Assembly: GCA_001567355.1 (NCBI GenBank)
Contig: JYNZ01000003.1
Span: forward strand, 134,655-179,990
Reading direction: 5' to 3'
Length of the DNA: 45,336 nt
DNA from: a candidate division WS6 bacterium OLB20
GTDB taxonomy: Bacteria; Patescibacteriota; Dojkabacteria; B142; OLB20
Below, piece by piece: positions 1 to 45,336 of the stretch (the stretch's first letter is position 1; every line of letters starts with the position of its first letter). The position numbers and the translations under genes were made by a program. The notes beneath the pieces are model-generated. The model was not told the origin of the DNA. It ran no database searches and saw only the letters and a program-made list of their open reading frames with translations.

Positions 1-2
1 AG

Positions 3-401
3 ATGAAGTATGCCTATGCTGATGCCATGCAGAAGCTGCAGATCACGGAATCGCTCGACTTTATCGAAGAGAAGCGACTGACCGATGAGGGTGCATATGT
101 CGACAGTCTTTCCGATACCACCCTGCCGAAAGAAAAGCAACTTGAAAACCTTGAGATGCTCTACGTGTATTTTATTGAGCTTGCGCAGCGATTTCCAGAA
201 CTCGGCAACCGGATAGAAGACAAGATCCGCACACTCCATCGCGGGATAACATCTGACCTGCTTGACGCACTGCCCGAAGAAGCATTGGCCGAGATCAGTA
301 CATTCTTTGTTGCTGACATGAACGCGATACTCGAGATGAAAGACCGCTTTCCCGAGTTTGAGCTCCCCGAACGGCTGAAAAAATTCCGCCCTGCATCATA
401 G
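3..401 (+). CDS. hypothetical acidic helical protein, possibly 5'-truncated
   Basis: I do not recognise the family. The visible 132 residues are charged, strongly helical and soluble, with no signal peptide or membrane segment. An ATG begins two bases into the window, so the true start may lie outside it. It points the same way as the four genes that follow and is separated from the next one by about 67 nt that hold a good promoter. It is therefore either the end of an upstream operon or the first gene of this one. Codon use resembles the neighbours, so I take it as a real gene, but no function can be assigned. Confidence 0.65.
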   Translation: MKYAYADAMQKLQITESLDFIEEKRLTDEGAYVDSLSDTTLPKEKQLENLEMLYVYFIELAQRFPELGNRIEDKIRTLHRGITSDLLDALPEEALAEISTFFVADMNAILEMKDRFPEFELPERLKKFRPAS

Positions 402-407
402 TGAGTG

Positions 408-436
408 TTGCTATCGTCTGTGCTTGTCCCTATACT
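408..436 (+). promoter_or_regulatory. sigma70-type promoter for the 469-7191 operon
   Basis: TTGCTA (408-413), 17 nt spacer, TATACT (431-436). The predicted start of transcription near 443 leaves a leader of about 25 nt before the ATG at 469. There is no clear Shine-Dalgarno in that leader. Confidence 0.55.
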
Positions 437-468
437 GGAATCATCATCGTACCTCTTAGCTGTTTTTG

Positions 469-1980
469 ATGATTCGTCGTGTACAGCAACGTATTAAAAG
501 CATCAGTCTTCCCAGGGCTTCATGGCTTCTGTTGATTATGTTCACCTGCGTGTTTCTGTTTGGCAACGCGTTTCAGACGCAGGCACAGACATCTGCATTT
601 GGTGTCTGGGCGGGTACCCAGGATCCCAGCACCGGAAGCATAAAAGAGATAGGTTCTTCACTTCTGGTCCAGGTCACCGGCCGTAATGCCGAGGGTCAGG
701 ATGTCCGGGATATTGTTCAGGACCCTAATAATCCAGGCCGGTACATAGTACGGACTCCCTCAGCACTTGATTCGATCGCCATAGTGATGGATACCATGTT
801 TGAAGAAAAGCCGGCCAGCGCGATGGTATGGGCGCAGGACCAGCTGGACATGCTGACAAACTCCGGAGAGGCCAGTGCACAGGAGGCATATTTCCCGGGT
901 CCCGGTTTTGATCTGTTGCGTCCGATCCTCGGCTTCTGGACCTGGGCAAGAAACATCTCATACGGATTCTTTATCATCGTTATGATCGTGATCGCATTTA
1001 TGATCCTGTTCCGCCAGCAGCTTGGAGGACAGACCGTCATAACCCTTGCAAACTCTCTTCCATCTGTAATTATTGCACTTGTTCTCGTAACGTTCAGCTA
1101 TCCGCTGTCCGCTCTGTTTATAGATTTCATCTCACTCGGTTCCAATTTCTCTTACGCCGTCCTTGTCGGCTCACCGAACTCGCCCGGATACGAACTTGTG
1201 CAGCCGGGCGGACAACTCGAGGGAACGCAGCTGCAGCCTGATGATCAGGAGGTCAGCATCTGGGGGGTCTGGGGATCAACACAGGTAAACCTCTGCAGTG
1301 GCGGCCAGGGCGGTGAATCCAACTGTGAAGTCAGCTCACTTGTTCCGGACTTTGAAGGTGGCGGTCCGGCGCTTGAATTCATCGGCTCGGTGGTTGATAA
1401 GGTTGCGGGTATTCCAGGTGAAGGCAGCTCGACAAACGTCCTCATCAGTCTGCTTCTGGCACTAACCGCACTGGGTGCCGCGTTTAAACTGATGCTGGCG
1501 CTGCTTAATAACTACATCATTCTGACTACAATGCCGATATTTTCTCCGCTGATGTTCTTAACAGCAGCAATACCCGGCGGAAACGGACCGGTAAATCCGG
1601 TAATCGTTAACTACTTCAAGATGATGTTTGCTTCTGCACTGGTATTCATTGCAGTCTACGCAATCATGCTGTTTCTTATCGTACTGTCGCTGACTTTTGA
1701 ACAGGAGTTTCAGGCTGCCGGGCAGCTTGTCTGGGCGCCACCTCTTGTAGGATACACTTCTGATCAGGTTTCAGGTGGTCTGTACCGGACTATCGTTGTG
1801 TATGGTGTGTTTCTCTACCTGCCCAATATTCCTGACCTGATCAAGGATAACCTCGGTGTACCGAAGGGTAACGTATTCTTTGAGAATATGTTCCGCAGAA
1901 CACGTGCCAACTTTATGGATACGAGCCGGACTATCATTGCAGCCGGCCAGAGGACCGGCGCACTGGGCAGCTCCGGATAA
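469..1980 (+). CDS. multi-pass membrane protein, VirB6/TrbL-like (type IV secretion)
   Basis: About 503 residues. A cleavable-looking signal segment (residues about 17-37) precedes a roughly 115-residue exported domain. Clusters of membrane helices follow near residues 160-182, 190-222, 322-370, 385-412 and 440-460. The stretch QQLGGQTVITLANSLPSVII followed by a helix ending FSYPLSALFID resembles the VirB6/TrbL-like proteins of Patescibacterial type IV secretion or pilus loci; that is recalled family knowledge, not a search. A TTG lies directly before the ATG at 469; I chose the ATG. The next gene follows after 11 nt with a Shine-Dalgarno. Function as an inner-membrane channel component is inferred. 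Confidence 0.6.
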   Translation: MIRRVQQRIKSISLPRASWLLLIMFTCVFLFGNAFQTQAQTSAFGVWAGTQDPSTGSIKEIGSSLLVQVTGRNAEGQDVRDIVQDPNNPGRYIVRTPSALDSIAIVMDTMFEEKPASAMVWAQDQLDMLTNSGEASAQEAYFPGPGFDLLRPILGFWTWARNISYGFFIIVMIVIAFMILFRQQLGGQTVITLANSLPSVIIALVLVTFSYPLSALFIDFISLGSNFSYAVLVGSPNSPGYELVQPGGQLEGTQLQPDDQEVSIWGVWGSTQVNLCSGGQGGESNCEVSSLVPDFEGGGPALEFIGSVVDKVAGIPGEGSSTNVLISLLLALTALGAAFKLMLALLNNYIILTTMPIFSPLMFLTAAIPGGNGPVNPVIVNYFKMMFASALVFIAVYAIMLFLIVLSLTFEQEFQAAGQLVWAPPLVGYTSDQVSGGLYRTIVVYGVFLYLPNIPDLIKDNLGVPKGNVFFENMFRRTRANFMDTSRTIIAAGQRTGALGSSG

Positions 1981-1991
1981 GGTGAGCTCCT

Positions 1992-3173
1992 ATGGCAGGA
2001 TCAGCAAATACCACAACCCTGCAGATCAGCAAGAAACTGCGTGAACTTGAGTCGTTTTTTGCAACAAAAATGGGACCCCAGGTTCTTGATTACCTTTTCC
2101 TGTTTACCAAAGACGAGTCCGTAAAAGTTGAGTTTCATCAGCTGCCGCCGGATGTCGAAACAGAAGTCCGGCACTATATAGAGCTGGCAGACAGGATAAT
2201 GAACGCCTCTGGCATAGAGCCGGCAACTGGTGAGGATGTTCCGCTGCATGAAAAGTTTATCAGCAGACTGCATGACATGTATCTGCTCAGATACGTCGAA
2301 GCAAAACGGCAGTTTGCGGAGTACCAGCTTGTCAGAGTCCCGACAAGAACAGAGCAGAGTATCCTTAACCAGATGAACCTGCCCGACAAGGCCGATCATA
2401 CCGTACCAGTGTCCATACATTTTCAGATACCGGACGCGTTTGTCATCGATGATGACGGCAATCTTGATGTGCCGGCAACACTTGAAGCAGAGGCAACCGA
2501 TCACCAGATCGTCTCGTATTTCAGTGCAATCCCGCTGCTGCCATCATTGACCGCACAGCTGTTCCAGGACCTTGATGACATTACAGTGTTTGAAAACGCC
2601 ACGCTCTTTCTTCGTGAAGAACTGATGCATGTAAATGAGATTGTACTGCAGGAGACAATCATCTACCTGACCAGGCGGGTATATGCCTATATGGACAGAG
2701 GACAAAGCTGGATACAAGGTGTGGCAAATGTAAAGGAATATCACCGCCAGATCAGCGAAGGGACATCTCCTGATTTTCCACCTGATCTTGCTGATCTGGG
2801 GAGTGAAATTGAGCGTCTGCTCTCGGAGGAGCTTGCCGAGATCAAACAGCTCGAACCGCAGACACGGATCACGCTGGTTGAGGAATACAAGGAACTGATT
2901 CTGTACTACATACATGCAGGCATCCTGCTGCCGGAGAACTACTACAAGCTTGAGTTCCGTGATCCCAGAGAGTACACGAGGGATGAGCAGCGGTTTAACC
3001 TGCTTTTTGACCTGTACCTGTATAACGATGACGGGGAGCTGCTTCCTGTACCGTTTGAGACATATAACATTGACTTTACGCAGGAATCACGTCAGCAGAT
3101 ATTTGACGCGGTCACCGGCGGACTCGAGAACCCAGACTTTACCCTTACAGAATATCTGTCTGAAGTAAGCTGA
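1992..3173 (+). CDS. hypothetical protein, second gene of secretion-like operon
   Basis: 393 residues, soluble, acidic and mostly helical, with no signal peptide or membrane helix. The start is well supported: AAGGTGAG lies about 5 nt upstream of the ATG, one of only two clear Shine-Dalgarno sequences in the window. Its TGA overlaps the next ATG (TGATG), so it is translationally coupled to the coiled-coil gene downstream. I do not recognise the family. By context it may be a cytoplasmic partner of the membrane protein before it or of the 1021-residue protein after it. Confidence 0.65.
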   Translation: MAGSANTTTLQISKKLRELESFFATKMGPQVLDYLFLFTKDESVKVEFHQLPPDVETEVRHYIELADRIMNASGIEPATGEDVPLHEKFISRLHDMYLLRYVEAKRQFAEYQLVRVPTRTEQSILNQMNLPDKADHTVPVSIHFQIPDAFVIDDDGNLDVPATLEAEATDHQIVSYFSAIPLLPSLTAQLFQDLDDITVFENATLFLREELMHVNEIVLQETIIYLTRRVYAYMDRGQSWIQGVANVKEYHRQISEGTSPDFPPDLADLGSEIERLLSEELAEIKQLEPQTRITLVEEYKELILYYIHAGILLPENYYKLEFRDPREYTRDEQRFNLLFDLYLYNDDGELLPVPFETYNIDFTQESRQQIFDAVTGGLENPDFTLTEYLSEVS

Positions 3174-4126
3174 TGAAAAAAAATGCACAGGGACAAATAG
3201 TATCCATAACTTCCACTGATCTTCTGGAAATCCTAACCACCTGGAATGCTGTCAAAGGCAACAAAGCAGGGGTTCCTGAAAGCGCAAACGCAAATGAGCA
3301 GATCCTCAGAGATATGATGCTGATGCTCAGGAGAAACAGGGTACGGGATGGAACCGAAGTGCAGATAATGCAGTTTGCCCAGATCCTTGAGAGGGATCCG
3401 CTGGACCTGTTTGCAGCACTCCTGCAGATAAAGCAGCTCCCATCGCTGCCGGATAAGGGAGAAAGTGTTGAAGGCCTGACACAGCTGACCGCATCCTGGA
3501 CCCGTGCCAAGGCCAGAGCTCAGATTGATGATAAGGTTCTTGACGCGCTCAAACCGCAGCTCAATCTGCCAGGTGTCGATAAACTCAGCATCGCACAGAT
3601 GGAGTCATCAGTGTATTCGCTTATCAGTACAATGAAGTCCACGGGCGAGTACCGACCGACCGAGTTTCAGGCTGCAGCAGTTGCAGTTATGCAGCAGCTG
3701 ATCGGCTACGCTGAAAATGTATCTGACGGTGTATCAGGCGAAAGCATGATCCGGGCTCTTGATATGTTTGATAATCAGCGGCCGCTGCAGGAGGAACTTA
3801 AACTTCAGCAGGCCAGCAAGGAACGTCTGTTCAAGGATATGGCCCGCAGCCAGAATCTGCTGGACGGCCAGAATGCGGCAGTCATGCTGCAGCAGACAAA
3901 GGTTGAAAAACTCGAGAAAGACATTCAGAATGAGATCAGTGCGGGTAGACAGCAGGGGACAGCTATCCAGGTGATCCGTCATGAACTGGAGCTGTCACAG
4001 GAGCAGCTTGGAGTGCATCTGACCGAGATTAAGCGCCTTGCGGCAGAAATTGATGAACAGAAACTCAAAATTGCGGCAATCGATCAGAAAATGCAGGAAT
4101 TACTCAAACGGATTAAAGGCAGATAA
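3173..4126 (+). CDS. hypothetical protein with C-terminal coiled coil
   Basis: 317 residues. The N-terminal two thirds are helical and soluble. Residues from about 205 to the end show a long heptad-like pattern rich in Q, E, K, L and I, ending in KIAAIDQKMQELLKRIKGR, which predicts a parallel coiled coil. No signal or membrane segment. The start overlaps the preceding stop and its own TAA overlaps the next ATG (TAATG), so three genes are chained by translational coupling. Family unknown. A structural or adaptor role for the adjacent membrane proteins is inference only. Confidence 0.65.
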   Translation: MKKNAQGQIVSITSTDLLEILTTWNAVKGNKAGVPESANANEQILRDMMLMLRRNRVRDGTEVQIMQFAQILERDPLDLFAALLQIKQLPSLPDKGESVEGLTQLTASWTRAKARAQIDDKVLDALKPQLNLPGVDKLSIAQMESSVYSLISTMKSTGEYRPTEFQAAAVAVMQQLIGYAENVSDGVSGESMIRALDMFDNQRPLQEELKLQQASKERLFKDMARSQNLLDGQNAAVMLQQTKVEKLEKDIQNEISAGRQQGTAIQVIRHELELSQEQLGVHLTEIKRLAAEIDEQKLKIAAIDQKMQELLKRIKGR

Positions 4127-7100
4127 TGGCGACAGCAGCGCAGACAAACAACAACATAAACCTGTTTGAGCCACAAATCAGAAAGACTCGCAACGAGCTT
4201 GTCGACATGACACGTCAGGCGGACGAGTTGCTTGCCCGCACCCGTAAACTCCTTGATACTGTCTACAGCACCATGCGCTCTGCTCAGCAGTATCTCTCAA
4301 AGCAGTACCTGACAGATGACGACCAGAAAGCAGCAGAAGCATTGCGTCAGCAGCTTGCTGAGCAAGATGCACAGCAGCCGGCTGCTTCGCAGCAGACAGC
4401 TGGCGTGCAGTCACCCGTGCAGACAACACAACCCGTTGCAGCCGCACCGGCGCCTCAGGCAACCCCGCAACCGCTGCCTCAGCGGGCCCGCGAGTTCAGA
4501 CGTTCGGTGCGGGAGGAAGTCCGTAATCTGTTTGCCGAACCTGCTGATCCACTGTTGCGAGAGGAGCTGAGAAACCGTGAACAAAGACTCCGGATGGCGG
4601 GTAAAAACTGGAGCGCTTTTCTGTTTGATGCTGAAGTCAGGCACGATACTCCTTACAAACGTCGGCAGAAGGAGACGATGGCTGAGTCATGGAATATGAT
4701 CCGGCAGGCTGCTCAGTTGCCCGGAAAAACTATCAATAAGGCTGTGAAAGAGGTCGCGATGAATACCGCGGTTCTGCCCCTCATTGTTGCCAAAAAAGGC
4801 GGAACAGCAGTCTTCAGGTGGAGCGGCCGCCAGGCTGGCAAGTTTGTCGGCAGGCTGTCCGAAGAAGAAATGGCAAGCGAGGGTTATCAGATCAAAAAGT
4901 TCCTCAATCCACGGACTTCACCGGTCAGCAGAATCGCATCCGCCCGTAAAGAAGATCTGAAGCGCTTTCATGACAAGCAGGTGGTGGTCCGCCTCGCAAC
5001 CACAAGACGTGCTGCAAAAAAGAAAAAAGATGATATTCAGAACGCGCTCCAGCAGATGGTGGTTGACGGAATCCTGCGCGGCATCCGGGACTCGATCATG
5101 CGGACTATCGACAATGTTGTCGAAGGTACCAAAAAAGCGTACAGAACCGCCCGCATCGCAACCCGAACAAGGATAATTAATTCGCGTCCTGTCCAGACCG
5201 CTATTAATACTCCGACAGCCCGGAACACGGCAGCATCGCTGCAGCAGATGCGAAATTCTGAAACATATAAAGCAATCTCAACCAGAGCAGGCCGCATGAT
5301 TGAGAGCGCTCCTGAAGCAGTCAGGTCAGTCGGCAGAAACTTTGTCCGGGTCGGCAGCAGAGTAAGCGAAACGAGGCTTGCCCGCTGGACCGGCCAGGCT
5401 GGCGAATACGTGGGTACCAAAGCAGTACAGGCAGCAAAGGCAACGCCCGGCTTTGTACGTAAACTGCCAAGCCGCAGCTGGAAGCTGTTTAAAGGTGGTG
5501 TCGAACGTGTACCTGCTGCTGCAAGCGGTGTGACACGCGGAGCGCTTGCGGGAGGAACAGCATTTGTAGTCCTGGGTGCCGGCACACCGGCAGCACTTGC
5601 TGGCGCTGCTGTCTTTGCAACCACAGCTGCAGTAACGTATCGTGCCTCACGACTGACAACACTTGATACAAAAAATCTTAAGACAGCAACCTTTGACTGG
5701 GACCCGGATGCCTTTAAAAACGGCAGGGTGAGTGCAGATGTGCAGCGGCAGATCACCGAGCGCGGCAATATTTACCGGGGAGCAACAAGAGTTTTCAGAG
5801 CGCTTGATGCAGGCTTCACTTACGGCTCACTCGGAGCACTCGCAGCAACTTTGTTAGGTGGCAACGCGTTGCTTGGAGCGGGAGCAGGTTTTGCAATCGG
5901 TGCAGGCGGCAGATATCTGATCGACCGCTATGTGGGCAGAGGAGTTGCCGGCATGCTGCAGGGCAAGGCTGGTTTTCTGGCCAAGCTTGCTGCACTGCCA
6001 AGTCACTCTGTCTTAAACCAGACATTAAGCAACCAGTGGTTTATCGAAGAGATAAGACGCGTAAACAGCGAGTACAAAGGCGACTTCAGCCGCTATCTCC
6101 AGGAGAACTGGACCTTTGGCGGCGGTGGAGGAGCACTTGGAGACATTGGAGTCTTCACCAACTACATAGGTGCTGCGGCATATATTTCCTCGTCAAATTC
6201 TCTTATGTCGACTGTGTTCCGGAACTCATTAGGTTCCGGAGGCAGATGGGCTGCCTGGGGCAGTGCATCGCGCAATGTTCTCTCACGGTTTGGTCTTACT
6301 ACAACGCCCTTTCAACCAGGCGGACTCACACTTGGCAATGTCGGCCGTGCCCTTGGAAATATCGTTAAAGCCCCATTTCAGGCGCTCGTCAGCGCACCGG
6401 TTTCGCTGGTTACAAACCCGCTTACAATCGGCATGGTTGCAGGCACGGTTATCGGATCACTACTTGGTGCCGGACTTGGTGCCGGTCCAGGGGCTTTGCT
6501 TGGAGCTGCAATAGGTTCGACCGTCGGTGCCATCGCCGGAGGAGTGATTGCAGGTGCACTTGGTATCGGCACCGGAGGTGTCGGTTTTGCTCTGACAACT
6601 GTTGTTGTAACGGTCACCACTACAGTCGGGCAGTTGTTCGGGCAGTTTATCGGCAACCTGTTTGATACTGCAGTAAATGATGTTGTTGAGAGTTTTACAA
6701 GCAGAATCTCCGGCTTCTTCAACAGTCTGATGGGTATTCTCAACCTTCTGCGTCTTATGACTCAGGGTATCAGCCCCGAAAACGCACTGTCTGCACTGAT
6801 GGGACTTATTGCCCTGTTACAGGTGATAGAACGAAACTCCGAGCAAGGTGGAGAAAACAAGGCAATCGAGGACACGAGATCTGATGAGGCACGCATTCAT
6901 GGCGAAACAAGAGCAGGAGGCTTCATCAGACTTGAACACTACAACATCGCACTTCTCGATACAGAGACTGAATCATGGACAGATGAACGCATCATGATAC
7001 TTATGCAGGCACTCGAGCAGAAGCCTGATGCATTCACACGGCAGGGTGAGCAGGTGGTTCTCGCCATCGGTCGCGAAGACGCGCTGGCGGATGACGGGTT

Positions 7101-7191
7101 TACACTCATTTACATTCAGCCCGAGGCATTTAATCTGGGCTACCGTCCGGACTATATTCTGGGATATGCACAGCAGGCACTGCTGCAGTAG
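4126..7191 (+). CDS. large basic protein with glycine-rich membrane segments
   Basis: 1021 residues in three visible parts. A Q/P/A-rich linker lies near residues 75-120. A long basic part rich in K and R runs from about 130 to 450. After it come several hydrophobic glycine/alanine blocks: about 475-510, 565-600 and a striking GxxxG-rich stretch around 765-840 (for example GAGLGAGPGALLGAAIGS). The C-terminal 150 residues are soluble and acidic. The glycine pattern resembles glycine-zipper membrane segments found in some effectors and phage-like pore or tape proteins, but I cannot name the family. It is the last and largest gene of the operon and could be a substrate or structural element of the secretion-like system. 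It ends 6 nt before the convergent gene on the other strand. Confidence 0.65.
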   Translation: MATAAQTNNNINLFEPQIRKTRNELVDMTRQADELLARTRKLLDTVYSTMRSAQQYLSKQYLTDDDQKAAEALRQQLAEQDAQQPAASQQTAGVQSPVQTTQPVAAAPAPQATPQPLPQRAREFRRSVREEVRNLFAEPADPLLREELRNREQRLRMAGKNWSAFLFDAEVRHDTPYKRRQKETMAESWNMIRQAAQLPGKTINKAVKEVAMNTAVLPLIVAKKGGTAVFRWSGRQAGKFVGRLSEEEMASEGYQIKKFLNPRTSPVSRIASARKEDLKRFHDKQVVVRLATTRRAAKKKKDDIQNALQQMVVDGILRGIRDSIMRTIDNVVEGTKKAYRTARIATRTRIINSRPVQTAINTPTARNTAASLQQMRNSETYKAISTRAGRMIESAPEAVRSVGRNFVRVGSRVSETRLARWTGQAGEYVGTKAVQAAKATPGFVRKLPSRSWKLFKGGVERVPAAASGVTRGALAGGTAFVVLGAGTPAALAGAAVFATTAAVTYRASRLTTLDTKNLKTATFDWDPDAFKNGRVSADVQRQITERGNIYRGATRVFRALDAGFTYGSLGALAATLLGGNALLGAGAGFAIGAGGRYLIDRYVGRGVAGMLQGKAGFLAKLAALPSHSVLNQTLSNQWFIEEIRRVNSEYKGDFSRYLQENWTFGGGGGALGDIGVFTNYIGAAAYISSSNSLMSTVFRNSLGSGGRWAAWGSASRNVLSRFGLTTTPFQPGGLTLGNVGRALGNIVKAPFQALVSAPVSLVTNPLTIGMVAGTVIGSLLGAGLGAGPGALLGAAIGSTVGAIAGGVIAGALGIGTGGVGFALTTVVVTVTTTVGQLFGQFIGNLFDTAVNDVVESFTSRISGFFNSLMGILNLLRLMTQGISPENALSALMGLIALLQVIERNSEQGGENKAIEDTRSDEARIHGETRAGGFIRLEHYNIALLDTETESWTDERIMILMQALEQKPDAFTRQGEQVVLAIGREDALADDGFTLIYIQPEAFNLGYRPDYILGYAQQALLQ

Positions 7192-7197
7192 TTCAAA

Positions 7198-9165
7198 TTA
7201 CTGATCCTGATCGTTTTGTGAGGCAAGACCGTAACTGCCGTATGGCTTTGCGTTGTCATTATCCACCTTATCTGTGTACCCCATATCCGTGCCACCGGGA
7301 CCCACCGGCGAACTTGCTGTATCACTGTCTGCACTTTTTAGCCAGTCCGGGATCTCTTCATCATCGCTGTAAATACTCGGCATCGATACCTCCGGAGAAT
7401 CGAATGAGCCCATTCCTGTATCAGCGGTGACCGGCTCAGGAGTCGCAAACTGATCTTCTGATCCGACAGTCTGAGATCCGATTGAGGGTTCAAAGCTTTC
7501 TGACACAGGAGGTGGTGAATATGTCTGCACAGGTTCGCTGTATGCGGGCACATCCGGATTAGGGACAAGCGGAGCCGGCTCAGTGTATGTCGGGCTGTAG
7601 TCGTAACTTGTTGTCTGCGGATAGCTTTCCGGTGCGTAAACAGACTGTTCACGTCTGCGGGATATCAGAGTATAGGCAAGCCACGGAATAATCAGAAGCA
7701 GCAGTCCGCAGCAAAGTATCAGCAGCGCCAGCGAGAGCGTATCCCCGCTGAGGTTATCCCAGGGGTAGGTCACACCGCTGCCGGAACCATCAGGGACTGA
7801 ATCCGGAACCGAGTCAGGCGTAGAATCAGGATCGTCTCCGACCGAGAAAAACCACTCCTTAACAGTTGTTCCCCCATCGCTGTCGGTAACGCTGACTGTT
7901 ATCTTGTGCCGGCCCGGAGCGAGATCCTCAGGTACTTCACAGGTGAAATCCGGGGCATCAAAATCACAGCCACTGAGCTCGGATCCGTCAAGAGTAACAC
8001 TGATATCCTCATTCAGCACCTCAGTGCCCTCTGGTGCGGTAATCTGCAGTTCAATGACCGGTCGCCTGTCAGCACTGACCGAGTCCTCTGCCGGGGATAC
8101 TATTACTACTGAAGGCACCTGCTCGCCACCCTGGGTGTCATTGCTGAGGGTAAACTCTTCACTGATTTTTTCGAACGTATTGCCACTGTTGTCTCTGACA
8201 ACCAGCCTGAGCCGGTACTGTCCCGATTCAAGACCGGTAATATCCCAGTCATAGGTCCCTGGATTACCGGTAAAGCTTTGCAGCTGTGTCCAGTCGTCAC
8301 CGTCCTGTGCATAAGAAAGTGTAAGAGAGGAGGGTGAAACCCTGGTTATCGTCCATGAAACGGTTGTATTATCCTTTGTAATTACCACATCCGAGGTCGG
8401 TGAAGTAAACGTGATCTCGGGTTCTGTCACCTGCGGCGGAACAACATTTAGTGTAAACCGCTGCGTGGCAGAGCCTCCAAAGCCATCAGTAACAGTCACC
8501 GTGATATCGTAATTACCAGGGGTATTGATCGGACTGTTGGTATAGATCTGACCGGTAGTACGGTTCATATACAGGAAGAAATCGCCCCCTTTATCGATCA
8601 CGTAGGTAAGAGAATGTCCGTCAGGATCGTTTGCAGCAACCTGATAGGTAAAGTCAGCACCTGTCGTAATAGTCATTGCCGGCGGCTGCGAGGTGATAAC
8701 GGGAGAGCGGTTGGTATTGCCGATTATCACAGTATGCTTGTCGCAGAGCGTATAAAAATTGTTCGGTGTCTCACGGAATGTCGCGCAGGCGCGCAGGCAG
8801 TAGTATCCGTCAGGTATTGAACTCCTGTTCACGATCGGACCGTCAGTATCCCATGACTGTGTGTACGTCTGCCCCTGAACTGAAGCGGTTTTGGTACCGT
8901 TTGCTATGGTACCGAAAAACCCGCCATTTGCACTGCATGACTGCGAGAACAGATCAATCTGAAATGGGAGGTCAGATTTGTCAGCCTCCTTCATAAACCA
9001 GGATATCTGGCGCACGCCGGTCACAACGGCATTGTTTACCGGTGATGCAATGTAGATCTCGTCATTCCCTTTGCTGACTGCAAGGACGGGGCCAAGAACA
9101 CCGGCCGCAGCAATAAGGGAGGCGGCAGAAATCAGTACACGGACTGTCAGCATCAGCTGTTTCAT
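7198..9165 (-). CDS. membrane-anchored Ig/cadherin-like surface protein
   Basis: 655 residues. An N-terminal signal segment is followed by several beta-sandwich repeats. One near residues 150-240 matches the putative-Ig (He_PIG/cadherin-like) pattern, with NDPDGHSLTY and PGNYDITVTVTDGFGG. Two further Ig-like modules and a short DSxPDSVPDS linker lead to one strong membrane helix near 475-500. After it comes a cytoplasmic tail of about 150 residues rich in P, Y, S and T. The start is excellent: GAGGAGGAAG directly precedes the ATG, which overlaps the upstream gene's stop by 4 nt (ATGA). The coupling suggests that it and the solute-binding lipoprotein are made together; a scaffold or adhesion role is inference. 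Confidence 0.75.
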   Translation of the reverse strand: MKQLMLTVRVLISAASLIAAAGVLGPVLAVSKGNDEIYIASPVNNAVVTGVRQISWFMKEADKSDLPFQIDLFSQSCSANGGFFGTIANGTKTASVQGQTYTQSWDTDGPIVNRSSIPDGYYCLRACATFRETPNNFYTLCDKHTVIIGNTNRSPVITSQPPAMTITTGADFTYQVAANDPDGHSLTYVIDKGGDFFLYMNRTTGQIYTNSPINTPGNYDITVTVTDGFGGSATQRFTLNVVPPQVTEPEITFTSPTSDVVITKDNTTVSWTITRVSPSSLTLSYAQDGDDWTQLQSFTGNPGTYDWDITGLESGQYRLRLVVRDNSGNTFEKISEEFTLSNDTQGGEQVPSVVIVSPAEDSVSADRRPVIELQITAPEGTEVLNEDISVTLDGSELSGCDFDAPDFTCEVPEDLAPGRHKITVSVTDSDGGTTVKEWFFSVGDDPDSTPDSVPDSVPDGSGSGVTYPWDNLSGDTLSLALLILCCGLLLLIIPWLAYTLISRRREQSVYAPESYPQTTSYDYSPTYTEPAPLVPNPDVPAYSEPVQTYSPPPVSESFEPSIGSQTVGSEDQFATPEPVTADTGMGSFDSPEVSMPSIYSDDEEIPDWLKSADSDTASSPVGPGGTDMGYTDKVDNDNAKPYGSYGLASQNDQDQ

Positions 9166-10520
9166 TCTTCCTCCTCTTGCGGTTTATACAGATTAGTTAC
9201 AGTTTCCTGCGCATTATTCAGGTCCTGATCTCCCAGAAGCACCTGGTCAAACGCAGCCTTGACCCTGTCACCATCTGGAATACGCCAGTTCCTGCTGTTG
9301 GCAAGTGCCTGCATATACGGGCCCAGCAGTTCATTTGCCTCAGGATCGTTTGTTATTTCTCCCGCCATGCTAATCCTCGGGTAGAGAATGCCGATCGGTC
9401 TTCCATTTGCTTTAACTGTCTGATCAAGCGTTTTCAGCTGTTCGGCCTGTGTGATGAACTGGAGAAAATCCCATGCCACCGCAGTGTTCGAACTCTCTTT
9501 TGATACAGTCTGTCCCCAATAGGTCGGCCAGTAGATTTCCTCATCATTATTAATACTGCCCAGCTGTGGTACGGGTGCCACACCGACATCAATCCCCAGA
9601 TTATATTCTTCATTATATTCAAGAACATCAATCAACCGCCAGCTTGGAGCAGCATACATCGCAAGTTTCTTTTCAAGAAAGCTGGCAATATCGATTTTCT
9701 GATCTTCTGTCCAGACACCGGCAGAACCGACAAAACTCCGGTAAAAGGTCAGGGCCTCATCAGCTTTACCGATCTGCGCATCACTGGCAAATGTCGCCGT
9801 ACCTGCACCGTTTGTCATCTGGACACCGTTCTGGAGCAGAAGCAGGTTAAACATATCAAAATTAAACTCTGTATTGTTCGGAAAAACTGCCGAAAAACCG
9901 GAACTGATGATCCTGTTGTTAGCATCCCGTCTGGTAAGATTTTTTGCCTGAGTTGAAAACTCAAGCCAGTCATCACTCGGGAACGTATACAGCGCCTCCT
10001 GCAGCTTTGCCTTGTTGTAAATGATAGCCAGCGCATCCATGTAGACCGGAATCGCGAGCAGCCGGTCGTTGTAGGCAAAGTCAGAGGTAACAACAGGATA
10101 AAAGTCCTGCAGATCAGCCGGCGTGAATGTATTTGACGGAGCGGGGGAGACATACTTTTCGTAGACAGTCATCCAGCTGTTATGCACGGTAAAAATATCC
10201 GGCGTGCTAAGCGCATTGTTATCATTGAGGACAACATCAAGCTCTGAGCGGTATCCCTCAACACCATTTCTGACGCCGCGCTGGTCGTACTGGATCGTCA
10301 CATTCGGATGAAGGTTCTCGTATGCATCAATCAATGGACGGACGTTTTCCTCGGGTTCAAACAGATTCCACCAGATCAGAATAGTCTCTTCAGTTGATCC
10401 GCCAGGAGTAGGCGTAGGGTTTACCTGCTGGTTACCGCCACCTGTGCAGGCAGCCAGCGTTACAGCAAGAACTACGGCGGTTGCGGTGTATTTACTCAGC
10501 AGTTGTTTCATTCTGTTCAT
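9162..10520 (-). CDS. extracellular solute-binding lipoprotein (ABC-type, family 1-like)
   Basis: About 452 residues. The N-terminus is a lipoprotein signal with a short basic region, a hydrophobic core and the lipobox LAAC, then a G/P/T-rich tether. The mature part begins ILIWWNLFEPEENVRPLIDA and carries features of family 1 carbohydrate-type binding proteins (FTVHNSWMTVYEKYV, IPVYMDALAIIYNK, PTYWGQTVSKES, then AWDFLQF). The start is uncertain: ATGs at 10538, 10520 and 10511 are in frame, and all overlap the 3' end of the upstream DUF3048 gene. No ABC permease or ATPase is adjacent, which is odd for an importer. It may be an orphan receptor, or the transporter may lie elsewhere. The substrate cannot be read from the sequence. 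Confidence 0.85.
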   Translation of the reverse strand: MNRMKQLLSKYTATAVVLAVTLAACTGGGNQQVNPTPTPGGSTEETILIWWNLFEPEENVRPLIDAYENLHPNVTIQYDQRGVRNGVEGYRSELDVVLNDNNALSTPDIFTVHNSWMTVYEKYVSPAPSNTFTPADLQDFYPVVTSDFAYNDRLLAIPVYMDALAIIYNKAKLQEALYTFPSDDWLEFSTQAKNLTRRDANNRIISSGFSAVFPNNTEFNFDMFNLLLLQNGVQMTNGAGTATFASDAQIGKADEALTFYRSFVGSAGVWTEDQKIDIASFLEKKLAMYAAPSWRLIDVLEYNEEYNLGIDVGVAPVPQLGSINNDEEIYWPTYWGQTVSKESSNTAVAWDFLQFITQAEQLKTLDQTVKANGRPIGILYPRISMAGEITNDPEANELLGPYMQALANSRNWRIPDGDRVKAAFDQVLLGDQDLNNAQETVTNLYKPQEEEE

Positions 10521-11814
10521 TGTAGTTGAGTTCAACATTTGTTACTAACCGGTCACCCACCTTGACAGCAAATACTGTCCATATCTGTCCGCGCACCAGC
10601 TCAATCTCGTTTCCGTCCGAATCGAAGTAACGGGCACGCTCCAGCCGGTCATCCTTCTTCCAGGTTCCTTCAATTACCTGCCCGTCACGCAAGATTACGG
10701 CCCTGTCTTCACCAAGCATGTCAATGATTATCCGGTTGTGTCCGTCATTTGCCTCGCCGTAGTTGTGCCATTCAATTATCACATTCTTGGGAGCAATCTG
10801 CTCTCCGGTGAGCAGATCAATATCCTCGCGTCCTGCGATAAAGCGCTTATAGGTGTTGCTGGCCTTGTCATAAACAAACCTTGCAGCGTAATCATTGCGG
10901 GCCAGAGACAGAAACGCAATGTCAACAGATGCAAAGTTTCCGCGTTCTGTCACCGGAGCGTCATGCTTGAATTTCAATGGTTTAATACTCTGCGCACCAT
11001 AATCCCATGATCCCGACAGGCGCTGCAACTCTTTATTTATCAGCGAGAAATCGGTGTACAGCGAGTGCACATAGCCTGAAGAGCGTGCTTTTGCAGAATC
11101 TCTGTATCTGCTTCCGGCCGACTGTAGTGATTTAAGCCCCCAGCGGTAAATGGCGCCACGGGCATCTGCCTCTTCGCGGTACGTCTCCCATGGTGCATTA
11201 TCATATCCCGCCTGTCCTTCGTGCAGAATGACCGGGTCAGCAAATGCCGAAACAAACATAATCATGTAGTAACGCAGACTGCGCACCGGTCCGATCTTTT
11301 CGACATCCCTGTGCTGGAGGTATACAGGTACATATCGAGTGATACCTCCTTCAGCAAGAAATTCACCAACGATATCGGCTTTTGAAAGACCATGCTGCGG
11401 CCTTGCTGCCGTGTGGTTATTTATGGTTATCGCAACAGGATGCTGAACGATCATTTGATCGTACGCGTCTTTGGTCATAAGTGTTCCATTTATAGGGTTT
11501 TCATGATCCTTAATCTGGGCCGGGAGCGAAACTGACTCCAGCACAATATCTTCGGCAGCAGCTGGCGGTATAATTCTGAACTCGGTGTCAAGGTCGATCG
11601 GTGTCCGACGTTGTAGCACAGAATCAGCTGCAACAAATCCCGTGAAGACAACGATGAACAGAACCACAAGTGCCGCAAACCGCGCCAGCATCCTAACACT
11701 CAGGCGCAGCGGAACAGGTCTGAAGTTCTTCTGCTTTGAAGGAATTGTCGCCTTATCGAGCGTAACCCGAATTGCACGCTTGTCAGAGCTGCTTCTCTTG
11801 TTCATAATATCCAT
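10492..11814 (-). CDS. DUF3048 domain protein, membrane-anchored
   Basis: 440 residues. A basic cytoplasmic N-terminus is followed by one membrane helix near residues 45-63 and a large outside domain. The central region AARPQHGLSKADIVGEFLAEG, GGITRYVPVYL and KIGPVRSLRYY is the signature of the DUF3048 (YerB-like) family, whose biochemical role is unknown. Two ATGs (11814 and 11805) are possible starts. It is the first gene of a three-gene operon: its 3' end overlaps the lipoprotein start, which overlaps the Ig-protein start. The three together form a cell-surface unit on the minus strand. The promoter lies in the 45-nt divergent gap, but I see no clear pair of boxes there. Confidence 0.85.
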   Translation of the reverse strand: MDIMNKRSSSDKRAIRVTLDKATIPSKQKNFRPVPLRLSVRMLARFAALVVLFIVVFTGFVAADSVLQRRTPIDLDTEFRIIPPAAAEDIVLESVSLPAQIKDHENPINGTLMTKDAYDQMIVQHPVAITINNHTAARPQHGLSKADIVGEFLAEGGITRYVPVYLQHRDVEKIGPVRSLRYYMIMFVSAFADPVILHEGQAGYDNAPWETYREEADARGAIYRWGLKSLQSAGSRYRDSAKARSSGYVHSLYTDFSLINKELQRLSGSWDYGAQSIKPLKFKHDAPVTERGNFASVDIAFLSLARNDYAARFVYDKASNTYKRFIAGREDIDLLTGEQIAPKNVIIEWHNYGEANDGHNRIIIDMLGEDRAVILRDGQVIEGTWKKDDRLERARYFDSDGNEIELVRGQIWTVFAVKVGDRLVTNVELNYNEQNETTAE

Positions 11815-11859
11815 AGTACATTCAATCTGATTTCTTTTCTAGATTTTACATGCTGCCGC

Positions 11860-13080
11860 TTGGCTTCATCACTAACAAAATCAACTGACCTCGTCCGGAA
11901 ACTGATTGTATTCTTCATAATTTTTGCAATCTTTGTTTTCATATTTGATTTCATACTTGCCCTGATCTCTCCGGAAGAACGTGATACTCCGTTGCCGCGC
12001 AGGGACAACAAGGGGTACGTTGAAGCCAATAATGCCCTCGGGACAATCCCGCGGTTTCCGGTACGGTCTCTCACTCTTGCTCCTGACACAAGAGCATCAT
12101 ATGCCTTAACAAGCGCGCTGCCAGAGTTTCCGCCAACTGTAAATGTATACCGTATCGATCGTCCGACAGAGACGTTCCTCAGTGTGCCGAATGCCCTCAA
12201 AACCGCTGCAGCACTTGGATTTGATCCTGACCAGTATCAGAATACATCAGATGATGTATTATTCTGGTCAACACCCAACAGTACAAGGACGCTGACATAT
12301 AATAAGGTACTTGAAGACTGGCTGCTTGAAGTAAATCTTGCGACCGATCCTGCCGCACAGCTCGATGACAAAGAACTGGTTACTATTCAGGACTTTTACA
12401 AACAGGCTGCTGTCGGCATTATCGGGTCACTGGGTCCGGAGTCAGGAATGTTCAGCACTGACACTGTACGGGTTGACTATATTGATATTGATGCGAGTGG
12501 AAACTATACACGTTTTGTTCAGCCAACCGATGCACGTTATGCCAGGGTTGCACTATTCAAGGCCCTTGAATCGTCAAGTCTTGTAGAAAACTACCAGCCC
12601 CGCGAAGGCGAGGTTGCATCACGTCCCGTAACCTCAGAAGTGAGAAAAACAGCGTATATGAGTGCTCCTGCTGAGCTGGTGCTGCAGGGCAGTGCTGACG
12701 AGCCTGATGAAGACATACTTTCATATAAGTACCGTGAATTTCTGCCAGCAGACAAAGGAGTATATACCCTGATAAATCCCGAAACTGCATGGAACAACGT
12801 TCAGGCTAACCTGGGATATCTCTATTGGCTCAGGCCCGAGGACAGAGACGTTTTCGACCCTTATGAACAGGTGGTTGTCACACGGTTTGATGCTCAGCCC
12901 GAAAAAACCCGAATAATCTATCTTGAGCCGGACAACTGGGATCCTAATCTGCCCTATACGCAGTTCCTGCAACCGTTCTATATCTTTGAGGGTATCGCGA
13001 GACTCCAGGATGGCCGGGAGGCGGAATTTGCATTTATTGTCGAAGCATTGAATAATAGTTCCTATAATAACGGGGACTAA
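11860..13080 (+). CDS. hypothetical single-pass exported protein, TTG start
   Basis: 406 residues. The only plausible start in frame is TTG at 11860; the first in-frame ATG is near residue 200, and an ATG at 11850 is out of frame. A strong membrane helix lies at about residues 13-35 (KLIVFFIIFAIFVFIFDFIL), and the remaining 370 residues are polar and probably outside the membrane. I recognise no domain. It is divergent from the DUF3048 operon, with only about 45 nt between them, and is followed after 35 nt by CTP synthase. It is likely an envelope protein; function unknown. Confidence 0.65.
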   Translation: MASSLTKSTDLVRKLIVFFIIFAIFVFIFDFILALISPEERDTPLPRRDNKGYVEANNALGTIPRFPVRSLTLAPDTRASYALTSALPEFPPTVNVYRIDRPTETFLSVPNALKTAAALGFDPDQYQNTSDDVLFWSTPNSTRTLTYNKVLEDWLLEVNLATDPAAQLDDKELVTIQDFYKQAAVGIIGSLGPESGMFSTDTVRVDYIDIDASGNYTRFVQPTDARYARVALFKALESSSLVENYQPREGEVASRPVTSEVRKTAYMSAPAELVLQGSADEPDEDILSYKYREFLPADKGVYTLINPETAWNNVQANLGYLYWLRPEDRDVFDPYEQVVVTRFDAQPEKTRIIYLEPDNWDPNLPYTQFLQPFYIFEGIARLQDGREAEFAFIVEALNNSSYNNGD

Positions 13081-13115
13081 AGACTGCCCTTTTCTTTTTG
13101 TTTACCCACTTTAAC

Positions 13116-14792
13116 ATGAAAAAGCATCCGGTAAAGTACATTTTTGTGTCCGGAGGAGTACTCTCTGGGCTCGGAAAGGGCGTCTGCGCGGCCTCTCTTG
13201 GAATTCTTCTGCAGAAACGCGGTTTCTCAGTCAGCGTGATCAAATGCGAGACGTATCTCAATGTCGATTCAGGAACAATAAACCCTATTGAGCACGGTGA
13301 TCCCTTCCTCTGTGAGGACGGTCTGGAGGCCGATATGGATCTTGGAACCTATGAACGCTTTCTGGACATAGAAGTAGGTCGAAAAAACTTTACAACCATG
13401 GGCCAGGTGTATCAGAAGATCATCAATGACGAGCGACACATGCGCTATGAAGGTAAGACAGTAGACGCAATCCCTCACATCCCCGAAGAGATAATTCGCC
13501 GCATTAAAGTGGCAGCAAAAGGCTTTGACATTTGCATCATCGAGCTGGGTGGCACAGCAGGCGAGTATCAGAACATCTTCAATATCGAGGCGGCACGCAT
13601 CATGAAACTAAAGCACCCGAAGGATGTAATCCATGTACACCTCAGTTATGTACCTGTTCCGGCACATCTTGGCGAACCGAAGACCAAACCCACACAGCTT
13701 TCACTGAGGCTTCTTAACCAGGCGGGGATACAGCCGGATTTCCTTGTGGTGCGCAGTGAAGTAGAGATCGATAAAAAACGCCGAGAAAAACTGGCAATAA
13801 ACTGCAACCTCAACTCAGACTATATTATCAGTAATCCTGACCTCGCAAATATCTATCTTCTGCCGCAACTGTTCAGAAAGCAAAGATTTCATGTCAAGGT
13901 AATGAAAGAGCTCAATATCAAACCACCTCGCACAAGAACAGACCTGTCAGACTGGCAGGCGTTGCAACGACGGGTCCGCGGAAACAGCAAGACACCGGTA
14001 ACCATAGCTATCGCTGGAAAGTACTTTGCAACAGGCGATTACGAACTGTCGGACTCATATGCATCACTTCTTCATGCACTACGGCATGCCTCATGGTATA
14101 CGGGTATCGATCTCAGACTGAAATTTGTAAACACAGAAGACATTGAGAAGAAGGGGATTTCAATGCTCACAGATACATCCCCGGACGGAATAATCGTACC
14201 AATCGGCTGGGGCAACAGAGGTGTAGAGGGGAAAATATCCGCTATCAGGTATGCACGTGAGAGCAAAACCCCTTATCTGGGACTCTGTTATGGAATGCAG
14301 CTTGCTGCAGTCGAGTTTGCACGCAATGTTGCCGGTCTTAGAAATGCTCATACAGAAGAGGTCGATCCGGATACAGAGCACAAGATTATTCACAGTATTC
14401 CGTTTAATAAAAAGTACCAGACGATTAAAGGCGAAGGTGTGTCCATGAGACTGGGTGCATTTGATTGTGTACTCAAAGAGGGAACCCTTGCAGAACGTGT
14501 GTATTCAAAGCATGATGCCTGGAAGGATAAATCCGGTAGAATCATAAGCGAGCGTCACCGCCACCGCTTTGAGTTTAATAATGAATACAGGGCAATACTC
14601 GAAGAAAAAGGTTTCGTCATTTCTGGGACCTCTCCGGACGATTTTTTTGTAGAGATGATCGAGTTACCAAAAGCCCTGCACCCGTTCTTTATTGCCACGC
14701 AGGCTCATCCTGAGTACAAATCAAGGCCACTCCATCCTCATGCGCTCTTCCTTGAATTTCTAACTGCTGCAAAGAAAGCCAGGAAAAAGTAG
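13116..14792 (+). CDS. pyrG: CTP synthase (glutamine-hydrolysing)
   Basis: Makes CTP from UTP, ATP and glutamine. 558 residues, normal length. The N-terminal synthase domain opens with SGGVLSGLGKGVCAASLG (nucleotide loop). The magnesium-site regions CEDGLEADMDLGTYERF and IELGGTAGE follow. The C-terminal class I glutamine amidotransferase domain has the nucleophile C391 in GLCYGMQLA and the His/Glu pair in HPEYKSRP. I chose the ATG at 13116 because it starts the conserved MKKHPVKYIFVSGG; a TTG 18 nt upstream adds nothing conserved. Some normally constant residues are changed: KFDPYLNVDPGTM of typical enzymes is KCETYLNVDSGTI here, and GD after the GGT is GE. Catalytic residues remain, so activity is expected. 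Confidence 0.95.
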   Translation: MKKHPVKYIFVSGGVLSGLGKGVCAASLGILLQKRGFSVSVIKCETYLNVDSGTINPIEHGDPFLCEDGLEADMDLGTYERFLDIEVGRKNFTTMGQVYQKIINDERHMRYEGKTVDAIPHIPEEIIRRIKVAAKGFDICIIELGGTAGEYQNIFNIEAARIMKLKHPKDVIHVHLSYVPVPAHLGEPKTKPTQLSLRLLNQAGIQPDFLVVRSEVEIDKKRREKLAINCNLNSDYIISNPDLANIYLLPQLFRKQRFHVKVMKELNIKPPRTRTDLSDWQALQRRVRGNSKTPVTIAIAGKYFATGDYELSDSYASLLHALRHASWYTGIDLRLKFVNTEDIEKKGISMLTDTSPDGIIVPIGWGNRGVEGKISAIRYARESKTPYLGLCYGMQLAAVEFARNVAGLRNAHTEEVDPDTEHKIIHSIPFNKKYQTIKGEGVSMRLGAFDCVLKEGTLAERVYSKHDAWKDKSGRIISERHRHRFEFNNEYRAILEEKGFVISGTSPDDFFVEMIELPKALHPFFIATQAHPEYKSRPLHPHALFLEFLTAAKKARKK

Positions 14793-14794
14793 CC

Positions 14795-14817
14795 GTCGGA
14801 GTAGCACATTGTCCGAC
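14795..14817. repeat. inverted repeat just after pyrG
   Basis: GTCGGA (14795-14800) and TCCGAC (14812-14817) form a 6-bp stem with an 11-nt loop, starting 2 nt after the pyrG stop. It could end pyrG transcription, but it is followed by A's rather than T's on the + strand, so a classical intrinsic terminator is not supported. Confidence 0.4.
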
Positions 14818-16071
14818 AAAAACACACCTGACTCTATACCCAGGCTATACCAGCTAACGTTTTCTCTTCCCGTTTTGCATTATTACACCAGCATAGCGCG
14901 ATAAACAGGAAAAGATACTGCGGTTTCTGCTAAACGAACATATTCTCGCGACACAATGTCGGACATTCTGCCAGGAAGTCCGTTCGCGATATTTTTACCA
15001 GCACCAGTCCAATATCGTTTAGATATATCTCACACCGTCTTCGTTTCAGAAATCATAAACCTCGTCCGCTCAGAGCCTGAGTAAAATTTGCTGCCAATAT
15101 AAGGCGACTGCAAAGCGACCGATAGTATAGAGGCGTAAAAGAATGAGTATACAGACAGATAATATTAGTTAGCCAAGGTAAGCGTACGATAACCAACTGT
15201 ACTTGCTGTATAGATTATTGTAGTAACTATCGGCTTATTCTAAAAACCTTCATACACTCTGCCTGCTTTTAAGCAGCTAGAGAGAAGAACCAGTATCGAG
15301 AGACCGATCAGACACCGAAACTCATAAAGTATTTATTTTCATATCATGCAATTATCTCAACAGGCAGTCAGACATGCGACCTTTGCAACACCAGCGAGGT
15401 CTAAACCGGTACTAATGTACAACAAATATGTGATTGACAATCATAGCGTCTTGGATGTCTGTGTAGTATTCTTGTACAGAAATCTGTCAACGTCGTTTGC
15501 TGCGACGTGTTGTGTCAGTTTACTCTATATACAGGTCGTTTGTCTCTCTGATATATTATTTTCTTCACTGTATACTCTCACTCAAAGCCCTTTGGCGATG
15601 AAATTTGCTTGCCGGAATGCAAAATCGTATATATCTGCAATGTCACTAACACATACTATATACTAAATTTGTTTCTGTGTCTGAGAGTCTCCGGTCAATG
15701 TAGTCATGCCCATTGCAGACCGTGTATTTCATGAATAGAATCCGGATCGATTTTTACTGCTCAGCTGTTTCTATTCCGAAGCCTATAGCCGATCCACCAA
15801 CACAGGTAGCGCTGACTTCTACTGTGCGACAACACTTTTCGTGACACCTTATGATCCGATCGATATTGTCAGTTATTTTATCCTATGCGTCAGATTATAT
15901 GACCATACCCTAGATCAATAGATGCATTGCTAGTTCAACACTGGGTGTAATTTTGATTCCATTAATAATGGTTATCAGCAATCCCCATAATCTAAAAGCT
16001 AATTAGACGCGAAAAACTAACACCTGATACCACATACTTATTAATTGAAATATCCTTCTTGAATGTTGCCA

Positions 16072-16088
16072 TTAGCAGAGAGTGCTAA
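16072..16088. repeat. stem-loop TTAGCA/TGCTAA
   Basis: A perfect 6-bp stem (16072-16077 with 16083-16088) and a GAGAG loop. CTTCTT (16055-16060) and AAGAAG (near 16087-16092) lie on either side and could lengthen the structure imperfectly. Located about 210 nt upstream of the FN3-protein start. Function unknown. Confidence 0.4.
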
Positions 16089-16120
16089 GAAGAAGATTAT
16101 CGTTATGCACGCACAATCCG

Positions 16121-16155
16121 GGTGGAAAAGCCACCGCAGGTTCTGTTTTACCTGC
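16121..16155 (+). repeat. two back-to-back hairpins
   Basis: GGTGG/CCACC (16121-16125 and 16131-16135, 5-nt loop) is followed with no gap by GCAGGT/ACCTGC (16136-16141 and 16150-16155, 8-nt loop). The two could stack coaxially if transcribed. They sit about 145 nt upstream of the 16300 gene, so they could belong to its 5' leader, but no known riboswitch motif was recognised. Confidence 0.4.
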
Positions 16156-16299
16156 ATACAATTTCGTGTAAACTGATACCAGATACTACGTCCGATAATT
16201 AGACATGTGTGTGCAGCCGGGTACTCTACAATTCCTTAATATCCTTCCGGCACATATTAATTAGTGTATTTATTCTGTGAAACTGAGCAACCTTAAGGT

Positions 16300-18207
16300 A
16301 TGAGACGCAGGGAACCGTCAATAATCTCGATAATCGCACTGCTGATACTGGTCATCGGTATTCCTGCAACAATTGTTGCAATCAACCTTGGTTTTAATCC
16401 GTTTGCATTTGCCAGCCCAACAGAGTCTCCTGCCGAGCTGGTTGTTGCAAATGTCACAGACACCAGTGTAACGGTCTCGTTTCTCACTCCGGCAGCACCC
16501 ACTGATGCGCTTATCAAATATGGGACCGCTGCAGATGCACTAAACCTCATCGCTTCAGACACACGCGACCTGACGACAGGTCAGTCAGGGGCTTACCGAG
16601 TGCACACATTTGAGATCAGCAACCTGAACCCGGGTACAGAGTATTTTTTTGCGCCGGTAATCGGAGGAACAACCTACAACAACGGAAATACACCGTACTC
16701 GTTTGAGACGTTCACAACGCTTGACGCTCCGGCTGTCCCTAATCCGAAGTACGGTTCGGTCAATCCGACCAGCGCAGGTGCACTTGTTCGTGCACATGCA
16801 GTCAACGACGGTACCGTCTCTACTCCAATCTCAACACTGACAGCTGATAACGGTACGTTTACCTTTGATGCGGGATCCCTGAGGACACAGGATGGTGAGG
16901 TGTTTGACCTGCAAGGGGCGGAGGTGATTGCAGTTATTGCAACCGAGGATAATGCACGGGGTGGAGTCCAGTTTGATGCATCCGCACAACCCGGCAGGGT
17001 GGCTATCACCGGAAACTCAACCCTGGCTTACTCTCCTGTGCTGACAGCGCTTCCGGAGACAGGGATCACCGCCACACCTACATTTACAACCGGATCGTCA
17101 CCGACAACAACACCGACAGTAACCGTTACAGGCCAGCCAACGGCAACTGTAACTGCGACTGTAACCCCCACTGTTACAGCCACGACCTCACCCGGTGAGG
17201 ATGATTCCGTAATCCTTACTGCAGCATACAGCGGTGGACTTGAGCAGACAGACTCCAGTGCACCGCATACCGTTTTTATCAGCAATCTTTCAGTTAACGG
17301 TTTTACTGTAAACTGGCTCACCAAGGAGCCGACGACAGGCGCAGTGGTGGTCAGCAGTCAGAGCACACAGTATCTGGATAATCGCGACACCTCTTCAAGC
17401 CAGAGTGCACGTTACACGCATATGGTTGATATTGACACATCCGATGCGGATCCTGGTGACCTGATATCATTCCAGCTGACTTCAAACAACAAAACATTTT
17501 CAGGCATCGAGGATTTCCGTTTTTCGGTTACAGTACCCGAGATTTCGGATTCCCCTCCATCCCCGGCAAGTATTGAGGGTACTGTGGATACCGGCTTTAC
17601 CAGGACTATCGACCGCGACCTGATCATTGCAGGTCAGGGTTTTGGGGGCGGAACAACCTGGTCCAGTATTCCTGCACCACAGTCTGGAGGTTTTTCGCTT
17701 AGTTACGGTGACCTTGTTGATCCTGACACAGGATCATACGTCAGCCCGGATCAGATCAGGATTGTTGCCTATGGAGAATACAACAGCTCCGATACCGCCA
17801 CTGCAGATCCTGATGAGACTGTCGCACTGGACCTTGAGCCAGGTGTCAGTTTTACCGATCTTCGGCAGAGCAGAAGCTATTCATCACCGCCCAGGTTTAC
17901 CGGTACGGCTCCTGCAGGCAGCACTGTGCTGATCGATGTAAACGGAACAGAATACTCAGCAACAGCAGACTCGGGCGGTCAATGGCGTCTGAGTGACCTC
18001 AGCTCCCTGACCGCAGGGCAGAACACAATTAGCGCTTCTGCGGCTGGTGATATCGTCGCCACAACATTCTCACTTGACCTCGAGCTGCTGCCAGACACGG
18101 CGATCGAGAACTGGGGAAATCTGGCGGCCGGGGCGCTGCTTGTTCTGGCGGGACTGGTAATCAAACGTATTATTACTGTTACCCGTTATCAGCAGAGCAG
18201 AGGGTAG
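16300..18207 (+). CDS. surface protein with FN3-like domains and C-terminal anchor
   Basis: 635 residues. There is a signal/membrane segment at about 9-30. A first fibronectin-III/phosphatase-N-like domain spans about 45-145 (TDTSVTVSFLTPAAPTDALIKYG, then LNPGTEYFF). A second, related domain near 320-410 contains FTVNWLTKEPTTGAVV. A P/T-rich linker around 265-300 lies between them. A Big-type Ig module (APAGSTVLIDVNG) precedes the C-terminus. The end looks like a cell-wall sorting signal: LPDTA, then a hydrophobic helix, then a basic tail. A textbook LPETG also occurs internally near residue 250, outside such a context. An ATG follows AAGGT immediately, too close for a normal Shine-Dalgarno. 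Likely role: exported adhesin or wall-linked protein (inference). Confidence 0.75.
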   Translation: MRRREPSIISIIALLILVIGIPATIVAINLGFNPFAFASPTESPAELVVANVTDTSVTVSFLTPAAPTDALIKYGTAADALNLIASDTRDLTTGQSGAYRVHTFEISNLNPGTEYFFAPVIGGTTYNNGNTPYSFETFTTLDAPAVPNPKYGSVNPTSAGALVRAHAVNDGTVSTPISTLTADNGTFTFDAGSLRTQDGEVFDLQGAEVIAVIATEDNARGGVQFDASAQPGRVAITGNSTLAYSPVLTALPETGITATPTFTTGSSPTTTPTVTVTGQPTATVTATVTPTVTATTSPGEDDSVILTAAYSGGLEQTDSSAPHTVFISNLSVNGFTVNWLTKEPTTGAVVVSSQSTQYLDNRDTSSSQSARYTHMVDIDTSDADPGDLISFQLTSNNKTFSGIEDFRFSVTVPEISDSPPSPASIEGTVDTGFTRTIDRDLIIAGQGFGGGTTWSSIPAPQSGGFSLSYGDLVDPDTGSYVSPDQIRIVAYGEYNSSDTATADPDETVALDLEPGVSFTDLRQSRSYSSPPRFTGTAPAGSTVLIDVNGTEYSATADSGGQWRLSDLSSLTAGQNTISASAAGDIVATTFSLDLELLPDTAIENWGNLAAGALLVLAGLVIKRIITVTRYQQSRG

Positions 18208-18240
18208 GGTATAATCACTTTCAGTTAATCAGAATCTTCC

Positions 18241-19162
18241 ATGATAACAATTCTTCAGGGTGCGGTTATGGGCGTAGCGGAACTGATCCCAGGCATCAGT
18301 GGCTCCACACTAGCACTGACAATGGGCATTTATGATGACTTTGTCGACCTTCTCCATGACGTGTCGGTTCTTTTTCAAAACTATAATTCTTGCTGGTATC
18401 GGAAAAAAACGACGCTCAGACATTGTTACTGCATTCAAAACAATCAATCTGCATTTTGCTGTTCTGCTGGGTATCGGAACTGTGCTTGCAATCGGTCTGT
18501 TTTCAGGAATAATGAGCACTTTGCTTGATGAGCATACCAGCAAGGTCTACGCAGTATTTATGGGTATCATTCTGGCTTCGCTTGTTATTCCGTTTCGAGA
18601 ACTGAAAGGTATCACTATTGAAGAGTTTACGCTTACTGTCGTTTCGTTCGTTCTCTGGTTTGTGCTGTTTGGACTGACACCTTCCGAAATTGAACATCCC
18701 CATCCACTGCTCGTATACTTTGGCGGCATCGTGGGTATCACCGGACTGTTTCTGCCGGGTGTCAGCGGTTCATTTATTCTCCTGATCCTGGGACTGTACC
18801 ACTATGTTATTGACAGCGTGCGCGATACATTTCGTTTTGCAACGACTTCAGATCAGCTGATCAATCTGATCATCTTTGCCGCAGGTCTGGCAACCGGCTT
18901 TATGCTGAGCGTCAAACTGCTGCGTTATCTTCTGGCACATCAGTACCGGTATCTTATGGCGTTTGTGGGGGGACTCATGCTGGCGTCAGTACGCGTATTA
19001 TGGCCATTTACAGCCGGCAATCAGCCTGTTGCGCCGTGGGAGATCACAACGGCAGAGCTTGTACCGCTTGTATTACTGTCCGTGTTCTCAGGTGGTATCA
19101 CTCTTTACATCGCTTCCAGGGCTGACCTTAAGGATGCTGTATCTAACAGCCCCAGGAGGTAA
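18241..19162 (+). CDS. DUF368 polyprenyl-phosphate transporter (PopT-like), frameshifted
   Basis: DUF368 proteins recycle undecaprenyl phosphate across the membrane for wall synthesis (established for the family). Both inverted repeats of the family are present: MGVAELIPGISGSTLALTMG at the N-terminus and VGITGLFLPGVSGSFILL in the second half, each followed by GIY/GLY. The reading frame breaks in a T5 run at 18371-18375. With one T fewer, the protein reads smoothly through VSVLFKTIILAGIGKKRRSD and gives about 306 residues, a normal length. As written, the two halves lie in different frames (18241-18528 and up to 19162). TATAAT at 18210-18215 may be its promoter. Its 3' end overlaps the convergent folC by 58 nt, and both C-termini look natural. 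It is either a sequencing error or a recent pseudogene. Confidence 0.8.
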
Positions 19163-20460
19163 AAGGAGCCGGTAATCAGAAGCATCTCGTCATCCTGAAG
19201 CTGCGCGACAGCCTGCAGCACAGCCTGGTTTACATCGGTGTACGACGTCCTCGTCACACCAGGTAAAATCTCATCGAAGATCAGGTCAAGTTCGGCAGCA
19301 GGCACAGATGACACGTACAGGTCCTGTGTTGCCGCAAAATCACACAGATAGACCGCCTGCAGACGGTCCTTAATTGTCGAAAGCTGGCGTACCGCATCTC
19401 TGGCACGGACTTTGTCTCTGCCTTTCTTAAATCCTGTCACAAGTCGGATTTTGACATCAGGATCAATCTCATCCAGGGTCCGGACCAGTGCGGCCATCTT
19501 ATCTGCATTATGAGCAACATCGGTAATTACCAGAGGATCTTCTGAGAAGATCTGGATACGGCCGTTAAGCCTGGTATCTTGAAGGGCTAAAGCTGCATGA
19601 TCGGGGTTAAACCTGTCCCCGAGAAACTCGGCAGCAGCTGTGAGCGCTACTGCAGCATTTTCAGCCTGATGCCTGCCATGCTGTCGCAGCGTAACTTGCA
19701 CCTGGCGGTCTTTAGTGTAGGTAAACACTGTCCCCGCCCTGTTTACAGTAATATCGGACGCAGTAAAGTCTCTGCCTGTGCGCAGCAGTGTTGCATTCAT
19801 TCTGACAGCGTGATCTTCAATGACGCGAAGGACAGAACTGCTGGTTACACCTGTAACCATTGTACGGCTGGGCTTAAGGATCTGCACTTTATCAGCTGCG
19901 ATCTCTTCGACAGTGTTACCCAGAAACTCCTGATGGTCCAGTCCGACCGAAGTGAGGACAGCGACCTCTGCATCAATAATGTTTGTAGGATCAAGCTTCC
20001 CACCCATTCCGACCTCCAGGACTACCGCATCAAGGTGGCGTCTGGCAAACAGAACAAATGCCATTGCCAGTACAAATTCAAAATAGATCAGTGTGACACC
20101 GGTTTTGTCCGTAAAATAGTTATCATGTGCTGCCGCCACTTCGTCAAACACAGCAGTAAATTCTTCTTCACTGACTGGTTCACCATCGATGCAGATACGT
20201 TCCCTGACCGAAAAAATATGAGGAGAAAAGAATGATCCCGTTTTAAGACCGTGTGAACTTAGAATCTGTTGCGTGTATGCTGTTGTTGATCCTTTTCCGG
20301 ATGTGCCGGCAATATGGACAAACCGGAGTGAATCATGAGGACTGCCAAGGTATTTCATGAATCCCAGAAACCTGTCCAGCGTGTAGTTTTCAATCCAGAT
20401 CGACTTCTGGGTGTAGGCCTCAAGTCGCTTCTCGGTCTCAATGAATTCGTTGTTTTGCAT
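19105..20460 (-). CDS. folC: folylpolyglutamate synthase / dihydrofolate synthase (Mur ligase family)
   Basis: Adds glutamate to folates (and/or to dihydropteroate) using ATP. 451 residues, normal length. Seen: P-loop HIAGTSGKGSTTAY near residue 48, the Mur-family FSPHIFSVRERI substrate loop, LEVGMGGKLDPTNIID (equivalent to the usual EVGLGGRLDATN), the HN motif TDVAHNADKMAAL, and a C-terminal glutamate-ligase domain ending GSFYLLGLL. The ATG at 20460 is preceded by AAGGT. It is divergent from alaS and overlaps the DUF368 gene tail to tail. No other folate genes are in the window. A related Mur-type ligase with another substrate is a lesser possibility. Confidence 0.9.
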   Translation of the reverse strand: MQNNEFIETEKRLEAYTQKSIWIENYTLDRFLGFMKYLGSPHDSLRFVHIAGTSGKGSTTAYTQQILSSHGLKTGSFFSPHIFSVRERICIDGEPVSEEEFTAVFDEVAAAHDNYFTDKTGVTLIYFEFVLAMAFVLFARRHLDAVVLEVGMGGKLDPTNIIDAEVAVLTSVGLDHQEFLGNTVEEIAADKVQILKPSRTMVTGVTSSSVLRVIEDHAVRMNATLLRTGRDFTASDITVNRAGTVFTYTKDRQVQVTLRQHGRHQAENAAVALTAAAEFLGDRFNPDHAALALQDTRLNGRIQIFSEDPLVITDVAHNADKMAALVRTLDEIDPDVKIRLVTGFKKGRDKVRARDAVRQLSTIKDRLQAVYLCDFAATQDLYVSSVPAAELDLIFDEILPGVTRTSYTDVNQAVLQAVAQLQDDEMLLITGSFYLLGLLDTASLRSALEAM

Positions 20461-20548
20461 ACCTTATACTGATATATTTTGTAAAGACTTCGCTCGGCAT
20501 CCGTTTCAGAACTATAACAAAAAGTTTTACCTTAACCTACACGTGCTT

Positions 20549-22492
20549 ATGCATTCAACAGAAATTCGCAAGCGGTTCTTTGACTTTATGATTTCACCGC
20601 CACGTAATCATACCGAGATTGAAAACGTCTCACTGGTTCCGGTCAACGACCCGACAATTCTTTTTACTAATTCAGGAATGTTCCCGCTGGTGCCGTACCT
20701 GCTTGGAGAGGAGCACCCGCTCGGAACCCGGCTGTGCAACTTTCAGCGCTGCCTGCGTACATCTCTTGAAGAAATTGAAGAGATCGGCGACAACAGACAT
20801 ACACTGATGTTTGAAATGATGGGCAACTGGTCCCTGGGTGACTATTTTAAAGAAACCCAGATCAAGAACGTACTGAAACTCTACGTTAAGGAATTCGGAC
20901 TTGATCCCAACAGGATCTATGTGACGGTGTTTGCCGGCGACGATGATGCACCGCGCGACGATGAATCGATTAAATACTGGAAGGAAGCCTTTGCTGAATA
21001 TGGTGTTGATGCGGAATTCACTGAAGATATCTACAATATTCCGTCACTTGAAAACTTTGACAAGGAGCACAAGTTCCGTATCTTTCCCTATCCCAAGAAG
21101 AAAAACTGGTGGCAGCGCGGTAATGCTGTCGGTGAGCTCGGCGGACCTGACACAGAAATATTTTACGACCGTGGTGTCGTCGAAGTGCCGGAACCGGACG
21201 GAAAGGATCACGTAAACTCTGACAGCGGAAGGTTTATCGAAGTAGGAAACAGTGTTTTCATTCAGTACCGGCTCAATGAGCAGTTACAGTGGGAGGAGAT
21301 AGAACAGAAGAATGTCGACTTCGGCGGCGGATTTGAGCGGGTTGTCATGCTTGCCCAGAACAAGGATGACATTTTTGAAACAGACCTGTTTGAAGAAATC
21401 CTCAGCGAACTGGAGAGCATCACCGGCTTCGGCTACAAAGAGACAGAAGGCCTAAGCGAGGAGGAGCAGAAAAAGGTCACCCGCAGTTTCAGGATCATTG
21501 CAGACCACATCCGCGGCTCTGTCTTTATCCTGGGAGATGGCGTAAAGCCTGCCAATAAGGATCAGGGATACATTCTTCGCAGTCTCATCAGGCGGATGGT
21601 CAGGCGTGCCAGGATGATCGACCTGACTGCAAACTTTACAGCACGCATGGCACAGATTGTGATCAACAAATACAGGGAGTACTACCCGCAGCTGGGTGAG
21701 AATGAGGCAATGATCACGGACGAGATAGAAAAAGAAGAAATACGATTCAGCAGCACACTCGAAAAAGGACTGAAGGAGCTGCAGAAGTTTACCGGAATGG
21801 GTATCAAGATTGACGGCAAAACCGCGTTTTTCATCTATGAAACATATGGTTTCCCGATCGAAATGATCATAGAAGAGATAAAATCATCTTCTGTCAATGA
21901 TCCCGGGGATCTGACAGAGGCTGATGTAGAGCGTATAACGGCAGATTTCAAGGCCGAGCAGGATAAACACAGAGAAGAAAGCCGAGCAGGTGCAGAACAG
22001 AAGTTTAAGGGTGGACTGGCTGACCACAGCCGTGAAACGACCATGTTACACACTGCTCATCACATTCTGCTCGCTGCTTTGCAGAGTGTGCTTGGTAAGC
22101 ATGTTAAGCAGCGTGGCAGCAACATTACCGGTGAACGTCTGCGAATTGATATTTCACACAGTGATAAAATTACTGCTGCTGAAATTGCCGAAGTTGAGGA
22201 GATCGTGAACAAGGTAATCAGTGAGGGGTACACAGTCGAAAAAAAGACCATGCCCAAAGCAAAGGCTGAGGAGATTGGGGCAGAGATGGAATTCGGTCAG
22301 AAATATGGCGACCTGGTCAATGTGTACTTTATCAAAAACCCGCAAACCGGCGAGATCTTTTCTGCTGAGTTCTGCGGTGGCCCGCATGTCGACAACACAG
22401 GTGAGCTTGCCGGCATGGGTACTTTTAAGATATTGAAAGAACAGAGTAACGGTTCGGGCGTGCGCAGGATCAAGGCAACACTCGTTACATGA
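20549..22492 (+). CDS. alaS: alanyl-tRNA synthetase lacking the C-Ala domain
   Basis: Charges tRNA-Ala and clears mischarged Ser/Gly. 647 residues against about 870 for a typical bacterial enzyme. The class II catalytic core is present: NDPTILFTNSGMFPLVPYL, then FQRCLRT and HTLMFEMMGNWSLGDYF. The editing domain has H501 and H505 in HTAHHILL and C609 and H613 in FCGGPH. The protein ends right after the editing domain at GVRRIKATLVT; the C-terminal oligomerisation/tRNA-elbow (C-Ala) domain is absent. The stop is natural because the next gene starts within it (ATGA). I chose ATG 20549, where conservation starts; the ORF runs 36 codons further upstream without homology. Confidence 0.95.
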   Translation: MHSTEIRKRFFDFMISPPRNHTEIENVSLVPVNDPTILFTNSGMFPLVPYLLGEEHPLGTRLCNFQRCLRTSLEEIEEIGDNRHTLMFEMMGNWSLGDYFKETQIKNVLKLYVKEFGLDPNRIYVTVFAGDDDAPRDDESIKYWKEAFAEYGVDAEFTEDIYNIPSLENFDKEHKFRIFPYPKKKNWWQRGNAVGELGGPDTEIFYDRGVVEVPEPDGKDHVNSDSGRFIEVGNSVFIQYRLNEQLQWEEIEQKNVDFGGGFERVVMLAQNKDDIFETDLFEEILSELESITGFGYKETEGLSEEEQKKVTRSFRIIADHIRGSVFILGDGVKPANKDQGYILRSLIRRMVRRARMIDLTANFTARMAQIVINKYREYYPQLGENEAMITDEIEKEEIRFSSTLEKGLKELQKFTGMGIKIDGKTAFFIYETYGFPIEMIIEEIKSSSVNDPGDLTEADVERITADFKAEQDKHREESRAGAEQKFKGGLADHSRETTMLHTAHHILLAALQSVLGKHVKQRGSNITGERLRIDISHSDKITAAEIAEVEEIVNKVISEGYTVEKKTMPKAKAEEIGAEMEFGQKYGDLVNVYFIKNPQTGEIFSAEFCGGPHVDNTGELAGMGTFKILKEQSNGSGVRRIKATLVT

Positions 22493-23094
22493 CAAAAGCA
22501 CCACGGTTTACAAATGGCGAGCTGGCACGAAAGGCGCTTCACATCTCTTTTGGCACGGTTCTGTTGCTGACGCTCCACCTGCAGGTGTTTGAATACTGGC
22601 ATTATCTCGTGCTGCTTGTTGCAGGACTGACCCTGTCACTGACGATTAAGTTCCTTGAGGGGTTTCCGCAGATAGCAAAGCTGATTGCACCCTTTGACAA
22701 AGACGACTACCTGCCGGCACAGGGTATGGTCTATTTTTACTGCACATTTGTCCTTCTGCTGACGCTGACACGATGGATGGAACTTCCCGACAGGTTTATT
22801 ATGCATCCTGTTCTGATGCTCACACTTGCGGATCCGGCATCGTTCTTTATCGGCAAGGGCTGGGGAAAGCGCCCGCTGCCCGTAAACAGACGCAAGACAG
22901 TCGAGGGAACACTGGCAGGTATGCTGGTAGCGTCTGTTGCGGGTCTGTTGTTTGTGTCTCCATTTGCAGCAGTCCTCATAGGATCACTGGCCATGATGAT
23001 GGATGTGGTTGATCTTAAGATCGGAAATCTGGAAATAGATGACAACCTGCTGATACCGCTTGCCGCATTTATTCTGTTACTCAGCACAGTATGA
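22489..23094 (+). CDS. CTP-dependent diacylglycerol/polyprenol kinase family membrane protein
   Basis: 201 residues, almost entirely membrane helices. Family marks are ELARKALHISFG at the N-terminus, LADPASFFIGKGWGKRPLP, RKTVEGTLAG and DVVDLKIGNLEIDDN. This is the order of conserved polar residues in the phytol/dolichol/diacylglycerol kinase family (SEC59/VTE5/DGK1-like), which phosphorylates lipid alcohols with CTP. The exact substrate cannot be told. A polyprenol feeding carrier-lipid synthesis would fit the murB neighbour. It overlaps alaS by 4 nt upstream and murB by 4 nt downstream (ATGA both times), so the three are one translationally coupled operon. Confidence 0.85.
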   Translation: MTKAPRFTNGELARKALHISFGTVLLLTLHLQVFEYWHYLVLLVAGLTLSLTIKFLEGFPQIAKLIAPFDKDDYLPAQGMVYFYCTFVLLLTLTRWMELPDRFIMHPVLMLTLADPASFFIGKGWGKRPLPVNRRKTVEGTLAGMLVASVAGLLFVSPFAAVLIGSLAMMMDVVDLKIGNLEIDDNLLIPLAAFILLLSTV

Positions 23095-24143
23095 GCACTT
23101 TTCCGGACAATTTACTGGACAGCCTCAGCATTCGCAGAGAGGTTCCGCTTGCCCCGTTTACCACCTGGAAGGTGGGCGGACCCGCTGAGTACTATGCCGA
23201 AGCACCAGACAGAGATACGCTTGTAACACTTGTCCGTACAGCTGAGGAGCATGCTGTCGACGTTACCATTCTGGGCTGGGGCAGTAATGTGCTGATAGCC
23301 GATCGAGGAATCAGAGGCCTTGTTATCCGGAACAGATCAGCACAGATTGAGCCGCTTTCAGAATGTGAGTTTACACCGCGCAGGGAGGATTTTATCCGTC
23401 TGCAGCAGCTGGATACTGCAAAATACTACTCATTCAGTGATCTGGATTATCCCGAAGAACCCGGGCCCGGCATGCTTGTCTGGCTCGACAGCGGAGTATC
23501 ACTGGGCCTTGCGATCAACAAACTGATCAGCGACGGTCTTACAGGTCTGCAGTGGTTTTCCGGGATCCCGGGCACAATTGGTGGAGCTGTCTACAACAAC
23601 ATTCACGGCGGTTCACATTTCATCAGCGAGTACGTTCGAGCAGTTGAAGTATTTAAAGACGGAACGCTGTATCAGCTATCTGCGGACGAGCTCGATTTTG
23701 GCTATGACTACAGCAGGTTTCATTCATCAGGCGAGGTCATCGTCAGAGTTCAGATGTGTCTTGCCCGTGGAAACAGGGAGAAGGCGCGCGCAGCATCTGT
23801 CGCATGGGCACAAAAGAAAAAGCTGCAGCCGCACAACTCTGCAGGCTGCTGCTATGCAAACCTTTCTGAAGAAGAGAGAGAACGCCTTGGTCTTGAATCT
23901 ATCGGCTGGGGCTACATCATAGATCAGATCCTTAAGCTTAAAGGCACACAGCGGGGAGGAGCGGTAATCTCAGAGCATCACGCCGCCTTTATCGAAAATA
24001 CCGGTTCGGCGACAGCCGGGGATATTTTTTCGCTGCTGAAGCTTGTCTCAGATACTGCTAATGAAAAACTTGGCATCAGACCCCAGCTCGAAGTCTTTCT
24101 GCTTGGATTCACCCCTGAGGAACGTTCTCAGCTCATTTCCTGA
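23091..24143 (+). CDS. murB: UDP-N-acetylenolpyruvoylglucosamine reductase
   Basis: Second committed step of peptidoglycan precursor synthesis, using FAD and NADPH. 350 residues, slightly long. Seen: FTTWKVGGPAEYYAEA (FAD pyrophosphate region), LGWGSNVLIADRGIRGLVI, WFSGIPGTIGGAVYNNIHGG, and the proton-donor region SAGCCYANL, with C253 or C254 where many enzymes have Ser. The final glutamate lies in RPQLEVFLLG. An extra segment of about 35 residues near 85-125, rich in charged and aromatic residues, is not typical. The start overlaps the lipid-kinase stop by 4 nt. With the PBP and DUF368 genes it shows that the organism makes peptidoglycan. Confidence 0.93.
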   Translation: MSTFPDNLLDSLSIRREVPLAPFTTWKVGGPAEYYAEAPDRDTLVTLVRTAEEHAVDVTILGWGSNVLIADRGIRGLVIRNRSAQIEPLSECEFTPRREDFIRLQQLDTAKYYSFSDLDYPEEPGPGMLVWLDSGVSLGLAINKLISDGLTGLQWFSGIPGTIGGAVYNNIHGGSHFISEYVRAVEVFKDGTLYQLSADELDFGYDYSRFHSSGEVIVRVQMCLARGNREKARAASVAWAQKKKLQPHNSAGCCYANLSEEERERLGLESIGWGYIIDQILKLKGTQRGGAVISEHHAAFIENTGSATAGDIFSLLKLVSDTANEKLGIRPQLEVFLLGFTPEERSQLIS

Positions 24144-24296
24144 ACACAGCATCGCAAAGCAGGGTGTAAACGCCATGTGGAGCAGACACCTCAGTCCGGA
24201 GCGACCTGTAGTTATTTACCAACACGACGGGCAGCAGCCTGTAGTAAAACCCTTAACACTGTGACAGCTATCCGGTGCAGGTATGTACTCCATATG
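24144..24296. other. gap between murB and the toxin-antitoxin promoter
   Basis: About 150 nt without a firm gene. One frame holds a short possible peptide from an ATG at 24175 to a TGA at 24264 (29 codons, starting MWSRHLSPERP) with neighbour-like codons. It lacks a promoter or Shine-Dalgarno, so I do not call it. Confidence 0.4.
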
Positions 24297-24326
24297 TAGA
24301 CAATGTCGGACAGAGTCTGTTATAAT
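24297..24326 (+). promoter_or_regulatory. toxin-antitoxin promoter with palindromic operator in the spacer
   Basis: TAGACA (24297-24302), 18 nt, TATAAT (24321-24326) with an upstream TG. The spacer is filled with overlapping palindromes: GACA-A-TGTC (24299-24307), TGTC-G-GACA (24304-24312) and ACAGA-G-TCTGT (24310-24320). Tandem short palindromes inside the promoter are what ribbon-helix-helix antitoxins bind for autorepression, so this is a likely operator. The -10 box ends 10 nt before the antitoxin ATG, leaving almost no untranslated leader. Confidence 0.65.
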
Positions 24327-24336
24327 TACCCCGCGC

Positions 24337-24591
24337 ATGAAAAACAATAAAACCACCAAAATCGCTGTACGACTGGAGCCCAAAGAAAAAAAGCTCCTGT
24401 TTTACTTTGCAACCAGACTGGGTCTGTCTCCGTCTGCACTGGTCAGAAACCAGATCAAATCAATGCTCTCGGAGCTTGAAGAAAAACTTGCAGACGCGCA
24501 CTACCTTAATGTCACCAACCTGAGCAATATGACAGGCCCGACATACTCTCAGGACGAGATTGAGAGCCTGTTTGAGGTAACTCATGACTGA
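24337..24591 (+). CDS. ribbon-helix-helix antitoxin (RelB/ParD-like)
   Basis: 84 residues. The N-terminal ribbon-helix-helix pattern is KTTKIAVRLEPKEKKLLFYF, then LGLSPSALVRNQIKSMLSEL. An acidic C-terminal tail ending DEIESLFEVTHD would wrap the toxin. I chose ATG 24337, just below the TATAAT; the frame is open a further 18 codons upstream, but that part includes the promoter. The toxin gene starts inside its last codons (8-nt overlap), the usual antitoxin-first order. It likely neutralises the toxin and represses its own promoter through the palindromes. Confidence 0.8.
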   Translation: MKNNKTTKIAVRLEPKEKKLLFYFATRLGLSPSALVRNQIKSMLSELEEKLADAHYLNVTNLSNMTGPTYSQDEIESLFEVTHD

Positions 24592-24838
24592 AATCACCTA
24601 TACCTCCAAAGCAAAAGACGACCTTGCACGGATTCACTGGCGCACCAGAGAACGCATCATAAGTATGCTGGCCGGTATCTACGGAAAAAACCCCGTCAAG
24701 GTGGGGTTTAAGCAGGTATCAGACACTGAATTAATGAAACTGTACGTTGAGGATCACGTTATCCTCGGCAAGGTGGAGGAGAGGCAACTGAGCATTATCA
24801 CCGTCCAGAAACGGCAACCGATCCGCATTCCTGAATAA
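24584..24838 (+). CDS. RelE/ParE-type toxin
   Basis: 84 residues, the usual size. The order of short helices and strands fits the family: ITYTSKAKDDLARIHWRTRE, then a helix, VKVGFKQVSDTELMKLYVED, VILGKVEERQLSIITVQKRQ. RelE-type members cut mRNA on the ribosome and ParE-type members poison gyrase; the sequence does not decide which, though the length and KLYVEDHVILGKV core are RelE/ParE-general. It is translated from an ATG overlapping the antitoxin end by 8 nt. The last bases lie 6 nt from the end of the convergent 58-codon gene. Confidence 0.8.
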   Translation: MTEITYTSKAKDDLARIHWRTRERIISMLAGIYGKNPVKVGFKQVSDTELMKLYVEDHVILGKVEERQLSIITVQKRQPIRIPE

Positions 24839-24844
24839 GCGTCT

Positions 24845-25021
24845 TCAGGATTTGTATCTCTCGACCTGCAGCTCTACCCAGGTGACAGGGTCACCCTGAT
24901 CGAAGCTCTTGGCTTCTTCCCAGACACGGGTAAGGAAATCTTCCACATCAGCAGCAGGACCGAGCATGCGCTTCCAGTCAGTATGACTGAACATGAGGAG
25001 GTAACAAGCCAGCTCTGTCAT
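24845..25021 (-). CDS. 58-residue unknown protein convergent to the toxin
   Basis: A 58-codon ORF from an ATG at 25021 to TGA at 24845. The protein begins MTELACYLLMFSHTDWKRML and is acidic, aromatic and probably helical. Support for it being real: codon use like the neighbours, a near-consensus promoter with a short leader directly upstream, and an exact fit between the toxin end and the divergent gene at 25111. No family recognised. Because it ends 6 nt from the toxin gene, it could be an accessory part of the toxin-antitoxin locus or simply an independent small gene. Confidence 0.55.
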   Translation of the reverse strand: MTELACYLLMFSHTDWKRMLGPAADVEDFLTRVWEEAKSFDQGDPVTWVELQVERYKS

Positions 25022-25043
25022 TGCACGGTATTAATATATACCT

Positions 25044-25073
25044 ATTATACCATCGATCACCCTGTTTTCTCAA
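25044..25073 (-). promoter_or_regulatory. promoter of the 58-residue gene
   Basis: On the minus strand TTGAGA (25073-25068), 18 nt, TATAAT (25049-25044). Predicted transcription start near 25037, leader about 16 nt. Confidence 0.55.
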
Positions 25074-25094
25074 GGGTACACCCAGACGAGAGTG

Positions 25095-25103
25095 TGCTAT
25101 ACT
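25095..25103 (+). promoter_or_regulatory. extended -10 promoter, leaderless
   Basis: TGC directly followed by TATACT (25098-25103) is an extended -10 element; no good -35. The box ends 7 nt before the ATG at 25111, so the transcript would begin at or next to the start codon. Confidence 0.5.
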
Positions 25104-25110
25104 TTTGCTG

Positions 25111-26070
25111 ATGAATACTCCCACAGCAGCTACGAAACCGACACAACACATGCTTCTTGATTTTCACCGCAACCGGACACGTCTTGCTGTGTTTCTTACA
25201 GTGGTAACGCTCACAACACTTGCCATTATCCCTGCAGTAAAATTTGTAGGTCCCGACGATCTACCCGCCCCGGCAGCCACTGAAACCCTTGTATTTGAAT
25301 GGGAAAACCTGCCCACACTCAGACTTGGTCACTACGCGCTCTGGGCACAGCATGACGACACAACTGCATTACTCAAGCGCTTTAACCGGTCCGGCGACAC
25401 ACTGGTGAGCCTGAACGGCGAACCGCTTACAACCTGGCAGGTCTCAGTTCCAGCCGGCAGTACAGAACTATTCGTTACAATCGAGGCTGAGGGCGACCGT
25501 GATGAAAACCCCAATCTAGAGATGATGCGCGCCCCCATCACCGGGGATACAGCAGTAATGAAATTCACCGATATGACGGAAGCAGCTGGTTCAGTAATCC
25601 TTGCAACCCCGACTGATGGCAACAGCCAGATCAATGAGCGCAGCGGTTTCTGGTTTACCGGACCCCAGGCGCAACAGACTTCTCTGACACTTCCCGAGCT
25701 GCCTGACGGGTTTCGCTGGCAGTCAAGGGTTACAAACAGCAGCGTTGAAGTTACCACCGGCATGTTTGAGACGGCAGCAGGTCCTGATGACCTGTCAAAA
25801 TACTCAGAGACAGGGGCTCCCGGATTTTCATTTCCTGGCGAAGACATGCTGCAGAATCTGCCCGAGGGACTGCTGCCGCCACTCAATCTGGCAAACGGAA
25901 CCTACACCATTATTGTGTCTGCAGAGCCATACAGCAGCGGGGATTTCACCGGCGAGACCGTCTTCGTGGTGGTTCTTGCCGTCACAGTGCCTGATACTGC
26001 AGAAGCACGCTCAGGGATTGAGCTCGTAAACACAGCCCGTGTGCCAGCACTGACAATTCGCATTGAATAA
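25111..26070 (+). CDS. hypothetical exported, N-terminally anchored protein
   Basis: 319 residues. One membrane helix near 25-47 (RLAVFLTVVTLTTLAIIPAV) is followed by a P/A linker and about 260 residues of beta-rich polar sequence with two repeated-looking strands of the type YALWAQHDD and GFWFTGPQA. I recognise no domain. The ATG at 25111 is preferred because the -10 box ends just before it and the helix then sits at a normal distance from the N-terminus. The mutL promoter lies over its last codons. Confidence 0.65.
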   Translation: MNTPTAATKPTQHMLLDFHRNRTRLAVFLTVVTLTTLAIIPAVKFVGPDDLPAPAATETLVFEWENLPTLRLGHYALWAQHDDTTALLKRFNRSGDTLVSLNGEPLTTWQVSVPAGSTELFVTIEAEGDRDENPNLEMMRAPITGDTAVMKFTDMTEAAGSVILATPTDGNSQINERSGFWFTGPQAQQTSLTLPELPDGFRWQSRVTNSSVEVTTGMFETAAGPDDLSKYSETGAPGFSFPGEDMLQNLPEGLLPPLNLANGTYTIIVSAEPYSSGDFTGETVFVVVLAVTVPDTAEARSGIELVNTARVPALTIRIE

Positions 26071-26092
26071 GCCGGCTCGAACAGGCTATACT
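26063..26092 (+). promoter_or_regulatory. mutL promoter, leaderless
   Basis: TTGAAT (26063-26068), 18 nt, TATACT (26087-26092), then only 8 nt to the ATG at 26101. The mRNA would start at or within 1-2 nt of the start codon. The -35 box overlaps the upstream stop codon. Confidence 0.65.
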
Positions 26093-26100
26093 GACAATTC

Positions 26101-27864
26101 ATGGCAATCCGAATACTTCCAAAAGACGTAATCAATAAGATAGCTGCAGGCGAGGTAATCGAACGTCCGGCCTCGGTAATTAAAGAGGCAATCGAAAATT
26201 CCATCGATGCAGGTGCTACACGAATCGACATCAGCATCGAAGCCGGAGGAATGCAGCTGATCGAAATCCGGGATAACGGCAGTGGAATGAACGAACAGGA
26301 CGCCGCACTGGCTTTTGTGCAACATGCGACTTCAAAGCTTGCAACACAATCTGACCTGGAAGAGATCCTGACACTGGGTTTCAGAGGCGAGGCACTGGCC
26401 AGTATCGCAAGCGTAGCAGATAACCGGCTCCACACGTTTGACGGCACAACAGGGCCGGTGATTGTTACAGCAAAGGACTCCGAGGTAGAGGTAAACCCCG
26501 GCCAGGCAAGATCCCAGGGCACAACACTGACTGTCCGTAATATTTTCGGGTCGATCCCCGCACGCAAAAAATTTCTGCGCTCGGAAAACACAGAATACCG
26601 TCACATACATGACACTGTAACCGCTGCTGCACTGGCACATCCTGCTATCGGATTCAGCCTGCAGCGTGATGGTCGTGAAGCACTGTCTGTCCAACAGGGA
26701 CAGACCCCTGCAGAACGTCTCGGCTCGCTTTTCTCAAACATTGATCCTGCCAAAATGCTGCCAATTCATTATGATGGCCCCGGCATTTCTGTCAGCGGAT
26801 TTGTAAGCCATCCCGAACTCACCGGCAGGCGAAGCGGGGTTGAATATACTTTTCTGAACAGACGGACCATCAGAGATAAGCTTATCAGCAAAGCAGTGCG
26901 GGACGGTTTCCAGACAAGCATACCGGGTGACCACAAACCGCAGTTTGTCGTCTTTATTGATATTGACCCTGCGCAGGTTGATGTAAACGTCCATCCCCGC
27001 AAGTCAGAGGTCCGGTTTACAGAACCCGGGCGTATTTTCACAGCGGTGAGAACAGCAGTTGCAGGATCTCTTGAGAATGCGCTGCAGAATCAGTTCCGGT
27101 CAAGACTCGCAGAAGACAGAAGCCCGCAGACATCCTCCTGGCGGCCACAGACACAAGATTCAGCTCAGGTGCAGCCAGTAGCGGCAGCACCTCGTTCTTT
27201 TTCTGCATCGATCTACAGCCAGACGCAGCATCCCCGATACGAAGGGCCTGCTCTGACGCTGCTCGACAGCACCAAAGACTATCAGCCATTCGAAGCAGTC
27301 CAGGTGCTGCGCACCTACATTGTATTTGAGCGAGCAGGCAGCATGCTTGTTGTCGATCAGCACGCCGCGGATGAGCGTGTGAAGTTTGAACAGATATCAC
27401 GACAGCTTGCAGATGAAACCCCTGAGACCCAGAGTCTGCTGCTTCCGCTTGAACTCGATCTCGGCTCAACCGAAAAAGCGATTCTTGCTGAACATATTGA
27501 GCGGATTCAAACGTTCGGCTTTCAGATCTCTGAGGATGCCGGTGGACAGTATCTTCTTTACGAAGTACCTGCCCTCCTGCGCGAGGGTACAGGAGAAGCT
27601 GTTATCAAAGAGATTATCTCGGGTATTGCCGAAAGCGATGGAGAAGGGGACACCGCGTTTCATGCTGCGCGGGAACACAGCATCGCCACAATGGCCTGTC
27701 ACGGCAGCATCCGGGCCGGAAGAAAACTGCAGCCTCAGGAGATGCAGAAGCTGCTGACCGATCTGTTTGCCTGTGAGCTGCCGTACTCCTGTCCTCACGG
27801 CCGCCCGATAATCCGTGAGTATACGCAGGCAGAGCTCGAAAAGGAATTTATGAGAAGAGTATGA
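26101..27864 (+). CDS. mutL: DNA mismatch repair endonuclease MutL
   Basis: 587 residues. The GHKL ATPase half has NKIAAGEVIERPASVIKEA, the DNGSGM box, HATSKLA and TLGFRGEALASIASV. The C-terminal endonuclease half has DQHAADERVKFE from D419, matching the DQHA(x)2E(x)4E metal site, with ACHGSIRAGRKL and CPHGRPI later. So this is the nicking type of MutL found where MutH is absent. It has its own leaderless-type promoter and overlaps the DUF192 gene by 4 nt. No mutS is in the window. Confidence 0.96.
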   Translation: MAIRILPKDVINKIAAGEVIERPASVIKEAIENSIDAGATRIDISIEAGGMQLIEIRDNGSGMNEQDAALAFVQHATSKLATQSDLEEILTLGFRGEALASIASVADNRLHTFDGTTGPVIVTAKDSEVEVNPGQARSQGTTLTVRNIFGSIPARKKFLRSENTEYRHIHDTVTAAALAHPAIGFSLQRDGREALSVQQGQTPAERLGSLFSNIDPAKMLPIHYDGPGISVSGFVSHPELTGRRSGVEYTFLNRRTIRDKLISKAVRDGFQTSIPGDHKPQFVVFIDIDPAQVDVNVHPRKSEVRFTEPGRIFTAVRTAVAGSLENALQNQFRSRLAEDRSPQTSSWRPQTQDSAQVQPVAAAPRSFSASIYSQTQHPRYEGPALTLLDSTKDYQPFEAVQVLRTYIVFERAGSMLVVDQHAADERVKFEQISRQLADETPETQSLLLPLELDLGSTEKAILAEHIERIQTFGFQISEDAGGQYLLYEVPALLREGTGEAVIKEIISGIAESDGEGDTAFHAAREHSIATMACHGSIRAGRKLQPQEMQKLLTDLFACELPYSCPHGRPIIREYTQAELEKEFMRRV

Positions 27865-28358
27865 ACGAACGCGGCAAACAACTGCTGTTTGGAACCATAG
27901 TACTTGCGGTACCGCTTGTCAGTGTTTGCTCTCTGGCTGCACTTCAGACCGTCAGTGATACCCGCTACATAAGCCCCGCAGTTGTTCCGCAGCCTGAAGA
28001 GCGTATTACTGTGACCTTTCCTGACTCGGGATACTCTGTCAGTGCGGAGATCGCAGACACCACGAGTGAGCGAAGCACAGGCCTGATGTTCAGGCAGACG
28101 CTGCCGGAAGGGACAGGAATGCTGTTTGTCTTTCCCGATGAACGTCCACGCAGTTTCTGGATGCGAAACACCTATGTACCGCTGGATATTATCTTTATCT
28201 CAGCAGAGAAGAGGATAGTACGGATCCACGAAAACGCCACACCATTGCAGGAGCAGCCCACTTACGATTCTGGCCTTGCAGCGCAATACGTTCTTGAGGT
28301 ACCTGCAGGGACCTCCGCCTCACACTCTATCCGTACAGGAGATGTGATCAGTTTCTGA
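27861..28358 (+). CDS. DUF192 exported protein
   Basis: 165 residues. A signal/membrane segment at about 8-30 is followed by the DUF192 domain: TTSERSTGLMFRQTLPEGTG, MLFVFPDERPRSFWMRNTYV, PLDIIFISAEKRIVRI, and a closing VLEVPAGTSASHSIRTGD. The family is a small beta-barrel of unknown role, often exported. It starts inside the mutL stop (ATGA), so it is co-translated with mutL, although a functional link is not evident. The next coding sequence is 340 nt away. Confidence 0.85.
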   Translation: MNERGKQLLFGTIVLAVPLVSVCSLAALQTVSDTRYISPAVVPQPEERITVTFPDSGYSVSAEIADTTSERSTGLMFRQTLPEGTGMLFVFPDERPRSFWMRNTYVPLDIIFISAEKRIVRIHENATPLQEQPTYDSGLAAQYVLEVPAGTSASHSIRTGDVISF

Positions 28359-28502
28359 AATATTTGATCAGTCTGCCTGATTTTTCCAACATTTTTATCG
28401 AGAAAATTCAGCGGTTTTCAGGGGCCCTTGGTATGCATTGCCGGAGTAGTGCACAAAACGTACAACTTTATACAACACACATTCCTCTCCTGTTCACATC
28501 TC

Positions 28503-28532
28503 TTGACTGCCTGTCAGATATTCTGCTAAATT
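28503..28532 (+). promoter_or_regulatory. possible promoter with overlapping operator-like palindrome
   Basis: TTGACT (28503-28508), 18 nt, TAAATT (28527-28532). The -10 region overlaps AATTGT-AAGC-ACAATT (28529-28544), a perfect 6-bp inverted repeat that could be an operator. Confidence 0.4.
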
Positions 28533-28538
28533 GTAAGC

Positions 28539-28617
28539 ACAATTAAATACAGAAAAAGCAGTAAAAATAGTTAAAAGTGCAAGCAAGAATACTCCGCAAG
28601 GAGTATTCTTGTTTTAT
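28539..28617 (+). ncRNA. candidate small RNA of about 75-80 nt
   Basis: Inferred only from a promoter candidate at 28503-28532 and a terminator-like hairpin at 28584-28611 with nothing coding between. The middle is A-rich and unstructured. No known RNA family recognised. Confidence 0.25.
28584..28615 (+). terminator. intrinsic terminator-like hairpin, 12-bp stem with GCAA loop
   Basis: 28584-28595 pairs perfectly with 28600-28611 around a GCAA tetraloop, followed by TTTT then ATA. The T run is short but the stem is perfect. It would stop transcription coming from mutL/DUF192 or from the local promoter before clpP. Confidence 0.6.
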
Positions 28618-28640
28618 ACAGCGAAAGTGTTTGTTTCGTG

Positions 28641-28670
28641 TAGACACTCCCCATACATCATCAATATAAT
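28641..28670 (+). promoter_or_regulatory. clpP promoter
   Basis: TAGACA (28641-28646), 18 nt, TATAAT (28665-28670): the same box pair and spacing as the toxin-antitoxin promoter. The leader to ATG 28700 is about 22 nt and has no Shine-Dalgarno. Confidence 0.65.
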
Positions 28671-28699
28671 AGGGCATACCTGTTAAACGCGTTTCACGC

Positions 28700-29338
28700 A
28701 TGAGTTCATACTTAATTCCCACAGTTATCGAAAAGAGCAGAGATGGTGAGCGTGCATACGACATCTATTCACGCCTGCTTAAGGACAGGATAATCTTCCT
28801 GGGCACCGGCATCGACGACCAGGTCGCCAACGCGGTCATTGCCCAGCTTCTATTTCTGGAGAAAGAGGACCAGGAGAAGGACATAACCATGTACATCAAT
28901 TCTCCCGGGGGCGTAATATACTCGGGACTGGCGATTCTCGATACGATGTCATATATAAAGCCCGATGTCAGAACGGTTGCAATCGGGACTGCAGCCTCAT
29001 TCGGCACAGTCATACTGTCCGCAGGAGCTAAAGGAAAGCGCTTTGCGCTGCCAAATACCATGGTGCACATGCATCAGCCTCTGGTCTCGGGAGGCATTGG
29101 CGGACAGGCAAGCGATATTGAAATCGAAGCAAGGGAGATCCTGCGTCTCAAGGAACTGCTGACCAATATCCTTGCAGAAAATACCGGACAGACTCATGAC
29201 CAGATTACAAAAGACTCGGACCGGGACAAACACATGACAGCAGACGAAGCATTGAAGTACGGACTGATTGATAAGATCATCAAAAACGGGACGAATCAGG
29301 TGACTGATTGCAGTCTGAGGCGGTACCTACTACAATGA
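28700..29338 (+). CDS. clpP: ATP-dependent Clp protease proteolytic subunit
   Basis: Serine protease barrel that degrades proteins fed by Clp ATPases. 212 residues. Catalytic Ser100 in [20 protein letters not shown], His125 in MVHMHQP, and the Asp region [19 protein letters not shown]. The substrate-channel loop [19 protein letters not shown] is intact. The C-terminal 20 residues after LIDKII ([17 protein letters not shown]) are longer and less conserved than usual. It stands alone with its own promoter, without an adjacent clpX. Confidence 0.95.
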
Positions 29339-29381
29339 AGCATCACGGACCGCAGTAGTTTTATTTTATATTCAGTTATTC

Positions 29382-29966
29382 ATGAGCAAATATGTCTCAT
29401 CCGGCGCAATGAAAAAGATTGCGCTTGTCTCAGGTGCCCTCGCTCTGGTTAACGGCCTTATCGGCCTTGCCGTTGCACTGGTACCTCCACTTGCCTTCCT
29501 GGCATGCTTTATTACACCGCTGCTTTGTCTGGTCGGACTCGGAATCCCGGCCTGGGCAGCATATGTGGCTGTCAAAGAGAACGGCTTCACCAAGGACCAG
29601 ATCACTGACGGTCTGCTTTCAGGAGCACTTGCCGGAGCAGTATCAGGTGCAGTTACCGGTACTGTTGGAGCAGTATTCGGCATCATTAACACACTGGCTG
29701 GCGGCGCAAGCAGCGCAGCACTGACTTCTCTTGGAGGTTTTGACACGCCAGCAACTGACGTTGCAGTGTCAACCGGCGCCGGAGTTGTTGGATCGATTAT
29801 CTGCGCACCTGTTGGAATCATCGTTGCTATTCTGATTGCAGCAGTTATCGGAGCAGTCGCAGGCCTCTTGATCGCAGCCATGACCGAGAAGGCAGGCGCA
29901 AAACCTGCAATGGCAAGCAAGCCTGCAGAGCCAGTAGAAGCAAAAAAGGAAGAAGAGACCAAGTAA
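29382..29966 (+). CDS. glycine/alanine-rich multi-pass membrane protein
   Basis: 194 residues. Hydrophobic segments near 12-35, 37-58, a GxxxG-rich stretch at 80-115 (LLSGALAGAVSGAVTGTVGA) and 135-165 (GVVGSIICAPVGIIVAILIA), then a soluble K/E/P/A-rich tail. I recognise no family; the small-residue packing is like that of other glycine-zipper membrane proteins. TATATT at 29367-29372 lies 9 nt before the ATG, so its mRNA may have almost no leader. A strong terminator follows, so it is a one-gene unit. Confidence 0.65.
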   Translation: MSKYVSSGAMKKIALVSGALALVNGLIGLAVALVPPLAFLACFITPLLCLVGLGIPAWAAYVAVKENGFTKDQITDGLLSGALAGAVSGAVTGTVGAVFGIINTLAGGASSAALTSLGGFDTPATDVAVSTGAGVVGSIICAPVGIIVAILIAAVIGAVAGLLIAAMTEKAGAKPAMASKPAEPVEAKKEEETK

Positions 29967-29985
29967 CGCTTCTTTAAGAACACTC

Positions 29986-30016
29986 ACAGTCCCGCTCAAA
30001 GCGGGACTGTTTGTTT
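29986..30016 (+). terminator. intrinsic terminator
   Basis: ACAGTCCCGC (29986-29995), TCAAA loop, GCGGGACTGT (30001-30010), then TTGTTT. A 10-bp perfect GC-rich stem 19 nt after the membrane-protein stop. Confidence 0.85.
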
Positions 30017-30060
30017 CTATACAGATTGAATCACATATGATAGTATTAGTAACCGTGATT

Positions 30061-30093
30061 TTGACACTGTTTCAGTCTGCTTTGCAGTGTCAA
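30061..30093. repeat. 9-bp inverted repeat just upstream of tRNA-Val
   Basis: TTGACACTG (30061-30069) and CAGTGTCAA (30085-30093) with a 15-nt loop, ending 5 nt before the tRNA. It may be a processing hairpin in the precursor or a regulatory palindrome. TTGACA inside it lacks a matching -10. Confidence 0.45.
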
Positions 30094-30098
30094 TGCAG

Positions 30099-30175
30099 GG
30101 GTAGTTAGCTCAACTGGTTAGAGCATTCGCTTGACGTGCGAAAGGTTATAGGTTCGAGTCCTATACTACCCACCA
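30099..30175 (+). tRNA. tRNA-Val (anticodon GAC), CCA encoded
   Basis: Cloverleaf by eye: acceptor GGGTAGT/ACTACCC, D-stem GCTC/GAGC, anticodon stem TTCGC/GCGAA with loop TTGACGT (anticodon 30133-30135), T-arm ATAGG-TTCGAGT-CCTAT, discriminator A, then CCA in the genome. Complete and normal. Confidence 0.95.
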
Positions 30176-30264
30176 GATTCACGGTCCGACATATACCGCA
30201 GCCAGGGGAGGAGCATTGCGCAAAGTGGTACAATGCTTTGTACCTGCCCGACGATTTCAACAAC

Positions 30265-32013
30265 ATGAACGAACAACAGTTACAAGCTCTTGAAACGATG
30301 CGACACAGTTTTGCGCATGTACTTGCGCAGGCGGTATTGCGTCTCTATCCTGGCTCAAAGCTCGGCATAGGCCCGGTTATTGAAGAAGGCTTTTACTACG
30401 ACATTGAGGCTCCCTCACGCATCAGTGCAGACGATCTGCCACAGATAGAAGCAGAAATGAAGCGGATCATTGACGAAGGTCTTGTGTTCAAGCAGATCAT
30501 CATTCCGCGCGAACAGGCGTTTGACACCCTGCACCACCTCGGCCAGATCTATAAGACAGAGCTGCTGCAACAGATTCCTGACGAGACCATCAGTTTTTAC
30601 AAAACAGGTGAAGAATTTATTGACCTGTGCCGGGGTCCGCACGTGCACGACACATCACAGCTCAGGGTGTTCAAACTGACAAGCATAGAGACTTCGTACT
30701 GGCTCGGTGACGAAAACCGGCCCGAGATGCAGCGTATTATCGGGGTGGCATTCAGCCATGCCGCTGAACTGGAAAAGTACCTGAAGGACCAGGAGGACAG
30801 GAAACTCCGGGACCATCGTATTCTGGGCAGGCAGCTCGGGATATTTCATCTTGACCAGACACAGGGTAAAGGCATGCCCATGCTGCTCCATAATGGCGTT
30901 ATGCTGAAACAGAGCCTTGCCAGCATGCTGAAAAACAGAATGATCGATCAGGATTACGAATTTATCGAGAGTCCCGAATTTATTAAAGAGAGCACGCTGC
31001 ATGCGGTGAGATATCTTGACTACAACCGGGACGTATTCATGCCACAGTTTCAGCTGGAAAACAACATGCACCGTCTTCGGACAGATGCTGTCAGCCAGCT
31101 TTTTTCTGCATTCAGTTACAAAAAGAGAAGCTACAAGGAGCTGCCGCTTCGACTGAGTGAATTTGCAGCATCATACGCAAACATACCGGTTAAAGATCTG
31201 CACGGATTGTTTAAGACACGAAGGTTTACCAGAGACAACAGCGTCAGCTTTACAGCTGCTGATCAGGCGATCCCTGAGGTCAAACGCATCATAAAAGAGA
31301 TGACATCCCTGCTGCAGCAGTTTGAACTGAACGACTACCGTATTGCCCTTGGCACCCCTGTACAGGGAGCTAACGGGCAGCACTATATCGGAAACGAACA
31401 GGACTGGCGGGATGCGTCCTATATTCTTGAAAAGGCCCTGTCTGAGATGCACATCACAAGCCGCAAGACTGAAGGCGAGGCTGCTTTTTACGGCCCCACA
31501 CTGCAGTTCCGGGTCAGAGACGTATTCAGACGTGAATGGACGATTGCCTCAGTCGGAATCGATCTTGCACTGCCCAAAATTGCCAACCTCACCTTTGTGA
31601 CTGCGGAGGGCAATGATGACACACCGGTCGCTATTCATCACAGCTTTATCGGCTCATTTGAGCGATTCCTCGGCATTCTGACCGAGGAGTACGGTGGCGC
31701 GTTTCCGACATGGCTTGCACCAGAGCAGGTACGCATTATCCCGATTTCAGCCAAGCACACATCACACGCCAAGGAAGTAGCAGAACAACTGCGTCACAGC
31801 GGTATCCGCGTATTTCTCGATGCACGTGATGAGACAATGCAACTGAAAATCAGAGATGCGCAGATCGATCGCATTCCCTACATGCTGATAATCGGGGATA
31901 AAGAGATCCAGACAGGATCTGTCTCAGTCAGACCCCGCAGCGGTCAGGACCTTGGTCTGATGCGCACTGACGAATTTGCAGCCCTCATATTTAAAGACAG
32001 ACCCGGTGCCTAG
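30265..32013 (+). CDS. thrS: threonyl-tRNA synthetase-like protein with intact editing but degenerate catalytic site
   Basis: 582 residues, in the classic place before infC. No N-terminal TGS domain. The editing domain is intact: H14 and H18 in MRHSFAH, C122 and H126 in CRGPHV. The core aligns without gaps to ordinary ThrRS around LPLRLSEF and DLHGLFKTRRFTRDN. Against E. coli ThrRS (residues from memory), Zn ligands Cys334 and His385 are V276 and V327; only His511 is kept (H458). Motif 2 Arg363 is A305 and its Glu is I307; Gln381 and Asp383 are R323 and N325. The C-terminal anticodon-binding domain (PTWLAPEQVRIIPIS onward) looks normal. Aminoacylation therefore looks unlikely, and a trans-editing or regulatory role is inferred. 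I chose ATG 30265 just before the conserved start. TACAAT at 30229-30234 may be its -10. Confidence 0.85.
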   Translation: MNEQQLQALETMRHSFAHVLAQAVLRLYPGSKLGIGPVIEEGFYYDIEAPSRISADDLPQIEAEMKRIIDEGLVFKQIIIPREQAFDTLHHLGQIYKTELLQQIPDETISFYKTGEEFIDLCRGPHVHDTSQLRVFKLTSIETSYWLGDENRPEMQRIIGVAFSHAAELEKYLKDQEDRKLRDHRILGRQLGIFHLDQTQGKGMPMLLHNGVMLKQSLASMLKNRMIDQDYEFIESPEFIKESTLHAVRYLDYNRDVFMPQFQLENNMHRLRTDAVSQLFSAFSYKKRSYKELPLRLSEFAASYANIPVKDLHGLFKTRRFTRDNSVSFTAADQAIPEVKRIIKEMTSLLQQFELNDYRIALGTPVQGANGQHYIGNEQDWRDASYILEKALSEMHITSRKTEGEAAFYGPTLQFRVRDVFRREWTIASVGIDLALPKIANLTFVTAEGNDDTPVAIHHSFIGSFERFLGILTEEYGGAFPTWLAPEQVRIIPISAKHTSHAKEVAEQLRHSGIRVFLDARDETMQLKIRDAQIDRIPYMLIIGDKEIQTGSVSVRPRSGQDLGLMRTDEFAALIFKDRPGA

Positions 32014-32023
32014 CATAAAATGA

Positions 32024-32052
32024 TTGAATTATCCTGCACTTTCTGCTATTAT
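32024..32052 (+). promoter_or_regulatory. promoter before infC
   Basis: TTGAAT (32024-32029), 17 nt, TATTAT (32047-32052), starting 11 nt after the thrS stop. It gives the infC-rpmI-rplT-pheST genes transcription independent of thrS, with a leader of about 52 nt. Confidence 0.6.
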
Positions 32053-32110
32053 CAACACTCGTATAGGTTAATTGTTACCAGCTTTCGCAATATACAAGGG
32101 TAGAAACAGC

Positions 32111-32665
32111 ATGAAATACATGAAGCGCGAAGAAGTGCGCTATGCCAGAAATGAATTCATTAAGGCACCCAGATTACTTGTAATTGATGCGGATGGTACA
32201 CAATTAGGCGAGATCGATACCGAAAAGGCACTTGCAATCGCCAGAGAGCGTGAACTTGACCTGATTGAGGTTGCTCCAAATGCAAATCCTCCGGTAGCCA
32301 AGATATATGACTGGTCAAAGTTTAAGTACCAGCAGGACAAAAAGCGCAAGGAGAACAAGAGTAAATCGATCGAACAGAAGGAGATGTGGTTCAAGTCGTT
32401 TATCGACACGGGCGACATGCTCCATAAGATCAAAAAGGTAAAAGAGTTTCTTGAAAAAAAGCATCCGGTCAAAATTACCATCCGTGGTAAGGGCAGGGTG
32501 ACACGTGACCACATGTATCAGGTGATGGACGAGATACTCGCCGAACTGGAAGGTTACATTAAATACGACGGACGTCCAAAACTGAGCGGGCGCAACATGA
32601 GCCTGATCGTACGTCCCGACATTAATAAAAAGACAAATGAAAAAGAACAAGATCAAAACACATAA
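32111..32665 (+). CDS. infC: translation initiation factor IF-3
   Basis: Binds the 30S subunit and checks start-codon pairing. 184 residues. N-domain RYARNEFIKAPRLLVIDADG, QLGEIDTEKALAIARERELD, LIEVAPNANPPVAKIYD. The C-domain follows, with VKEFLEKKHPVKITIRGKGR and RPKLSGRNMSLIV. The start is ATG 32111 (a second ATG at 32120 is possible); AAGGG lies about 12 nt upstream. A promoter separates it from thrS. Its last 29 nt overlap the rpmI start. Confidence 0.95.
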   Translation: MKYMKREEVRYARNEFIKAPRLLVIDADGTQLGEIDTEKALAIARERELDLIEVAPNANPPVAKIYDWSKFKYQQDKKRKENKSKSIEQKEMWFKSFIDTGDMLHKIKKVKEFLEKKHPVKITIRGKGRVTRDHMYQVMDEILAELEGYIKYDGRPKLSGRNMSLIVRPDINKKTNEKEQDQNT

Positions 32666-32840
32666 GGCTTCGAAGAAGCGTTTTAAACTGACTGCCACTG
32701 GTAAGGTTATGCACTACAAGCAGGGCAACAACCATCTTAAGGCTAACAAGAGTGGCGCACAGAAAAAACGCAGAAGCGGTGATACAGAGCTTGGCAGCAA
32801 AACCCAGGCAAAGAAGATTATTAATTTGATGAACGAATAA
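32637..32840 (+). CDS. rpmI: 50S ribosomal protein L35
   Basis: 67 residues, very basic. Family pattern IKTHKASKKRFKLTATGKV, then KSGAQKKRRSG. It starts inside the infC 3' end (29-nt overlap) and stops 1 nt before rplT, the standard infC-rpmI-rplT order. Confidence 0.93.
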   Translation: MKKNKIKTHKASKKRFKLTATGKVMHYKQGNNHLKANKSGAQKKRRSGDTELGSKTQAKKIINLMNE

Positions 32841-32841
32841 G

Positions 32842-33183
32842 ATGAGAGTCAAACGGGGTATTACAAAAAAACGAAAACATAAAAAGGTACTTGAGCAGAC
32901 AAAAGGTTTCCGCCTGAGTTACAGCAAGCTTTACCGCCGCGCACGCGAGGCGCTGCTGCATGCAAAACAGTACTCATACGGTCACCGCAGAAAGCGCCAG
33001 GGACAGTTTCGCCGTCTCTGGATTGAGCGTATCAATGCCGGTCTTACAGAAAGCGAAATGAAGTACAGCACATTCATTCACAATCTGAAGACAAAGAACA
33101 TCGAACTCAACCGTAAAATTCTGGCAGATCTTGCGCTTAACCACACCAGTGTGTTTGCAGAGGTCGTAAAGTCAGCAAAGTAA
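32842..33183 (+). CDS. rplT: 50S ribosomal protein L20
   Basis: 113 residues. MRVKRGITKKRKHKKVLEQT at the start, then YRRAREALLHAKQYSYGHRR, KRQGQFRRLWIERINAG and MKYSTFIHNLKTKNIELNRK. 23S rRNA-binding protein needed for large-subunit assembly. In other bacteria it autoregulates this operon by binding the leader mRNA; no such site is recognised here. Confidence 0.96.
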   Translation: MRVKRGITKKRKHKKVLEQTKGFRLSYSKLYRRAREALLHAKQYSYGHRRKRQGQFRRLWIERINAGLTESEMKYSTFIHNLKTKNIELNRKILADLALNHTSVFAEVVKSAK

Positions 33184-33213
33184 CGGTTCAACTGTTCACA
33201 TTACTCGTATTTC

Positions 33214-34263
33214 ATGGCTACAGCCAAGCCAGACACGCAAAAGCTGCTGACCGAGCTTGACGACCTGCTTCTTAAAGCAAAGGCGAACATCGCCAGCACC
33301 GATTCCGAAGAAGAACTTGACCAGGAGCGCGTACGCTACACCGGTCGCAAATCAGAACTCACCACAATCCTGAGAGGGATTAAGGACCTTTCGGATGACG
33401 GTAAAAAAGAGGTCGGAGCCCGTGCAAATGAAGTCAAAGAAAAGGTTCTTGAACTTGTTGAGAAACAGAGCATGGTGCTTCGCAAAAAGTCAGTGGAGCG
33501 TGCGAGCAAAGAGGAAGAGCTAGATGTAACTCTGCCCGGTAACAAGATCCCGCAGGGACGAAGACACATTATCTCCCAGATGCAGGAGCGGACAGAAGAA
33601 ATATTCCAGCGCATGGGCTTTGACGTGGTATACCCCTACGAAATTGATACAGACTTCAATAACTTTCAGGCTGTAAATATTCCCGAAGGTCATCCTGCCC
33701 GCGACAGCTGGGATACATTCTGGACCGAAGACGGTCAGATTGCAATCACACATACATCTGCCATGCAGAACAGGGTTCTGCGTTCGCATGAGCCACCGAT
33801 CAGGGTGGTTGTGCCAGGCAGGACGTTTCGTCATGAGGCTACGGATGCCCGCCATGAACATACGTTTTTCCAGGTCGAGGGAGTTTACGTGGATAAAGGC
33901 GTGACGTTTGCTGATATGCTCGGAACGCTGCAGACATTCTTCTCCGAATTTTTCGGTCAGAAGATAGGCATCAAGTTCTCGCCTGACTTCTTTCCGTTTG
34001 TCGAACCGGGAGGCATGATCTCAATCGATGTGTCCGGACTGGGAGATTCCTTCATGGAGATATCAAAAGGTACCGGCTGGCTCGAAATTCTTGGTTGCGG
34101 CATGATCCATCCGCGTGTACTTGAGATGGGTGGGATTGATCCCAATGTTTACAGCGGTTTTGCCTGGGGATTTGGCCTTGAACGTGTGGTCATGCCAAAA
34201 TTTGCGATCGAAGATATCCGCCTGATCTACAAGGGTGATTTGGATTTTGTTAGACAATTCTGA
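33214..34263 (+). CDS. pheS: phenylalanyl-tRNA synthetase alpha subunit
   Basis: Catalytic subunit of the alpha2-beta2 enzyme. 349 residues. N-terminal coiled coil with RYTGRKSELTTILRGIKDL, then GRRHIISQMQERTEEIFQRM and FNNFQAVNIPEGHPARDSWD. The class II motif 2 region is VVVPGRTFRHEATDARHEHT with FFQVEG. FPFVEPGGMISID, LEILGCGMIHPRVLEM and motif 3 GFAWGFGLERVVM complete the site. All expected catalytic elements are visible. The stop overlaps the pheT start (TGATG). Confidence 0.96.
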   Translation: MATAKPDTQKLLTELDDLLLKAKANIASTDSEEELDQERVRYTGRKSELTTILRGIKDLSDDGKKEVGARANEVKEKVLELVEKQSMVLRKKSVERASKEEELDVTLPGNKIPQGRRHIISQMQERTEEIFQRMGFDVVYPYEIDTDFNNFQAVNIPEGHPARDSWDTFWTEDGQIAITHTSAMQNRVLRSHEPPIRVVVPGRTFRHEATDARHEHTFFQVEGVYVDKGVTFADMLGTLQTFFSEFFGQKIGIKFSPDFFPFVEPGGMISIDVSGLGDSFMEISKGTGWLEILGCGMIHPRVLEMGGIDPNVYSGFAWGFGLERVVMPKFAIEDIRLIYKGDLDFVRQF

Positions 34264-36710
34264 TGCTGTTATCATTTTCATGGCTTCAGACGTATCTGCC
34301 GGACCTGCATACGTTTGACCACAAAACAATTGCCGAGGCTCTCACCGGCTCACTTGCTGAGGTTGAGGGCATCACTGGTGTCAGAAAAGGTCTGAAGAAC
34401 ATCTCAGCTGGCGAAGTTATCAGCGTTGAACCTCACCCCACACACAAAAAACTTTCTGTCTGTGCAGTAAAACTGGCAAACAGTGAACGGACAATCATCT
34501 GCGGAGCACCTAATGTTGCAGCCGGAATGATTGTCGCCGTATGTCTGCCCGGCGGGAGCGTTCTCAACCCCAAACAGCCCCTGGGTTCACAGGATGTGTT
34601 TATGATTGAACAGCGCCAGATAGGAGAGGTAACATCAGAAGGTATGATCTGCTCTGCCAAGGAGCTTGGTCTGTCTGAATCTCACGATGGCATCCTTGAG
34701 CTTGAGCCCGAGATGATCCCAGGTACAGATCTCGTTCCGATGCTGCAGGATACAGTATTTGAGATTGAAAACAAGTCAATCAGTCACAGGCCGGACTGCT
34801 TCTCCCACAGGGGGATAGCGCGCGAGCTGTCTGCAATCCTCAACACAGAATTTCAGGAGACACCATCTGATGTATCTCTGATCCCTACAGCCAATCTTCC
34901 GCTTGCTGTTGACCGCAAGGTCAGCGCGGAGCTCTGCAGCAGATTTAACGCTGTAACCGTGACAGAGGTTACGGTAAAACAGTCACCGCTCTGGCTGGTA
35001 GCCAGACTTGCAGCGGTTGGCATTCGAAGCGTCAACAATGTTGTTGATATCACTAACTTTGTCATGATGGACATCGGTCAGCCGCTGCATGCGTTTGACT
35101 ATGACAAACTAGCCGATGCCGAACTTACAGTCAGAAATGCAAAGCAGGGTGAGAGTATTAAAGCGCTCGACGGATCCACCTACAAACTCAGCAAAGACAT
35201 GGTCATCATCGCCGACGGCGCAGGAAAACCTGAGAGTATCGCAGGTATCATGGGAGGAGCCCGGACCGAAATCACTGAAAAAACAACAAATATCGTTCTT
35301 GAAGCCGCAAACTGGGAGATGTATAACATACGGCGCAGCTCGCGTGAGCTTGGACTGCGGACAGAAGCGAGCACACGATTTGAAAAAGGCCAGGATCCAA
35401 ACCTGACAATGGATGGGCTCAAAGATGCCCTTGCACTTGTACAGGACGTTGCCGGAGGCGAACTTGCCTGCGAGCCCGTTGATATCTATCCCGAACCTGT
35501 TACTGAGCATACTGTCGAACTTCCTGTTCCCATGGTCAAGCGCTTTCTTGGTATTGACCTTAAAACCGATGCGGTAATTGAACTGCTGGAAGCACTTGGT
35601 CTTGAACACCTCGAAGAAGAAAGCTCTGCCGAGAATATCGAAAAGGATTCACAGATATTTCGCATACCCACATGGCGTGGTGATCTGAAGATTGCACAGG
35701 ATCTGCTTGAAGAGGTAGCCCGGATGTACGGGTACGATGCAATTGTCCCGACCTTACCTGAGGGATCACTAGAGCCGGTTGCGCGCAACCCTGTGTCAGT
35801 CGTCAACCGGATTATCCGTGACAGTCTCACCGGCTCAGGACTAGACGAGCTGATCACGTATAGTTTTACAGGAGAAGATGACTACAAGCGGATCCGTCTT
35901 GACCACACAAAGGCACTGGCGCTCAGCAACCCGATCTCTCCTGATTTGCGCCTGCTTAGAACAACGTTACTGACAAACTTGACTGCCAAGCTTTTGAGAA
36001 TGCCAAGCGACACAGCGTATTCCGCTTTTTTGAACTCGGACGCGTTATCCAGAAGGAGACCGATGATAGCGGTATCCATCTGCAGCCGCGAAAGGTGGCC
36101 GGTCTGCTGGCCGATGAGTCGGCTTCCGAGCTGTTTTTTTGATGCAAAAGGCGTGATTGAGGTCCTGCTGAAGGATCTGCACATCGATACTGATGCAGTC
36201 CGTTTTGTCCCTCTTGCTGAGGAGCCCGGTGCAGGTGCAAGCGCAGCATTCCATCCGGTAAGAACAGCTGTAGTTTATATCGGCGAAGAACGGCTGGGAA
36301 TCGTCGGCGAACTTCATCCGGAAATACTACTGACAGAAGACTACGACGGCAGGATCAGCGCATTTGAACTTGACGCAGACCTGCTCCTCAAGCATTACAA
36401 CGAATATGCCACCTACACAAGAATCTCGGAATTTCAGGCTGTCTCGCGCGACCTGAGCTTCTGGGTCGCCAGATCGGTTCTGTATACTGATTTTGTCGGT
36501 GCTATTCATGCACTCAACAATCCACTGGTAAAGAATGTCGAGCTTGTCGATGTGTTTATGCCAGCAGGAGAAGAGAAGCGCAAGGGCATCACTGTCAGTA
36601 TCACACTGCAAAGTATGGAACGAACACTTAGTGAAGAGGATATCAATTCCGCCGTTGAGACGGTGTCTCATGCACTTAAATCTGCAGTAAAGGCAGAGCT
36701 GCGCTCATAA
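34263..36710 (+). CDS. pheT: phenylalanyl-tRNA synthetase beta subunit, with a locally frame-scrambled segment
   Basis: 815 residues as written. N-terminal tRNA-binding fold (ISAGEVISVEPHPTHKKLSV, IICGAPNVAAGMIVAV), B3/B4 region (NKSISHRPDCFSHRGIAREL, SVNNVVDITNFVMMDIGQPL), B5 region (IPTWRGDLKIAQDLLEEVAR) and a C-terminal ferredoxin-like anticodon domain (FQAVSRDLSFWV onward). Between about 35996 and 36133 the main frame is nonsense-like. The other frame reads ENAKRHSVFRFFELGRVIQK, then GIHLQPRKVAGLLAD, exactly the expected family sequence. A missing base in the T4 run at 35992-35995 and an extra T in the T7 run at 36134-36140 would explain this and cancel out. Probably sequencing errors; if real, the catalytic-like core would be damaged. 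Confidence 0.92.
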   Translation: MLLSFSWLQTYLPDLHTFDHKTIAEALTGSLAEVEGITGVRKGLKNISAGEVISVEPHPTHKKLSVCAVKLANSERTIICGAPNVAAGMIVAVCLPGGSVLNPKQPLGSQDVFMIEQRQIGEVTSEGMICSAKELGLSESHDGILELEPEMIPGTDLVPMLQDTVFEIENKSISHRPDCFSHRGIARELSAILNTEFQETPSDVSLIPTANLPLAVDRKVSAELCSRFNAVTVTEVTVKQSPLWLVARLAAVGIRSVNNVVDITNFVMMDIGQPLHAFDYDKLADAELTVRNAKQGESIKALDGSTYKLSKDMVIIADGAGKPESIAGIMGGARTEITEKTTNIVLEAANWEMYNIRRSSRELGLRTEASTRFEKGQDPNLTMDGLKDALALVQDVAGGELACEPVDIYPEPVTEHTVELPVPMVKRFLGIDLKTDAVIELLEALGLEHLEEESSAENIEKDSQIFRIPTWRGDLKIAQDLLEEVARMYGYDAIVPTLPEGSLEPVARNPVSVVNRIIRDSLTGSGLDELITYSFTGEDDYKRIRLDHTKALALSNPISPDLRLLRTTLLTNLTAKLLRMPSDTAYSAFLNSDALSRRRPMIAVSICSRERWPVCWPMSRLPSCFFDAKGVIEVLLKDLHIDTDAVRFVPLAEEPGAGASAAFHPVRTAVVYIGEERLGIVGELHPEILLTEDYDGRISAFELDADLLLKHYNEYATYTRISEFQAVSRDLSFWVARSVLYTDFVGAIHALNNPLVKNVELVDVFMPAGEEKRKGITVSITLQSMERTLSEEDINSAVETVSHALKSAVKAELRS

Positions 36711-36758
36711 TACAGAGTTTACCCCGCCCGGACAGATCAGCAGATTACCTTACAAGGT

Positions 36759-39735
36759 CTAGATTACTGTCACAGTGATCGTATTGGAGTTGATAGTCAC
36801 TCCCTTTCTGACACCCCGCACCACAAGAGAGTAGGAACCAGGAGTTGCCGGTGTCGCCCATGTGCAGCTGCTAGCAGTGCATGTTGCTCCGGATGCAGTT
36901 CCGTTTACTATCAGCTGTATGTTATTTAGCTGTACACCGGTGTATGTGAAATTAACCTGGTTATTGCTTCCTCCCGCAAGAATTGCGCCATTTGCAGGCG
37001 AGTCGATGGAGGTGGTACCGAGTTTTTCCAGTGTGATTGATGTTGTGCCGTTATTGCCTGCCGAGTCAGTGACTTTGACCGACAGAGTGTGATTGCCTAC
37101 GGCAACATCGCCAATATTGTACGAATCAGAGTGGGGCAGGCTGGTTACCGTATCCAGAAGTGTCCCGTCAAAATACAGCTCTGCACTGGTTACATCGGCC
37201 TGTGCTGAAAAGGCGTTGAAGTTGACATTCAGTGTCGTCCCGCTGATTACAGCACCGTCAGTTGGTGCTACAAAAGCAGCCCATGGAGCCATAGTCCCAC
37301 CTGGATTCCGGTTGATATCACAGAACTCGGTCGGGATCTCAGTTGCACCGATATCAGGCCGCGTTGCAATCCACTTGTCCAGATATGACTGCAGGCTGGG
37401 GTCCGGCATCTTGTAGATCTTAAGGACAACCTCCATTGCCTGGCCTACGGCAATATCTATATCGCGCGCGACCTTTCCGGGCTGATCCTTACAGACAGTA
37501 ACCCGGGCTACTGATACGTACTTAGGAACCGCAATGCCTGCGATGGCGAGATCAGATCCTCCGACCCCCTCGCAGCTTGCGCCTTCCTCGGCCGAGCAGG
37601 CACCAGCCGATATGACACCGGTCAGGGCGGGGGAACGGTGTCTTAGGTATTGAACCGCCTATACGTTTGACGAACTCGGCAACCCACGGGCGTGCTGTTC
37701 TGAATCCTGAGGCGCCGTATCGCATTCCCTCATTATTATTGTTGCCGATCCATCCCACAGCAACGATTTCGGGCGTGTAGGTGGCAAACAGGGTCTCCTG
37801 CTGTCCTTCAGATGTACCGGTCTTACCTGCAATATCCCGTCCGTCCCAGCTGTCACCCGGACCGCTGTTGCGGCCGTTAAGGATATGGTTAACCAGATAT
37901 ACACCTCTGGCATCAGCTACCTGCTCAGACTCAGGCTTATGTTCATAAATAACGTTTCCTTCTTTATCTTCAATTTTCAGAATGACTTCATGCCGGGTAA
38001 GCTTTCCGCTATTGGCAAGTACACCGTATGCCTGCGCATGCTCAATGAGTTTGACGTCAGCACCGCCGACAGAGATGGACGGTCCATAGCCCTGCGGATT
38101 AGTCAGCGTCGTGTATCCCCAGCGCTGCATCTCTTTGACAAAGCTGTCAGTGCCCATTTTGTTGACCAGATAGATCGCGGGGATATTCCGGGATTCGCGA
38201 AGATGCCACCGTGCCGAATTAAGCCCGGTAAAGCCGCCTTCATAGTTTTTCGGTTCATAGTTTCCGATCTTGATCGGAATGTCAGGGATGATGGATCCAG
38301 GCGTGATAATACCGTCCTCCATGGCCTTGTAGTACACCATCGGTTTCATGGACGAACCGAACGACTGCAGCGTGTCAGTTATGTTTACATTAGGTTCAAA
38401 CCTGCAGCTGACACCAAGCGTACAGCCGGCTGGCGTTGCCTCAGCAAAATAATCCTTGGAGCCAACCATGGCTACGATTTCACCATTATTGGGGTTGAGC
38501 GCCACAAGAGCAGCGTTTTCTCCGCCGTATTTTGATCCGTACTCATTAACTCCCTTAAGTACCTGTTCTTCTGCAATCTCCTGATAATCAAGGTCAAGCG
38601 TTGTTGTAATTTTGTATCCGCCGGTCTCTATGTCTGACAGCTCAAAGGGTTCACCCTGATTGTAACCGCGCTGCTGCAGAAGCTTCTGAACATAGAACAC
38701 AAAGTGGGGTGCCTTGATATCAAACCGGGGTTTGATATAGGTAAGCTCATATGCGCGTGCCTCATCAATCATCTCCTGCGTCAGAATATCCTCGTCATTG
38801 CCATTAAGTTCCTTTGCCTTTGAGTTGATCAGGTCGCGGTAGCGTTCCATCTGATCCAGAACATACTCCTGACGCTGTTTAACAAGCTGCTGAGACTGCT
38901 CGGGATTTGCAGATTTTGTAGGAGAAAGCTGTGTCGGGTTCTGAGGGATGGCAGCAAGAATAGCCATCTCAGCAAGATTAAGATCCTTGAGGTCCTTACC
39001 GAAGTATACCTTTGCAGCAGTAGTGACGCCATAGATATTGCTGCCTTCAGGTGCTACAGTCAGGTACATTTCGAGAATCTCGGATTTATCACGCTCACGT
39101 TCGATCTGCAGGGCAAGAATAACCTCTTTGATCTTACGTTCAAGCACGCGCTCATTAGTCAGAGCAGTCTGTTTGATCAGCTGCTGTGTTATGGTTGATC
39201 CTCCGCAGGATGACTCGCCGGCACGGATATAGGCAAAGCTGCAGCGCAGGATCGCGGTCACGTCAACCCCAGGGTGGGAGTAGAAATCAATGTCCTCAGC
39301 TGCCAGAAACGCCCACTGCAGAAGCTGCGGGACTTCTTCGATGTTTACGGGATCACGGTTTTCGTCACCAAATACACGGTAGAGCTCTTTGCCGTTTCTG
39401 TCGTAAATTACGCTGGCAGCACTTTTGTTACCAAATGGTTTATCCCGGCTGGGAAGATCCTCGGTTATACCCTGCACATAGGCCAGTGCAAAAATCAGCC
39501 CGACAGTTATGACAATCAGCATGATTGCTCCCAGCGAAAGCAGAGCCTTGCGGACACGCTGGCTTTTAAGGCGCTGCATTATGCTGCGCTTTCCTTTTGA
39601 CTGCCTGGATTTTTTAGCAGTGCCGGACCCGAGACGCCATTTTTTTGACGAAAAGTTGCGTTTCTGAGAACCGGTAACACGTCTCCGGGATTTATTGCCC
39701 GAGCGGGAAACCTTTATCTTGGTTGAGTATGCCAT
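36759..39735 (-). CDS. class A penicillin-binding protein with Ig-like tail, frameshifted
   Basis: Bifunctional peptidoglycan polymerase. A basic cytoplasmic tail (1-65) is followed by a membrane helix (about 66-90). The GT51 glycosyltransferase has AAEDIDFYSHPGVDV, SCGGSTITQQLIKQ and KSEILEMYL. The transpeptidase has the active Ser in SFGSSMKPMVYY, the SxN motif in ESRNIPAIYL and IAGKTGTSEGQQ. The frame breaks in a G5 run at 37629-37633; with one base fewer, the protein continues TPFPALTGVISAGAC. It then runs through about 60 residues into an Ig-like region (APWAAFVAPTDGAVISGTTL, then NIGDVAVGNHTLSVKV) ending at 36759. As written, the first frame stops at 37552. The full protein would be about 990 residues. 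Ig-like tails on class A PBPs are known. Convergent with pheT, 48 nt apart. Confidence 0.85.
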
Positions 39736-39757
39736 AGGTTATGAACAATCGTTATCT

Positions 39758-39766
39758 ATTATAGCA
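39758..39766 (-). promoter_or_regulatory. extended -10 promoter of the PBP gene
   Basis: On the minus strand TGC then TATAAT (39763-39758), an extended -10, 22 nt before the ATG at 39735. Only a weak TTATTG sits at the -35 position. Confidence 0.45.
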
Positions 39767-39833
39767 GTATTTTGCCGCTACAATAACCACAGCGAAAAAC
39801 CTGCAATTATCTGTCAGGGAACGTTACAGGGGA

Positions 39834-41000
39834 TCAGTCAAGCAGGAATCGCACTACTGCAGTGGCAAATTCTGCTGCGTCAAACAGTGACTCTGTCAGC
39901 ATATACTCCTGAGAGGTATGCTGCAGATCACCTCTTACTCCAAATCCGTCAAGGACGGCAGCATCCGGATTGGCACGACTGAAGAGATTGGCTTCTGAAC
40001 CGCCACCCCGGTCCTCGATATGCAGCGTTCTGTCCTGATCCCTTGCTACAGAGGCAACAACATCCAGAAAAGCTCCGGTCGCCTGTGACGGCTGCAGGGG
40101 AGGGAAGTCCAGACCGACACTGAAACTGGCGCCGAATCCGTCCTCGTTGTTGATTGCCTCAACCTGCTTTTCAATCCATGCCAGAACACGTTCCCGCTCA
40201 TAATCAAAGATGTAGCGGATATCGATCTTCAGATCAGCATGTTCTGCAAGTACAGCAAAACCACTGCCTGCAGTGATCTGCCCTGTATTTACTGTTGTCC
40301 CAGAGCTGTAATCGGCAACCTTCTCCTCAAGAGTGGTAATCAATTCTGCGGCTTTGAGGATTGCACTCTTGCGCTGTTCCTTGCGGCCAAGCACACCGGA
40401 ATGACCACCATCAGCAGTTATGGTCAGATCCACATATGCCAGCCCCTTGCGCGATCTGACAACAGATCTGTCCCGCGCTGCTGGTGAGTCAATCCCATCG
40501 AGCGTTGACTCAAATACCATGATGAAATCCTGGTCACGGGCCAGCTCTTCGAGCACATGTTTATACCTGTTTCTCGGTCCTTGTTCCTCCTCGGTCGATA
40601 CTGCCACAGTCACATTCTTCATCTCTCCGGCAGCAGCCAGCTCCCTCAAAAGTGCGATAATCACCATCAGGCCGCCTTTCATATCCTGTGTTCCGCTCCC
40701 GGTAAGACGGTCCTTTTGGATTAGAATCCTGTCAGTGTCTGCAGGCAGGATGGTTTCAATATGTCCAGACAGCAGTACCGAGGGCTTTGCCTTGTCAAAG
40801 TCGGGGGATCTGGCAATCAGAAACGGAGCCCTGCCGGCAACCTGTCGGCGCTCGATTGCAAGCCCGGTTTCAGCGAGCAGACTCTCGTAGAAGTCAATCC
40901 CGGCAGTCATACCGGGTATGTTCTCAAAATGCGTATCAATAGAAAGCAGTTGTATCAATTCATCAAGCAGTCGCTGTCTGTCCATCTGACTGTATTTCAT
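39834..41000 (-). CDS. M20 family metallopeptidase (CPG2/ArgE-like)
   Basis: 388 residues. Di-zinc amidohydrolase fold that trims peptides or N-acylated amino acids. Metal-site motifs in order: LLSGHIETI (usual GHxDT; the Asp after the ligand His is Glu here), GSGTQDMKGGLMVIIALL with the bridging Asp, STEEEQGPRN with the catalytic Glu pair, and a late His in LQHTSQEYML. The dimerisation domain has GGHSGVLGRKEQRKSAI. It is the last gene of the 45-kb operon; its ATG lies inside the end of the preceding M20 gene once that gene's frame is restored. The two M20 proteins are distant relatives, not copies. Substrate unknown. Confidence 0.85.
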   Translation of the reverse strand: MKYSQMDRQRLLDELIQLLSIDTHFENIPGMTAGIDFYESLLAETGLAIERRQVAGRAPFLIARSPDFDKAKPSVLLSGHIETILPADTDRILIQKDRLTGSGTQDMKGGLMVIIALLRELAAAGEMKNVTVAVSTEEEQGPRNRYKHVLEELARDQDFIMVFESTLDGIDSPAARDRSVVRSRKGLAYVDLTITADGGHSGVLGRKEQRKSAILKAAELITTLEEKVADYSSGTTVNTGQITAGSGFAVLAEHADLKIDIRYIFDYERERVLAWIEKQVEAINNEDGFGASFSVGLDFPPLQPSQATGAFLDVVASVARDQDRTLHIEDRGGGSEANLFSRANPDAAVLDGFGVRGDLQHTSQEYMLTESLFDAAEFATAVVRFLLD

Positions 41001-42157
41001 AAATAAGTGCTGCTGCCAGGCTGGCAGATACAGCTATGGTGTCAATGCGGACATAATCATCAGGCGAATGCTCGTTGCCGCCTTTTGGGACCCAGACCGT
41101 CAATCACCTGCAGAGCAGGATTGTACGCGTAAAGATTGCAGACATCAGACCAGCCGCCTCGTGGACGTGCACTCACAGTAATTCCGACTGATCTTCCTGC
41201 AGTCTGAGCACGAGTGAGCAGATTATCTGTTCCACTGTTCTTCGGCAGGGCAGGCAGGTCGTAGCTGTATCCGTGATCTGCAACCTTAACTCCGGGAACA
41301 TATGTACGACTGCAGATTTCGGCTATCCCTTCTTTTACCCTCGCTGCCTCGATATTATCTGAGTACCTGCAGTCAAACGCAAATTCGCAGTTTTCAGCAA
41401 TCACCGTGTTTTTACGTCCTCCCTGAACAAACGCAAGATTGATTGTTGTGCCTGCCTGATAATCAGCAAGTCTATCAATATCTGCCATCATTCCTACAGC
41501 ATGGGAAATAGCATTACTGCGTTCACTTTTTTGCGACAAAGCACCCGAATGTCCGCCGGGACCATGCACCGAGAGGGTCTGCTGGAATATTCCTTTTCGG
41601 GCGGATGCAAGCACAAATTCCCGGGGATATGCAGGGTCTGTGTCAGGCAATCCGCCATCATCAGCTTTTTCAAACCCAAGAACATGTGTCACCCGGGCAG
41701 CCACCTCGCGCATCTGATCCTGAAACGCTGGTGATCCTTTTTCTTCACAGGTGTTTACAACCACCAGGATATTTTTAAGTGCTCCTTCTGCTGCGAGTTT
41801 CCCCAGACAGGATGAAACCGCGACAAATGATGCCTGCATGTCAGATGCGCCGGGTCCATATACTCTGTTTCCATCTGTACGCACCGGGACATCCTGTTCG
41901 GGCGTGAAAACTGTATCCGCATGCAGTATCAACGCGATTCTTGGAGCAGCGGAATCCCATCTCTCAGTCCGAAAGCAGGTAAAGTCAGCAAAGTCCGGAT
42001 GTGTTGCTGTTTCTGTTATGAATCCCTCGGGCAGAGACTGACCGAAACGCGAGACTGTACGCGCAACACCCTCACGGTTTGCCGTATATGAGTTTATCGA
42101 GAGCAGTTCTGTAAGCAACTGCTGACTATACTTGTGCAGAAAGGAATTTGTGCTCAA
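40963..42157 (-). CDS. M20 family metallopeptidase, C-terminus frameshifted
   Basis: About 395 residues when repaired. Motifs: ALILHADTVF (ligand His and Asp), YGPGASDMQASFVAVSS, VVNTCEEKGSP (catalytic Glu pair), GFEKADDGG, and GPGGHSGALSQKSERSNAIS in the lid/dimer domain. As written it stops at 41060 with GLGPKRRQRAFA. Removing one base from the T4 run at 41083-41086 gives GPKGGNEHSPDDYVRIDTIA and an end at 40963; that segment holds the last metal-binding His, so the break would inactivate the enzyme if real. No ATG is available at the N-terminus: TTG codons at 42196, 42157 and 42118 are candidates. I picked 42157 because the helix KYSQQLLTELLSI follows at a normal distance. It overlaps the PfkB gene end. 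Confidence 0.8.
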
Positions 42158-43212
42158 TTTCTTCTTCAATCTGCTCGGGGCGGTATCCAGCTCCAAGCAT
42201 CGAGATCACAGTAGCATGGTCAAGAACAGGAAACCAGACCGGATCCCGCTGACTGATTTTCAATCTCCCTCCAAGGTTTCCGATACGACCAGCAGTCTGA
42301 AGTACCTTGAACAGCATTTCGCCATCATCATCTCCAAGCTCCTTGATAAGTCCGTTGCGCTTGGCATTCATCAGTACACGCAAAAAAGTTTGCATGACAT
42401 GCTTCACCAGCCCCGTTATCATTTACCTTACGGGCAGGTTTTGTCGGAATCTCAAGCGTGTAACTGTTGCCGTTACGGTAACTGACAGCAACACCGTCTG
42501 CACCGCGTGTTTCGAGGATAACCGGTACGCCTGCAAGTACGGATGCACGCATATTGTGTGTATCGATAGTCGCTGATTCATTTCTGGAGGCCAGCATAAC
42601 ACTGACACGTCCGCCCTGGATTGCGCGACTGATGATCGTGTCATCGTAGTTGTATGACTGCGCTATAGCTTCGGCGGATGACTCATTTAATGTCCATGCA
42701 AACACCCCATCAGTGTTTGCCTGCCGGTACCCGTCGGCCACTTCTGCGATCACATCAGGGCTGAAGGCACTTGCGACAACAAGATCAGCATGCGTTACGC
42801 GACTGCGGACATCATTTGTCACCTGAAAGCGATCACGTAAATCAGTATGCTTGACTCCGATTTTTGGCTGTTCCGGATTGCCGGAAATAATCATATACAC
42901 TTTTTCAGTTGTACCTGCATGCGGCTGCTGGTAGACCCGTATACCTTTTCTTTCCATATACCGGCTGATTGACTGCGCACCATGGTCATACCCCTCATCG
43001 GTGACCCCTCCCACAGTGATAAAATCGATGTTCTGCTCGCCCGTTGCCTGCAGTGCCAGGGCATTACATGCACCTGAGCCTCCGACAGTAACGACTTCAC
43101 CCTGCATCGGGGAGGTCACATCCGGACTGTATCCGTGTCCTTCGGGAAGGAACAGTGAAGTCTCAATCGTACTCGAACCTAATACTGCTGTTCGACCGTT
43201 TTGTGAATTCAT
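42126..43212 (-). CDS. PfkB-like carbohydrate/nucleoside kinase, frameshifted
   Basis: About 361 residues when repaired. Ribokinase-family marks: a GGSGACNALALQATG substrate/dimer motif, VGGVTDEGYDHGAQSISRYM, VILETRGADGVAVSY, and the anion-hole/catalytic motif NDNGAGEACHANF near residue 270. Most family members have GAGD, where the Asp is the catalytic base; here it is Glu270. The frame breaks in an A6 run (plus strand) at 42382-42387. With one base fewer, the protein continues NFLRVLMNAKRNG, then AGRIGNLGG, and stops at 42126. As written the first frame ends at 42328. It lies 21 nt after the unknown gene and overlaps the M20 gene. Substrate unknown; a sugar or nucleoside is typical. Confidence 0.8.
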
Positions 43213-43233
43213 GATTTTTTGGCTTACAACTAA

Positions 43234-44901
43234 TTAATAAGAACGGACTCCATCAAATTCGTCCAGACGGACTCCTGCACGATTGGTAAAGCTGACTGAT
43301 GATGTGCGTGACAGTCCGGTCCCTTTTTCTTCAAGAAAAGCGCTCAGCTCTTCTCGTGCCTGGTCCAGAGGCACAGACATTGCCAGGTCAAACAATGAAA
43401 CCTTGCCGGCACGTAGCGCATCCAGCGCTCCGATAACATTAGGAGATAGCAGTTTTCCTAGCGCAGCCGTTATAGTCGTTCCGCTCTCAGGATCTTCAGA
43501 CCTTAATCGTTCTGAAATCCACGCGTAGTCAGCCAGCACCTGCCCTGTAAGCGTCTGCAAAACCCCCTGCATGTGCAGGTATGCCTGTGCATATTCAGGT
43601 CTTCGTGCCTCTTCCGGTGTCGGGAATATCTTACTCAGTGCCATCGAGACATACCTGACAGGGGACAGAGGACTGCCGTCTTCTGCCTTTTTCGCAAATG
43701 ACCAGATCGGATAGTAGGGTAGATCTACTGCCGAGAGCAGATAGCGTGCATCTGCGTTGTAAACCGACCCTCCACCTGTAATGTGACCGGACAGACCTGC
43801 AAGCGAATACAGCGAGACCCGCTCAACAGCTCTCAGCGAAATGCCGTATGGACTGTCATCAGCCAGTGCCTCATCCACGGTTACCACTGAAGTCTCACCG
43901 GTAACCGGGTGGGTTACTTCTATCTGTGAGAAGCTGTCATCGGTAAACACGGTATTCATTCTGACCCCATCCAGTTCAAGGTTGTACCACGTTCGCAGAT
44001 CCGAATCCTCATCTATTTTCATGGCCACAGGTTCATACCCCTGGTCTCGCAACCTGGCACGCGCCTGCAGCATCATGTTGGCAAGCACTTCGTGGCCGCC
44101 GTTTTTCAGAAGCATCTTATCAATCACTCCTTCACTGACCGTGTAGGCCGCTTCAATCCCAAGCCTCCTCTGCAGCATCAGGAACCAGTTTTCGTGCCCC
44201 TGGGCAAGATTGCCGGGCAGCACGATATCAATCTGCTCAAATGCTGATTCTCTTCTGTCTGTGCGGGGCAGAGATTGAATATGTTCAGGTATGGCATCAA
44301 TCGGTGTTCCATCAGGATTCATTCCGTAGCATGCAAACCAGTCCTCGACAGCGCGCATATCAAGCACCCTGTGTGTTTCATCTCCCAGCGGGAAGTTTCC
44401 GGGGTAAAGCTGTCTTACCTGACTTGCAAACTTAACCATGTTTCCTCTTATGTGATCATCCTTGAGTGTATATCCGTTTATTGTTGTCATGCCTTTATTC
44501 ATGCCTGCGTAATTGTTGGACATGACTGAAAAACTTGCAGTACCCTCCTGATTTCCATAATTCAACAGATCAAGCGCACGCACATCACGCTCGGTCCTTC
44601 CCATATCGTGATCCGCACGCAGATTAATATCAATCACACCCATGTGGTTTCTAAGCGCACGAAGCGCAATCAGCTTGCCCAGATTCTTGGGGAGGGGGAT
44701 TATTGACTGTTCACCTCCGATGACCTTAACGCCGGTACCGAAAGCGTCGTCAGCCGCCTGTCGCATGCGCAGGATGTGGGGACGCAGGTGCGCCATATCG
44801 GCCCTGTCCAGAGCGTCATCGTATTCATTATTATGTGCAAGGATATCCTGGTAGTATCCTTCAAGACTTGCGGCAGGTTGATAATTCTCTCCGTTTCTCA
44901 T
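43234..44901 (-). CDS. unknown 555-residue protein, first structural gene of the attenuated operon
   Basis: I do not recognise the family. 555 residues, soluble, no signal peptide or membrane helix, helical, with normal codon use. Conserved-looking patches rich in charged and aromatic residues are VIGGEQSIIPLPKNLGKLIA, DINLRADHDMGRTERDVRAL, GMTTINGYTLKDDHIRGN, GQGHENWFLM-like around 240 (read as AQGHENWFLML) and SAVDLPYYPIWSFAKK. DINLRADHDMGRTE has the look of an acidic/His metal or nucleotide site, but that is a guess. The ATG at 44901 is followed downstream by PfkB after 21 nt. It is preceded by the terminator of the attenuator, 14 nt away. It is probably an enzyme acting with the kinase and peptidases. 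Confidence 0.7.
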   Translation of the reverse strand: MRNGENYQPAASLEGYYQDILAHNNEYDDALDRADMAHLRPHILRMRQAADDAFGTGVKVIGGEQSIIPLPKNLGKLIALRALRNHMGVIDINLRADHDMGRTERDVRALDLLNYGNQEGTASFSVMSNNYAGMNKGMTTINGYTLKDDHIRGNMVKFASQVRQLYPGNFPLGDETHRVLDMRAVEDWFACYGMNPDGTPIDAIPEHIQSLPRTDRRESAFEQIDIVLPGNLAQGHENWFLMLQRRLGIEAAYTVSEGVIDKMLLKNGGHEVLANMMLQARARLRDQGYEPVAMKIDEDSDLRTWYNLELDGVRMNTVFTDDSFSQIEVTHPVTGETSVVTVDEALADDSPYGISLRAVERVSLYSLAGLSGHITGGGSVYNADARYLLSAVDLPYYPIWSFAKKAEDGSPLSPVRYVSMALSKIFPTPEEARRPEYAQAYLHMQGVLQTLTGQVLADYAWISERLRSEDPESGTTITAALGKLLSPNVIGALDALRAGKVSLFDLAMSVPLDQAREELSAFLEEKGTGLSRTSSVSFTNRAGVRLDEFDGVRSY

Positions 44902-44915
44902 AATTGTTGTTTAAC

Positions 44916-44941
44916 AAAAAAAAACCTCCCTTTCGGGAGGT
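44916..44941 (-). terminator. attenuator terminator hairpin
   Basis: On the minus strand ACCTCCC (44941-44935 region) pairs with GGGAGGT (44930-44924) around a GAAA tetraloop. It is followed by a run of T's (the plus strand has nine A's at 44916-44924). A textbook intrinsic terminator placed between a promoter/leader peptide and the 44901 gene rather than after a gene. Confidence 0.85.
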
Positions 44942-44981
44942 AACATTTATTTATTCTTCTTATACGCCTATGTAACCTCCC
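44935..44981 (-). promoter_or_regulatory. antiterminator stem competing with the terminator
   Basis: On the minus strand GGGAGGTTACAT (44981-44970) can pair with ATGTTACCTCCC (44946-44935) at 11 of 12 positions, with a 23-nt A-rich loop. The second arm is the same ACCTCCC that forms the left side of the terminator, so only one hairpin can form at a time. The first arm lies in the last codons of the leader peptide, so a ribosome reaching the stop would cover it. Confidence 0.7.
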
Positions 44982-45048
44982 ATGCAGAATCAGCCCAGAC
45001 AAAAATGAGCATTGCAATATAGAGGTTGTGACACAGAGACGTATTCAT
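44968..45048 (-). CDS. 26-residue leader peptide with two Trp codons
   Basis: ATG at 45048 to TAG at 44968. Residues 1-12 are MNTSLCHNLYIA and the end is VWADSAWEVT, with Trp at 18 and 23. The -10 box ends 6 nt before the ATG, so the mRNA would begin at the start codon and be translated without a leader. The stop codon directly adjoins the first antiterminator arm. A ribosome held at Trp18 would leave that arm free (terminator prevented); a ribosome finishing at the stop would cover it (terminator forms). Control by charged tRNA-Trp, or by a stalling nascent peptide, is inferred. A second in-frame ATG at codon 13 is an alternative start. Confidence 0.6.
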   Translation of the reverse strand: MNTSLCHNLYIAMLIFVWADSAWEVT

Positions 45049-45054
45049 GCAGTT

Positions 45055-45083
45055 TTTATACCACACAATCAGATATACAGCAA
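45055..45083 (-). promoter_or_regulatory. promoter of the attenuated operon
   Basis: On the minus strand TTGCTG (45083-45078), exactly 17 nt, TATAAA (45060-45055), then 6 nt to the leader-peptide ATG. The -35 box starts right after the stop codon of the upstream HAD-like gene. Confidence 0.7.
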
Positions 45084-45336
45084 CTATATGAGGGCCAAAA
45101 GATCAGTAATCACCCTGTACTCACCCTCTGCAGCAGTTTCAGGAAGCTTCCCGCCCAGCACAGGCTGCCTCTGCATGTGGAGAATCTCCATCCGCGGGAA
45201 GCGTTCACGCATGTCTGTGAGATTACTCAGTCTGTCATCAACAAAGGTGACCCGTTCCTCATTTCCACCGGCAAATACCTGTACAAAGACCTCCATGACC
45301 TCTGGCTTCTGTGCGGCCTCTTTTACAATACTGTAC
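45084..45336 (-). CDS. HAD-superfamily-like protein, C-terminal fragment (5' end outside window)
   Basis: 83 residues are visible, open to the window edge, so the start is missing. The segment EERVTFVDDRLSNLTDMRER resembles HAD motif IV (a DD pair followed by a helix) plus the closing strand FPRMEILHMQR. The rest of the catalytic domain, including motif I, would lie beyond 45336. A phosphatase-type role is possible but not shown. Transcription of this gene would run into the operon promoter and attenuator that follow its stop. Confidence 0.6.
   Translation of the reverse strand, partial: YSIVKEAAQKPEVMEVFVQVFAGGNEERVTFVDDRLSNLTDMRERFPRMEILHMQRQPVLGGKLPETAAEGEYRVITDLLALI

Follow-up and report, generated by a model that had tools for sequence, protein, structure and literature searches.

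The classical scheme of leader-peptide attenuation, in which an untranslated leader terminates transcription, a ribosome stalled on the leader allows expression and completion of the peptide again results in termination, is general knowledge, as is the ribosome footprint employed in the following. Among the described systems closest to the locus analyzed here, rnTrpL of S. meliloti is reported as a leader transcript from trp attenuation with its start at the ATG that opens the leader ORF (PMC7298713), and for ilvBNC of C. glutamicum a set of anti-antiterminator, antiterminator and terminator hairpins with Leu and Val control codons is described (PMC11857589). Actinobacterial leader peptides are reported to precede also a tRNA synthetase gene (leuS; PMC1262725). 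The authors of a survey from 2010 state that they knew of demonstrated leader-peptide systems from Proteobacteria and Actinobacteria only, the atypical ermC leader aside, and themselves added Bacilli (PMC2965389). The Dojkabacteria are counted among the classes of the candidate phyla radiation, or Patescibacteria (PMC12641178). For this phylum, our literature search, with most subscription papers and preprints outside its scope, gave no report on leader-peptide attenuation.

The window, i.e., the whole stretch of 45,336 nucleotides analyzed from the candidate division WS6 bacterium OLB20, very probably contains a real ribosome-mediated transcription attenuator. Judged from its sequence, this is likely a four-arm system that would tie the expression of a peptidase operon to amino-acid shortage.

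Leader elements and predicted switch

All elements named in a preceding sequence-only reading, namely promoter, leader ORF with Trp codons 18 and 23, arms and terminator, are present base for base on the minus strand. The inventory of arms, however, was incomplete, as folding adds a fourth one (45044-45021), for which pairing with arm 2 plus the flank following it is predicted. Leader and downstream genes comprise the following features, where G002 denotes a genome from another genus and G003 a further relative:

45083-45078, minus strand: -35 box TTGCTG (sequence reading; the G002 counterpart TTGCCA is in the same place)
45060-45055, minus strand: -10 box TATAAA, 17 nt after the -35 box, identical in G002
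45048-44968, minus strand: leader ORF MNTSLCHNLYIAMLIFVWADSAWEVT, 26 codons plus stop, core shared with G002
44970-44968, minus strand: TAG stop of the leader ORF (sequence reading)
44997-44995, minus strand: Trp18 codon, predicted to act as control codon (distance to arm 2, 16 nt)
44982-44980, minus strand: Trp23 codon, reaching into the beginning of arm 2, unlikely as control codon
45044-45021, minus strand: arm 1, the anti-antiterminator arm, nt 5-28 of the ORF (folding)
44981-44962, minus strand: arm 2, GGGAGGTTACAT (44981-44970) plus flank to 44962
44946-44935, minus strand: arm 3, ATGTTACCTCCC, common to antiterminator and terminator
44930-44924, minus strand: arm 4, GGGAGGT, 3' arm of the terminator (sequence reading, folding)
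44923-44916, minus strand: T run of the intrinsic terminator (sequence reading, terminator scan)
44901-43234, minus strand: first gene, 555-aa protein without Pfam match; one relative, in G003, at 37%
43212-42328, minus strand: PfkB-family kinase, the C-terminal part of which seems continued in another frame (42422-42126)
42196-41060, minus strand: M20 peptidase (gene annotation)
41000-39834, minus strand: M20 peptidase (gene annotation)
39735-37552, minus strand: transglycosylase/transpeptidase penicillin-binding protein, syntenic in G002, possible end of the operon

The leader ATG at 45048 is located 6 nt past the -10 box. The promoter TTGCTG-17-TATAAA was absent from a consensus scan requiring 4/6 bases per hexamer, because TTGCTG has only 3/6 consensus bases. 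Arm 1 includes the sequence AACCTCT (45027-45021). Within arm 2, the GGGAGGTTACAT part pairs with arm 3 and the flank to 44962 with arm 1 only, and the antiterminator formed by GGGAGGTTACAT and ATGTTACCTCCC has 11/12 pairs with a spacer of 23 nt. The terminator consists of ACCTCCC-GAAA-GGGAGGT and the T run, the latter ending 14 nt before the ATG of the first gene (44901). The whole leader folds better than 200/200 shuffles (z -3.81). A reading of the GGGAGG in arm 2 as Shine-Dalgarno sequence was rejected, as by eye the window does not contain a start codon at suitable distance.

From these elements, transcription is predicted to start at the leader ATG or no more than a few bases away from it, with this promoter being used and the leader being translated without a leader sequence of its own. 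In the untranslated transcript, arm 1 would pair with arm 2, leaving arm 3 free for arm 4, and the resulting terminator would switch the operon off. When charged tRNA is short, a ribosome with codon 18 in its A site would cover about nt 37-64 and part arm 1 from arm 2, allowing arm 2 to pair with arm 3 (11/12 pairs), so that the terminator would be absent and the operon on. Translation to the stop codon would bring the ribosome over arm 2, with pairing of arms 3 and 4 and presumably termination as the outcome. The operon thus controlled would encode the 555-aa protein, the PfkB-like kinase, the two M20 peptidases and perhaps the penicillin-binding protein. Within it, a 98-aa ORF (42422-42126, minus strand) corresponds to the C-terminal portion of the kinase from G003; the PfkB-like gene may be split by a frame change, due to either a sequence error or a broken gene.

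Conservation of the leader and of the genes behind it

At least 71 of 85 genomes gave some match to the leader at E values up to 1, most of them short and many representing terminator pieces. A match spanning the leader was found, among the matches listed, besides the window only in G002 (74% over 164 nt, E 1.5e-20). This orthologous leader has promoter boxes TTGCCA and TATAAA at a spacing of 17 nt and the conserved peptide core MLIFVWANSAWEVN followed by a stop codon. MLIFVWA[D/N]SAWEV[T/N] is kept between window and G002 with identical Trp codons, in these two genomes only and not in G003, the cores differing by one synonymous and two amino-acid changes with a 3-nt indel nearby. The antiterminator of G002 shows 11/12 pairs, as in the window, and by eye two pairs of the helix between arms 2 and 3 have changed in a compensatory way from the window to G002 (C-G to A-T and A-T to T-A). 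The outer part of the hairpin of arms 1 and 2 consists of different sequence in window and G002. In G002, the ATG after the -10 box opens six codons only (MSKNFL and stop), and translation of the conserved peptide requires a GTG overlapping the TGA of this short ORF or an internal ATG; the frame interruption may be real or a sequence error.

Upstream of the 555-aa homologue in G003, a TATAAT box lies 25 nt from the leader ATG of the ORF MKTINSTIFFLIITPN, which ends with a stop at AGGGGGTTAAT. The arm at the ORF end, GGGGGTTAAT, pairs with TTAACCTCC of the terminator, including one G-U, and the terminator itself is TTTAACCTCC-CCAAA-GGAGGTT plus T run. In G003, antiterminator and terminator are thus retained, but Trp codons are missing, although this leader stands before the only 555-aa homologue found. 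Further relatives of the 555-aa protein were found neither in the 85 class genomes by sequence search nor in 81 by profile, nor in viral contigs, and among 379 phylum genomes only the window's own was retrieved. One relative in genome_contigs was taken as G003's own contig on account of its identical length and match. With two sequences, the predicted structure of the 555-aa protein has a mean pLDDT of 32 and is uninformative.

Behind the G002 leader, genes for a 184-aa protein without Pfam match, a 450-aa protein, two M20 peptidases, a 288-aa protein and the penicillin-binding protein are found. The latter is 76% identical to the window protein over 705 aligned residues. For the M20 pairs, 23% over 268 residues are obtained for one and a short weak match for the other, and no significant match exists between the window kinase and the 450-aa gene of G002. 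M20 relatives at 27-29% are present in G001 and G005. The genes behind the leader are thus only partly alike in the two genomes, and the leader is better kept than most of them.

Similar leaders in the class

A pattern of arms 2, 3 and 4 gave 13 matches versus 2 for the reversed control (in 12/85 class genomes), a second arm pattern 38 versus 9 (27/85) and an arm pattern with required T run 40 versus 3 (28/379 phylum genomes; some matches overlap), all of these patterns favouring GGAGG arms. Matches without loci were left out (8 of the set of 38 and 10 of the set of 40, some of them duplicate or overlapping), with the exception of G008:C17, which the first pattern had also given. Loci were available for 57 distinct sites, of which 8 lack a T run and 49 have one. 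In 45 of these 49, a leader ORF with ATG start terminates at arm 2, while the rule gave no such ORF for the other four.

The leader peptides fit the Pfam assignments of the genes behind them, as in the case of HisRS (NHHHLP), LeuRS (LGLLLLRS), ThrRS (FTTTTTG), ArgRS (VRRRNL), PheRS (FSFFFF and IFF), threonine synthase (TITTFTTA), prephenate dehydratase (NFFFFA) and an aromatic amino-acid hydroxylase (YSYYY). Weaker fits are the HisRS leaders L060 with one His and L107 with two scattered His. For statistical evaluation, the 13 of 49 sites with a nameable amino acid were used, 12 of them Pfam-scanned; the other 36 were left out because the amino acid was unnameable or the leader ORF not found. 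These 13 leaders carry 48 matching codons, counted in a zone of 4-36 nt that was chosen after the leaders had been seen, compared to a mean of 12.6 when leaders were drawn from the 45 and of 16.5 when the 13 were exchanged among themselves, with 0/20,000 draws as high in either case. Thereby, L074 (HMGL-like) was counted as what we take to be a leucine enzyme, L097 as ThrRS from its domain pair and L060 as HisRS by its likeness to L059 and without Pfam scan, whereas L043 was scored for Tyr and L113 for Phe or Tyr. For the 13 nameable genes of the class, control codons hence match the amino acid of the gene. The attenuation logic read from the window is backed by this match of codons and genes as well as by the orthologous leader and its compensatory changes.

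In a comparison starting from genes instead, TrpRS loci from the best-scoring 30 matches were inspected, one of which was without readable ORF. Terminator and leader ORF were found at 2 of the 29 readable loci, both Trp-coded (WW and AWRTANFAWR; leaders MKNKIFLLKNMWWQKRI and MKNNLQLNFFIAWRTANFAWR) and, by eye, neither with GGAGG as arm 2. By eye, the AWRTANFAWR leader resembles the window in having one Trp before and one inside arm 2. The rule did not give terminator plus leader at the other 27 readable TrpRS loci, including the window organism's own (L163). In the single genome G034 (contig C1), three TrpRS matches exceed the cut-off of the family.

A strong -10 box (at least 5/6 matches, ending in T, 5-10 nt upstream) precedes the leader ATG in 21/45 class leaders versus 26/513 nearby control ATGs; the TATAAA of the window ends in A and is outside the 21 counted. 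The leaderless start predicted in the earlier reading is thus in line with a habit of the class, but the equivalent ATG of G002 belongs to the six-codon ORF.

Several loci show peculiar arrangements. In G043 (L043), two tandem Tyr-rich attenuators, MTYKTTVTYSYYYLASYGG and, by eye, MDIFKDHQKTIRYYLYYDTRYRS, precede a biopterin-dependent aromatic amino-acid hydroxylase, and in G008 (L055/L076) tandem leaders with two terminators and ORFs are followed by an unknown gene, which has 620 aa in L079. The Ile/Leu-rich leader MKRNITSILIILDLS of L052 (G004) is followed by an apparent second one (by eye). The leader FSFFFF belongs to L108 (G361), where the PheRS alpha chain has an alanyl-tRNA-synthetase-like N-terminal part. 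At L112 and L114, CCTCC/GGAGG terminators without a convincing leader peptide are located directly 5' of rpsB-looking genes, perhaps representing a different control of ribosomal-protein type. A similar layout with different genes behind is found at L099, L100 and L101 (G375, G295 and G251), where an additional inverted repeat, e.g., TTTAGGTAAA...CCTAAAA, separates arm 2 from arm 3 and the peptides end in GGLFR or GGQFS, that of L101 being rich in Leu, Val and Ile.

Sensed amino acid and alternative explanations

In the 13 matched leaders, control codons precede arm 2 by a median of 20 nt, with quartiles of 15.75 and 25. The corresponding values for the window are 16 nt for Trp18, 19 nt for Val17, 22 nt for Phe16, 25 nt for Ile15 and 1 nt for Trp23, and the same residues are found at the same distances in G002. 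A ribosome at Trp23 would therefore cover arm 2. Accordingly, of the two Trp codons named at first, Trp18 is found in the control zone, but Trp23 is within arm 2. Trp as the signal is favoured by conservation of Trp18 in G002 and by the two Trp-coded TrpRS leaders, while Ile, Phe and Val share the zone, and the leader of G003 is free of Trp. Moreover, Trp18 stands alone, in contrast to the codon runs seen in the majority of the 13 matched leaders. On balance, we lean slightly toward Trp18 alone as the control codon, to which Ile15, Phe16 and Val17 could contribute or which they could replace.

A tentative second reading, a variant of the best explanation with which its probability overlaps, is that the same attenuator senses several amino acids or general translation speed via the M-L-I-F-V-W zone. 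Stalling at any of several amino acids would suit peptidases which free mixed amino acids, and I15, F16, V17 and W18 are all positioned 16-25 nt before arm 2, in the range of the matched codons. Other leaders of M20 genes are also mixed or Ile-rich, such as IFSYWHFHHYH (L045/L070) and STIIIIV (L061). However, leaders of nameable genes mostly carry runs of a single amino acid, and the Trp pair with one codon before and one in arm 2 recurs at one TrpRS.

A three-arm switch that is on by default and reports blocked or absent translation in the manner of erm or bmr is improbable. The sequence-only reading had assumed three arms and a default favouring expression, and arms 2, 3 and 4 are in fact the best conserved parts, also in G003. 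However, the predicted hairpin of arms 1 and 2 in the window (leader nt 1-91) has -27.8 kcal/mol and beats 200/200 shuffles (z -3.08), and that of G002 is similarly strong (z -3.79; 1/200 shuffles equally good), whereas in G003 it is weak (z -1.50; 20/200 shuffles equally good). The best fold of the full window leader combines the 1:2 hairpin with the 3:4 terminator at -41.9, compared to -31.2 with 2:3 pairing enforced, and termination is predicted for the untranslated state instead of expression. As a simple duplex, arms 1 and 2 of the window reach only rank 5 among 100 shuffles. In total, 13 of 45 class leaders, window included, have an arm 1 that ranks within the top 5 of 100 shuffles, where about 2 are expected, and 32 do not, so that three-arm members of the class may exist. 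The G002 duplex is among the worst in this test (98 of 100), which results from the rule cutting its leader at an internal ATG, so that arm 1 was left out. With folding of the 1:2 hairpin, the three-arm, default-on model was rejected for the window. Since 1:2 hairpin plus terminator is its best fold, the four-arm attenuator is predicted to follow the classical design, off when untranslated, on when stalled and off when completed.

It is very unlikely that the structure simply serves as the usual terminator for the upstream gene (45084-45335), with ORF and complementarity arising by chance. This gene shares the strand of the leader, for which the scan lists no further terminator-like site from the gene to 44941. 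Over 439 kb of the contig, 22 terminator-like sites were compared; that of the attenuator has the best upstream arm (score 12.0) and none of the others a comparable one indicating a further attenuator, although an equally good arm with score 12 was reached in 2/413 mismatched arm/upstream combinations. Chance does not easily account for G002 keeping promoter boxes, peptide core and 2:3 pairing with compensatory changes, nor for leader codons that match the genes throughout the class. Least probable of all is a ligand riboswitch or T-box overlapping the ORF by accident, since, although alternative hairpins do precede the operon, Rfam at gathering score gives a tRNA (30099-30172) as the single match in the window and no T-box or riboswitch family, and the leader is mostly ORF with a kept coding core.

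Relation to known attenuators

The kind of attenuator proposed for the window is already known, and its spread in Patescibacteria may be the new part. We regard it as an evenly balanced question whether leaderless leader-peptide attenuation is general in Patescibacteria as a control by single amino acids, acting on synthetase, biosynthesis, lineage-specific and perhaps peptide-scavenging operons, with the present locus keeping its attenuator while most genes were exchanged, so that codons would assign amino acids to genes. Should the class be real, the sensing of amino acids by uncultured organisms with reduced genomes would become accessible to direct tests, and leader codons would name the likely amino acid of genes of unknown function, for example those of the window operon.

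To our knowledge, a logic of amino-acid codons is not part of the bmrCD system of B. subtilis. The latter is like the attenuator proposed here in being described as ribosome-mediated transcriptional attenuation, but differs in responding to antibiotics (PMC4191407). Actinobacterial trp and leuS attenuators are closer, with leader peptides, control codons and alternative hairpins, but their Trp leaders are reported to have double or triple UGG repeats, whereas a single UGG is present in the control zone of the window's leader (PMC1262725). The ilvBNC leader of C. glutamicum shares the set of hairpins and is discussed in connection with leaderless initiation (PMC11857589), but it controls branched-chain biosynthesis in Actinobacteria. 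The trpL-trpE(G) leader of S. meliloti, finally, is described as starting at the ATG (PMC7298713), as predicted for the window, but controls trpE(G) in a Proteobacterium, whereas the operon of the window consists of peptidases and unknown genes.
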